The notes under the pieces were generated by a model. It was not told the origin of the DNA. It saw nothing but the letters and a program-made list of their open reading frames with translations, and did no database searches. Made by a program: the position numbers and the translations under genes. From Sandaracinaceae bacterium (lineage in GTDB: Bacteria; Myxococcota_A; Polyangia; Polyangiales; Sandaracinaceae), in assembly GCA_019694315.1 (NCBI GenBank), contig JAIBCE010000024.1, positions 1 to 43,279 of the forward strand: 43,279 bases of DNA. The letters run 5' to 3'. Positions 1-43,279 of this stretch are shown here, piece after piece (positions within the stretch are counted from its first letter, which is position 1; the number at the start of each line of letters is the position of its first letter).

Positions 1-399
1 GATCGCGGGTTCCGCACCGAGCTCACGCGCGCCGACCGCGCGCCGCCACGCCTCGCGGCGCGCGCGCGCATCGAGCCCGCGGCCGCCCTCGCGCGGCGCG
101 GCGTGGCTCCCTCGCGCGACTGGCTCCGCGCGCGTCTCTCGGACGAGCACGAAGGCGGCACGCTGTCGACGCGATCCGAGGCCGGCTGGCTCGCGACTGA
201 CACGGTGAGCAGCACCGTCGACGTCGCGCACCCGCCGAGCGAGCCGATGACGGTGCGCGCCTGCGACGTGACCGGGCACTACGCCCGGATCGCGCTCGCG
301 ATCCCCTTCGATCTCTCGGCAGACGAGGCCACCCGCGACGCCGCGCTCGCGCAGATGCGCGCCGCGATCGATGCGCCGCCACCGCCGGCCGGTCAGTAG
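1..399 (+). CDS. hypothetical protein, C-terminal part (cut by window start)
   Basis: Frame 1 is open from the first base to a TAG at 397-399, giving at least 132 residues, so the true start lies upstream of the window. The visible part is Arg/Ala-rich at first, then has a more ordinary segment (SEAGWLATDTVSSTVDVAHP and onward) with alternating hydrophobic residues that suggests a beta-rich fold, and ends in a short Pro-rich tail. I recognise no family. Its stop overlaps by seven bases the stop of the convergent lipoprotein gene, with a hairpin across both stops. That it is coding is inferred from the open frame and GC-rich third positions. Confidence 0.55.
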   Translation, partial: DRGFRTELTRADRAPPRLAARARIEPAAALARRGVAPSRDWLRARLSDEHEGGTLSTRSEAGWLATDTVSSTVDVAHPPSEPMTVRACDVTGHYARIALAIPFDLSADEATRDAALAQMRAAIDAPPPPAGQ

Positions 400-408
400 T
401 CGGCCGGC
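384..408. terminator. hairpin spanning two convergent stop codons
   Basis: A perfect 8-bp stem (384-391 pairing with 401-408) encloses a 9-base loop that contains both the TAG of the rightward gene and the TGA of the leftward gene. There is no T-tract. A bidirectional termination or RNA 3'-end protection role is inferred from position only. Confidence 0.4.
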
Positions 409-1085
409 AGGAGCATCACGCCGTGGGCGTCGTCGCGAAGGCGCCCGAAGATCGCGGTGAGGTAGGCCTCCATGCGCTCGGGGTCGTCGATGATCGCGTC
501 GAAGTGGTACTCGTACTCGATCATCGTGAGGCTCGGATCGTCGGGGTGTGGACGCGCGAGCAGCGAGCCCTCGAGCGAGGTGATGATCGTCGTGCCCCAC
601 ACCTTCTGCCAGCGCGTGGCGGTGAGGAGCGGGGCCTCGTCGGTGCCCTCGATCACCTCGTGCCGCCAGCAGAGGCGGAAGTCCACGTCGACCACGTCGT
701 CCACGTGGAGCTGCGTCTCGTAGTCGCCGTCGCACTCGTCCGGGCTCGGCGCCGCGATCACCATGAAGGGCGGGTCGGTCGAGCTCGGATCGCGCCCCGT
801 CTGTGGGTTCTGGATGGCCCGCCACACCACGTCGAGAGGCGCGTGGACGCAGCCGCGCGCGTGCACCACGGTCGCGCGCCCGACCTCGCCTGCGCGTGCG
901 AGCACGAGCGCCTCCGGGCACGGATCGCCGTCGACGGCTGGCGGGAAGCTCGCGACGTTCGTGGCATCGAGCGGCTCGAGCCCCGGCGGGAACGGCGTCG
1001 CCGCGGTGTCGAAGCAACCCGACACCGCGGCGCTCGCGGCCACCACGAGGAGCGTGGTCGACGAGACGGTCTTCGACGAGCTCAC
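393..1085 (-). CDS. putative lipoprotein, possible START/SRPBCC-like fold
   Basis: A 230-residue protein. I chose the GTG at 1085 because it lies four bases past the stop of the upstream gene and puts a clean signal peptide at the N-terminus (MSSSKTVSSTTLLVVAASAAVSGC, Cys in a lipobox). A start at 1124 would overlap the upstream gene and add a charged extension. After a Pro-rich linker the mature part contains GCVHAPLDVVWRAIQNP, which resembles the first helix of SRPBCC/polyketide-cyclase-like proteins, and later alternating strands plus a C-terminal helix (DPERMEAYLTAIFGRLRDDA). The fold assignment is tentative; ligand and function are unknown. It probably shares a transcript with the lipoprotein gene ending at 1090. 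Confidence 0.7.
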   Translation of the reverse strand: MSSSKTVSSTTLLVVAASAAVSGCFDTAATPFPPGLEPLDATNVASFPPAVDGDPCPEALVLARAGEVGRATVVHARGCVHAPLDVVWRAIQNPQTGRDPSSTDPPFMVIAAPSPDECDGDYETQLHVDDVVDVDFRLCWRHEVIEGTDEAPLLTATRWQKVWGTTIITSLEGSLLARPHPDDPSLTMIEYEYHFDAIIDDPERMEAYLTAIFGRLRDDAHGVMLLPADY

Positions 1086-1089
1086 GCGA

Positions 1090-1800
1090 TCACTGCGCGG
1101 GCTGGACGACGACCTGCTCGCCACCGCTCGTGCCGCCGGCCTGGCCCGCGGGAACCACCTCGCTCACGTACCCCGCCGAGGGCGGGAACGGCGAGGGCGG
1201 CGGCGGCTCGGTCGGTCCGCACGCGGTCGCCTGCATCTGCCCGCTCGCGTCCTGGACGAGGCGCTGGCAGGTGGCCTGACACTGGCCGACGCCCGCGAAT
1301 TCGTACTGCACGAGGTACACGGCCCCTGCGAGCGGCGCCTGATCGAGCGCCGCGCCGCAGCCGCCATCGGAGATCCGGTTCGTGACCGTGACGAGCTGCT
1401 GCCGCGGCACCGACCGCGTGCAGTACACCGGTCCGGTGCGGTTGTAGCCGCACTGGTAGCGCTGTGTGTCGTAGACCGTGCGCCACTCCTGGGTCTGGAT
1501 GAAGTGATAGAACTCGGTCTCGAAGCCGTACTGCAGGCCCTCGGGCCGCACGCGCATCGTGCCCTGGCGCACGCCGCCGCCGCCCTCGCTCAGGGTGACC
1601 GCCTCGCCGTTGATCGTGACGATCTCGTCGACGTTCGTGCCGAGCGTCGCGTGGTGCACCACGCGGATCTGCACGTCGGCGTGCGGCTCCTCGGGGCTCG
1701 GCTGCGAGTAGCGGCGCACGCAGCCCCCGGCGCCGAGCGCACCGAGCGCCAGGAGGCCGAGGCCGAGACGAGAGAGAGAGGCGGGAGAGAAGTAGGTCAT
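1090..1800 (-). CDS. putative lipoprotein of unknown function
   Basis: A 236-residue protein starting at the ATG at 1800 (MTYFSPASLSRLGLGLLALG), followed by a lipobox LGAGGC; an in-frame ATG at 1875 would put 25 charged residues before the signal peptide and is less likely. The mature protein has a charged linker (RRYSQPSPEEPHADV), a beta-rich central region with several Cys residues (YQCGYNRTGPVYCTR, GGCGAALD, GQCQATCQ), and a Pro/Gly-rich tail. The paired Cys suggest disulfides outside the cytoplasm. No family is recognised. It is followed at once by a second lipoprotein gene, so the two may work together in the envelope. Confidence 0.7.
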   Translation of the reverse strand: MTYFSPASLSRLGLGLLALGALGAGGCVRRYSQPSPEEPHADVQIRVVHHATLGTNVDEIVTINGEAVTLSEGGGGVRQGTMRVRPEGLQYGFETEFYHFIQTQEWRTVYDTQRYQCGYNRTGPVYCTRSVPRQQLVTVTNRISDGGCGAALDQAPLAGAVYLVQYEFAGVGQCQATCQRLVQDASGQMQATACGPTEPPPPSPFPPSAGYVSEVVPAGQAGGTSGGEQVVVQPAQ

Positions 1801-2015
1801 GGGAGAGCTCGTTCGAGAGGGAGCACGCCGGCCCGGACGAAACGTCGTCGGAGACGGGCGAGCGTGGGAGGCCACTGCGGGGAGCCGCGATAGCGACGCG
1901 TGTGCCAGTCGCGATCTTCACGGGCTTTGTCGCGCATCGAGGGCCGTTCGCGCAAGGAGGCCGACGGCGCGAGTGAACGGTGCTTCACGAGGCCGCACGA
2001 GATCGTGAACGCGCC

Positions 2016-2044
2016 TTGACCCTCCCTTGAGCCACGCATAGCGT
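2016..2044 (+). promoter_or_regulatory. possible sigma-70-type promoter for miaE
   Basis: TTGACC at 2016-2021 (five of six to the -35 consensus) is followed after 17 bases by TAGCGT at 2039-2044 (three of six to the -10 consensus). Transcription would begin only a few bases before the ATG at 2057, so the message would be almost leaderless, in agreement with the lack of a ribosome-binding site. TA steps are rare in this DNA. Confidence 0.3.
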
Positions 2045-2056
2045 TGCGCTCCCTCG

Positions 2057-2641
2057 ATGCTGGGTCTCCTCGCTCCCACCGACCCTCGCTGGGTCGACGC
2101 CGTCGAAGGCGACCTCGACCGCATGCTGCGCGACCACGCTCACTGCGAGCTCAAGGCCGCCCAGAGCGCGCTCTCGCTCATGGCCCGCTTCGGCGGCGAG
2201 GTGCCCGAGCTGATCGCTCCGCTCGTGGCGCTCGCGCACGAGGAGACGGAGCACTTCGATCAGGTCCACCAGCGCATCCGCGCGCGCGGCGGCCAGATGA
2301 GCCTGCCCGACAGCGACCTCTACGTGGCCTCCCTCCGTAAGGCGGCGAGCAAGGATCACGGCGAGCTGCCGATCCTGCTCGATCGCCTGCTCGTCTCGGC
2401 GCTCGTCGAGGCTCGCTCGTGCGAGCGCTTCAAGCTCCTCTCCGAGCGGCTCAAGGACGCGTCGCTCCGCGAGTTCTACAAGGATCTCATGGCCTCCGAG
2501 GCCCGACATTTCCGGCTCTTCGTGCGTCTGTCCGAGGAGCGCTTCGGCGAGCACGAGGCGCGCGTGCGCCTCCTGACCCTCGCGGAGCGGGAGGCGGACC
2601 TCGCAGGGTCGCTCCCGCTCGGACCCACGGTGCACGGGTGA
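2057..2641 (+). CDS. miaE: tRNA-(ms2io6A)-hydroxylase MiaE
   Basis: A 194-residue ferritin-like di-iron protein. MiaE hydroxylates the isopentenyl group of 2-methylthio-N6-isopentenyladenosine at position 37 of tRNAs reading UNN codons, using O2. The ligand pattern is visible: E31 in AHCELKAAQ, E63-x-x-H66 in AHEETEHFDQV, E118 in LVEARSCERF, and E148-x-x-H151 in ASEARHFRLF, in the expected helical order. Length fits the family (about 190-270). The ATG at 2057 gives a natural N-terminus; no Shine-Dalgarno is visible. The stop overlaps the GTG of lepB by four bases (GTGA), which suggests translational coupling although the functions are unrelated. The mia enzymes that make its substrate are not in the window. 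Confidence 0.9.
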   Translation: MLGLLAPTDPRWVDAVEGDLDRMLRDHAHCELKAAQSALSLMARFGGEVPELIAPLVALAHEETEHFDQVHQRIRARGGQMSLPDSDLYVASLRKAASKDHGELPILLDRLLVSALVEARSCERFKLLSERLKDASLREFYKDLMASEARHFRLFVRLSEERFGEHEARVRLLTLAEREADLAGSLPLGPTVHG

Positions 2642-3555
2642 GCGACGCGAGCGAGCCGCGCGACGAGGCCGAGGCCTCGGACGCCAAGAGCACGTCCGAC
2701 AAGGACAAGTCGACGTCCGACAAGGACAAGTCGACGTCCGACAAGGACAAAGCCTCGTCCGACAAGGACAGAGCGTCGTCCGACAAGGACAAGTCGACGT
2801 CCGACAAGGACAAGTCGACGTCCGACAAGGACAAGTCGACGTCCGACAACAAGTCCGATCGCGCCAAGGTCGAGAAGTCGCCTCCGGTGAGCGAGCCCGA
2901 CTCGTTCCGCTCGAACGTCCGCACGATCGCGGGCGCGTTCCTCGTCGCGATCTTCATCCGCATCGTGGTCTTCGAGGCGTTCGAGATCGAGGGGCCCTCC
3001 ATGGAGCCCACCTTCGTCAACGGCGACCGCGTGATCGTGGCGAAGTACCCCTTCGGCCTCTTCCTCCCGTTCATGAACGAGGCGGTGGTGAGCTGGGGCA
3101 TGCCCAACGCGGGCGACGTGGTGATCGTGCGGAGCCCGGCCGACAACGTCGACATCGTCAAGCGCGTGATCGGCGTGCCCGGCGACCGCATCGAGATCCG
3201 CGACGACGTCGTCTATCGCAACGGCGAGGCGATCCGCACGCGCGAGCTCGGCCCGTGCCGCGAGGAAGAGAGCTCCGAGGATCCGGGCATCTGCGTCTGG
3301 TACGAGGAGCGCATCGACGGCCTCATCCACCGCACGAGCACGAGCGTGATCGAGCCCACCGAGTCGCTCAGCGAGCGCGAGGTGCCGCCCGGCCACGTGT
3401 TCGTCCTCGGCGATCACCGCGATCGCTCGAACGACTCCCGCAACCCCGCGGTGGGCATGATCCCCGTGGGCCGCATCAAGGGTCGCGCGCTCTCGATCTA
3501 CTGGTCGAGCGACGAGGAGATCCGCTGGGATCGCTTCTTCACCGCGGTGGAGTGA
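2638..3555 (+). CDS. lepB: signal peptidase I with repetitive charged N-terminal extension
   Basis: A 305-residue type I signal peptidase, the membrane serine protease that cleaves Sec and Tat signal peptides. The GTG at 2638 overlaps the miaE stop. Residues 1-85 are a hydrophilic, low-complexity cytoplasmic extension built on a seven-residue repeat (STSDKDK and variants). One transmembrane helix follows (IAGAFLVAIFIRIVVFEAF, about 97-115). The catalytic Ser is S121 in GPSMEPT and the general-base Lys is K175 in DIVKRVIGVPGD; the C-terminal box GDHRDRSNDSRNP is intact. Between them lies an insertion with two Cys (ELGPCREEESSEDPGICVWY), possibly a periplasmic disulfide. The enzyme appears complete; the extension is not needed for the fold and is the odd part. 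Confidence 0.93.
   Translation: MSDASEPRDEAEASDAKSTSDKDKSTSDKDKSTSDKDKASSDKDRASSDKDKSTSDKDKSTSDKDKSTSDNKSDRAKVEKSPPVSEPDSFRSNVRTIAGAFLVAIFIRIVVFEAFEIEGPSMEPTFVNGDRVIVAKYPFGLFLPFMNEAVVSWGMPNAGDVVIVRSPADNVDIVKRVIGVPGDRIEIRDDVVYRNGEAIRTRELGPCREEESSEDPGICVWYEERIDGLIHRTSTSVIEPTESLSEREVPPGHVFVLGDHRDRSNDSRNPAVGMIPVGRIKGRALSIYWSSDEEIRWDRFFTAVE
2689..2850 (+). repeat. in-frame 21-bp tandem repeat inside lepB
   Basis: Seven full 21-bp units (2689-2835) plus a decayed eighth encode STSDKDK three times, ASSDKDR, ASSDKDK, then STSDKDK twice and STSDN. Because the unit is a multiple of three, gain or loss of copies changes linker length without breaking the frame. Most units are identical at DNA level, which suggests recent expansion. 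Confidence 0.92.
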
Positions 3556-3585
3556 GCACCCCGCCGCTCGCCTCGCCGTGGCTCA

Positions 3586-3610
3586 CGCAGGCCTGGCTCA
3601 CGCGCCTGCG
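3586..3610. terminator. hairpin at lepB / PH-like convergent junction
   Basis: A 7-bp stem (3586-3592 with 3604-3610) encloses an 11-base loop containing the stop codon of the leftward gene (3598-3600). There is no T-tract. A terminator role is inferred from position. Confidence 0.3.
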
Positions 3611-4080
3611 GGCAGGCCCAGCGCGGCAGGCACGTCCTTCAAGAACGCACCCTGGCCGCGCACGCGCTCGGGAAACACCGCGAGGCGGAACGTGTCCTCT
3701 CCGTCGGTGAGCTGGAACGTGATCGAGCGGTTGTTCGCGAAGCCGCCGACCGCCACCCCGCGGATGTTCTGACGCGGGATCTCCTCGACCCAGAGCATGG
3801 TCCGCTTGCCGAGCTTGAGCTTGGTGGCCTGCAGGATGAGGCGCTGGTCGGTCAGCACGGCGAAGTAGTCGACCCAGCGGTCGCGGCCGCTGACCATCGA
3901 CGTCTTGTAGAACCAGTACGCGAGGACGAAGGGCAGCCCGATCACTGTCACCGCGAGCAGCGTCATCCCGATCAGTCCCAGGATTCCTGCCTGTCGGCTC
4001 ACCATCGCGCGAGCGAGAGGTCGCTCACCAGGTCTGAGCAGTGTGTGTAGTTGCTGGTCGAGCAGATCGTCGTTCGACAT
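3598..4080 (-). CDS. PH-like membrane protein
   Basis: A 160-residue protein starting at the ATG at 4080, with a good ribosome-binding site (GAGGAGGG on the coding strand, just upstream). Residues 1-25 are hydrophilic (MSNDDLLDQQLHTLLRPGER), residues about 30-60 form one long or two short membrane helices (ILGLIGMTLLAVTVIGLPFVLAYWF), and residues about 68-155 form a compact beta-rich domain (YFAVLTDQRLILQATKLKLG, IPRQNIRGVAVGGFANN) typical of bacterial PH-like domains (bPH/YdbT type). Such domains usually serve as membrane-associated binding modules. No partner or ligand can be read from the sequence. It lies convergent to lepB. Confidence 0.65.
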   Translation of the reverse strand: MSNDDLLDQQLHTLLRPGERPLARAMVSRQAGILGLIGMTLLAVTVIGLPFVLAYWFYKTSMVSGRDRWVDYFAVLTDQRLILQATKLKLGKRTMLWVEEIPRQNIRGVAVGGFANNRSITFQLTDGEDTFRLAVFPERVRGQGAFLKDVPAALGLPAGA

Positions 4081-4171
4081 GAGCCCTCCTCGGATGGGTC
4101 CCGGGTCCTCGCTCGCGGACCCTACGCTCGCGAGGGCGTCCAGCGCTGCGCTCGCGCACGGGCTCAGGGGC

Positions 4172-4672
4172 TCAGCGCAGATCGGGCTGCGCGACCTGAG
4201 CGCCGATGGCGAGCCCCGGACGCGCCTCTGCCGACGTCTCGCGTCGATCCACGCGCCAGAGCTCGCGCCCGCTCGCGTCGTGCGCGACGAGGTCGCCGTC
4301 GACGTGGACGCCCGCGAGACCACCGGCGCGCTCGTTCTCGGCCACCCAGCGCACGGTGCCTTGCTCGGTGAGGCACGCGGCACCACGGCGGCCCGCGAGG
4401 TAGAGGTGGCCCTCGTGGACCAGACCCGCCGAGGGACCGAACGGCAGCGGCACCGTGCCCAGGACCGCGCCGCTCGCGAGGCTCACGGCCGTGACCGAGC
4501 CCGGGTGATCGGGATCGCCCGAGGCCGACGCGACCGCCACGAACGCGACGTGGTCGGTCACGAAGAGCCGGGTCGGCAGGTCCTCGAGCGGCACCTGCCA
4601 GCGGAGCACACCCGTGAGGGGCTCGAGCGCGAGGAGGGTTCGACGGTTGAGGAGCACGAGCGGGGTCGTCAT
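4172..4672 (-). CDS. PQQ-type beta-propeller fragment-like protein
   Basis: A 166-residue protein from the ATG at 4672 (MTTPLVLLNRRTLLALEPLT); an upstream in-frame ATG at 4723 would add a basic, unlikely N-terminus. It contains recurring strand pairs of the PQQ/WD-like type: LLALEPLTGVLRWQVPL, VTAVSLASGAVLGTVPL, CLTEQGTVRWVAENE and VAHDASGRELWRVDR. Each follows the pattern hydrophobic strand - Asp/Ser - Gly - x - x - hydrophobic - W. Only about four blades are present where a full propeller has seven or eight, and there is no signal peptide, so it may be a half-propeller that oligomerises or a remnant. TATCGT (4686-4681 on the coding strand) may be a -10 element. Confidence 0.6.
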   Translation of the reverse strand: MTTPLVLLNRRTLLALEPLTGVLRWQVPLEDLPTRLFVTDHVAFVAVASASGDPDHPGSVTAVSLASGAVLGTVPLPFGPSAGLVHEGHLYLAGRRGAACLTEQGTVRWVAENERAGGLAGVHVDGDLVAHDASGRELWRVDRRETSAEARPGLAIGAQVAQPDLR

Positions 4673-4772
4673 GGACTGCGACGATAACGCGGCGCGTCGG
4701 CGCCCGAGGCGCGGATCACGCACGGGCCACCCCTCGCACGCGCTGCGAGGCTCGTGCTAGAGCGCGCGCACT

Positions 4773-5969
4773 ATGGCGACGATGGTCCAGGCCGTGCGCA
4801 TGGCGCTCCACGTGGGCGAGACGAAGCTCGGAGTCACCGACATCTTCGGTGAGGACGTGGGCCCGCCGCTCGGCGGTGTGTTCACCGCCACGCAGGGCCT
4901 TCGCACCGCGTGGAACACGCCGCTCGACGAGCGCGGGATCATCAGCACCGCCATGGGCCTCGCGATGGCCGGGCAGCGCCCGGTCTGCGAGATCCAGTTC
5001 TGCGACTACGCGTTCAACACCGTCGATCTGCTCAAGGTCGCGGGCAACACGTACTGGGCCTCGGGTGGCGACTGGAACCTTCCGCTCGTGATGATGACGC
5101 CGGTGGGCGCGGGCATCCACGGCTCGCTCTATCACTCGCACTCGTTCGACGCGCAGGCCACGCGCACGCCGGGCTGGAAGATCGTGATGCCCAGCAACCC
5201 GCGCGACGCCTACGGGCTCTTGCTCTCGGCGATCGAGGATCCGAACCCGGTCATGGTGCTCATCCCCAAGGCGCTCATGCGCTCCAAGGCCGCGGGGCCC
5301 GAGGAGCTGATCCCCGGCGAGCCCGAGGACGCACGCGCGCTCGGCAAGATGATCGACGCTCCCATCGGCGCGCGCGAGGGCTGGGAGCCCGAGTGGCCGG
5401 ACACCGCCGTGGAGAAGGTGCCGCTCGGCGTCGCGAAGATCGTGCGGCCGGGCAGCGACGTGTCGGTGTTCACGTACGGCCGCATGGTGCACGTGTGCAA
5501 GCGCGCCGCCGAGGAGCTCGGGGCAGAGGGCCTCGACGTGGAGCTCGTGGATCTCCGCACGCTCCATCCCTACGACTGGGCCGCGATCGCGACGTCGATC
5601 CGCAAGACGGGCCGCGCGGTCTTCGTGAACGAGGACACCGAGGTCACGAATTTCGGCGAGCACCTGATCCGCCGCGCGATCGAGGAGCTCTGGGACGCGC
5701 TCGAGACGCCGCCGGTGCTCGAGGCCGGAAAGCACCTGCCCGGCGTGGGCCTCGCCGACAACCTCGAGAACGCTTCGGTGCCGGGGCTCGCGTCGGTGAA
5801 GGACGCGATCCGCCGCGCGAAGGCGGGCGCGAGGCGTCGCGCCGACGTGCCCCGCGATCGCAAGCACGCGGCCCAGTTCGCGTTCACCGAGGTCGCCTTC
5901 GATCCCGGCGCAGGCCCCGTGTCGCGCGAGATCTTCGCCGCGATGGATCGCGCCCACCGCCACCGCTGA
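4773..5969 (+). CDS. 2-oxoacid dehydrogenase E1 component, beta subunit
   Basis: A 398-residue transketolase-like beta subunit of a pyruvate or branched-chain 2-oxoacid dehydrogenase E1. With the alpha subunit it uses thiamine diphosphate to decarboxylate the oxoacid and pass the acyl group to E2 lipoate. Family hallmarks are GVTDIFGEDVGPPLGGVF near the N-terminus, a segment PLDERGIISTAMGLAMAG matching the beta-subunit 'E-x-GI-G-A-G-A' block, CEIQFCDYAFNTVDLL, and the C-terminal transketolase domain (SDVSVFTYGRMVHVCKRAAEEL, ELVDLRTLHPYD, VFVNEDTEVTNFGEHL). It is longer than the usual 325-350 residues, with a C-terminal extension. It stands alone; the only alpha subunit in the window is at 40030-41178, and no E2 or E3 gene is present. 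Confidence 0.88.
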   Translation: MATMVQAVRMALHVGETKLGVTDIFGEDVGPPLGGVFTATQGLRTAWNTPLDERGIISTAMGLAMAGQRPVCEIQFCDYAFNTVDLLKVAGNTYWASGGDWNLPLVMMTPVGAGIHGSLYHSHSFDAQATRTPGWKIVMPSNPRDAYGLLLSAIEDPNPVMVLIPKALMRSKAAGPEELIPGEPEDARALGKMIDAPIGAREGWEPEWPDTAVEKVPLGVAKIVRPGSDVSVFTYGRMVHVCKRAAEELGAEGLDVELVDLRTLHPYDWAAIATSIRKTGRAVFVNEDTEVTNFGEHLIRRAIEELWDALETPPVLEAGKHLPGVGLADNLENASVPGLASVKDAIRRAKAGARRRADVPRDRKHAAQFAFTEVAFDPGAGPVSREIFAAMDRAHRHR

Positions 5970-5996
5970 TCCCTCGGAGGGTCGCTCGCGCTCCGC

Positions 5997-7214
5997 TCAG
6001 GGGATCGACGTGACGTGCGCGCCCTCGGTTCCGTCGAGGCGGCGCACGAAGGTGTCGCCACCCGGGTCGCCCAGGAGGTGCGTGGCGAAGAAGCCGGCGG
6101 CCACGTCGGCCGCGACCTCGCGGGCCTCGGCCGAGTCGACGTAGGTGAAGGGCACGTCACCCGGAACGGAGCCGCGCACGCCGTCGCCGCAGCCGGCCTC
6201 GAAGGCAGGCACGAGACCGCACAGATCCGAGATCGACCAGTGCCCCGCGTCGTCGAGCTCCACGAGCGTGGCCGCGCCCGGCAGGCGCATCGCGTCCATG
6301 CGGATCAGGCGGTTTCCGATCTCGCCGATGCTGTTGTCCTCGCGCATCACGAGGAAGCCGAAGGGCACGTGGATGCTCGAGATCGCCACCGGACCGAGCA
6401 CCGAGATCGGCGCGGCCACCGCGAGACCTGCGATGAAGCGCGCGTCGTCGCGCGTCACCGCACCCGTGGTCGCGGCGCCGAAGCTGTGGCCCATCACCGC
6501 CACGTGCGTCGCGTCGAGCTGGCCGCGGAGATCGGCGGGGAGCTCCGTCGCGCTCGGATCGAGCAGGCGATCGAGCACGCTCGAGACGTCGCTCGAGCGG
6601 ACCGCGAGGAACGCGTTCGTCACGCCGACGGCCGTGCCCGCGCGCTCGTCCCAGAGCGTGTTGTCGATGTGATCGGGCGCGGCCACCACGATGCCGTGGC
6701 TCGCGAGGCGCTCCATCACCTCGGCCATGTCGTAGCGAGTGCACGTGTGGCAGTGCGAGAAGATCACGACGGGCCACGGCGTATCGCGCACGACCGCCGG
6801 AGGCGCATCCGCGGCGTGCATCGTGCGACGCACACAGGTCTCGGGCGCCGCGGCGGCGAGCGACGCGAGATCCGTCGCGCGCGTGCCCTCCTCGAACGCC
6901 TCGATCGGTCGACCGGCCTCGGCCTCGGCGCGCGCCGACTCGTCCGCGGGATACCAGAGCTGCACGGGCAGCATCCGCTCGCCCGTGCGATCGATCATCG
7001 TGATGGCCACGGTTCCCACGGCGAACGGGCCTGCGACACCGTAGTCGGCGCTCGGCTCGGGCAGCGGGCCCGCGTCCACGAGTGGCGCGGCATCCTGCCC
7101 CGCGTCGCTCGCCTCGGTCCCCGTGTCCTCCGGGGCCGTGGCCGCGTCGGGCGTGTCGGTGGGTGAGGGGCATCCGGCGAGCGAGAGGAGGGCGAGGGCG
7201 ACGAGGCGACGCAT
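5997..7214 (-). CDS. alpha/beta-hydrolase lipoprotein (PAF-acetylhydrolase/dienelactone hydrolase-like)
   Basis: A 405-residue secreted hydrolase from the ATG at 7214. The signal peptide MRRLVALALLSLAGC ends in a lipobox (LAGC), followed by a disordered Asp/Ala/Thr-rich linker to about residue 55. The catalytic domain has the nucleophile elbow GHSFGAA (S244), an oxyanion-region block PVVIFSHCHTCTRYDMAEVM with an unusual CHTC, and a late His candidate in ELDDAGHWSISDLCG. PVQLWYPAD near the start and PDHIDNTLW resemble the PAF-acetylhydrolase/chlorophyllase-like branch. The mature protein contains several Cys (GLVPAFEAGCGDG) that could form disulfides. The substrate is probably an ester but cannot be named. 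It is convergent with E1 beta, with 27 bases between the stops. Confidence 0.8.
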   Translation of the reverse strand: MRRLVALALLSLAGCPSPTDTPDAATAPEDTGTEASDAGQDAAPLVDAGPLPEPSADYGVAGPFAVGTVAITMIDRTGERMLPVQLWYPADESARAEAEAGRPIEAFEEGTRATDLASLAAAAPETCVRRTMHAADAPPAVVRDTPWPVVIFSHCHTCTRYDMAEVMERLASHGIVVAAPDHIDNTLWDERAGTAVGVTNAFLAVRSSDVSSVLDRLLDPSATELPADLRGQLDATHVAVMGHSFGAATTGAVTRDDARFIAGLAVAAPISVLGPVAISSIHVPFGFLVMREDNSIGEIGNRLIRMDAMRLPGAATLVELDDAGHWSISDLCGLVPAFEAGCGDGVRGSVPGDVPFTYVDSAEAREVAADVAAGFFATHLLGDPGGDTFVRRLDGTEGAHVTSIP

Positions 7215-7355
7215 CGACCGCGTGTACCACGGCCCGTCGATCGGTCGCGCGTCCGACGCAGCGCGACCGACCAGTGCACGAGCAGCGCGAAGGCCGTCGC
7301 GAGCACCCGCATTCCCTCCTCGACCCGAGCGCCTGCTTCGCGCGATCCTCGCGCC

Positions 7356-8054
7356 GTGAGCCACTTCGAGGACGATCCCGCCGGCGAGACGCACATCGAT
7401 CGCGATCCGACGCCGCTCGATGCGATCGCGCCGAGCGCGTTCGGTGCCGCGCCCCACGCTCGCCAGCCTCCTCGACCTCCGCCACCGCCCGTGATGCCCA
7501 CCGGCGCGGCGCCACCGAGCAAGTTCGCGGCGCCGCCGCCCACGGAGCAAGGGCGCTTCGCGCAGCCCATCCACCAGGGTCGGCCGGTCGACGCCAAGCC
7601 CGTCGCGTACTTCGATCAGCCCGTCACCTCGCCGCCGCGCTCGATGGTCTACGCGCTCGGGGCGATGGTGATGCTCTCGCTCCTGCAGGCGATCACGAAC
7701 GCGCCGTCCATGCTGCTCCTGCCGGGCTGCGCGCCCGCCCAGATCGTGTTCGCGATGCTCGTGGCGGTGACCTGCTGGCGAGGTCGCACGTATGGTCGAC
7801 CGCTCGCGGTGCTCGGCTTCGTGGCCTGGGTCTTCGCGGCGGCGCTCGCGTTCCGCGGCCACGCCAACATGGTCTCGTTGCTCTCGTACGAGTCGGTGCA
7901 GCGTGGCGCGATGAGCAACGCGATCCGCACCGTGATCGTCGTCCGCGCCGCGCTCGAGGCCTTCCTCGTGTGGAGCCTCTTCCGCCCCGAGGCCAGCAAG
8001 TACTTCGCTCACCGCGCCGCGGTCGACAAGCTCGGCGGACGCAAGTGGGAGTGA
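7356..8054 (+). CDS. integral membrane protein of unknown function
   Basis: A 232-residue protein starting at GTG 7356 (MSHFEDDPAGETHIDRDPTP). Residues 1-90 are a Pro/Ala-rich, presumably disordered cytoplasmic region. The rest holds about four hydrophobic segments: MVYALGAMVMLSLLQAI, IVFAMLVAVTCWRG, PLAVLGFVAWVFAAALAF and TVIVVRAALEAFLVWSLF. It ends in a short basic tail (HRAAVDKLGGRKWE). The pattern recalls small myxobacterial membrane proteins with Pro-rich N-termini; no family is assigned. It is divergent from the hydrolase lipoprotein gene, with 141 bases between them in which I see no clear regulatory site. Confidence 0.65.
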   Translation: MSHFEDDPAGETHIDRDPTPLDAIAPSAFGAAPHARQPPRPPPPPVMPTGAAPPSKFAAPPPTEQGRFAQPIHQGRPVDAKPVAYFDQPVTSPPRSMVYALGAMVMLSLLQAITNAPSMLLLPGCAPAQIVFAMLVAVTCWRGRTYGRPLAVLGFVAWVFAAALAFRGHANMVSLLSYESVQRGAMSNAIRTVIVVRAALEAFLVWSLFRPEASKYFAHRAAVDKLGGRKWE

Positions 8055-8110
8055 GCGATGGCGCGCGTCGCGGCCGGCAGCGCGAACGCAAACCATGTAT
8101 GCTTGGGGTC

Positions 8111-8455
8111 ATGAACCCGCTCTCCACGATCGCTCGCACGGCCGCGCTCGGCGCGCTCGGTGCCATGCTCGTGGGGCTGCTCGGGGCGGGCAGCGCGGCG
8201 GCCCAGGAGCGGAGCAGCGCCACCGCGCGCTCCGAGATCATCGATCCGTTTCCTCGCGCCACGCGCGCGGCCGCCGCGATCACCGAGATCGTCGTGGAGC
8301 TCATCGATCCGTTCGAGGGAGCGCCTCCGCGGGCCACGGCTGCGCGCAGCGCGTCGGGTCGCGCGAGCGCGGCCGCCGCGCACACCGAGATCGTCGACCC
8401 GTTCCGCACCGGCGTGGCGGCGGCCTCCGAGATCCTCGATCCGTGGGCGCCCTGA
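8111..8455 (+). CDS. small secreted protein with four EI-x-DPF/W motifs
   Basis: A 114-residue protein from the ATG at 8111; an in-frame ATG at 8099 is possible but overlaps a TATGCT that may be the -10 element. The signal peptide MNPLSTIARTAALGALGAML-VGLLGAGSAAA probably ends near residue 31. The mature 80 residues are Ala/Arg/Ser-rich and carry four near-identical motifs: SEIIDPF (41-47), TEIVVELIDPF (58-68), TEIVDPF (92-98) and SEILDPW (106-112), the last just before the C-terminus. The rest looks disordered. No known family is recognised. The regular motif suggests repeated binding to one partner or to a surface. TATGCT at 8098-8103 is a possible -10 hexamer. Confidence 0.7.
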   Translation: MNPLSTIARTAALGALGAMLVGLLGAGSAAAQERSSATARSEIIDPFPRATRAAAAITEIVVELIDPFEGAPPRATAARSASGRASAAAAHTEIVDPFRTGVAAASEILDPWAP

Positions 8456-8472
8456 TCCACGCCCTCCGAGGA

Positions 8473-8533
8473 GCTCCGGTCGACACGCGTGAGGCTCCGG
8501 TCGACACGCGTGAGGCTCCGGTCGACACGCGAG
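8473..8533. repeat. three-copy 21-bp intergenic tandem repeat
   Basis: Units at 8473-8493, 8494-8514 and 8515-8533. The first two are identical; the third lacks two bases. Each contains the palindromes GTCGAC and (first two) ACGCGT separated by no bases or one base. It lies 18 bases after the stop of the small secreted protein and before two hairpins. Confidence 0.9.
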
Positions 8534-8535
8534 CA

Positions 8536-8585
8536 TCTTCGCGCCGCGCGAAGAGCCGGGAGCTCGGGCTGCGGGCTTCGCCCGC
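8536..8585. repeat. paired hairpins, one with a GAA triloop
   Basis: Hairpin one is an 8-bp perfect stem (8536-8543 with 8547-8554) with loop CCG. Hairpin two is a 6-bp perfect stem (8571-8576 with 8580-8585) with loop TTC, which is GAA on the other strand. They sit between the stop at 8455 and the ATG at 8601. They could act as a terminator or belong to the same structural class as the dispersed elements at 32517 and 42361. Confidence 0.6.
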
Positions 8586-8600
8586 GCTGGACGATCGACG

Positions 8601-9074
8601 ATGAGCGGCGCGCCCGGCGACAAGGCCCAGAGCGCGGCACCGCGGACCTCCGGCTGGCTCCGCGCGCTCGGCATCGGCTGCGGCTTCGTCGCGTTCGGTG
8701 GGCTCTGTGTGGTGGGCCTCTCGACGCGGATGATCCTCGCGCAGACGAGCGACGCCGCCGACGCGTGCTCGGGCTTCCTCGGCGACGTGCGCGACGACGA
8801 TCACGCGTCCGCTCTGCAGCGTATGGACGCCGACTACCAGCACGACCTCGCCGCGGCGCACCTGCGCGACGAGATCGCGCGGATCAGCCCGCTCGAGAGC
8901 CACGTGCAGGCGATCATCACCTCGGTGGAGAGCCGCAACGAGGGCGACGCGAGCACCGTCGAGGGCTCGCTCTATGGCAGCTTCGGCGAGGTCCCCGTGG
9001 CCTGCGAGCTCTCGCAGCGCGACGGCTACTGGTACATCGATCTCGTCGTCGTCGACGGCACGCCGCTCGAGTGA
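8601..9074 (+). CDS. membrane-anchored hypothetical protein
   Basis: A 157-residue protein with a hydrophilic N-terminus, a single membrane helix (LGIGCGFVAFGGLCVVGLST, about 25-45) and an extracytoplasmic domain of about 105 residues. That domain begins with helices (SDAADACSGFLGDVRDDDHA, LAAAHLRDEIARI) and ends with strands (ASTVEGSLYGSFGEVPVACE, DGYWYIDLVVVDGTPLE). The layout resembles NTF2-like/DUF4878-type lumenal domains in which a helix pair packs on a curved sheet, but this is only an impression. It is followed eight bases later by the propeller gene and is probably cotranscribed with it. Confidence 0.6.
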   Translation: MSGAPGDKAQSAAPRTSGWLRALGIGCGFVAFGGLCVVGLSTRMILAQTSDAADACSGFLGDVRDDDHASALQRMDADYQHDLAAAHLRDEIARISPLESHVQAIITSVESRNEGDASTVEGSLYGSFGEVPVACELSQRDGYWYIDLVVVDGTPLE

Positions 9075-9081
9075 GGTGACC

Positions 9082-10557
9082 GTGTCTCCGACCCGGCATC
9101 GGCTCGCCCGCACGACCAACGTCTTCGCAGACGGCGCGAGGCGCGCGCTCGTCACCGGGACGTGTCTCGCGGGGGCCCTCGGATCCCTCTCGCCTCGGCC
9201 CGTGCTGGCCCATGGGCGCGAGCCCTCGGTGGGCCAGGTCGCCTTCGATCCGGCCGATCGCGATCACTTCGTCTTGCGTGGGACCTGGGCCCTCCTCACC
9301 ACGCGCGACGACGGCGCCTCGTTCACGTGGAGCTGCGCGGTGGGCGCGGGCTTCGATCGGCTCACCGAGGATCCGGTCGTCGCGATCAGCGAGTCGGGGC
9401 GCGTGCACCTCGGCACCTTCGACGGCCTCCGTCGCTCGAGCGTGACGGCGTGCGACTACGAGGACGGCGCGCCACCCACGTGGGGGAGCTTCGCGATCGA
9501 CGTGGAGCGCGATCCGCACGACGGCCGCACGCTCTGGGTGGCGATGTCGCCGGGTGACGCCGCGAACACGCTGCTCCGCAGCATCGACGAGGGTGACTCG
9601 TACGAGGTCGTGCACACCTTCGACGTGGGGCTGCTCCTCGAGCGCGTCCGCCTCGCGCCGAGCGATCCGATGCGCCTCTACGTGAGCGGTGCGGTGCCGC
9701 GCATGGACACCGAGCCGCGCCATGTCCACGTGCTCCACTCCGAGGACGGCGGCGACACGTTCACGCAGGTGGAGATCCCGCTCCTCGACGGAGAGCGCAA
9801 CGCGCACGTCCTCGCGGTCGATCCGCTCGATGCCGATCGCGCGCTCGTGCGCGTCACGCGCGCGACCACCGACGAGATGCCCGAGCGCCTCCTCCTCACC
9901 GAGGATGGCGGCGCGACGTTCACCACCGTGCTCGAGATCCGCGAGATCATCGGCCTCGCCTATGCACACGACGGCGGCCGCGTGTGGGCCGGCAGCTGGT
10001 ACGGCGGGCTCCATCGCTCCGACGACGGTGGCGTCACGTGGACGCCGATCGATCCCGATCTGCGCGTGCGCTGCCTCGCGGAGCGCGCGGGCGCGTCGGG
10101 AGGCAGCGAGCTCTTCGTGTGCGTCGACGAGCTCTCGAACGACTACGCGGTGGGCCGCTCCACCGATGGCGGCGACACGATCGCGCCGCTCTGGGGCTTC
10201 GCCGACGTGGTGAACGACACGGGCTGCTCGGTGTGCTCCGTCGTCGGTAGCGTGTGCCCTTCGTACTGGCCCGACGTCCTCTACGACATCGCCACGCTGG
10301 GTGGTCTCGACGGTGGCCCGGCGCCCGGGCCGACCGATGCGGGCCCTTCGTTCTGCGGAGAGGGAGGCGTTCCGTTCGACGCCGCGCTGCCCCAGCCGGA
10401 CGCAGGATCCGGCGGCGGCGGAGGCACGTGCGCGTGTCGCGTGGGCCGCCCCGTCGCCTCGAGTGAGGGCAGCGCCTCGAGCGAAGGCAGCACCGCGATC
10501 GTCCTGGGCCTGGGGGCCCTGGCCTCGCTCGCGGTCCGTCGACGCAGGCGCCCATGA
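9082..10557 (+). CDS. secreted Asp-box beta-propeller with MYXO-CTERM-like tail
   Basis: A 491-residue protein. I prefer the GTG at 9082, with GAGG upstream, over the GTG at 9076. A signal peptide covers about residues 20-45 (LVTGTCLAGALGSLSPRP). The body has at least five Asp-box motifs of the S/T-x-D-x-G-x-(T/S)-(F/W) type: TTRDDGASFTW, RSIDEGDSY, HSEDGGDTF, TEDGGATF, RSDDGGVTW and RSTDGGDT, as in sialidase/BNR-type propellers. The C-terminus has a Gly/Ser linker, a Cys pair (TCACRVG), a hydrophobic helix (AIVLGLGALASLAV) and an Arg cluster. This is the MYXO-CTERM layout, thought to direct proteins to the cell surface. Enzymatic activity is not supported; it may bind sugars or act as a scaffold. 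Confidence 0.75.
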   Translation: MSPTRHRLARTTNVFADGARRALVTGTCLAGALGSLSPRPVLAHGREPSVGQVAFDPADRDHFVLRGTWALLTTRDDGASFTWSCAVGAGFDRLTEDPVVAISESGRVHLGTFDGLRRSSVTACDYEDGAPPTWGSFAIDVERDPHDGRTLWVAMSPGDAANTLLRSIDEGDSYEVVHTFDVGLLLERVRLAPSDPMRLYVSGAVPRMDTEPRHVHVLHSEDGGDTFTQVEIPLLDGERNAHVLAVDPLDADRALVRVTRATTDEMPERLLLTEDGGATFTTVLEIREIIGLAYAHDGGRVWAGSWYGGLHRSDDGGVTWTPIDPDLRVRCLAERAGASGGSELFVCVDELSNDYAVGRSTDGGDTIAPLWGFADVVNDTGCSVCSVVGSVCPSYWPDVLYDIATLGGLDGGPAPGPTDAGPSFCGEGGVPFDAALPQPDAGSGGGGGTCACRVGRPVASSEGSASSEGSTAIVLGLGALASLAVRRRRRP

Positions 10558-10617
10558 GCCCCGATCGATGGAGCGCCAGTCGATGAGCGCCTCCGAGCGG
10601 GGGCGTTGGTGAAGCGC

Positions 10618-10649
10618 GGGCACCTATGAGAGTCTCCTCACAGGTGCCC
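10618..10649. promoter_or_regulatory. 8-bp inverted repeat just upstream of the DUF1592 gene
   Basis: Perfect arms at 10618-10625 (GGGCACCT) and 10642-10649 (AGGTGCCC) flank 16 bases and end three bases before the ATG at 10653. The spacer contains TATGAG, a possible -10 element. It could be an operator or an mRNA hairpin near the start codon; the sequence alone does not decide. Confidence 0.4.
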
Positions 10650-10652
10650 ACG

Positions 10653-12302
10653 ATGCCTCACCAAGCAACGAGCGCAGGGCGGACGCGCGGGACGGGACGC
10701 AGGAATCCCGTCGCGGGGCCCGTGATCGCGGGCCTGCTCACCTGCGCGAGCGCGTGTACGGGCGCGCTCGACGGCGGTCCGTATCGCCCGGGTGAGACGG
10801 GCTCGGCGCCGAGCGCGCACTTCGCGACCACGCGCCTTCGCCGCCTCACGCAGTACGAGTACGCGCGCGCGGTCGATCAGCTCGTCGGGCGCGCGCACCC
10901 CGAGACGTTGATGCTCTATCCGATCGATCCGCGCACGCCGTTCGACGACGACGCGGACGAGCAGGACCCGACCGCCTCGCTCGTGAACGGCGTGGAGCTC
11001 CTCGCGACCGAGACCGCGGAGGATCTGCTCGCCGATCCCGCGCGTCGCGACACGGTGATCGGCTGCATCCCGAGCGGGCCCACCGACGACGCGTGCATGC
11101 GGAGCTTCGTCGAGCGCTTCGGTCGGCGCGCGATCCGCCGTCCGGTGCCCTCGGACGACGTGGATCGCTACGTGGCCGGCGCCCTCGCGATCGCCACCGA
11201 AGAGGGCGATTTCTACGCGGGCGCGGGCATCGTGGTGCGCGCCTTCCTCCAGCACCCGCGCTTCCTCTATCGCGTGGAGGTGGGCACACCGGTCGACGGC
11301 ACGCCCGACGTGGTGCGCCTCGACGACTGGGAGCTGGCCTCGCGGCTCTCGTTCCTCGTGTGGGGCACACCGCCGGACGACGCCCTGCTCGATGCGGCCG
11401 CGCGCGGTGAGCTCCACGACGCCGACGGTGTGATCGCGCGCGCCGAGGAGATGCTGCTCGATGCGCGCGCCGGCGAGCAGGCCGCGCGCATCCACGCGAT
11501 GTGGCTCGGCATCGAGATCCTGCCGCACTCGACCTCGCTCTCGGCCGCCATGCGCGACGAGTCCGCCACGCTCGTGCGCGAGGTGCTCCTCTCGCAGGAT
11601 CGGCCGTGGCGCGACCTCTTCCGCGAGCCCGGCACGTACGTGAACGACGAGCTCGCAGCGATCTACGGCCTGCCCGCGCCGGGCTCGAGCGAGCCGACCT
11701 ACGTGCCCTACGGCGAGGGCACGCGACAGGGCATCCTCTCGCACGGCGCGTTCCTCTCGCACGGAGGCTCGACTGGCGAGCGCGCGCCGATCCACCGCGG
11801 CCTCGCCGTGCGTCGACGCCTGCTCTGCGAGACGATCGAGCTGCCGCGCGGCTTCATGCCTCCGCCGCTCCCGGAGCCCACGAGCGGACAGTGCCGCGCC
11901 GACCTCCTCGCGGCACATCGCACCGGAGGCTGCGCGGGCTGCCACGACCGCATCGATCCGGTGGGCTTCGGCCTCGAGGGCTACGACATCGCTGGCCGCG
12001 TGCAGAGCACCGAGCCAGGCCGGCCCGAGTGCACGATCGAGGGCGCGGGCATGCTCGATGGTCACGCCTTCGCGGGCCCGCGTGGGCTCGCCGATCTCTT
12101 GCTCGAGGACGCCCGCATGACCGAGTGCTTCGAGTCGCAGCTCTATCGCTTCGCGATGGGCCACTCGAGCCTCACCGACGAGGACTCGCAGGTGCTGGCC
12201 GAGCTCCGGCACGGCCTCGTCGACGAGGAATTCACCTACGGTGAGCTCGTGCGCGTCCTCGTGGGCTCGTCTGCTTTCCTCTACCGCCGGGAGCCAGAGT
12301 GA
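10653..12302 (+). CDS. DUF1592/DUF1588/DUF1595-family secreted protein
   Basis: A 549-residue protein. I chose the ATG at 10653 because an inverted repeat and a TATGAG lie just upstream; an ATG at 10626 would fall inside that repeat. A lipoprotein-like signal (VIAGLLTCASAC) occurs near residues 26-37. The known module order can be followed: DUF1587-like RRLTQYEYARAVDQLVG, DUF1595 FVERFGRRAIRRPVPSDDV, DUF1592 FLQHPRFLYRVEVG with DDWELASRLSFLVWG, DUF1588 GAFLSHGGSTGERAPIHRG, then DUF1585 with CAGCH (C427, C430, H431) in the block CAGCHDRIDPVGFGLEGYD, a heme-c-like site. These proteins are abundant in Planctomycetes and myxobacteria and occur with DUF1552 partners, as here; their biochemical role is not established. 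Confidence 0.85.
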   Translation: MPHQATSAGRTRGTGRRNPVAGPVIAGLLTCASACTGALDGGPYRPGETGSAPSAHFATTRLRRLTQYEYARAVDQLVGRAHPETLMLYPIDPRTPFDDDADEQDPTASLVNGVELLATETAEDLLADPARRDTVIGCIPSGPTDDACMRSFVERFGRRAIRRPVPSDDVDRYVAGALAIATEEGDFYAGAGIVVRAFLQHPRFLYRVEVGTPVDGTPDVVRLDDWELASRLSFLVWGTPPDDALLDAAARGELHDADGVIARAEEMLLDARAGEQAARIHAMWLGIEILPHSTSLSAAMRDESATLVREVLLSQDRPWRDLFREPGTYVNDELAAIYGLPAPGSSEPTYVPYGEGTRQGILSHGAFLSHGGSTGERAPIHRGLAVRRRLLCETIELPRGFMPPPLPEPTSGQCRADLLAAHRTGGCAGCHDRIDPVGFGLEGYDIAGRVQSTEPGRPECTIEGAGMLDGHAFAGPRGLADLLLEDARMTECFESQLYRFAMGHSSLTDEDSQVLAELRHGLVDEEFTYGELVRVLVGSSAFLYRREPE

Positions 12303-13768
12303 TGCGCGGACGTGTCATGAATCGACGGATGTTGTTGCGTGGCGCGTGCGGCGTCGCCGTGGCGCTGCCCTTCCTCGATGCGATGGTGCCCGCGTTCGGC
12401 CGCCGCGTGGCCCGCGCCGACACCGCGCCCAAGCGCCTCGCGGTGATGTGGGGCGGGATCTCGTACGGCTCGGACGGTCGCGCCGAGGACTTCGTCGTGC
12501 CCACCACGACGGGCGCCTCGTACGAGACCACGCGCGGCCTCGCGCCCCTCGACAGCGAGGGCGTCAAGGATCGCGTCACGGTCTTCTCGAACCTGCTCCT
12601 TCCGTGGGAGGAGGGCGGCGTCGTGCCGCCGGGCGGGCGCAGCGCCCCCTACCACTACAACACGATGGGCCCGCTGTTCTCGGGGATGCGCGGCCCCGCG
12701 GGCGAGCGCAGCGGCGCGCCGCGCGGCCCCACGTGCGATCAGATCGTCGCGAGCGCGATCGCCGGCACCACGACGTTTCCCGTGCTCGCGTATCGCGTCC
12801 AGCCCGCGGGCTACGTGGGCACGAACGAGATCGGTGGCGACTCCGGCGCGCTCTCGTGGTCGCAGGCGCCCGACGGCACGCTGCGTCGCGTCGATCCGAC
12901 GGTGAGCCCGCGCCAGGCCTTCGAGGATCTCTTCACCGGCTTCACGCCCGACGATCCGGTCGAGGCCGAGCGCGCGCGCCGCGCCCTCCGTCAGCGCGCG
13001 AGCGTGCTCGACCTCGTCAGCGAGGACATGCAGCGCGTGATGCGCGAGGTGGGGCCCTCCGACCGCCGGCGGCTCGAGGAGCACTTCACGCACCTCCGCG
13101 CGCTCGAGGAGCGCGTGCGCTCCACACCGGTGGCGATGGGCAGCTGTCGGCTGCCGATGGATCCGGGGATGGACCCACCGATCGGCGGCGCGATCATCGA
13201 GTACGAGGGCGCGGGCATGCCGTACTCCGTCGAGAACGGCTACTCGTCGGAGGACGAGCGGGCCGACGTGCTCACCGATCTCGTCGCGATGGCGTTCACG
13301 TGCGATCGCTCGCGCGTGGCCTCGCTGATGATCACGGAGTGGAAGTGTTACATGAACATGTTCCAGCTCTTCGGCTGGCGCTCGGACATGCACGAGTGCA
13401 CGCACGGGGCCGATGGGACGAGCATGGCGACGGCGGACGCGATCGCGTTCCACGTGAAGCAGCTCGCGCGCCTCGTCCGCAAGCTCGACGCGATCACCGA
13501 CGTGGACGGCGCGAGCGTGCTCGACAACACCGCGCTCGCGCTCGTGTTCGAGGGCGGCAAGGGCCACGACCCCGAGGGCAACACCGAGAATTCCGCGCAC
13601 TCGACCGAGCACATGGTGGCGCTGCTCGCAGGCGGTGCGGGCGGCATGACGCATGGGCAGCACGTCGACGGCGGCGCGATGCATCCTGCGAGCGTGTTCG
13701 TGAGCGCGATGCAGGCGGTCGGCGTGACCGACGCGCTGGGCGAGGTCTCCACCTCCGCCATGGGGTGA
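12302..13768 (+). CDS. DUF1552-family protein with Tat-like signal
   Basis: A 488-residue protein; its ATG overlaps the upstream stop (TGATG), which suggests coupled translation. An in-frame ATG at 12317 would give a tighter signal peptide. The N-terminus MNRRMLLRGACGVAVALPFL resembles a twin-arginine signal (RR-x-L-L-R), followed by a helix that ends near VARADTAPK, so export in folded form is likely. The body matches the DUF1552 pattern: KRLAVMWGGISYG, VTVFSNLLLPW, SDRRRLEEHFTHLRALEERV and FTCDRSRVASLMITEW, plus a sulfatase/DUF1501-like layout near the end (VLDNTALALVFEGGKGHD). DUF1552 genes usually adjoin DUF1592-type genes as this one does; the molecular role is unknown. Confidence 0.85.
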   Translation: MRGRVMNRRMLLRGACGVAVALPFLDAMVPAFGRRVARADTAPKRLAVMWGGISYGSDGRAEDFVVPTTTGASYETTRGLAPLDSEGVKDRVTVFSNLLLPWEEGGVVPPGGRSAPYHYNTMGPLFSGMRGPAGERSGAPRGPTCDQIVASAIAGTTTFPVLAYRVQPAGYVGTNEIGGDSGALSWSQAPDGTLRRVDPTVSPRQAFEDLFTGFTPDDPVEAERARRALRQRASVLDLVSEDMQRVMREVGPSDRRRLEEHFTHLRALEERVRSTPVAMGSCRLPMDPGMDPPIGGAIIEYEGAGMPYSVENGYSSEDERADVLTDLVAMAFTCDRSRVASLMITEWKCYMNMFQLFGWRSDMHECTHGADGTSMATADAIAFHVKQLARLVRKLDAITDVDGASVLDNTALALVFEGGKGHDPEGNTENSAHSTEHMVALLAGGAGGMTHGQHVDGGAMHPASVFVSAMQAVGVTDALGEVSTSAMG

Positions 13769-13939
13769 GCCGCCGCGCCGTCGGGACGGTCTCCAGCGGG
13801 CGCGGCCGCCCCCGCCCACCGTGTGCGTTTGCACGCCCCGCGGCAGAATTCAGGCCGGTTTCTCGGGGGATTCGTTGACACACCTCGCCCGCGCTGCGAG
13901 GCTTTCGGCCCCGTTCCCCCGTCTCCTCGCACCGGACGT

Positions 13940-15271
13940 ATGGTCGATCAGATAGGCAACTGCCGCATCCTCCAGGAGATCGGCTCCGGTGGCATGGCCG
14001 TGGTCTACAAGGCGGTGCAGGAGCCGCTCGGCAGGACCGTCGCCATCAAGGCCCTCAAGCCGTCGATCGCGATGGACTCGGGCTTCGCGAAGCGCTTCGA
14101 GCGCGAGGCGCACTTCATGGCCTCGCTCCAGCACGAGAACATCCTGCACGTCCACGACTTCGTGAAGGACCGCGGGACGATGTTCATCGTCATGGAGTAC
14201 GTGCAGGGGATCGACCTCTACGATCTCCTCGACATCACGCCGCGCCTGCCCGTCGACATCGCCGCGATCATCGCGCTCCAGGTCTCTCGCGCGCTCGACT
14301 ACGCGCACTTCCGCGGGATCATCCACCGCGACATCAAGCCCGCGAACATCATGCTGTCGCACCAGGGCGAGGTGAAGCTGATGGACTTCGGCATCGCCCG
14401 CGACGACCGCCTCACCGATCTCACCGAGACGGGCACGGGCCTCGGCACGCCGAGCTACATGAGCCCCGAGCAGATCCTCGGCGACAAGCTCGACTTCCGC
14501 TCGGACATCTTCTCGGTCGGCATCGTGCTCTACCAGATGGTCACGGGCCGCAAGCCGTTCGTCGAGGACGACGCGCGCACCGTCATGCAGAAGATCCGGC
14601 TCGATCGCTACACGAGCCCCCGCAAGATCAACCCCGCGGTGCCTCGCACGCTCGAGCACATCATGGGGCGCTGCATGGAGAAGCTCCCTGCGAACCGCTA
14701 CCCCACGACGCAGGCGCTCATCGACGACCTCCAGGACTTCCTCGCGTCGCGCGTGCCCATCAACCACAACGCGCGCCTCGTGATGTACCTCCGCGAGGTC
14801 GGCGTCATCACCGACGCCAAGGCCGAGGAGATCCTCAGCGCCAGCGCGCCCAACCGCCTGCGCCGCGGCAACGGCGATCGGCGCATGGTCACGCAGATGT
14901 GGGCCGTGCAGGGCGGCCTCGGCGCGTTCGCCGTGGTCGCGGGCCTCGTGCTCCAGGGCGTCTCGGGCCGCCTCGGCGGCGACCCGGATCAGTTCGTCGC
15001 CGAGACGGGCGCGCCCGTGGTGCCGCAGCGCGCGGGCCACCTCCGCTTCGTCGTCGATCCGTGGGCGCACGTCGAGATCGACGGACAGCCCGTGCTCACC
15101 ACGCCCTCGGCGCGCGAGATCGCGCTGCCGCCGGGCGATCACTACGTGCGCCTCGAGAACCCGTACTACGAGACGATCGATCGGCGCGTGACGGTGCGCG
15201 AGGGAGAGACGCAGCTCATCGAGGAGACGATGGTCGAGCGCACGACGGCCGCCGAGGGAGAGGCGCCTTGA
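13940..15271 (+). CDS. membrane Ser/Thr protein kinase with PEGA domain
   Basis: A 443-residue Hanks-type kinase from the ATG at 13940. Residues 7-270 form a complete kinase: Gly loop GSGGMAVVYK (15-24), ATP lysine K37 in AIKAL, catalytic HRDIKPAN (129-136, D131), DFG (149-151), and an APE-equivalent SPE after GTPSYM. A short hydrophilic stretch, one membrane helix (WAVQGGLGAFAVVAGLVLQGV, 321-341) and an external PEGA-type domain (about 366-430, with EIALPPGDHYVRLENPYYE) follow, so the kinase is cytoplasmic and may sense something outside. A perfect -35-like TTGACA lies at 13875-13880 in the 171-base upstream gap, without a convincing -10. The stop overlaps the TTG of the LysM gene, so the two are probably coupled. 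Confidence 0.92.
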   Translation: MVDQIGNCRILQEIGSGGMAVVYKAVQEPLGRTVAIKALKPSIAMDSGFAKRFEREAHFMASLQHENILHVHDFVKDRGTMFIVMEYVQGIDLYDLLDITPRLPVDIAAIIALQVSRALDYAHFRGIIHRDIKPANIMLSHQGEVKLMDFGIARDDRLTDLTETGTGLGTPSYMSPEQILGDKLDFRSDIFSVGIVLYQMVTGRKPFVEDDARTVMQKIRLDRYTSPRKINPAVPRTLEHIMGRCMEKLPANRYPTTQALIDDLQDFLASRVPINHNARLVMYLREVGVITDAKAEEILSASAPNRLRRGNGDRRMVTQMWAVQGGLGAFAVVAGLVLQGVSGRLGGDPDQFVAETGAPVVPQRAGHLRFVVDPWAHVEIDGQPVLTTPSAREIALPPGDHYVRLENPYYETIDRRVTVREGETQLIEETMVERTTAAEGEAP

Positions 15272-16287
15272 GGCGCTCGGTGCGCGAGCTCGCGGCGAGC
15301 GTGGCGCTCGGCCTGCTCTCGGTGTGGGGCCTGCTCTTGGCGTGGGGCGCGCTCGCGCCCGGCGTGGCCCACGCGGAATTCCCGACCTTCGTGCACGTGG
15401 TGCGCGAGGGCGAGACGCTCGCGTCGATCGCGCAGCGCTACTACGGCGATCCGCGACGCGAGAGCGTGCTCGTCGCCGAGAACGGCCTCGAGACGCAGGG
15501 CGGCGTGCCGATCGTCATCGGTCTGCGGCTCGTGATCCCGGCGGTCGCGTATCACCGCGTGGGCGCGGGCGAGACGTGGGCCTCGATCGCGGAGCGCTAC
15601 TACGGTGCGAGCACCCGCGCGTTCGTGATCCAGGAGGCCAACCCGTCGGTGGAGGGGAGCCAGCCGGCCGAGGGTGCCGAGCTCCTCGTGCCCTATCCGC
15701 TGCGTCACGTGGCCGATCAGCGCGCCACCGTGCAGCGCGTCGCGCAGCAGTACTTCGACGACGCGCGCGCGGCGAACGTGATCCGTCGCTTCAACAACCT
15801 GCGCGGCACCCGCCTCACGCGCGGTCAGGTGATCCTCGTGCCACTGGCGGACCTCGTGATGAGCGACGAGGGTCGTCGCATCGTCGCCGAGGCCATGCCC
15901 GTCGCCGCACCGCAGGACACGGCGGGTGACGTGCGCGAGCTCCAGGAGCGCATCTCGGCCGAGCTTCCCGTGCTGCAGGAGGCCGTGCGCCGTGGCCAGT
16001 ACACCGAGGCGATCGGCATGGGCAATCGCCTCCTCGGCGCGGGCGAGCTCACGGGCAACCAGATCGTGACGATCCAGCGTGCTCTCGCGATCGCGTACGT
16101 CGCGGTGGATCGCAACGATCTCGCCATCGCCGCGTTCGTCGAGGCCCTCACGCGCCAGCCCGATCTCGAGCTCGACTCGGTCCGCACCTCGCCGACGGTG
16201 CTCGCGGCCTTCGGCACCGCACGCGAGCAGCTCGTGGCGGCGAGCCCGGAGCCCGAGGATGCGGGCGTGGACGCGCCCGCGCCCTGA
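15268..16287 (+). CDS. exported LysM-repeat protein
   Basis: A 339-residue protein starting at TTG 15268, overlapping the kinase stop (TTGA), with a purine-rich GAGGGAGAGG ribosome site just upstream; the GTG at 15280 is an alternative start. The signal peptide spans about residues 1-36 (VALGLLSVWGLLLAWGAL, cleavage near AHA-EF). LysM one (about 41-92) has HVVREGETLASIAQRYYGD, LysM two (95-142) has HRVGAGETWASIAERYYGA, and a third, degenerate copy (about 146-195) has VQRVAQQYFDDARAAN. LysM domains bind peptidoglycan or chitin-like glycans, so a periplasmic wall location is likely. Residues about 210-320 are helical and TPR-like (AIGMGNRLLGAGELTG, LAIAYVAVDRNDLAIAAFVE). A sensor or partner role for the linked kinase is inferred. 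Confidence 0.88.
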   Translation: MRRSVRELAASVALGLLSVWGLLLAWGALAPGVAHAEFPTFVHVVREGETLASIAQRYYGDPRRESVLVAENGLETQGGVPIVIGLRLVIPAVAYHRVGAGETWASIAERYYGASTRAFVIQEANPSVEGSQPAEGAELLVPYPLRHVADQRATVQRVAQQYFDDARAANVIRRFNNLRGTRLTRGQVILVPLADLVMSDEGRRIVAEAMPVAAPQDTAGDVRELQERISAELPVLQEAVRRGQYTEAIGMGNRLLGAGELTGNQIVTIQRALAIAYVAVDRNDLAIAAFVEALTRQPDLELDSVRTSPTVLAAFGTAREQLVAASPEPEDAGVDAPAP

Positions 16288-16404
16288 ACGGCTCGGACCG
16301 CGCAAAGCCGAACGAGGGCTCGAATTTCCCGAGGAATGGGGCGATCCTGGCGTGGGTTCGATCCGGGCACGCCGCTCGGCGGGCACGAGGAGGCGCTTCC
16401 GAAC

Positions 16405-17118
16405 ATGGCCATCGAGACCGCGTCCAGCGCCGCGCTCCAGTGTCAGGGCTGCGGCGCGCCGCTCGAGGCGAGCCGCGTCGATGTGAAGACGGGTCTCGCG
16501 TCGTGCGCGAGCTGCAACCGCGTGTTCAAGCTCGCGGGCGAGACCGCGCTCGTCGCGCTGCCCCCGCGCCCTGCGCCGCGCGTGATCCCCGACGCGTTCG
16601 ACACCCCCACGGCCACGAGCGCACCGAGCGACGGCTACCGCGGCTCGCGGGGCCGCGCCGAGCACACCTGGCGCTATCGGTGGTTCAAGTGGGTGGGTCC
16701 GTTCCTCGTGCTCTTCGGCCTCTTCTTCGCGGGCATCGCGATGACCTTCGTGGTGGGGGCGATCGCTGGCGGCGGCCTGTGGGGCCTGCTCTCGCTGCTC
16801 ATCCCGCACCTCTGGATCGGCCTGGCGGTCTCGTACGGCGGCCTCGCGACCACCCTGAACCGCACCACCATCTCGCTCGACGCGCGCTCGATCTCGGCGC
16901 GCACCGGCCCCATGCCGTGGCGCAACGTGAGCCTCGCGAGAGACGAGGCGGTCTCGGCCGATCACCAGGCGAGCTGGGGTCAGCGAGGGCAGACCTTCCA
17001 GGTGCGCATCGTGGGCAAGGACCACCGCGCGACGAAGCTCCTCGGCGGGCTCACCGAAGAAGAAGCGCGCTACCTCGCGGACGAGCTCAACGACGCGCTC
17101 TCTCGCGACGATCTCTGA
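16405..17118 (+). CDS. zinc-ribbon membrane protein
   Basis: A 237-residue protein from the ATG at 16405, with GAGGAGG about eleven bases upstream. Residues about 12-40 form a zinc ribbon with two CxxC pairs (CQGCGAPLE and CASCNRVFK). A Pro/Ala-rich linker follows, then two hydrophobic segments (VGPFLVLFGLFFAGIAMTFV and GLLSLLIPHLWIGLAVSYGG) and a C-terminal beta-rich cytoplasmic domain of about 85 residues (TTISLDARSISARTGPMPWR, TFQVRIVGKDHRATKLLGG) ending in a helix. The last part resembles PH-like or DUF3592-style domains. Function is unknown. In the 116-base gap before it, a GGTTCGATCC string resembles a tRNA T-loop but no tRNA fold can be drawn. Confidence 0.72.
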   Translation: MAIETASSAALQCQGCGAPLEASRVDVKTGLASCASCNRVFKLAGETALVALPPRPAPRVIPDAFDTPTATSAPSDGYRGSRGRAEHTWRYRWFKWVGPFLVLFGLFFAGIAMTFVVGAIAGGGLWGLLSLLIPHLWIGLAVSYGGLATTLNRTTISLDARSISARTGPMPWRNVSLARDEAVSADHQASWGQRGQTFQVRIVGKDHRATKLLGGLTEEEARYLADELNDALSRDDL

Positions 17119-17132
17119 CGGGTCGACGACGG

Positions 17133-17157
17133 GACGCGAACGACGACGCCTCGCGTC
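17133..17157. terminator. hairpin between convergent genes
   Basis: A 7-bp perfect stem (17133-17139 with 17151-17157) with an 11-base loop lies in the 54 bases between the convergent stops at 17118 and 17173. There is no T-tract; the terminator role is inferred. Confidence 0.3.
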
Positions 17158-17172
17158 TCTCGCGAACGGCCC

Positions 17173-19920
17173 TCAACACGGCGTGACCACGGGGCTGCCC
17201 GGGCAGAGCGCGCAGTCGCCGCCGGGGCACGGGATGCAGAAATTCTCCTGGCAATTGCCCGCGCCGTCGCAGCCGTTGTAGTCGCAGCCAGCGGGGTTCG
17301 AGGGGCTGTGCTGCCAGCCGGGCGCCCACGGCGACATGTCCTGGATGCCGCACTCGCTGTGGTAGTACATCGACATCGCGCAGAGGCCGTTCGCGGGGGA
17401 GCCGCCGAGCGTCGCCATGCACTCGGCCGCGCTCACGTCGTACGACGAGTACATCGGAGGCAGCGTCTGGCAGGTGCCGCAGCAGACCTGGCCGCCCCCG
17501 CAGTCGCGTCGCGCGCAGTCGGGATCGTCGCAGTCCGAAGGACCATCGCAGTCGTTGTCGATTCCGTCTCCGCAGCTCGTCTCGTTGGGACCGCCCGCGC
17601 AGGTGCACGCGCCGCCCATGCAGGTGCGACCGCTCGCGCACGTCTGGCCCGCGCACTCGGGATCGTCGCAGTCGACCTGACCGTCGCAGTCGTCGTCGCT
17701 CCCGTTGCTGCAGCTCTCACTGCCGCCCGGACACACGCAGGCGCTGCCGCCGCACACCCGCCCGAAGGCCGCACAAGAGCGGCCGTTGCAGTCACCGTCG
17801 GCGCAGTCGGTCGCGCCGTCGCAGTCGCCGTCCACGGCGTCGTCACAGCGCGTCTCCGAGCCACCACCGCTGCACACGCATGCGCTGCCCGAGCAGGTGC
17901 GCCCCGCGTCACCGCACACCTGGCCCGCGCAGTCCGAGTCGGCGCAGTCGACCGCGCCATCACAGTCGTCGTCCGCGTGGTTGCTGCAGCTGAGCTCGAA
18001 GCTCGAGGCGCACATGCAGGCGCGGCGGTCGCAGATCCTGCCCGCGCCGCAGGTGCGGAGCTCGCAGTCGAGATCGTCGCAGTCGGTCCCCGCGTCACAG
18101 TCGTTGTTCACGCCATCGTCGCACTGCGTCTCGACGCTGCCGCCTGGGCACGCGCAGCCGCCACCGACGCACAGCCGTCCCGCGCCGTCGCACGCACGTC
18201 CACCGCAGTCGGCGTCGCCGCAGTCGACGAGCCCGTCGCAGTCGTTGTCGGCGCCGTCCGAGCACGCGCTCTCCGTCGCGCCGCCCGGGCAGGCGCAGCT
18301 CGCGCCCGCGCACAGGCGTCCGTGCGAGCCACACGCTCGGCCGTTGCAGTCGGAGTCCGCGCAGTCGACCGAGGCATCGCAGTCGGAGTCCGCGCCGTCG
18401 TCGCACACCGTCTCGACGGGCCCACCTGGGCACATGCAGCCGCCCACGCCCGGCGTGCAGCACGTGCCCGACGAGCACACGCCCGACGCGCAGTCCCCGT
18501 CCTCGTCGCACCCACCACCGCTCGAGACGTCCGCGACGCACGCGCCAGCATCGCAGTGCGCGCTCGTGACGCAGAGGAGATCGTCGTCGGCGCCCAGCGC
18601 GGTGCACGTGCGCGCGCAGTGATCTCCGGCGTCGCCGCCGCCATCGCACGTGAAGAGCGCGCAGGGCGTGGACGTGCCCGAGTCCATGCACGAGCCGCTC
18701 GTGCAGCTCTGCCCGCCCGACTCGGCGTAGCCAGCGCCCGACGCGTCGCAGCGTCCGCTCGCGCACTCGGTCGGTGGATCGTCGGGGGTCGTGTCGCAGT
18801 CGTCGTCGACGCCGTTGCAGAGCTCGATCTGGCCCGGATGTCTCAGCGGATCCGCGTCGTCGCAGTCGGCACCGAGGCAGCCGCGGCCGACGCCATAGCC
18901 GTCGTCGTCGCCATCCACGCAGCAGCGCCCGCCGACCGGAGCGCACGCGCGCGCAGCGCCCATCGGCATGCACGCCAGGCCCGGTGGGCACGTGGGGTCG
19001 GCCTCGGAGCACGTGGGGACGCAGACGCTGCTGCCCACCGCGAGGCTCACGCACACAGCGCCGCTCTGGCACTCCGCCGAGACCGTGCAGGGGTCGCAGA
19101 TCAGGCCCATCCCTGGCGGACCTGCGTCCGGTGCGGGCGTGCTCGCGTCGATCATGCCCCCGTCGACGAAGACCGGATCGTCCACACAGCGATCCTCGCT
19201 CGTGGAGCAGTGCTGGGCCGGGCCACAGCGATCCTCGACGGGCTCGATGCACGCGCCGCCCTCGCAGGTCGCGGCGGCGGCGCAGCTCGGGCCGCCGACG
19301 CAGTCGCTGGCCGCGGCGCACAGCGTCGGCGTCGAATCGCACGCGTCGCCGAGGACCCTCCGATCGCAGCAGAAAGGGGCGGTCGCGGGATCGTCGGGGT
19401 TGCAGCGCGGATCGACGCAGCGGCCGTTGAGGCACTGGTTGTAGCCCGTGTCGCCGCCGGGCGCGGGGCAGACGACGTCCACGCAATTCGAGGTGATCGG
19501 GATGCGGAGCACGCGATCGCTCGAGAGGGTGATCGCGACGCAGCGCTCGACGAACGCGGCGCCGGAGTCGGCCGGTGCGCCCGGCGAGGCCGGCGGACGC
19601 AAGAGCCGGACACGCACGGTGTAGAGACCCGCCTGCAGCCCGCCGAAGTCGGCGAGGCCGAGGACGCCGCGCGCAGCTTGGTCCTGATCGCCCGTCTCGA
19701 GCACGCGGCCCTCGGTGTGGAGCGCGGGGGTGCCTGCCTCGCAGCGCGAGACGCCCTCGAGCAGGCGTACGTCGGCATAGCGCGCCTCGACGCCCGTCCG
19801 CAGACCGGTCTGGAGTCGCACGCTGAGCGACACGCCGCCGTTGTCGCAGCCGAGGCTGCACGCACCGACCAAGAAGACGATCGCGAGGAACCCCGGGCTC
19901 CGGGCCGAAGGAGCGTTCAC
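17173..19920 (-). CDS. large Cys/Asp-rich lipoprotein with MopE-like metal-binding motif
   Basis: A 915-residue protein with a lipoprotein signal (GFLAIVFLVGACSLGC, Cys 25). Residues about 28-150 are a beta domain (SVRLQTGLRTGVEARYADVR). Next come Cys-rich EGF-like stretches, then a MopE-type putative metal-binding block around 333-385 (DGDDDGYGVGRGC, CDDADPLRHPGQ, CNGVDDDCD) with Asp spacing like an EF-hand loop. Residues about 503-803 hold seven repeats of roughly 45 residues; each has a core such as CSDGADNDCDGLVDCGDADC followed by CG--GR-C-G--C-CPGG. The C-terminus (about 805-915) is another Cys-rich domain. The Asp-x-Asp arrangement suggests calcium binding and disulfide stabilisation on the outer surface. 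The divergent CPBP gene lies 65 bases away, with a small dyad (19930-19948) between. Confidence 0.85.
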   Translation of the reverse strand: MNAPSARSPGFLAIVFLVGACSLGCDNGGVSLSVRLQTGLRTGVEARYADVRLLEGVSRCEAGTPALHTEGRVLETGDQDQAARGVLGLADFGGLQAGLYTVRVRLLRPPASPGAPADSGAAFVERCVAITLSSDRVLRIPITSNCVDVVCPAPGGDTGYNQCLNGRCVDPRCNPDDPATAPFCCDRRVLGDACDSTPTLCAAASDCVGGPSCAAAATCEGGACIEPVEDRCGPAQHCSTSEDRCVDDPVFVDGGMIDASTPAPDAGPPGMGLICDPCTVSAECQSGAVCVSLAVGSSVCVPTCSEADPTCPPGLACMPMGAARACAPVGGRCCVDGDDDGYGVGRGCLGADCDDADPLRHPGQIELCNGVDDDCDTTPDDPPTECASGRCDASGAGYAESGGQSCTSGSCMDSGTSTPCALFTCDGGGDAGDHCARTCTALGADDDLLCVTSAHCDAGACVADVSSGGGCDEDGDCASGVCSSGTCCTPGVGGCMCPGGPVETVCDDGADSDCDASVDCADSDCNGRACGSHGRLCAGASCACPGGATESACSDGADNDCDGLVDCGDADCGGRACDGAGRLCVGGGCACPGGSVETQCDDGVNNDCDAGTDCDDLDCELRTCGAGRICDRRACMCASSFELSCSNHADDDCDGAVDCADSDCAGQVCGDAGRTCSGSACVCSGGGSETRCDDAVDGDCDGATDCADGDCNGRSCAAFGRVCGGSACVCPGGSESCSNGSDDDCDGQVDCDDPECAGQTCASGRTCMGGACTCAGGPNETSCGDGIDNDCDGPSDCDDPDCARRDCGGGQVCCGTCQTLPPMYSSYDVSAAECMATLGGSPANGLCAMSMYYHSECGIQDMSPWAPGWQHSPSNPAGCDYNGCDGAGNCQENFCIPCPGGDCALCPGSPVVTPC

Positions 19921-19985
19921 CCCTCGACGGTCTCAGGCGCGCCGAGACGCGGTCAATCTAATCGACGTCCCGTATCCTCCGCGCC

Positions 19986-20855
19986 GTGCGCCCGCGGCCC
20001 GTCTCGCCCATGATCGTGCTCGCCCTCTCGGGCGCCGCGCTCGTCTTGCTCGCCGCCACGGTGTGGCTCGAGGCCCTCGTGCTCGGCCTCGTCCGCGGGC
20101 AGCCCGCGAGCGTCGCGATCGGCACGGTGTCGCACGATCCCGGCGCGCTCGCGCTCGCGCAGCTCGTGGGCCTCGGCGTGCCGGTGCTCGTCGCGGCGTG
20201 GCTCGTCGAGGGCGGGCCTCGCGCGTTCGTCTCGCGGGCCCTCGCGCCGGTGCCCTGGGATCGCGCGCTCGCCGCCTTCCTCGCGGGGCTCGCGCTGCAG
20301 CTTCCGATGGTGGAGCTCAGCCACCTCGTGACCGACCTCTGGCCCGCGCTTCGTCATGCGCCCGAGGAAGAGGCCGCGCTGCGAGAGACGCTCCGCATCC
20401 ACGATCTCTACAGCGCCATCGCCGTGCCGATGGCCCTCGTCGTGCTCGCGCCGGTCACCGAAGAGCTGCTCTTCCGTGCCTTCGCGCAGCGAGAGCTCGC
20501 GCTACGCCTCGCGCGCGTCCCGGGGGGGCGTCCGCTCGTGATCGCGCTCGTGGCGCTCTTCTTCGCGGTCTTCCACATGGACGGCGCGAGCGTGCTCGCG
20601 ATCCTCGTCGCCGGGCTCGCGCTCGGGGCCATCGCCGATCGCTGGCAGAGCGTGCGTATCTCGATCGCGCTCCATGCCGGCGTGAACCTCGTGCCGGTCG
20701 CGCTCACCGCCTCGGTCGTGCCGATCGAGGGCTTCAACGACACCGATCCGAGCACACACGTGGCCCCGACGCTCGCGGTGGCGAGCGCGCTCGTGTCGGC
20801 GATCGCGTTCGGTCTCGCGTGGCGAGGCGGCGCGCCCCGCGACGTCCGCGCCTGA
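19986..20855 (+). CDS. CPBP-family intramembrane metalloprotease (CaaX protease-like)
   Basis: A 289-residue polytopic membrane protein starting at GTG 19986. It carries the three CPBP/ABI motifs: EE-x-x-x-R in TEELLFRAF (E159, E160, R164), F-x-x-x-H in FFAVFHMD (H197), and H-x-x-x-N in LHAGVN (H230), which bind the catalytic metal in the Rce1/MroQ superfamily. About seven to eight hydrophobic helices are seen. Bacterial members take part in bacteriocin self-immunity, peptide maturation or regulation. Nothing nearby indicates a bacteriocin, so the substrate is open. It stands 100 bases before the OPT transporter gene on the same strand; a shared transcript is possible, though a separate TAGCGT occurs before the latter. 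Confidence 0.87.
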   Translation: MRPRPVSPMIVLALSGAALVLLAATVWLEALVLGLVRGQPASVAIGTVSHDPGALALAQLVGLGVPVLVAAWLVEGGPRAFVSRALAPVPWDRALAAFLAGLALQLPMVELSHLVTDLWPALRHAPEEEAALRETLRIHDLYSAIAVPMALVVLAPVTEELLFRAFAQRELALRLARVPGGRPLVIALVALFFAVFHMDGASVLAILVAGLALGAIADRWQSVRISIALHAGVNLVPVALTASVVPIEGFNDTDPSTHVAPTLAVASALVSAIAFGLAWRGGAPRDVRA

Positions 20856-20955
20856 TCCACCCTGTTTCGTGGGGATCTCCGCGATCCTGGCCGGAGCGCG
20901 CGAGGATCTTCTCCCGATCGCCGGGCCGGGATAGCGTCGCCGCCTCCGAGGAACC

Positions 20956-22941
20956 ATGGCCGCCCCCACCACCGACTCGTCGTCCACCGCCTCGGGCACG
21001 CCCGAGGGCCTGCCCGATCTCTCGCAGCTGCCCGAAGAGGAGCGCGACAAGGCGTGGCTCAAGCACTACTACGCGGGCGACGGCACACCGCAGCTCACGA
21101 TGCGCGCGGTGGTGATGGGCGGTCTGCTCGGCGCCCTCATGGCGGTGTCGAACCTCTACACGACGCTCAAGCTCGGCTGGGCCTTCGGCGTCGCGATCAC
21201 CGCGAGCGTCCTCTCGTTCACGATCTGGAACACGTTCGTGGTGATGGGTCTCGCGAAGTCGCGGATGACCATCCTCGAGAACAACTGCATGCAGTCGACC
21301 GCGTCGGCGGCCGGCTACTCCACGGGCGGCACGCTCGCCACGGCGGTCGGCGCCATGCTGCTCATCACGGGTGACGCGGCGCGCCTGCCGTGGCTCCCCG
21401 TGGCGTTCTGGGTCGGCCTCACCGCGCTCCTCGGGGTGTTCCTCGCGATCCCGATGAAGCGCCAGATGATCAACAACGAGCAGCTGCCGTTCCCGTCGGG
21501 CATCGCGGCCGCCGAGACGCTGCGCTCCCTCTACGCCGCAGGCCAGGAGTCGGTGCTCAAGGCGCGCGCGCTCGTGATCGCGCTCGTCGTCGGCATCGCG
21601 AGCGCGTTCATGCGCGACGTGATGGGCTGGATCCCCTCGAGCATCCCGTTCGACTTCACGATCTTCGAGGCGCACGGCCGCACGATCCGCGGCGGCCAGA
21701 TGGGCGGCCTCGCGTTCGAGCCCGGTCTGCTCCTCATCGCCGCAGGCATGATCGTGGGCCTGCGCGTGAGCACCTGGATGCTCATCGGCTCGAGCCTCGC
21801 GTACTTCGTGCTCATCCCGTGGGCCGCAGGGCAGCCCGACTGGAGCGCCGAGGGCGTGACCTTCCTCGGCCACGTCGAGGCGATCCTCGGAGACGACGGC
21901 GGCATCGCGATGATCCGCGTGACGAAGTGGAGCCTCTGGCTCGGCACCGCGATCCTCGTGGCGTCGGGGCTCACGTCGTTCGCGATGAGCTGGCGGACGA
22001 TCCTCCGCGCCGTGCAGAAGGCGACGTCGGCCAAGGGCGGCAAGGACGGCGAGGCCGCCAAGGACGCCGATCCGGTGGGTCACCTCGAGGTGCCGGTGCA
22101 GTGGTTCGCGTGGGGCATGGCGCCGATCACGCTCGGCCTCGTGCTCGTGTGCTGGCTCTCGCTCGACATCGCGCCGTGGCTCGGCGTCGTGAGCGTGGGC
22201 CTCTCGTTCTTCCTCGCGCTCGTGGCGTGCCGCGCGACCGGCGAGACCGACACCACGCCCATCGGCGCGATGGGCAAGATCACGCAGTTCACCTACGCGA
22301 TCCTCGCGCCCGGCAACACCACCGTGAACCTCATGACGGCGGGCATCACCGCGGGCTCGGCGGGCTCGGCGGCCGATCTGCTCACCGACCTCAAGAGCGG
22401 CTACCTGCTCGGCGCCAACCCGCGGCAGCAGTTCCTCGCGCAGCTCGTGGGCGTCGTCTTCGGCGTGCCCGCGGTGATCGCCGCCTGGTACATGCTGGTT
22501 CCCGATCAGGCGCACCTCGAGGCGTTCAACTCGCCGGCGACGGGCATGTGGGCCGCGGTCGCGCGCGCTCTCTCGGGCGGCGTCGAGACGATCCCCGAGA
22601 CCGCACGCATGGCGATCATCGTGGGCGCGATCGCAGGCACCGCGCTCTCGCTCGCGGAGAGCATGGCCCCCAAGCACATCCGTCCGTGGGTGCCGTCGTC
22701 GATGGGCCTGGGCCTCGCGTTCGTCGTGCCCTTCCAGAACTCCTTCTCGTTCTTCCTCGGCGCGGTGATCGCGTTGATCTGGCAGCGCGTGAGCCCCAAG
22801 AGCGCGGAGCGCTACATCATCCCGATCGCGTCGGGCGTGGTGGCCGGCGAGTCGCTGCTCTCGGCAGGCAACGCGATGTGGAGCGCCGCGAGCGACCTGA
22901 TCTTCGGCGGCGGCGGCGGCGAGAGCGGCGGCGGTCACTGA
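20956..22941 (+). CDS. OPT-family oligopeptide transporter
   Basis: A 661-residue inner-membrane carrier with some 15 hydrophobic segments. OPT proteins take up small peptides or metal-chelate compounds, probably with protons. The N-terminal hydrophilic part is followed by the signature region (GALMAVSNLYTTLKLGWAFG and NNCMQSTASAAGYSTGGTLA), then NNEQLPFPSGIAAAETLRSL, typical of the bacterial branch. A cytoplasmic loop rich in Lys/Gly (TSAKGGKDGEAAKDADPVGH) splits the two halves, and LLTDLKSGYLLGANPRQQF is another conserved block. The ATG at 20956 has a strong GAGGAA ribosome site, and TAGCGT lies at 20932-20937. It ends in a Gly-rich tail (GGGGESGGGH) whose codons run straight into the tandem array downstream. 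Confidence 0.92.
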   Translation: MAAPTTDSSSTASGTPEGLPDLSQLPEEERDKAWLKHYYAGDGTPQLTMRAVVMGGLLGALMAVSNLYTTLKLGWAFGVAITASVLSFTIWNTFVVMGLAKSRMTILENNCMQSTASAAGYSTGGTLATAVGAMLLITGDAARLPWLPVAFWVGLTALLGVFLAIPMKRQMINNEQLPFPSGIAAAETLRSLYAAGQESVLKARALVIALVVGIASAFMRDVMGWIPSSIPFDFTIFEAHGRTIRGGQMGGLAFEPGLLLIAAGMIVGLRVSTWMLIGSSLAYFVLIPWAAGQPDWSAEGVTFLGHVEAILGDDGGIAMIRVTKWSLWLGTAILVASGLTSFAMSWRTILRAVQKATSAKGGKDGEAAKDADPVGHLEVPVQWFAWGMAPITLGLVLVCWLSLDIAPWLGVVSVGLSFFLALVACRATGETDTTPIGAMGKITQFTYAILAPGNTTVNLMTAGITAGSAGSAADLLTDLKSGYLLGANPRQQFLAQLVGVVFGVPAVIAAWYMLVPDQAHLEAFNSPATGMWAAVARALSGGVETIPETARMAIIVGAIAGTALSLAESMAPKHIRPWVPSSMGLGLAFVVPFQNSFSFFLGAVIALIWQRVSPKSAERYIIPIASGVVAGESLLSAGNAMWSAASDLIFGGGGGESGGGH

Positions 22942-23100
22942 TCGAGCAGCGATCACGGATCGAGCAGCGATCAGTGATCGAGCGCGGCGGCGGTCACGGA
23001 TCGAGCAGCGATCAGTGATCGAGCGCGGCGGCGGTCACGGATCGAGCAGCGATCACGGATCGAGCGCGGCGGCGGTCACGGATCGAGCGCGGCGGCCACG
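22941..23100. repeat. composite tandem array of 18-bp and 23-bp units
   Basis: Eight units abut without spacers, each opening with ATCGAGC. Unit A is 18 bp and has two forms that differ in the last three bases (CACGG or CAGTG endings); unit B is 23 bp and contains a run of GCGGCGGCGG and GGTCACGG. The order is A (22941), A' (22959), B (22977), A' (23000), B (23018), A (23041), B (23059), truncated B (23082-23100). The B unit resembles the last codons of the OPT gene, so the array may have grown from the gene's 3' end. GATC occurs many times. Confidence 0.9.
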
Positions 23101-23142
23101 TCGCTCTGGGCTGGGCCACGCGAAGATCCCCGACGGGGTCGG

Positions 23143-24567
23143 TCAGACCAGGGCGAGATCGAAGCGGTGCTCGCGCACGACGAGGCCGAGCATGCGCGCC
23201 TCGATGAAGACACCGAGCACCACGACGGGCACGACGCACGCGCTCGCGAGGAGGCCGGGGCCGAAGACCACGCCGCTCACGACCATCGCGAGGCCCACGC
23301 ACACGAGGTGCGCGATGGCGAAGCCGAAGAGGATCGCACACGCGAGGAAGTAGTTGCCGCCCACGCGGAACGCGAAGCGCAGGGGCACGTACGGGTTCAT
23401 CGCCGCCGCGAAGGTCTCCTTGCTCGAGACCACGATCTGCCCTGCGGGCAGGTACAGACAGAAGAAGACGATGCCCAGCACCACGAGCACCGTGCGCTCG
23501 GTCGGGGACCAGTCGCCATGGGCGCTCGAGAGGATCGCGTAGCCGAGCGGCAGGCCGCCCACCACGAACACTGCGGCGTGTCGCAGCACGGCGCCGAGGA
23601 TCGCCCAGCTCGAGATCGCCTCCGACGGCGCTGGCGGCTGGTCCTCGCCGCGCGCGCTCGATCGCACGATCGCGGCTGCATACGTCGCGAGCACGCCGAG
23701 CGCCGCGGCGAGCATCGGCAGCGTGATGATCGGGATGCCGAGCACCCAGAACGACGACAGCAGGTAGAAGATCACGCTGTTTCCGAGGAGCGTCGGCGCC
23801 ATCTCACGCGAGATCGGCCACGTGATCGCTTCGAGGAGGATCGCGTCGAGCGAGCGGGACTTCTGCGAGGACTCGGCGCGGACGAAGCGGCGGCAGGTGG
23901 GGCACACCGGCAGCGCGACGCGACCCTCGGTCGTGCCCATGGCGAGCACGCGATCGGGCGGGACGTACTCGCGGCAGACATCGCAGTAGTAGACGTGGCC
24001 CTCGGGCAGCGTCGGGAGGGCTCCGACGACGACCTCGCGGCCTGCGGGCGTGAACGGCGGGTGCACCGGCGGCGCGGCGTCGCGCACGGTCGCCGACGGA
24101 TCGAGCCCTGTCTCGGGAGGCTTCGCCGTGGGGTCGAGCGTGACGGGCCGCCCGATCCCCGAGGACACGCCGCTGAGGTCGACCTCACCCCACGCACGGG
24201 GCGTGGGCACGATCGGTCCCGGCCGCGCCGAGGCTCGGGGCGGCGCGCTCTCGACGGGGCGGGGCGCGGGCGCTCCTTCTTCGGCGCTCGGAGAGACGGC
24301 GGTCGTCGGAGGTCTCGGCGGCGCGATGGCGTGCGCGTCGGGATCGATCTCCTCGACCTTCTCGCGGAGCGTCGGGCTCGTGCCCGTGACCTCGATCTCG
24401 CCCCACGCTGCGGAGCGCGCGGCGGGTGGAGGCGGTGGTGGCCGCATGGCGACCGTCGCGGCCGCATCGCGGCCCGGCGCGAGCGGCTTCACGCCGACGG
24501 TCTCGACGAGATCGCTCGCTCGGGGAGGCGGCTCGGAGAACGGCGCGTCCAGATCGTCGTGGCTCAC
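23143..24567 (-). CDS. Pro-rich multi-pass membrane protein with zinc-ribbon-like region
   Basis: A 474-residue protein from GTG 24567, one base after the methyltransferase stop, so probably cotranscribed. Residues 1-190 are Pro/Ala-rich and low in complexity, with a repeated pattern (AAWGEIEVTGTSPTLREK and RAWGEVDLSGVSSGIGRP). Around 195-240 two Cys pairs (YYCDVCREYV and PVCPTCRRFV) make a zinc ribbon. The C-terminal half has six or more membrane helices (SVIFYLLSSFWVLGIPIITL, AAVFVVGGLPLGYAIL, VLVVLGIVFFCLYLPAGQIV, ACVVPVVVLGVFIEARMLGL). No family is assigned. A repeated W-G-E-(I/V)-(E/D) element suggests a short binding motif in the disordered part. Confidence 0.72.
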   Translation of the reverse strand: MSHDDLDAPFSEPPPRASDLVETVGVKPLAPGRDAAATVAMRPPPPPPAARSAAWGEIEVTGTSPTLREKVEEIDPDAHAIAPPRPPTTAVSPSAEEGAPAPRPVESAPPRASARPGPIVPTPRAWGEVDLSGVSSGIGRPVTLDPTAKPPETGLDPSATVRDAAPPVHPPFTPAGREVVVGALPTLPEGHVYYCDVCREYVPPDRVLAMGTTEGRVALPVCPTCRRFVRAESSQKSRSLDAILLEAITWPISREMAPTLLGNSVIFYLLSSFWVLGIPIITLPMLAAALGVLATYAAAIVRSSARGEDQPPAPSEAISSWAILGAVLRHAAVFVVGGLPLGYAILSSAHGDWSPTERTVLVVLGIVFFCLYLPAGQIVVSSKETFAAAMNPYVPLRFAFRVGGNYFLACAILFGFAIAHLVCVGLAMVVSGVVFGPGLLASACVVPVVVLGVFIEARMLGLVVREHRFDLALV

Positions 24568-24568
24568 G

Positions 24569-25204
24569 TCACGTCCGCGGGTGCGCGCGATAGACCCACG
24601 CGGGCGGCAGGTTCGCGGGCACGGGCGTCCGGCTCACCTTGCCGAAGTGCCGCTTGAGCGTCGCGAAGTAGTTGAAGCCCTTGAGGCCCTCGTCCTTGGT
24701 CCACGTGACGTAGCGCGTGTGGAAGTAGCCGAACTGCACGTAGGTCCCGCCCGGCGCGAGCACGCGCGCGGCGCTCTCGAGGATGCGCTCGCGGATCGCG
24801 GGCGGGATGAGGCTCATGCCGAGCGACGAGAACACCACGTCGACCTTGTCGTGGAAGCCCCGCTCGGCGAGCAGCTCCTCGATGTGCTCGGCCGAGCCGA
24901 GGATCGCGGTGAGCCGCGGATCGGTGTGCGTGCGCACGAGCTCCTCGTGCAGCGGCGCGTCGATCTCGATCGTGAAGAGGCGCGCGTCCTTGCGCATGCG
25001 CGCGAGCAGCGGGCCCGTCATCGGCCCGGTGCCCGGCCCGAGCTCCACGATGGTCCTGGCGCGCTCGGGCGCCGCAGCGTCGACCATCGCGTTCACCAGG
25101 AAGCGCTGGCTCGGCACGATGCTCGCCGTCTGGTGGAAGTCGGTGATCCCCTTCTTCACGAAGGTGAAGAAGGAGCGCGAGTCGGTGCGAGAGGTGCGGG
25201 ACAT
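24569..25204 (-). CDS. class I SAM-dependent methyltransferase (PmtA-like)
   Basis: A 211-residue protein from the ATG at 25204. The Rossmann SAM-binding motif I is VELGPGTGPMTGPLL (about 53-67), with an acidic residue after strand two (LFTIEIDAPLH) and a motif around VDVVFSSLGMSLIPP. The N-terminus (FFTFVKKGITDFHQTASIVP-SQRFL) closely resembles phosphatidylethanolamine N-methyltransferases of the PmtA type and rRNA adenine dimethylase-like enzymes, and the C-terminal part (YVQFGYFHTRYVTWTKDEGL) fits phospholipid methyltransferases. A role in membrane lipid methylation is likely but not certain. A possible -10 (TATGAT on the coding strand) lies about 14 bases upstream. It is divergent from the GIDE-like gene, with 65 bases between. 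Confidence 0.8.
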   Translation of the reverse strand: MSRTSRTDSRSFFTFVKKGITDFHQTASIVPSQRFLVNAMVDAAAPERARTIVELGPGTGPMTGPLLARMRKDARLFTIEIDAPLHEELVRTHTDPRLTAILGSAEHIEELLAERGFHDKVDVVFSSLGMSLIPPAIRERILESAARVLAPGGTYVQFGYFHTRYVTWTKDEGLKGFNYFATLKRHFGKVSRTPVPANLPPAWVYRAHPRT

Positions 25205-25269
25205 CTCGGGGCGGCATCATAGCTGGCGCCGCCGTGACGCGTGGAAAACGGTGGTAGCGTCCGTGCGCG

Positions 25270-25929
25270 ATGTCCGATCGCAGCGGCTTCGCCACCACCA
25301 CACAGGGCCCGCGCTACTGGGGCGAGCGGATCGGCGCGAGCCTCGTCCGGCTGCGCCTCGCACGTCAGCCGCGCACGGAGGTGGCTGCGGTGGACGAGGG
25401 CATCGTGCACGTGCGGGGCACGGTGCGCGCGATGGAGCCCACGATCCCGGCGCCGCTCTCGGGCCGCGCCGCCGTGTTCGGCCGCCTGCTCGCGTCGTTC
25501 GAACGACGCCGGCCCGGCCCGCCCTCGCGCGGGCTCGCGCGCGACATCGTCGAGACGCTCGTGCAGGCCGACGTCACCTTCGGCGGCGGCTTCGTCGTGG
25601 AGGACGCGAGCGGCCGCGCGCGCGTCGAGCTGCGCGCCGAGGACCCGTACGAGCTCTTCGTCCTCGTGCGACGCATGGGCCCGTGGAATCGCGGCGAGAG
25701 GCTCGAGCACCTGCGCGACTTCTCGCGCCGTCACCCTCGGGCACCGCTGGCGCTCGACGACGAGCGGATGATCTACGCGGAGTGGGCGATCGAGGAGGGC
25801 CAGACGATTTCGGTGATCGGCGCCGTCGAGGGCCACGAGGGCGCGCCCGACGATCGCGAGTACCGCGGCATGCGCAGGGTGCCGATCCTCGGCGTGCGTG
25901 GGGATCGACCGCTCCTCCTCGTCGAGTGA
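25270..25929 (+). CDS. GIDE-like domain protein
   Basis: A 219-residue soluble-looking protein from the ATG at 25270, with TAGCGT at 25255-25260. The order of blocks follows the GIDE/BAM domain best known from eukaryotic MUL1-type membrane proteins: VRGTVRAMEPTIPAPLSGRA, then a strand pair FVVEDASGRARVELR, then AEWAIEEGQTISVIGAVEG near the end. In bacterial members the GT-V----L-APLSGR block and the EGQ-ISVIGA block are the most constant. No RING finger follows, so a ligase activity is not supported. Unlike many members it lacks visible membrane helices. Function is unknown. Confidence 0.6.
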   Translation: MSDRSGFATTTQGPRYWGERIGASLVRLRLARQPRTEVAAVDEGIVHVRGTVRAMEPTIPAPLSGRAAVFGRLLASFERRRPGPPSRGLARDIVETLVQADVTFGGGFVVEDASGRARVELRAEDPYELFVLVRRMGPWNRGERLEHLRDFSRRHPRAPLALDDERMIYAEWAIEEGQTISVIGAVEGHEGAPDDREYRGMRRVPILGVRGDRPLLLVE

Positions 25930-25970
25930 GCGGGCGACGTTCGTACGCGGCGCGTGCGCGGGGCCGTGGT

Positions 25971-25986
25971 CTCACGACGTCGTGAG
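25971..25986. terminator. 16-bp perfect palindrome at a convergent junction
   Basis: CTCACGACGTCGTGAG is a perfect palindrome overlapping the TGA of the large kinase gene (25972-25974) and lies 42 bases past the stop of the GIDE-like gene. A termination role is inferred; a dyad-binding protein site is an alternative. Confidence 0.4.
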
Positions 25987-28900
25987 CGGCCAGCGTCGCT
26001 CCACGAGGCGCTGCGCGATCTGCGCGAAGGCGGCGCTCGCCTCGTCGATCGCGATTCGCTTGCGTGGATCCTGACGGAGGCACGCGCGCAGGAGCTCGGT
26101 GAGCGGCACGAGCGTGGGATCCGCGGCGAGCGCAGCGATCTCGGGCAGATCCCCGTCGTGCTGGAGGTGCTGCGTGAGCACCGCGAGATCGCTCTCGCCC
26201 CGGAACAGCTCCTTGCCCACGAGCATCTCGTAGACGAGACAGCCGAACGCGTACACGTCGACCGCCTGCGGCGTGGCGCGCTGGCCCTTGGGCGTGAGGC
26301 CCCAGACCTCCGGCGCGCCGTAATTCGCGGTCGCGCAGCCAGGGCGGACCTTGCGGCCTGCGAGGCCGAAGTCGACGAGCACGGGCGTCTCGAGCGCAGG
26401 GCCCGGGCCGTCGGGGTCGCGCAGGATCACGTTGCTCGGCTTGAGATCGAGGTGTCCGACGCCCACCGAGTGCATCGCCTCGAGCCCTGCGGCCACGCCG
26501 AAGATCGTGTTGACCGCGCGCGCCATGTCGAGCCCGCCCGTCTCGATGAGACGCTCGAGCGTAGGTCCCTCCACGAGCTCCATCACGAGGATCGGCTTGG
26601 GCCGCGCGCCCGCGTCGAAGGTCACGAGGCGCGCGAGGTTCACGTGCGCGGGCACGGCCAGGAGCGCACCCGCCTCCTCACGGAACATCTGGAAGAACTC
26701 CTCCTCGCCGAGCGTGCGAGCCACCGTGCCGCCGTACTCGGGCACCTTGAGCGCGAAGAGGGGCGCGCTCTCGAGGCTCTTCTCCTCGGCGCGTCGCGCG
26801 ACGAAGACCGAGCCCACGGCGCCCGAGCCGAGGGCGCGCATCACGTAGAAGCCACCGAGCATGCGGCTCGGTGGGAGCCACGGCGGAAGGCCCCGATCGC
26901 GGCGCGAGACGAGCGCGATCGGCCCTTCTTTCTCGCGCACGGCGGCGAACCGCGGCAGCGAGAGGGTCTGCGAGAGGGCCGTCGCGATCATCTCCGCGAG
27001 GTGCGTGGGCAGCTCCTTGCGGAGCGGCTCGAAGACCGTCGCCATCATGTCGGCGTAGGCCGTCTCGTCGCCGCGCACCGAGTGCAGCGCGGCCACGTCG
27101 AGCAGGCGCAGCGACGGTCCTGCGGTGAGCTCCATCTTGGGTCGCAGGTAGCCCATGCGACGCAGCGAGCTCTGCACGAGGCGCGCGAGAGACTCGACCG
27201 TGTCGGCGAGCGCGAGGATGAGCGAGCGCTGCGCGCCGTCGCCGGCGGCGAGATCGAGCTCGCCCACGACCTCGGCCAGCGAGCTCGCGTCGGCGATCTC
27301 GCCGAGCGTGTTCGCGAGGGCGAGCAGGCTCGCGCGCAGCGCCTCCACGCGTGGCCCCGAGGCCAACGGGAGGTGTCGGATGAGCCCGCGCAGCGCCTCG
27401 AGCCCGGCCCGCGAGCGCACGCTCGTGACGCGCGCCTTGCGCTCCGTACGCTCGATGACGCTGGCGTACGCGCGAAAGAGGTTCTCCGTCTCGGGCATCA
27501 TCGCCGCCTCGGAGAAGGTCGTCAGATCGCTCTCGGTCTGGAGGTGCATGATCACGGCGACGAAGACGTCGCTGATGTCCGCGTCCTCCTCGCGCAGGAG
27601 CGCCTCGCAGGCGCGCGCGGCCGCCGCGTGCACGATGCGCCGCACGGGCGAGGGCGCGTCGCTCGCCGCGCGATCGAGCAGGAGCCGCGCGATGCGGAGG
27701 TGTCGCTCCTTGGTCTCGGGCGTCTTGTCGTCTCCGGCGCTGTCGGCGTCGACCAGGTGCAGGAGCACGCGCAGCCGTCGCACACGGAGCGTGCGGTGAA
27801 GGACGGGCGTCTCCGCGGTGACGGGCTCGCTCTCGAGCTCGATGAGCTGCTCTCCGAGGCGCGCCACGATCTCGCTCAGCGCCGCGGTCACGCGCGCGCG
27901 TCCCTTCTGGGCCTCGTCGCGCGAGCCCTCCTTGAGGCCGAGCGTGAGGAGATCCACCAGCGTCGAGGTCTCGAAGAGCACCGCGTCGAGCTCGCGCAGC
28001 GCGCGGAAGCTCTGCGCGCGGCTCTCGGTGGTCGACTCGTCAGCGCCCTCGAGGCGAGCGAGCGCCACCTCGACCGCACCGAGGATCTCGATCGAGCGAC
28101 CGTGCGCCGTGCGGGCGTCTTGTTCGAGGAAGGTCTCGCGCGCGTCCGCGAGCAGATCGAGCAGGCCCGGCCCGTGCTCGTCGGGCTGCGCCGCGAGGCC
28201 GGGCGAGCTCGAGCCCGCCGGCTTGAACATCGGTCGCTTGAGGCCGGTCGCCGTGGCCGTCGTGGTGCCCGATCGCAGCGCGTGGTCGAGCGCCGAGACG
28301 AGCGCGTCGTGGCCGTCGTCCTCGCCGGGCGTGCCCACGATCTCGGGATCGCGCAGGCGCGAGAGCGCGAGCCGCGCGGTCCACTCGCTCATCTCCTGAC
28401 CGAGCCGTTCCTCGCGCAGCGACAGCAGCGCCTCGATCGCGTCGATCCCTCCCGAGCGCACGAGCATCACGATCATCCGCTCGGCGGCCTCGGGCTCGGC
28501 CTCGGCCGCGCGCGCGAGGCCCTGGATCATCGAGGCGGCGATGCCGCGGTCGCGCTTGAAGATCTCGCTCTTCAGGAGATCCTCGCAGCGCCTCAGCGCG
28601 CGCTCGGGCTCGATCGCCAGGGTCGCCGCGAGCGAGGTGGCCGCGCGACGCCACTCGGTGGGCGACTTGGTGGGCGCGAGATCGTCGGCGATCTCCTGAT
28701 CGAAGCGCGGCAGGATGCCCGCGAGCTGGCCTCGCGCCGAGGCCACGTGTCGCCACACGAGCGGCTCGCGATCGCGGAGCAGGCGCGTCCACGCGGCGCT
28801 CACCGACGCGCGATCGAGCAAGGCGAGCGCGCTCTCGTCACCCACCGAGGCGCGCCGGTTGATCTCGCGTGCTGCGCGATCGAGGAGGCGCGCCGCCAGG

Positions 28901-29445
28901 CGCCTCGAGGGCAGCGAGCCCTGCGCGGGCTGCGTGAGCCACTCGGCCTCGAGATCACGGCGCGAGACGAGCGCGAGCGCGAGCGCGTCCACACCGAGGC
29001 CCGCGCCGATCGGGAGATCGAGCGCGAGCGCCACGCGCGCCTTGAGGCCCGAGCCCGAGAGGCCGCGCTTGGAGCTGAGCGCGAGGTGCGTCGCGAGCAG
29101 CACGAAGGTCTGCGCGTCGCCATCGTTGAGGCCCACGAGCACACGGCGCCCGAGCTCGCGCTTCTCGTCGCAGGGGGGCAGCGCCGTGGCGATCTCGTAG
29201 AGCGCGGCGATCGCGTGTGCGCCGCCGAGCCAGCCCAGATCGTCGATGAGCTGCGTGCTGAACGCGACGCGGATGCTCTCCTTGAGGGCGCTCGGATCCA
29301 CGCCCTCGAGCGGTGCGGGCGTGAGCTCGGCCGCGCGCGCCGCGAGCGTGGCGAAGGCCTGCCGGAACGCCGCGCGACGAACCTCCGGATCGGTGAGGCG
29401 ATGGAGGCGGCTGAGGCCGTCGAGACGGTCGCGGAGCTCGCGCAT
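25972..29445 (-). CDS. large protein with C-terminal Ser/Thr kinase-like domain
   Basis: A 1157-residue protein from the ATG at 29445. Residues 1 to about 855 are almost entirely helical, with recurrent Leu/Ala/Arg heptads (RRAAFRQAFATLAARAAELT, ALSRLRDPEIVGTPG, RLARLVQSSLRRMGYL), like HEAT/ARM or other alpha-solenoid regions. The kinase domain lies at about 859-1150: Gly loop ALGSGAVGSVFVAR, Lys about 900 in FALKVPEY, catalytic segment GHLDLKPSN (about 995-1003) and DFG in VDFGLAGRK. The usual HRD Arg is replaced by Leu, so it is a non-RD kinase, but the catalytic Asp, Lys and Asn are kept and activity is plausible. There is no membrane helix. The GTPxYMxPE-like segment is CATANYGAPEVWG. Confidence 0.85.
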   Translation of the reverse strand: MRELRDRLDGLSRLHRLTDPEVRRAAFRQAFATLAARAAELTPAPLEGVDPSALKESIRVAFSTQLIDDLGWLGGAHAIAALYEIATALPPCDEKRELGRRVLVGLNDGDAQTFVLLATHLALSSKRGLSGSGLKARVALALDLPIGAGLGVDALALALVSRRDLEAEWLTQPAQGSLPSRRLAARLLDRAAREINRRASVGDESALALLDRASVSAAWTRLLRDREPLVWRHVASARGQLAGILPRFDQEIADDLAPTKSPTEWRRAATSLAATLAIEPERALRRCEDLLKSEIFKRDRGIAASMIQGLARAAEAEPEAAERMIVMLVRSGGIDAIEALLSLREERLGQEMSEWTARLALSRLRDPEIVGTPGEDDGHDALVSALDHALRSGTTTATATGLKRPMFKPAGSSSPGLAAQPDEHGPGLLDLLADARETFLEQDARTAHGRSIEILGAVEVALARLEGADESTTESRAQSFRALRELDAVLFETSTLVDLLTLGLKEGSRDEAQKGRARVTAALSEIVARLGEQLIELESEPVTAETPVLHRTLRVRRLRVLLHLVDADSAGDDKTPETKERHLRIARLLLDRAASDAPSPVRRIVHAAAARACEALLREEDADISDVFVAVIMHLQTESDLTTFSEAAMMPETENLFRAYASVIERTERKARVTSVRSRAGLEALRGLIRHLPLASGPRVEALRASLLALANTLGEIADASSLAEVVGELDLAAGDGAQRSLILALADTVESLARLVQSSLRRMGYLRPKMELTAGPSLRLLDVAALHSVRGDETAYADMMATVFEPLRKELPTHLAEMIATALSQTLSLPRFAAVREKEGPIALVSRRDRGLPPWLPPSRMLGGFYVMRALGSGAVGSVFVARRAEEKSLESAPLFALKVPEYGGTVARTLGEEEFFQMFREEAGALLAVPAHVNLARLVTFDAGARPKPILVMELVEGPTLERLIETGGLDMARAVNTIFGVAAGLEAMHSVGVGHLDLKPSNVILRDPDGPGPALETPVLVDFGLAGRKVRPGCATANYGAPEVWGLTPKGQRATPQAVDVYAFGCLVYEMLVGKELFRGESDLAVLTQHLQHDGDLPEIAALAADPTLVPLTELLRACLRQDPRKRIAIDEASAAFAQIAQRLVERRWPLTTS

Positions 29446-29561
29446 GCGTGGAAGCCGATTCTACCGATTGGCTCGACGCGTCTCGCGTGAATTTCAGGGC
29501 GAGCGTGACGAGGCCCACGTCCTCGCACGGTCGGCGCGACGCTGGGCCCTGCGGCCGCCCG

Positions 29562-31406
29562 TCAGAGCGAGGTGTCGTCGTCCACCGCGATGCCGGCCAT
29601 CTTGAGCAGGCGAAGGGCGTTCGAGGTGCGCACCACGCCGGGGCGCAGGCGATAGTCGAACTTCATCTCGCCGTCCTCGAAGACGTCGGTGAAGTGCACG
29701 TTCGTCACGCGCATCCCGCTCGGATCCGAGGCCAGCTCCTCCTCGAGCTCGCTCAGGGCGATGTCGTGCGTGGCCACGAGGCCCATCCCGCCGCGTGCGA
29801 GCAGGTGAAGGAGCACCGCGCGCGCGCCCTTGTGGCGTGCCTTCGCGTTGGTGCCGCGCAGGAGCTCGTCGAGGAGGAAGAGGATGGGCGCCGCGTCGCG
29901 GTCGTCGGCGTCGGCGACCACCGCGCGCAGGCGCGCGAGCTCCGCCTGGAAGTAGCTCGCCCCGCGCTGGAGCGAGTCGGCCACGCGCATGCTCGCGCGC
30001 AGGCGCACCGGCGGGAGCGAGAAGGTCTCCGCTGCGACGAAGCCGCCCGCGAGCGCGAGCACCGCGCTCGTGCCGACCGCACGCAGGAGCGTGCTCTTGC
30101 CCGCCATGTTCGAGCCCGTGATGAGGAGCGCGTGCGACTCTCCGGCGAGCGCGAGATCGTTGGGCACGCGATGCTCGGGCGGAAGGAGCGGGTGGCGCAG
30201 ACCCTTGGCCTCGAGGGGCGCGCCGCGCGGCGCGATCGTGGGCGCGATCGCGTCCGGATCCTGGTGCGCGAGTGTGGCGAGCGAGCTCAGCGCCTCGAGC
30301 TCTCCGGCGGCTTCGAACCACGTCGCGCAGCGCGGGCCCACGCGCTCGGCCCACGCCTCCACGTGACGCAGCACGTTGAGATCCCACAAGAGGATCGGGT
30401 TCACGACGAGGTAGACGATGCCCTGCTGTCGGAGCTCGAGCAGGCCCGCCCAGCCCTCGAGGCGACGCAGCTCCGCGGTCGCGCGATCCGGGCCTTCGCC
30501 GAGGCGCTTCTGGATCGCGCCCAGGAGCGGCGACGTCACGCGCGCGCCCTCGATCGTCTGAAAGAGCGTCCGGTACGACTCCACGAAGCGCGCACGGGAC
30601 ACCACGAGCGCGATCTCGGGCCCCACGAATCGCTCGGCGCGCGCGGCGATGAGGCCCTGCACGATCGCGAGCGGCACCCAGCTGTAGTGGGGCAGGACCA
30701 CGCCCGAGAGCACGATCAGCGTGAGGGTGGCGAGGGGCAGGAGCAGCGTGGCCCAGCGCAGCGCTCCATTGGCGAGGATGGGCTTGGGCCCGCGCACGAA
30801 CGAGAGGAAGCGCGTTCCGTCGAGGCGCTCGTGGCCCGTGTCGAGCACCGCGCCCTCGAGATCGGCGCGCAGATCGATGGCCTCCGCGAGCTCGGCGACC
30901 GCCCGCTGACGCGCGACGATCGTGTCGGCGCCCGCGGGCGCGAGCAGCCACGCGGCGAGCGCGCGTCGGCCCGCCTCGGTGTGCGCGACGGAGAGCCGCG
31001 CGAAGAGCGAGGCGCCGCCGAAGAGATCGAGATCGCCCGCATACGCATGGTCGGCCGGCGCGAGGCCCTCCCCCGTGTCGAGCCCCTCCAGCACCCCTTG
31101 CATCCGCGCGAGGTGACGCTCGTGGATCGCCGCGCGGGTGGCCTCGCGGTCGCGCGCGCGCACGTTTCGCCCGTGCATCACGTACGCGACCACGAACGCC
31201 GCGAAGAGACCGACGCCCGCGAGCCCGCTCACGAGATCGCGGTTCCAGGCGCCCGCGCCGCCCACCACGAACGCGGCGCCGAAGAGCAGGAGGTTCGCGG
31301 CCGAGTAGCGGAGGCCCACCGCCTCGAGGCGCGAGGCCTCGGCGCGATGGCGATCACGGCGCAGCTCGTGCGCGCGTCGCGGGTCTCGATCCTCGTTCTC
31401 GCTCAC
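29562..31406 (-). CDS. membrane-anchored MutS-family ATPase
   Basis: A 614-residue protein. The C-terminal half is a MutS ATPase domain: Walker A GSNMAGKST (about 431-439), a Q/D-loop region RASMRVADSLQRGASYFQAE, signature-like stretch, Walker B ILFLLDELLRGTN and the H-switch THDIALSELE. The N-terminal part lacks the mismatch-recognition domain (no Phe-x-Glu) and instead has two membrane helices (YSAANLLLFGAAFVVGGAGA and LAGVGLFAAFVVAYVM) plus a further hydrophobic pair around 220-255 (LLLPLATLTLIVLSGVVLP). Helical clamp/lever-like segments link them. Mismatch repair is therefore unlikely; DNA-junction or recombination-related action at the membrane is possible. It is the last gene of a close leftward series, with 21 bases after the start of yggX. 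Confidence 0.85.
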   Translation of the reverse strand: MSENEDRDPRRAHELRRDRHRAEASRLEAVGLRYSAANLLLFGAAFVVGGAGAWNRDLVSGLAGVGLFAAFVVAYVMHGRNVRARDREATRAAIHERHLARMQGVLEGLDTGEGLAPADHAYAGDLDLFGGASLFARLSVAHTEAGRRALAAWLLAPAGADTIVARQRAVAELAEAIDLRADLEGAVLDTGHERLDGTRFLSFVRGPKPILANGALRWATLLLPLATLTLIVLSGVVLPHYSWVPLAIVQGLIAARAERFVGPEIALVVSRARFVESYRTLFQTIEGARVTSPLLGAIQKRLGEGPDRATAELRRLEGWAGLLELRQQGIVYLVVNPILLWDLNVLRHVEAWAERVGPRCATWFEAAGELEALSSLATLAHQDPDAIAPTIAPRGAPLEAKGLRHPLLPPEHRVPNDLALAGESHALLITGSNMAGKSTLLRAVGTSAVLALAGGFVAAETFSLPPVRLRASMRVADSLQRGASYFQAELARLRAVVADADDRDAAPILFLLDELLRGTNAKARHKGARAVLLHLLARGGMGLVATHDIALSELEEELASDPSGMRVTNVHFTDVFEDGEMKFDYRLRPGVVRTSNALRLLKMAGIAVDDDTSL

Positions 31407-31427
31407 GGTCCGGCGCTCGGCACGGCC

Positions 31428-31721
31428 TCAGTGGCCGTGTCCGTGGCCCTCGTCCGACGGGGGCACGTAGCCCTCGGGCCGCAGGCCACCGTCACCGAAG
31501 AAGAACGACTCGGCCTGCTTGAGGAGCATCTCCGTGCCCGACTTCGACGACACGTCGATGCGGTACTCGTTGACGATCATGGTCGAGTGCGAGACCCACT
31601 GCTTCCACGCCTCTTTCGAGACGGACTCGTAGATGCGCTTGCCGAGCTCGTTCGGATAGGGCGGACGATCGAGGCCTTCGGCTTCCTTCTTCAGCTTCGC
31701 GCACTGCACCATTCGAGGCAT
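31428..31721 (-). CDS. yggX: YggX-type Fe(2+)-trafficking / oxidative damage protection protein
   Basis: A 97-residue protein from the ATG at 31721. It matches YggX closely: MVQCAKLKKEAEGLDRPPYP (the early Cys is the conserved one), NELGKRIYESVSKEAWKQWV, and MIVNEYRIDVSSKSGTEML in the second half. YggX protects Fe-S clusters from oxidants and may limit free iron. The family is about 90 residues long; the extra seven include a His-rich end (EGHGHGH), probably a metal-binding addition. Spacing to the ROK gene is 19 bases and to mutS-like 21 bases, so one operon is likely. Association with NADPH-producing genes upstream fits a redox role. A possible -10 (CTACAA on the coding strand) precedes the gene. 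Confidence 0.93.
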   Translation of the reverse strand: MPRMVQCAKLKKEAEGLDRPPYPNELGKRIYESVSKEAWKQWVSHSTMIVNEYRIDVSSKSGTEMLLKQAESFFFGDGGLRPEGYVPPSDEGHGHGH

Positions 31722-31740
31722 GGCGGCCTTGTAGCACGGC

Positions 31741-32424
31741 TCAACGAGCCCAGAGCTTCACGCCACCCACGATCGCCGCGTCGTCGCGTCCCTTGCGCAC
31801 ACCCGGCGGCAGCTCCGGCAGGCGCTTGGTCTGCCCGCCGCCGAGCACGACGTCGTCGACCTGCATGGCGTCGCGGAGGAGCGCCACCACGCGGAACACG
31901 TGCTCGGCCCACTTCTTCTTGCCGAGCCGCTCGAGGCCGCGCTCTCCCACGAAGTCCTCGTAGCTCATGTCCTTCCGGTAGGGCAGGTGCGCCAGCTCGA
32001 GCGCTTGCACGAACTCGTCGCCGACGAGCGTGGTGCCGAGGCCCGTCCCGAGGCCGAGGAAGAGCATGCGACCGCCGTGGTGGTTGCCGAGCGCCTGCAG
32101 GGCCGCGTCGTTCACCACGCGCACGGGCGCGCCCAGCGCCGCGTCGTAGTCGAGCGTCACCCAGCCCCCCGCGAGGTTCACGGGCTCACGCGCGGGCCGG
32201 CCGTTCTTCACCGGGCCGGGAAAGCCGAGGCTCACCCGGTCGTAGGACCAGTCGCCGATGGCCTTCTTCACGCCTTCGACCATGTCCTCGGCCGTCATCT
32301 CGGGCCCCGAGGGCACCTTGATCGGCAGGGGATGATCGCCGAGCGCGACCTTCACGTTGTTGCCGCCCACGTCGATGACGAGGATCGATGACGTTGTAGC
32401 GGCCTTCGACTTCTTGGATGCCAT
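31741..32424 (-). CDS. ROK-family sugar kinase, polyphosphate glucokinase-like
   Basis: A 227-residue protein from the ATG at 32424. The phosphate-binding block is VIDVGGNNVKVAL (residues about 16-28), followed by SLGFPGPVKNGRP, a sugar-binding catalytic segment VRVVNDAALQALG (Asp as base), and LFLGLGTGLGTTLVGDEF. The segment ALELAHLPYRKDMSYEDFVG with LGKKKWAEHV is characteristic of the polyphosphate glucokinase branch, which phosphorylates glucose using polyphosphate and/or ATP. The Cys-rich zinc motif of other ROK proteins is absent, as in that branch. The product, glucose-6-phosphate, is the substrate of the zwf gene next upstream, from which it is separated by a 213-base gap holding a structured repeat. 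Donor preference cannot be read. Confidence 0.85.
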   Translation of the reverse strand: MASKKSKAATTSSILVIDVGGNNVKVALGDHPLPIKVPSGPEMTAEDMVEGVKKAIGDWSYDRVSLGFPGPVKNGRPAREPVNLAGGWVTLDYDAALGAPVRVVNDAALQALGNHHGGRMLFLGLGTGLGTTLVGDEFVQALELAHLPYRKDMSYEDFVGERGLERLGKKKWAEHVFRVVALLRDAMQVDDVVLGGGQTKRLPELPPGVRKGRDDAAIVGGVKLWAR

Positions 32425-32516
32425 GGCTTCCTCTCGAGTGACGAGACACTGGGAGCGCAGATCGCAGGGCGGCGCAGAGTACCGAGCGGGCGCGAGTCGT
32501 CCTTTCGGGGCGCCTT

Positions 32517-32635
32517 GCGGCGGGGTCTGCGAAGCAGACCCCTGGAGCAGCGAGGATGGAGGAGCGCAGCGACGAAGGACGAGCAGGGGGGAATGGGGGG
32601 AGTTGCCGACTCCCCCCGACGCGCGCGAAGCGCGC
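32517..32635. repeat. dispersed triple-hairpin element, copy 1
   Basis: Three perfect hairpins in a row. H1: 9-bp stem (32522-32530 with 32534-32542), loop GAA. H2: 9-bp stem (32595-32603 with 32609-32617), loop TGCCG. H3: 6-bp stem (32621-32626 with 32630-32635), loop GAA. A linker at 32581-32594 (GAGCAGGGGGGAAT) leads into H2. H3 ends two bases before the zwf stop codon (TAG at 32640-32638, leftward). A second copy at 42361-42468 has the same plan with different stem bases. Confidence 0.85.
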
Positions 32636-32637
32636 AG

Positions 32638-34044
32638 CTAACAGGGCGTGTTCCAGCCGCCGACCGCGTGCGTGAGCTCGTCGGCCTCCTTGGGGCCCCA
32701 GCTGCCGGGCTCGTACTCGTAGAGCGCGCTCGGGCCGTGCAGCACGGGATCGACGATCGCCCAGGCGGCCTCGACGATGTCGGTGCGCGCGAAGAGCGTG
32801 GCGTCTCCGGCCATCGCGTCACCGAGGAGGCGCTCGTAGTCGCCGAGGCGCACACCTTGTCCCGGCGCCTCGGCCACCTCGCCGAGGGTGAGCTCCACGG
32901 GCCTGCCGTTCATGCCCTCGCCGGGCTTCTTCACGCGGGTGCCCAGGGCGATCTGCACCTGAGGGCTGAGGCGGAATCGGATGTAGTTGCCCATCGACGG
33001 CGCGGGCTCGTTGAAGACGACCTGCGGTGGATTCTTGAACTCCACCATCACCTCGGTCGTGGTGGTCGCGAGGCTCTTGCCCGCGCGCACGTAGAAGGGC
33101 ACGCCCTCCCAACGCCACGAGTCCACGTAGAGGCGCAGCGCCGCGTACGTGGCCATGTACGAGTCCTTGGCCACGTCGGGCTCGTCGCGGTAGCCGCGGA
33201 ATTGGCCCCTCACCATGTGATCGGGGCTGAGCGGTCGGATCGTGCGGAGGACCTTGGCCTGCTCGTCGCGGATCGCCTCGGGGATCGTCGAGCTCGGGGC
33301 CTCCATGGCCAGATAGCTGACCACCTGGAGGAGGTGATTCTGGATGACGTCGCGGATGACGCCGGTCTCCTCGTAGAACTTGCCGCGACCCTTCACGCCG
33401 AAGCTCTCGGCCATGGTGATCTGCACGTTCTCCACGTAGTGCCGGTTCATGATCGGCTCGAGAAACGCATTCGCGAACCGGAAATAGAGGATGTTCTGGA
33501 CGGCCTCCTTGCCGAGGTAGTGGTCGATCCGGAACACCGAGTCCTCGCGGAACACGGTGTGGATGATCGCGTCGAGCTTGCGCGCCGACTCGAGATCTCG
33601 CCCGAACGGCTTCTCCACGATGACGCGGGCGTTGCTCGCGCAGCCCGAGCGACCCAGGCTCTCGATCACGGGGCCGAACATGCTGGGTGGAATGGCCAGG
33701 TAGTGAGCGGGACGCTGGCACTCGCCGAGCGCGGCCTTGAGGTGCTCGAAGGTGGCTGGGTCGTTGTAGTCACCGTCGACGTAGCGCATCTGGCGCGCGA
33801 GCTGCGCGAAGGCCGCCGGGTCGAGCACGCCCGCGTCGGTGCAGCTCGCCTGCGCACGCGCGATGAGCTTGGGGAGATCGAAGCCTGCGCGCGCGACGCC
33901 CACCACCGGGAAGTCGAGCTTGCCGCGCTTGGCCATGGCGTGGAGCGCCGGGAAGATCTTCTTGTAGGCGAGATCGCCCGTGGCGCCGAAGAACACGAGC
34001 GCGTCCGAGCGCTGTCGCGCGGTGGGCTGGACGAGGGCGCTCAC
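32638..34044 (-). CDS. zwf: glucose-6-phosphate 1-dehydrogenase
   Basis: A 468-residue enzyme that oxidises glucose-6-phosphate to 6-phosphogluconolactone with NADP, the first step of the oxidative pentose phosphate pathway. The nucleotide-binding block is [18 protein letters not shown] (about 17-34). The active-site segment is [14 protein letters not shown] (about 167-180), with [14 protein letters not shown] before it and [16 protein letters not shown] later. Length fits the family (about 450-510). The start is GTG 34044, overlapping the gnd stop by four bases (GTGA), with AGAAG upstream. Coupled translation with gnd is likely. A structured element follows at its 3' end. Confidence 0.96.
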
Positions 34045-35051
34045 TTCTTCTCCAGGTGGCCGCCGAAGCCCAGGCGCTGGGCCGAGAGGACCTTGTTCTG
34101 GAAGAGGTCGAGGTCGCGCGACGCGAAGCGCTCGAAGAGCGAGGCGGTGAGCACGTGCGCGGGCACGCCGAGGTCCACCGCCGCGTCGATGGTCCACCGC
34201 CCTTCACCCGAGTCGGACACCTTGCCGCCGAAGGCCTCGAGCTTCGGATCCTTGGCGAGGGCCTGTGCCGTGAGGTCGAGGAGCCAGCTCGTGACGACGC
34301 TGCCGCGGCGCCAGAGCTCGGTGATCGCCGCGAGGTCGAAGTCGTACTGGTAGTGCTCGGGGTTCCGGAGCGGCGCAGTCTCGGCGTTCTTCTCGTGGCT
34401 GGCCTTACCGAGGTTGGCGTTCGCGAGGATGTTCAGGCCCTCTCCGAAGGCCGCCATCATCCCGTACTCGATCCCGTTGTGGATCATCTTCACGAAGTGC
34501 CCTGCACCCGGGCCGCCGCAGTGGAGATAGCCCTCCTCCGCGGTCGTGCCGACCTTCTCCGCGCCTGGCGTGCGGGGGATGTCGCCGCGCCCCGGCGCGA
34601 GGGTCTTGAAGATGGGATCGAGGCGCTCGACCACGGCCTTGTCGCCGCCGATCATCAGGCAATAGCCGCGCTCGAGGCCCCACACGCCACCGCTCGTGCC
34701 CATGTCGATGCAGTGGATGCCCTTGGGCCCGAGGCGCGCCGCGCGCGCGATGTCGTCGTGGTAGTGCGAGTTGCCGCCGTCGATCAGCACATCGCCCGGC
34801 TCGAGGTGCTGCGCCAGCTCGCTCGCGATGCGATCGGTGATCGCCGCCGGCAGCATCAGGCAGATCGCCCGCGGGGCCGCCAGCTTCTTGACGAGATCCT
34901 CGAGCCCGCTCGCGCCGACCGCGCCCTCCTTCACGAGGGCCTCGACGGCCGCGGGGCTCACATCGGACACGACGCACTCGTGGCCACCGCGCATCAGCCG
35001 GCGAACCATGTTCGCGCCCATCCGCCCAAGACCGACCATTCCGAGCTGCAT
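34041..35051 (-). CDS. gnd: 6-phosphogluconate dehydrogenase, decarboxylating (short form)
   Basis: A 336-residue enzyme that oxidises 6-phosphogluconate to ribulose-5-phosphate and CO2. Rossmann fold [20 protein letters not shown] at the N-terminus, then [36 protein letters not shown] and the active-site block [20 protein letters not shown] with Lys and Asn in place. The length is that of the short (about 300-340) class, which often prefers NAD, rather than the 470-residue class. The ATG at 35051 is the natural start, preceded by GGGGGTC. It is the first gene of the leftward gnd-zwf-ROK-yggX-mutS-like series and diverges from a toxin-antitoxin pair. Confidence 0.94.
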
Positions 35052-35144
35052 CGAAGACCCCCGATCCGCCGGCGGAGTGCCGACGCGAGGAGGAAAGCCT
35101 ACGCGAAGCGCCCGCACGATCGGAAGCGCGATGTCCGCGCTGCG

Positions 35145-35157
35145 ACACAGGCTGTGT
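35145..35157. promoter_or_regulatory. short inverted repeat before the antitoxin gene
   Basis: ACACAGGCTGTGT (5-bp arms, 3-base centre) lies 12 bases before the ATG at 35170. Toxin-antitoxin operons are usually self-repressed through such dyads near the start, so this is a candidate operator; it could also affect gnd, whose start is at 35051 on the other strand. Confidence 0.35.
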
Positions 35158-35169
35158 TACAACCGGTGC

Positions 35170-35442
35170 ATGAAGCGCGCGGTCTCCAAGCGGCAGGGCA
35201 CGACCCGCACGATGTCGATCTCGGTGGACGCCTCGACGGAGAGCGTCCTTCGCTCGTTCGCGGAGCGGCACTTCGCGGGGAACGTCTCGGCGCTCGTCTC
35301 TGCGCTCGCCAAGGAGCTTCGTCGCAAGGAAGCGATGGCGTGGCTGCTCGCGCGCGCGGGTGTGCCTCGCCTCTCCGCGGAAGAGACGGCCACGCTGATG
35401 GCAGAGATCGAGGGGCGCCCGAGCGCACGGCGCGTGGCGTGA
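35170..35442 (+). CDS. antitoxin-like protein of a type II (VapB-like) module
   Basis: A 90-residue basic protein from the ATG at 35170; an in-frame ATG at 35131 has a GGAAG ahead of it but would add an odd Cys-rich leader. The N-terminal part RTMSISVDASTESVLRSFAE has a strand then a helix, as in ribbon-helix-helix DNA-binding antitoxins. The second half (AKELRRKEAMAWLLARAGVP and LSAEETATLMAEIEG) is helical and would wrap the toxin. The stop overlaps the GTG of the PIN gene (GTGA). Small size, coupling and a dyad upstream support an antitoxin; the family is not exactly identified. Confidence 0.75.
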   Translation: MKRAVSKRQGTTRTMSISVDASTESVLRSFAERHFAGNVSALVSALAKELRRKEAMAWLLARAGVPRLSAEETATLMAEIEGRPSARRVA

Positions 35443-35891
35443 CGCGCTCGCCGCCTCGAGAGCCGCCCGAGCCGGCCTCTCCGCGGGCCTCTACTTCGGG
35501 CGCGGCGCGCGGCGTGACGATCGACACGGGCGCCCTCATTGGCCTCGAGCGGAGGAAGGCGCGCGCCATCCACTTCCTCGACCTCGCCGATCAGGGCCTC
35601 ATCACGCTGCACGCACCGGGTGTCGTGTTGACGGAGTGGTGGCGCGGCCCGACCGAGGTGCGCCGGAGGATCCTCCAGGTCGTCGAGGTGCTGCCGCTGA
35701 CGCTGGCGATGCACCACGCAGCGGGCGAAGCGCTCGCCACGGTGCGTGGCGCGACAGCCATCGACGCGATGGTGATGGCCTTCGCGGCCTCCCGTGGCGA
35801 GCCCGTCCTCACGGGCGATGTCGAGGATCTCGAGCGCCTGCGCGCGGCGTTCCCGACCGTGCGGGTGCTGGGCCTCGCCTCGCGCACCTGA
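35439..35891 (+). CDS. PIN-domain toxin (VapC-like ribonuclease)
   Basis: A protein of 150 residues from GTG 35439, or 125 residues from GTG 35514 (VTIDTGALIGLERR), where the PIN domain begins; the leader before it (SPPREPPEPASPRAS) is Pro-rich and may not be translated. The acidic metal-binding residues are in place: Asp in TIDTGALIGLE, Glu in VVLTEWWRG, Asp in AIDAMVMAFA and Asp in VLTGDVEDLERL. VapC-type PIN proteins are Mg-dependent ribonucleases that often cut tRNA or rRNA. It is coupled to the antitoxin gene. The pair sits between divergent gnd and codirectional pgl, 45 bases before the latter. Confidence 0.82.
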   Translation: MTRSPPREPPEPASPRASTSGAARGVTIDTGALIGLERRKARAIHFLDLADQGLITLHAPGVVLTEWWRGPTEVRRRILQVVEVLPLTLAMHHAAGEALATVRGATAIDAMVMAFAASRGEPVLTGDVEDLERLRAAFPTVRVLGLASRT

Positions 35892-35936
35892 CCCGGGTCT
35901 CTTGGCGCGCGATCGAGGAACGGCCAGACTCCGGCG

Positions 35937-36650
35937 ATGCCGCGTGCCGAGATCATCATCGTCTCGAGCGTCGGGGATGCGCTCGCGTCGCTGGTGTCCT
36001 CGCGCGCCCGAGAGGCCGCCGCGCGTGGCGCGACGCTCGCGCTCGCCTTGCCCGGTGGCTCGGTCGCGACGAGCGGCTTTCCCGCGATCGCCGCCGCGCC
36101 GATCGACTTCTCGCGCCTCGAGCTCTTCTGGGGTGACGAGCGCGCGGTGCCTCCCGATCACGCGGACTCGAACTACGGTGTGTGTGCGCGCCTGTTGCTC
36201 GCCTCTGCGCCCATCCCCGCCGCGCAGGTGCACCGCATGCCCGCCGATCGCGAGGATCTCGAGGCCGCCGCGCGCGAGCACGAGGCGCTCGTGCGATCGC
36301 GCGGTCTGGACGTGGCGATCCTCGGTGTGGGCCCCGATGGCCACGTCTGCTCGCTCTTTCCGGGCCACGCGCTCCTCGACGAAGAGGAGCGCTGGGTCCG
36401 CGCGATCACGGACTCTCCCAAACCACCCTCCTCGCGACTGACCCTCACGCTGCCCGCGCTCGCCGCCGCGAAGGAGCTGGTCGTGGTCGCCACGGGCGAG
36501 GCCAAGGCCCGAGTCGTGCGCGAGGCCCTCGAGGAGGATGCCAGTCGTCTCCCTCTGGCCCTCGCCCTCCGCGCCGCGAGACGCGCCACGGTGATCCTCG
36601 ACGAGCCTGCGAGCGCCCGGCTCTGCGCCACGGACGACGACGACGACTGA
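35937..36650 (+). CDS. pgl: 6-phosphogluconolactonase
   Basis: A 237-residue enzyme that hydrolyses 6-phosphogluconolactone, linking zwf and gnd. Family marks are ATLALALPGGSVATSGFP near the N-terminus, LELFWGDERAVPPDHADSNY, and DVAILGVGPDGHVCSLFPGH, with the catalytic-site His in place. The ATG at 35937 gives the normal start. It ends in an Asp-rich tail (CATDDDDD). It lies on the opposite strand from zwf and gnd, separated from gnd by the toxin-antitoxin pair, so the set is not one operon. Its stop is convergent with the glucosidase gene, 27 bases apart. Confidence 0.93.
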   Translation: MPRAEIIIVSSVGDALASLVSSRAREAAARGATLALALPGGSVATSGFPAIAAAPIDFSRLELFWGDERAVPPDHADSNYGVCARLLLASAPIPAAQVHRMPADREDLEAAAREHEALVRSRGLDVAILGVGPDGHVCSLFPGHALLDEEERWVRAITDSPKPPSSRLTLTLPALAAAKELVVVATGEAKARVVREALEEDASRLPLALALRAARRATVILDEPASARLCATDDDDD

Positions 36651-36677
36651 TGCCATGTCCTGCGTGACGGGTCAGTG

Positions 36678-39293
<2,616 letters not shown>

Positions 39294-39342
39294 GGGAGGA
39301 GCGTCGTCTCGGCGCGCTCGGAATTCAACGCGGGCTCGTCGA

Positions 39343-39801
39343 TCAGCGCAGGCGGCGCACCTCGAGGAGCGAGAACGCGTGGTCCTCGAGCGCGAGCTCC
39401 ACCACCACGTCGACGGGCTCGTCGTGGCCCTCTCGCAGCCGCACCGTGATGCGGCCCCGCTGGCCCGCGAGCGTCGCGTCGGTGCCGACGACCGGCGTGT
39501 CGTCGGTCAGCTCGGGCACGGCCGACGCGATCGCCTCGCGGAGGGCGGCCTCGCCGTCACCAGGCTCGATCCACACGCGTCGACGATCGGCCACGACGGC
39601 CACGGCCTCCTCGCCCGAGAGCTGCGCGAGCGCGTCGGCGCGGGCCTCGCCTCGCGCCCCTTCGAGCGCTCCCTCGATCGCCTCGAGCCGCTCCTCGTCG
39701 GACTCGACCAGCGCGTCGGCGACGAAGACCACGCCGAAGACGGCCACGAGGGTCGTGGCGATGTACACGGCCAGGCGCACCGGGGTCAGGGAGGAGCTCA
39801 T
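39343..39801 (-). CDS. membrane-anchored hypothetical protein
   Basis: A 152-residue protein. The ATG at 39801 has a good AAGGAG ribosome site seven bases away, so I prefer it to the ATG at 39831. A single N-terminal helix (VRLAVYIATTLVAVFGVVFV, about 8-28) is followed by an acidic helical stretch (SDEERLEAIEGALEGARGEA) and then a compact alpha/beta domain of about 95 residues (EAVAVVADRRRVWIEP, LREAIASAVPELTDD, RGRITVRLREGHDEPVDVVV, ALEDHAFSLLEVRRLR). The domain probably lies outside the cytoplasm. No family is recognised. It follows the glucosidase gene only in position: it lies 49 bases upstream of the glucosidase start on the same strand and might be cotranscribed. Confidence 0.7.
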   Translation of the reverse strand: MSSSLTPVRLAVYIATTLVAVFGVVFVADALVESDEERLEAIEGALEGARGEARADALAQLSGEEAVAVVADRRRVWIEPGDGEAALREAIASAVPELTDDTPVVGTDATLAGQRGRITVRLREGHDEPVDVVVELALEDHAFSLLEVRRLR

Positions 39802-40029
39802 GGTCACGCTCCTTCGCAGCGCGCGTGCCATGGGCGCCCGTCCGAGAAACGGCCATTTTTGCGAGGAATTCGCCGCGTGTGGCCGGCGCGCGCTGTCACT
39901 TTGTCAGCGGGCGTCGCAAGCAACGTGACGATCGATCATCGCGCCGAGCTTCGGTCGGGGTCCGCTGATGCGTCGCGTCAACCGGGCGCGGCGTGCTCGT
40001 CCGCCCGAGCGCGTGATAGACACGGATCC

Positions 40030-41178
40030 ATGACGCAGAGTCACTCTTCTCCGAGCGCGCATCCGTTCCCGGTGCTCCGGTCGACAGGCGTCTCCAGCGT
40101 CGAGCCGCTCTCGCCCGAGCTGCTGCTCCGCATGCACGAGCTCATGGTGGAGGGGCGCGCGCTCGAGGAGCGCCTCATCCGCATGCAGCGCGGCGGCGAG
40201 GGCTATTTCTGGATCGGCGGTCCGGGCGAAGAGGCCTTCAACACGGCGCTCGGCCTCCTCGTGCACAAGGGCGAGGGGCTCGATCACGACTACCTGCACC
40301 TCCACTATCGCTCGAGCGCCACGCTGCTCGCGATGGGGGCGGACCCGGTCGACGCGCTCAGGCAGATGCGGAACACGGTCACCGATCCGTACTCGGGCGG
40401 GCGCAATTTCGTGGGGCACTACTCGCGGCGCGCGTGGAACCTCGTGCCGATCACGAGCCCGATCGAGATCCAGTACGGGCAGGCCATCGGCACCGCGGTC
40501 GCGCAGAAGCGCGCGCGCCCTTCGGGCGGGAGCGACGCCGACGGCATCACGATCGTGCAGGGCGGCGACGCGGGCACGGCCGAGGGCGACTTCGCGAGCT
40601 GCTTGATCTGGGCGGCCCGCCCCGGCTTCGAGCTGCCCATGCTGATCATCGTGACCAACAACGGCTGGGGCATCTCCACGCCGGAGCACGAGCAGCAGGG
40701 CGGCGAGCACATCGCGGATCGCGGCGCGGCGCTCGGCATGAAGACGATGGTGATCGACGGCAACGACGTGGAGAGCGCGTACCGCGGGCTCGAGAGCGCG
40801 ATGCGCTACGTGCGCACGGAGCGGAAGCCGCTCGTGCTCGAGGCCTACGTGTCGCGCCTCTACGGCCACTCGTCGAGCTCGGGCTCGAACTACGTGGACA
40901 GCGAGATCGACTGCATCGTGGAGCTCGAGAAGAAGCTCGCGGCCCGCGGCCTGCGCACGGGCGACGAGTGTCGCGCGGCGCGTGAGCGTCACGAGCATCG
41001 TCTCCTCGAGGCCGGCAAGATGGTCGCGGTCGAGCAGCGCCCTCCCGGCGAGGCCGTGTGGGAGCACGTGTTCGCCGAGCGCGATCACGTGGGCGAGCAC
41101 GCGCGCAAGGTGCCGCACGACAACCGCGTGTGGCGTGCGCCGGCGTGCTCGTTCCCGACGCAGAAGACCAAGAACTGA
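40030..41178 (+). CDS. 2-oxoacid dehydrogenase E1 component, alpha subunit
   Basis: A 382-residue thiamine-diphosphate subunit that partners an E1 beta. The N-terminal block LMVEGRALEERLIRMQRGGE and GGPGEEAFNTALGLLV are typical, as is DYLHLHYRSSATLLAMGADP with NFVGHYSRRAWNLVPITSPI. The ThDP motif reads GDAGTAEGD (from about residue 179) and ends with NN (210-211) in VTNNGWGIST; the usual third residue Gly of GDG is Ala here. The C-terminal part has a Ser-rich phosphorylation-loop-like stretch (YGHSSSSGSNYVDSEID), as in branched-chain enzymes. A GATAGA ten bases upstream may be a -10. No E1 beta, E2 or E3 gene adjoins it. Confidence 0.88.
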   Translation: MTQSHSSPSAHPFPVLRSTGVSSVEPLSPELLLRMHELMVEGRALEERLIRMQRGGEGYFWIGGPGEEAFNTALGLLVHKGEGLDHDYLHLHYRSSATLLAMGADPVDALRQMRNTVTDPYSGGRNFVGHYSRRAWNLVPITSPIEIQYGQAIGTAVAQKRARPSGGSDADGITIVQGGDAGTAEGDFASCLIWAARPGFELPMLIIVTNNGWGISTPEHEQQGGEHIADRGAALGMKTMVIDGNDVESAYRGLESAMRYVRTERKPLVLEAYVSRLYGHSSSSGSNYVDSEIDCIVELEKKLAARGLRTGDECRAARERHEHRLLEAGKMVAVEQRPPGEAVWEHVFAERDHVGEHARKVPHDNRVWRAPACSFPTQKTKN

Positions 41179-41208
41179 TCGGCGCTCTGATCGGCGCTCG
41201 ATCGACGC

Positions 41209-41222
41209 CACGCCGAGGCGTG
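41209..41222 (+). terminator. possible hairpin after E1 alpha
   Basis: CACGCCGAGGCGTG forms a 6-bp stem with a two-base (or 5-bp with a four-base) loop, 31 bases after the E1 alpha stop. There is no T-tract. In the same 236-base gap, the octamer-like string GATCGGCGCTC occurs twice (41178 and 41190 areas); no other feature is seen there. Confidence 0.25.
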
Positions 41223-41414
41223 CGCGGGGCCCGACCCCTTCGATCGCTCACGTCTCCGAAGCTTCTCGTGGCCGCGGCCGAGGCGCTCCGTCGTGGTGTG
41301 GCCGCGCCCGCGAACCGTGCGACATCGACAGCCGTTCTCGCTCCCTCACGGCTCTCTCACACTGCGCAAAATTCTCTCACTTGTGTGCGCGTCGGAAACC
41401 CGAAGACTGCGAGC

Positions 41415-42320
41415 ATGCTTCGAACCACCCGACACGCTCGTCACCTCCTCTCGACCGCTGGTGCGCTCCTCGTGCTCTCGTCGCTCGCCGCGTGCGGCGA
41501 CGACGGCTACCTGCCGCCCGTCTCGCGCAACGACGCCGCGATTCCGCCCGGAGTCGACGGTGGTCTCGGCGCGATCGACACGGGCATGTCGACCGGCCCC
41601 TCGGGCCTGCCGTGCGACGTGGCGATGGTGCTCTCGACGTATTGCTCGAGCTGCCACGGCTCGACCCCTGCGGGCGGCGCCTACAACTCGATGATGACGC
41701 GGGATCAGCTGCTCGCGAATTCCACCTCGCGGCCCGGCATGACGGTCCTCGACGTGGCGGTCGCGCGCATGATGGACGGCTCGATGCCGCCGGCCCCGGC
41801 CACGGTGCCCGCCGCCGACATCGCCACGATCTCCACGTGGCAGTCCGCGGGCGCGCCGGCGGGGAGCTGCGAGATGCCGACCGACCCGTTCGCGGGCCCC
41901 GACACCTGCACGAGCGGCACGATGTGGACCGGCGGCAACCGCGAGTCCGAGCTCATGCACCCGGGCCTCGCCTGCATCGACTGCCACACGTCGATGCGCG
42001 AGGGTCCGTACCTCTACGTGGCGGGCACCGTGTACGCGAGCGGTCGTGAGGTGCCCGACTGCAACGGCATCCGCAGCACGGGCGCCGATCCGGTGACGGT
42101 CGAGATCACCGACGCGACGGGCTACGTGCTCACGCTCTACCCCAACGCGGCGGGCAACTTCCTCGACGAGGACATCCCCCTCACCTTCCCGGTCTCTGCG
42201 CGGGTGCTCTACCAGGGCCGCGAGCGACGCATGGCGGCGCCGATCACCAACGGCGACTGCAACAGCTGCCACACGCTGCGCGGCGCCATGGGCGCGCCGG
42301 GCCGCATCGTGGTTCCGTGA
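41415..42320 (+). CDS. lipoprotein with three heme-c motifs
   Basis: A 301-residue protein from the ATG at 41415. The signal peptide ends in a lipobox (LSSLAAC, Cys 27), then an Asp/Gly-rich linker. Three CxxCH sites are seen: CSSCH (77-81), CIDCH (187-191) and CNSCH (282-286). After the first, GSMPPAPATVPAADIATIS at about 122-140 offers a Met-Pro-Pro pair typical of class I cytochrome c axial ligand loops. The middle segment (VTVEITDATGYVLTLYPNAA) is a beta domain of carboxypeptidase-regulatory type. The protein probably carries electrons or serves as a surface heme protein. It has no partner nearby; the DUF1592 protein also has a CxxCH but lies 29 kb away. Confidence 0.82.
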   Translation: MLRTTRHARHLLSTAGALLVLSSLAACGDDGYLPPVSRNDAAIPPGVDGGLGAIDTGMSTGPSGLPCDVAMVLSTYCSSCHGSTPAGGAYNSMMTRDQLLANSTSRPGMTVLDVAVARMMDGSMPPAPATVPAADIATISTWQSAGAPAGSCEMPTDPFAGPDTCTSGTMWTGGNRESELMHPGLACIDCHTSMREGPYLYVAGTVYASGREVPDCNGIRSTGADPVTVEITDATGYVLTLYPNAAGNFLDEDIPLTFPVSARVLYQGRERRMAAPITNGDCNSCHTLRGAMGAPGRIVVP

Positions 42321-42360
42321 GCTGAGAGAGGGAGAAAGAATCGCCCGGGGACGCCACGCG

Positions 42361-42468
42361 GCGGGGTTGCGCAGCAACCCCAGGAGCGCGCGAGAAAGCG
42401 AGGCTCGGGGAGCGTCGAGCAGGGGGGAATGGGGGGGAGTTGCTCCCCCCGACCGCGCCGAAGGCGCG
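42361..42468. repeat. dispersed triple-hairpin element, copy 2
   Basis: Same plan as the copy at 32517. H1: 8-bp stem (42363-42370 with 42374-42381), loop GCA. H2: 8-bp stem (42432-42439 with 42443-42450), loop TTG. H3: 6-bp stem (42454-42459 with 42463-42468), loop GAA. The linker GAGCAGGGGGGAAT is at 42417-42430. Stem bases differ from copy 1 in H1 and H3 but stay fully paired. It lies 40 bases after the triheme lipoprotein stop. Confidence 0.85.
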
Positions 42469-42507
42469 AAAATACTGAGTTGTGCTCTCGCGCCCTCCGC
42501 TGACGAG

Positions 42508-42541
42508 ACGAGCCCAGGATCCTCGAGGATCCTGGGCTCGT
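42508..42541. terminator. 34-bp perfect palindrome between convergent genes
   Basis: A 17-bp arm each side, centred on CTCGAG, without any mismatch; it contains GGATCC twice. It lies between the rightward triheme lipoprotein gene and the leftward gene ending at 42573. A very stable RNA hairpin would form in either transcript, so a bidirectional terminator is plausible, although no T-tract follows. Confidence 0.5.
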
Positions 42542-42572
42542 TCGCGTAGGGAGCGGTGGATCGGGGGCGACG

Positions 42573-43279
42573 TCAGGGACCGCGATCGACGATCAGCCGG
42601 AAGCCATGCGGTCCGGGGCCGGGCACGTCGGGATCGAGGCCCGTGCGGTGGACGCGGCCCGCGATGCGCGTGTCTGCGCTCGCGCCCGCCGCGCGATCGC
42701 GCGGATCGTCGTCGTCGGGGAGGTTCGTGACGACGAGCACCACCTCGGCGATGCCCTCGCCGAGCTCGACGGGGATGAAGCTGCGTGCGCCGCGCGTGGG
42801 CGGCGCGCGCGTGCGACCACGCTCCTCGCCGTGCGCGTCGAGGCGCACCGCCACGAGCGACCACTCCGTGCCCATCTCGCCGTCGAGCCAGACGCGCAGC
42901 TGTGCACCCGGGGGCGCACTGCGGACGTCGACCGTCGCATAGGCGCTGCCCCACGGCTCGAGCGGAGGCGAGTCTTCGCCCGGACGCAGGGTGCGCGGCA
43001 GACGCTCCCAGCTGCTCGTCACGAAGACGGGCACGCGCGCGCCCACGGGCAGCGCTCGCACGAGGGGCACGTCGGCGCGCGCGGCGCCCTCGCGGCCACC
43101 GGCGAAGTAGCGAGCGACGGCGAGCGACTCGACGACGCGGTCCATCGGATCGTGGGCGAGCGTCGCGGCCTGCCCGAGCATGCGCAGCACGTCGGGCTCG
43201 CCCTGGAGCTCACCGCCATCGCGCGTGTGCTGGCGGGCCATGAGCCAGACGTCGCGCATGAAGCCGGTCTCCCGACCAT
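42573..43279 (-). CDS. hypothetical protein, C-terminal part (cut by window end)
   Basis: At least 235 residues; the frame stays open through the window end (reading GRETGFMRDVWLMARQ), so the start lies outside. An internal ATG at 43259 is not a convincing start. The first 60 visible residues are helical (GEPDVLRMLGQAATLAHDPM-DRVVESLAV). The rest is a beta-sandwich-like domain (YATVDVRSAPPGAQLRVWLD, WSLVAVRLDAHGEE, EVVLVVTNLPDDDDPRDRAA). A helical end followed by such a sandwich recalls the C-terminus of MXAN_6640-type putative metalloproteases, but the protease part is not in view, so this is a guess. Confidence 0.65.
   Translation of the reverse strand, partial: GRETGFMRDVWLMARQHTRDGGELQGEPDVLRMLGQAATLAHDPMDRVVESLAVARYFAGGREGAARADVPLVRALPVGARVPVFVTSSWERLPRTLRPGEDSPPLEPWGSAYATVDVRSAPPGAQLRVWLDGEMGTEWSLVAVRLDAHGEERGRTRAPPTRGARSFIPVELGEGIAEVVLVVTNLPDDDDPRDRAAGASADTRIAGRVHRTGLDPDVPGPGPHGFRLIVDRGP

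Follow-up and report, generated by a model that had tools for sequence, protein, structure and literature searches.

A short motif repeated in a small exported protein of Polyangiales recurs at the C-termini of transmembrane Ser/Thr kinases

To our knowledge, little has been settled about what holds or gates the Ser/Thr kinases of myxobacteria and related bacteria at the envelope, and we know of no bacterial envelope system of multivalent short-motif docking of the kind considered here. MYXO-CTERM and PEP-CTERM sorting tags consist of a C-terminal transmembrane helix and then an Arg-rich end. In eukaryotes, the repeated DPF/DPW motifs that Eps15 and epsin carry in an unstructured region are ligands of the AP-2 alpha appendage and of mu-homology domains (PMC6912373, PMC4731787). 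In Eps15 a pair of consecutive DPF motifs is the minimal unit for one domain, and six of them constitute the high-affinity site (PMC4731787). The TolB box of colicin E9 docks in the periplasm as a disordered peptide, and a Trp near its NPW end is essential (PMC2821528). Here we describe a small exported protein that repeats a short motif and transmembrane Ser/Thr kinases that end in the same peptide. Searches of one open-access library for the motif, for PEGA kinases and for Sandaracinus kinases found nothing on the tail or the repeat protein.

The four-motif protein

The window, that is, the whole stretch of 43,279 nucleotides that was analysed, carries at 8111..8455 on the forward strand a gene for an exported protein of 114 aa (P0001). 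A small secreted protein had been claimed at these coordinates, and its ORF lies exactly there: the frame is open and its GC of 0.72/0.65/0.90 at codon positions 1/2/3 is a gene-like pattern, and the translation and conserved relatives likewise speak for a gene. The first 32 aa (8111..8206, +) resemble a signal peptide, with one Arg, a hydrophobic stretch and small residues before Gln-Glu. They end ...GAGSAAAQ, the cleavage site being judged by eye, and leave a mature part of 82 residues in which Ala, Arg and Pro are abundant and which carries SEIIDPF, TEIVVELIDPF, TEIVDPF and SEILDPW. With the repeat motif defined as E-[IL]-[IVL]-D-P-[FW], the four cores, all on the forward strand, lie at 8234..8251 (EIIDPF), 8297-8314 (ELIDPF, within the longer TEIVVELIDPF at 8282..8314), 8387..8404 (EIVDPF) and 8429..8446 (EILDPW). 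Three of them are DPF and the last is DPW, its W standing two residues before the stop in the final SEILDPWAP; the preliminary description had counted four motifs, the last near the C-terminus, and this count is borne out. When the mature protein was shuffled 200,000 times, one motif arose in 11 shuffles and more than one in none, and a six-frame scan of the window returned these four motifs as the sole instances. Their placing had been called regular, which holds roughly but is too strong a word for cores that start 21, 30 and 14 residues apart.

No match of P0001 to Pfam was found up to E 10 and no family was matched in Pfam, NCBIfam or PHROGs. The mature protein had also been called apparently disordered. 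A single-sequence structure model of P0001 (pLDDT 65, pTM 0.25) was too poor to judge this and was discarded as uninformative; a longer relative, whose motif tail in a six-sequence model is mostly below pLDDT 50, supports the description indirectly.

Relatives and gene neighbourhood

A genome of the same genus (G001) encodes a 101-aa relative (L002:738-1040) with all four motifs, the first kept as ELLDPF. Between the mature parts of the two proteins, identity covers 23 of 27 motif residues, with no gap among them; elsewhere 20 of 57 columns are identical and 13 are gapped. The core of motif 2 is kept in all eight sequences of alignment A1, and in alignment A3 the D-P-F of motif 3 and the E-x-L-D-P-W of motif 4 are invariant. 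Loss of the motif among homologues had been named as the finding that would speak against the first description; to judge from these alignments, the motif is retained and is the best-conserved part of the family.

Searching nine genomes of the same family with the DNA pattern of the motif led to six (L051-L056) that encode longer proteins, of 194-216 aa. These proteins have a signal-peptide-like start, a folded domain and three motifs, always with D-P-W plus 2-9 residues at the end. The window gene looks like an orthologue of the long proteins that lost, or never had, the folded domain, because its downstream genes match those beside the long proteins. The nearest of these (8601..9074, +), membrane-anchored and with DUF4864-like relatives, shares 43% identity with the gene that follows the long protein of L054 (Pfam DUF4864 on that L054 gene, E 1.7e-4, under the cut-off). 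The second (9088..10557, +; start uncertain) encodes a BNR/sortilin-like exported protein, for which the Pfam BNR and Sortilin-Vps10 matches are below the cut-off; it is 46% identical over 395 columns to a gene in L056, in the same order. Upstream, a membrane protein gene (7356..8054, +) shares 80% identity, across 178 residues, with the one that precedes the L002 copy. Between the P0001 gene and the next lies a perfect 21-base tandem repeat of 2.8 copies (8473-8531), and no terminator-like site was found in that region.

Downstream of the repeat genes of family f1 lie a gene for a DUF4864-like or bPH-domain membrane protein and a BNR-like gene, whereas in f4 and f8 a chlorite-dismutase-family gene comes next (3457-4272, +, by Pfam, in L078; 2479-3342, -, by eye, in L079). 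The neighbours were rejected as partners: they differ between families and none is conserved over the whole range of the repeat protein.

A profile found matches in 31 of the 183 genomes of the order that were searched. Fifteen of the 31, in three families (f1, f4, f8), encode a protein with 2-4 motifs, and in one (G396) the gene is interrupted by a contig end. The loci of the other 15 (G037, G398, G017 and 12 of f12) contain no two-motif ORF, so these genomes share at most the N-terminal domain. Pattern matches add G371, with three motifs, and G399, with four; with less certainty, a 133-aa exported protein with five DPW in G269 (f12) may belong to the set. The motif copies of the relatives sit in a low-confidence, probably disordered tail, usually after a folded domain that P0001 is without, and in f4 most of them read E-V-L-D-P-W.

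Other searches were less selective. With full-length P0001 as query, 36 of 38 genomes matched at E up to 10, and G000 itself and G001 were convincing; the remaining matches (best 6.4e-5) were not, because the query is Ala/Arg-rich. A scan of the retrieved loci and the window for at least two motifs gave nine distinct ORFs, eight of them in the repeat-protein family; the ninth, a TPR-like ORF (L029), was judged unrelated. A search for tandem DPW, which left out the pattern variant starting GAT, returned many DNA-level repeats or DPW inside conserved unrelated proteins (L223-L229); among the 30 loci read, the relevant ones are L218, L221, L222, L230, L231 and perhaps L241. At L241 (1411-1809, +), in f12, the 133-aa exported protein with five DPW has them at intervals of 12-17 residues; it may be a short version of this design that arose independently. 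One relative weakly matched a beta-lactamase exception model (E 0.008, well short of the cut-off), and this match was ignored.

The folded domain of the long relatives was modelled with confidence over residues about 21-120 (block pLDDT 82-93). Its closest fold is PqiC (Z 9.2, 2.3 A, 91 residues); all remaining matches have Z below 8 and include the TolB N-terminal domain, CsgG, LptE, PelC and also ribosome hibernation factors. Foldseek with the domain model gave nothing at E 0.001 or better (best E 4.6e-3), and Pfam gave no match on the relatives in L052 and L054. The predicted domain thus resembles PqiC, TolB-N and CsgG at middling Z, a level that is often reached and implies no function.

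The same peptide at the ends of kinases

The peptide [STG]-E-V-[VLI]-[DN]-P-W, usually with 1-3 further residues, forms the very C-terminus of a set of transmembrane Ser/Thr kinases, and motif 4 of P0001 is the same peptide. These kinases came to light through single hits of the first motif pattern. Most of the tailed kinases carry an extracytoplasmic PEGA domain, and a low-complexity linker precedes the tail; one such kinase (L066) matches Pfam Pkinase at E 9.7e-49 and PEGA at E 1e-9. In an alignment of ten kinase ends, E, V, D, P and W are invariant while the linker dissolves. The window's own genome holds one canonical end (L058, SEVVDPWDM), whose kinase part falls outside the contig, together with a degenerate kinase (L112, DGLVDPWQ). 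Tailed kinases were read in families f1, f2, f3, f4, f6, f8, f9 and f12 of the order. The motif cannot depend on a free carboxylate directly behind it, because the repeats are internal and some tails continue, as in L071, where nine residues follow the motif.

We counted the C-terminal pattern EV..[DN]PW over 377 genomes of the phylum, 22 of which it hits. Within the order (71 genomes) 21 of 21 pattern hits are in frame with their stop, and outside it (306 genomes) one of eight is. Four of the ten allowed gap lengths fit the frame, and the chance of 21 out of 21 is therefore 0.4 to the 21st power, or 4e-9. Over 183 genomes of the order, 34 hits in 28 genomes were obtained, and 28 of the 34 are kinases. 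The rest comprise a PEGA end lying at the edge of a contig, two repeat-family members (in one of which, G399, the pattern's stop is out of frame), a non-kinase protein (L136), a protein that by eye is PIN-domain-like and a P-domain protein (L140). A looser pattern gave 17 hits in 14 genomes, comprising 11 kinases, five repeat-family members including the window gene, and one short ORF that is probably spurious; since these genomes were mostly chosen for holding the system, the count tests specificity, not prevalence. The reversed pattern gave no matches in the same 14 genomes. Internal motif matches were dropped as not C-terminal, among them tRNA-nucleotidyltransferase-like ORFs (L037, L063, L064), an SH3-like ORF (L061) and others, all named by eye.

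These data bear on whether the motif is a binding site at all. It might instead be a remnant of composition or a folding or processing feature, with the repeats arising by chance or drift; no partner was found, and some kinases keep merely a DPW or HPW end, as such an origin would have it. Against this stand the selective conservation of the motif within diverged linkers, its occurrence in non-homologous proteins, the tails in eight families of the order and the near-zero reversed-pattern controls, and we hold such an origin to be distinctly improbable.

They also bear on what the tails are for. The repeat protein might be a structural adaptor that bridges envelope proteins, with the kinases using the same anchor and the shared receptor having no signalling role. 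The receptor would then need only to be an abundant envelope protein, and the folded domain of the long relatives, modelled as PqiC/TolB-N/CsgG-like, could form the second half of the bridge. However, the window protein and its same-genus relative are without a second domain for bridging, and the predominance of kinases among C-terminal matches outside the repeat family points to signalling. We therefore regard the adaptor as rather unlikely, if well worth keeping in mind.

Tail and PEGA domain do not coincide throughout. Among 20 motif-flagged kinases in 30 loci, six carry a canonical tail, six a degenerate one (DPW or HPW alone) and eight none; conversely, there are tailed kinases with no PEGA match in Pfam (L138) or no PEGA visible by eye (L092 and L139). 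The window has a transmembrane Ser/Thr kinase of its own (13823-15271, +) without the tail motif. Its PEGA-like C-terminal part, recognised by eye, opens VVDPWAHVEIDG, with VVDPWA at the start. The non-kinase protein L136 (500-2020, -), from an f12 genome, ends EVMDPWR and has a second such stretch, LVDPWA, before its PEGA-like part; by eye it is possibly an anti-sigma factor (NCBIfam E 0.077, far under the cut-off). Some PEGA domains start VVDPWA, and it is conceivable that the motif docks on PEGA domains, the tail replacing or pairing with that strand. The opening of the window kinase's PEGA-like part and a TPR-PEGA protein encoded downstream of the long relative in L054 would agree with this, but tailed kinases without PEGA and PEGA kinases without the tail make docking of this kind hard to credit.

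Genomes with the repeat protein tend to have the tailed kinase as well. It is present in 17 of 19 such genomes, counting one with a contig-end break and one with the looser DPW form; the two in which a repeat protein is present and no tailed kinase was found are G399 and G269. Elsewhere it was found in 16 of 164 genomes, by uneven searching. The co-occurrence (Fisher p 4e-13) ignores common descent and is no proof of linkage. In none of the loci read does a tailed kinase stand beside a repeat gene.

A putative shared receptor and described counterparts

Kinases and exported protein share the peptide, and it is conserved in both. By topology it faces the periplasm in both, in the repeat protein through export and in the kinases because a transmembrane segment separates the tail from the catalytic domain. 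The preliminary description had proposed multivalent docking of the exported protein to an outer-membrane or surface partner. Docking of this kind is still the best reading; the partner would be a periplasmic receptor shared with the kinase tails, not just one at the outer membrane or surface, because the same peptide ends the transmembrane Ser/Thr kinases of the order. We infer that the peptide has a binding partner, that a single receptor reads it in both proteins and that signalling is affected.

The scheme that we propose, to which we give about an even chance, is that the secreted repeat protein is a multivalent mimic of the kinase C-terminal tail and competes for, or clusters, a shared periplasmic receptor. 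Certain transmembrane kinases of the order have a C-terminal end, on the non-cytoplasmic side, that consists of a low-complexity linker and then the conserved peptide with its usual few residues; a putative envelope receptor would read this peptide and thereby anchor, cluster or gate the kinases. The exported protein would be a flexible chain bearing the peptide three or four times, and would vie with the kinase tails for the receptor or link several receptors to one another. By analogy with Eps15, multivalency is the obvious reason for the repeats. Sequence comparison lends support in that the motifs are better conserved than the rest of the protein and that relatives with 2-4 copies recur in 15 genomes of three families and in G371 and G399. 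The invariant residues of the ten kinase ends, the pattern counts with their frame and reversed-pattern controls and the joint presence of the two proteins in 17 of 19 genomes point the same way; the modelled domain of the long relatives, with its resemblance to envelope proteins, would add to this. Counting against the mimic, many PEGA kinases lack the tail, tailed kinases and repeat proteins each also occur without the other being found, the repeat gene adjoins no tailed kinase in the loci read and changes its neighbours between families, and the window protein has mostly DPF where the kinases have DPW. We think that the kinase tail is older and that the repeat protein was added later, since tailed kinases were found in families where the repeat protein was not.

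Conserved genes follow the tailed kinases. In one lineage of tailed kinases, over f1, f4 and f9 (L244-L248, L250, L252, L253, L262), the locus reads glyQ/glyS-like, kinase, large lipoproteins, mutS-like, all named by eye. In another, with a zinc-ribbon N-terminus (L254, L256, L259, L260), a CAP-domain lipoprotein comes next in f1 and f4, with Pfam PF00188 matched in both proteins tested. These conserved lipoproteins, the large ones and those with CAP, are candidate partners and unproven.

The receptor could also be TolB or a TolB-like beta-propeller; the motif would then resemble the TolB box as a ligand, in competition with Pal or some other partner. The disordered TolB box of colicin E9 ends SENNPW with an essential last Trp, loosely like S-E-x-x-D-P-W (PMC2821528), and by eye the large lipoproteins after the first kinase lineage (f1, f4, f9) look like beta-propellers. 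However, Pfam and PDB sequence searches of these lipoproteins did not confirm a propeller, and the motif lacks the DG(S/T)GW core that the TolB box has. Moreover, TolB is general among Gram-negative bacteria, whereas the tail is nearly confined to one order. We consider such a receptor very unlikely.

More broadly, and more tentatively than for the mimic itself, we suggest that Polyangiales may possess a periplasmic peptide-recognition network, in which a receptor would read the S-E-phi-phi-D-P-W tails of transmembrane Ser/Thr kinases and of a few other membrane or exported proteins, and secreted repeats would tune signalling by competing or cross-linking. The principle is a variant of multivalent short-motif docking. 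If the proposal is true, such docking, well known in eukaryotes, also operates in the bacterial periplasm, and the system would be a bacterial envelope counterpart of eukaryotic DPF/DPW docking, with the repeat family as soluble regulator. A conserved kinase tail of about nine residues that recurs as repeats in a secreted protein gives a concrete handle on how kinases relate to the envelope.

Compared with described systems, P0001 differs from MYXO-CTERM and PEP-CTERM proteins in having no hydrophobic stretch before its end and no NCBIfam match. The PqiC/TolB-N/CsgG-like fold is resembled by the domain model of the long relatives, and the domain is absent from P0001 and its same-genus relative. 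Unlike the colicin peptide, P0001 is without the DG(S/T)GW core, and the TolB box is not repeated and belongs to other organisms and another role. Like Eps15 and epsin, P0001 repeats D-P-F/D-P-W in a putatively unstructured region; unlike them it has no EH, ENTH or UIM, has a conserved E-phi-phi before the DP and would act in the bacterial periplasm, and we take the likeness as a working analogy, not kinship. With the PEGA Ser/Thr kinases (Pfam Pkinase + PEGA), P0001 shares a peptide near or at the C-terminus, which in the kinases follows a low-complexity linker on the periplasmic side. Unlike these kinases, P0001 has no kinase, transmembrane or PEGA domain, is exported whole and carries four copies of the peptide, three of them DPF. 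The kinase-type E-phi-phi-D-P-W C-terminus itself is present in P0001, whose SEILDPWAP compares with the SEVVDPWDM of a kinase end encoded in the same genome.

Follow-up and report, generated by a model that had tools for sequence, protein, structure and literature searches.

Hairpin-bearing miniature elements of two sister Sandaracinaceae genomes: probable spread by IS91-type rolling-circle transposition and frequent placement at stop codons

The current study describes two hairpin-rich segments, copy 1 and copy 2, in a window of 43,279 nucleotides (the whole stretch of DNA that was analysed) from a Sandaracinaceae bacterium. Both are non-autonomous mobile elements of a single genus-restricted superfamily, which is known from two sister genomes. 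The explanation we favor, and which we consider reasonably probable as a whole, is that these elements spread by IS91-type rolling-circle transposition with their hairpins as signals and CTGAG/TGA as their target, and that copy 1 is an old and conserved member. Presumably, the elements would be spread as single-stranded DNA (ssDNA) by an IS91-type Y2 HUH transposase acting in trans, with the GNA-capped hairpins H1-H3 acting on the ssDNA as signals for recognition or termination. The insertions would be aimed at a short CTGAG/TGA-like target, and therefore many surviving copies would lie on or just past stop codons, where they are harmless. Some copies of subfamilies A and D would have landed in frame within protein genes, to be translated through, while copy 1 would have resided in the zwf-ppgK spacer since before the species split.

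Three serial hairpins can be read directly from the sequence of each copy, all on the forward strand. Copy 1 (32507-32635, forward strand) is a subfamily A element extending from GGGGCGCC to H3 within the zwf-ppgK spacer, without a CTGAG left end. Sequence and folding both identify its H1 (32522-32542, arms 32522-32530/32534-32542; 9 bp, loop GAA), H2 (32595-32617, arms 32595-32603/32609-32617; 9 bp, loop TGCCG), and H3 (32621-32635, arms 32621-32626/32630-32635; 6 bp, loop GAA), and the conserved linker GAGCAGGGGGGAATGGGGGG occupies 32581-32600 of the forward strand. The TAG stop codon of zwf (32638-32640, reverse strand) is located 2 nt from the right end. This gene encodes glucose-6-phosphate dehydrogenase, and the other neighbor is a ROK-type kinase gene that we read as ppgK from a Pfam ROK match of 22.6 bits, slightly below the cut-off. 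Copy 2 (42322-42479, forward strand) is a complete subfamily B element that includes both bordering CTGAG pentamers, and it is longer than originally predicted, running from the CTGAG at 42322-42326 to that at 42475-42479. Its left end CTGAGAGAGGGAGAAAGAATCG (42322-42343, forward strand) is common to an IS91-type element and to the C1, F, and G repeats. This is followed on the same strand by H1 (42363-42381, arms 42363-42370/42374-42381; 8 bp, loop GCA), the conserved linker (42417-42436), H2 (42432-42450, arms 42432-42439/42443-42450; 8 bp, loop TTG), and H3 (42454-42468, arms 42454-42459/42463-42468; 6 bp, loop GAA), with all three hairpins likewise identified from sequence and folding and the terminal CTGAG 6 nt beyond H3. 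Copy 2 is situated past a cytochrome-c-like gene (41472-42320), and a convergent gene lies on its other side. Two exact occurrences of the linker were found against an expectation of 0 (100 shuffles), and ssDNA folding with DNA parameters returns a centroid whose core is the three hairpins (z = -3.6 for copy 1 and -3.4 for copy 2). The original prediction of two three-hairpin clusters with an exact common linker is thereby confirmed, as is the observation that the H1 and H3 stems have changed on both arms and are still paired. Loop lengths of three or five nucleotides were also correctly noted, except that all six loops fit this description rather than five of six.

When examining the distribution of these elements, it is evident that they are numerous within the genus and scarce elsewhere. 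With copy 1 as the query against its own genome (8.67 Mb in 630 contigs), 45 matches were listed of 216 first-look candidates. The copy-2-type linker has 52 exact matches in this genome (26 per strand) versus 0 for the reversed control, and the H1-core pattern has 74 exact matches here and 106 in the sister species (the other genome of the same genus), again with 0 for the control. The element is consequently dispersed, as had been proposed, and by no means limited to two copies. In the family at large, eight further genomes were searched with a slightly longer pattern, which yielded a single match in each of three and 0 in five. Across a scan of 84,980 species, the A/D-type core was found only in the metagenome-assembled genome UWPOB_DELTA5, which apparently corresponds to the sister genome, and the exact subfamily B pattern had no match; in plasmid and phage collections, the element was not found at the sensitivity used. 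We analyzed 124 copies drawn from 1.9 Mb of sequence surrounding them, with element lengths of about 130-165 bp. Subfamily A includes copy 1 and is characterized by the same beginning and the same lack of a CTGAG left end. Subfamily B, which includes copy 2, is nearly confined to its own genome, where its copies have a median nearest-neighbor identity of 98%; judged from its sequences, it is an apparent recent burst. Subfamily D is found mainly in the sister genome, and the further classes consist of E and unclassified copies. Ten contigs of the own genome (C33, C60, C96, C143, C174, C221, C303, C305, C429, and C541) break inside or about 110 bp from copies or their ends, and the copy number in this genome is therefore probably underestimated. 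Separately, an extra module of about 55 bp (CCGGCGATCGGACACGCGCGCAGCTCACGAAGTGAGCGAGCACGGGAGAACCCGG) with its own GNA-loop hairpin is found at one fixed internal position in L130, L135, L137, L158, and L183.

One of the key features of the superfamily is the maintenance of the H1 hairpin. Its stem exists in the versions TTGC/GCAA, GAGC/GCTC, TCTGC/GCAGA, TGAGC/GCTCA, TTTGC/GCAAA, and TCAGC/GCTGA, and among distinct variants pairing amounts to 98.3% and 96.7%. The corresponding covariation scores of 0.28 and 0.25 compare with 0.09 and 0.06 after shuffling; none of 500 shuffles scored as high, and slid controls fell far below the H1 score. The claim that the structure is maintained is thus upheld. 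We infer that this pairing is selected as ssDNA. The H1 loop is of the GNA type in 104 of 115 copies (GCA 86, GAA 13, GTA 4, and GGA 1), the late hairpins mostly have GAA or GGA loops, and the loop of the inserted module CTCACGAAGTGAG is again GNA, all in agreement with the mini-hairpin loops that had been pointed out from the two copies. In DNA, GNA loops closed by C-G are described as exceptionally stable (Yoshizawa 1997, as cited in PMC6479982). The covariation might conceivably have a purely mutational origin, if template switching repairs imperfect hairpins and thereby changes both arms without selection. Quasi-palindrome correction is a known mutational process, some copies do carry one-sided stem mismatches (e.g., GGGGGCTGC/GCAGACCCC), and of the three differences that separate copy 1 from its orthologue, two leave a stem base unpaired without compensation. 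However, arm correction fails to explain why the loop is GNA in those 104 H1 hairpins, in H3, and in the inserted module, and we consider the mutational explanation unlikely, albeit one to be taken seriously.

The proposed mode of spread is based principally upon the element ends. The end motif CTSAGRGANNGAGAAANAATC, which copy 2 carries, has 103 occurrences in the own genome and 123 in that of the sister species. The left end of copy 2, CTGAGAGANNGAGAAANAATCG, matches the left end of a Y2-HUH element of the IS91 type found in the sister genome. This 2.6-kb element (L356, contig C4, reverse strand 3898-1283) was found by searching for long elements with this end. Its transposase contains Y2_Tnp (PF04986; 6.7e-58) and Zn_Tnp_IS91 (5e-31) domains together with the HUH motif HPHLH and the two-tyrosine motif YLGRY. 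A tyrosine recombinase gene is located directly upstream of the Y2 transposase gene, and the two Y2 copies of this contig stand in tandem, 2.8 kb apart. The first ~53 bp and last ~47 bp of L356, when joined, constitute the 95-bp CTGAG-bounded C1 repeat, both ends of which equal the ends of the IS91-type element; C1 units are arranged head-to-tail beside it with one CTGAG between units, and a single CTGAG joins the units of head-to-tail arrays. Elements of subfamily B and family F have the L356 left end and then a terminal GC hairpin and CTGAG, as in L356 itself, although for B the shared sequence is limited to the left ~21 bp, the right end being alike only in its general architecture of a GC hairpin leading to CTGAG. 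Subfamily A shows no trace of the IS91-type left end, and families D and G position the common end differently, adjoining CTCAG in D and at both ends in G. Insertion is orientation-specific at a short fixed target, as B ends at CTGAG and many D and A right ends lie at a stop codon. The sister genome has two Y2 genes, whereas the only one found in the own genome is degenerate with an internal stop, in a fragmented assembly that could lack a multi-copy IS. Members of the IS91 family begin transposition at the right end and insert at short targets; their transposition acts in trans and can stop at substitute left ends to create short one-ended products, as in 26% of IS801 events (PMC3189936); in the related Helitrons, a 3' hairpin serves as the terminator (PMC4778049). 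Such a one-ended mechanism operating in trans fits the tandem arrays, the orientation-specific insertion, and the left-truncated subfamily A. Based upon this IS91-type Y2 evidence, we infer a mechanism of the ssDNA/HUH type, which is the type originally suggested, and an IS91-type enzyme would be the one that moves both B and A elements.

Another explanation would be that these are conventional MITEs mobilized by a DDE transposase, which would recognize the inverted end next to CTGAG and duplicate a target of the form TNA or CTNAG. Family G, in which the end forms true inverted repeats at both sides, and the CTGAG on both sides of B would both be expected from such a system. In the target-site duplication test of B, the flanking CTGAG is nearly invariant, and among six copies with a different pentamer only one has agreeing sides. 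Terminal inverted repeats at both ends are absent from A and B and are found only in G, while the inverted end is one-sided in B, C1, F, and D, and arrays share one CTGAG. Furthermore, the contents of the long inward pairs of the inverted end were limited to tandem arrays, the IS91-type genes, or ORFs lacking Pfam matches; no long element enclosing DDE genes between such ends was found, and the one informative pair enclosed Y2 and integrase genes. We therefore regard DDE mobilization as improbable and retain the IS91-type reading, although DDE-type TIR/TSD transposition may apply to families D and G.

The placement of the copies is highly biased as well. Using a simple codon-usage gene caller (86% coding), 55 copies were assigned to convergent spacers, 47 to co-directional spacers, 3 to divergent spacers, and 7 to the inside of genes, whereas the expectation from intergenic bases is 21 convergent, 55 co-directional, and 28 divergent (convergent enrichment, p = 2e-13; divergent depletion, p = 4e-11). 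In 46 of 124 copies, the CTGAG/CTCAG at the element end contains the TGA stop codon of the neighboring gene. Among the 87 non-B copies this applies to 37, with the right end involved in virtually every case; among the 37 B copies it applies to 9, with the left end involved in most. In subfamily A, several intergenic copies, including copy 1, have their right ends a few bases from a stop. Away from the elements, these pentamers are found 849 times in coding regions, 242 times in intergenic regions, and 210 times as stops, so that CTGAG targeting together with the loss of harmful insertions would explain part of the stop-codon placement. In two clear cases (L123/L191, with a native CTGAG, and L137/L170), orthologues without the given insertion stop at the same codon, which indicates that the element joins an existing stop; on the same grounds, we rejected a reading in which D elements supply a stop codon of their own and thereby truncate genes. 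Relative to transcription, A and D are mostly antisense and B is mostly sense, and GC skew gave no significant signal of a replication-strand bias (p = 0.07).

That copies are strongly enriched past gene ends and in convergent spacers could also suggest RNA elements, i.e. transcription terminators or mRNA 3'-end stabilizers kept for regulation, particularly as the RNA folds are stable (z of -2.8 to -4.0). Despite this, the hairpins lack a following U-run, and inspection of the coding strand of the upstream genes revealed no intrinsic-terminator T-run after a GC hairpin. The subfamilies also differ in their strand relative to transcription, the copies inside genes have both orientations, the near-identical recent B copies are better suited to spread than to a long-kept function, and an Rfam scan of the window matched 0 families. 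A regulatory RNA origin is accordingly quite unlikely, and the earlier argument against a plain terminator holds, although individual copies may act as terminators or 3'-end stabilizers.

Mobilization as REP-type elements by a Y1 tyrosine transposase (RAYT), the assignment originally put forward, is very improbable. Y1 genes do exist in both genomes, and the copies resemble REPs in having hairpins of the GNA type, in lying outside genes on their 3' side, and in favoring convergent spacers (PMC3733652). However, none of the 17 Y1 loci (6 own and 11 sister; the Y1_Tnp profile gave 41 matches in the positive control) has a copy within about 1.5 kb, the hairpins have no GTAG or CGTC foot, and a RAYT-like sister gene has its own, different GTAG REPs. 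That gene (L320, 1371-2240) is located amid GTAG-tagged REPs (GGGTAGGGCGGGGGC...) and forms a REPtron unrelated to the studied element. In the own genome, the Y1 genes at L031, L032, and L035 are bordered by short GGTCAGAGC-type repeats that are not REPs, and they resemble TIR-associated Y1 genes. CTGAG-bounded repeats are also found ~350 bp or less from two of three short Y1 genes of the sister genome (L318 and L320), which may be due to chance.

Several insertions are located within conserved protein genes, where eight copies at seven sites continue the open reading frame. An ATP-dependent DNA ligase carries the insertion at an identical site in the two species. The other hosts are a DNA polymerase III alpha of the DnaE type, which we read as DnaE2, a DEAD helicase that has a MrfA Zn-binding domain, an OPT transporter, a SIR2 protein, a PLP enzyme resembling methionine-gamma-lyase, and one protein without a Pfam match. 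As judged from the open frames, these inserts are predicted to be translated. Since intergenic spacers are mostly unalignable between the two species, the coding insertions were used for empty-site tests, and empty orthologous sites were identified for five (SIR2, lyase, polymerase, helicase, and the protein without a Pfam match). Copy 2, for its part, is missing from the sister genome at the end of the orthologous gene. The in-frame inserts are likewise absent from homologues with solved structures: the lyase alignment skips about 48 residues, and ~75 residues of the polymerase are unaligned versus ~11 in its homologue. The element is inverted relative to the gene at four of the in-frame sites. 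Between the two ligase copies (L180 1791-2000 versus L128 9977-10180), there are differences in H1 length and stem and also a differing 30-bp stretch, and the frame is restored downstream, which suggests that the host frame is kept rather than the peptide.

Copy 1 is distinguished by its conservation. It is identical to its sister orthologue at 127 of 130 aligned positions, whereas the adjacent spacer retains 42 of 82 (51%) and the flanking genes about 82-84%. This orthologue is the nearest relative examined (97.6%), followed by the sister ligase copy (92.9%), while the best other match in the own genome reaches 84.9%. Because 2 of the 3 differences unpair a stem base, sequence may be kept here beyond pairing alone. 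The comparison suggests that copy 1 is either under constraint at this one site or contained in a very short tract that was recently transferred, and its conservation relative to the flanks indicates that it may have been domesticated. It is conceivable, although we would call this tentative and short of probable, that an HUH rolling-circle lineage evolved stop-codon targeting (CTGAG/TGA) as a safe harbor and seeded GNA-hairpin miniatures as ssDNA signals, one of which, copy 1, was domesticated at zwf-ppgK and now evolves much more slowly than the neighboring genes.

If these interpretations are correct, several implications would follow. The superfamily would join IS91-type rolling circles, in-frame palindromic repeats (best known from Rickettsia), and gene-end repeats, which are usually treated apart, and its stop-codon targeting would illustrate how a transposon can spare its host and yet attain a high copy number. 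It would likewise allow the in vivo function of the exceptionally stable GNA mini-hairpins of DNA to be tested in a natural setting, with copy 1 as a candidate domesticated element in central carbon metabolism.

The elements have parallels among several known systems. Like REP/BIME sequences with RAYT, the elements are high-copy hairpins downstream of genes, and GTAG REPs may supply stop codons too (PMC3733652), but those described here are 130-165 bp, have no GTAG/CGTC tag, and are located away from Y1 genes. MITEs such as Correia/NEMIS, ERIC, and RUP are similarly non-autonomous, and some MITEs have in-frame fusions (PMC2229807), whereas B has its inverted end on one side only. Rickettsia and other MITEs provide known cases of in-frame coding repeats (PMC2229807, PMC10969869), and the Rickettsia RPE, by description, are comparable in being ~105-150 bp, hairpin-forming, clade-restricted, and both intergenic and in frame within conserved genes (PMC2229807, PMC10969869). 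The present elements are distinct in that they are GC-rich, belong to a large genome, contain three hairpins in series where the RPE have a single long palindrome, exhibit a stop-codon preference, and have a plausible transposase identified. The IS91/IS801/ISCR group with its one-ended and miniature derivatives shares the Y2_Tnp and Zn_Tnp_IS91 domains, a YxxxY motif, asymmetric ends with GC hairpins, a short target adjoining the end, and short derivatives (PMC3189936). In contrast to that family, the target here is CTGAG, which is often a stop codon, a tyrosine recombinase gene is adjacent, and there are tens of near-identical miniatures, some of them in tandem, as well as short elements with three GNA-capped hairpins.
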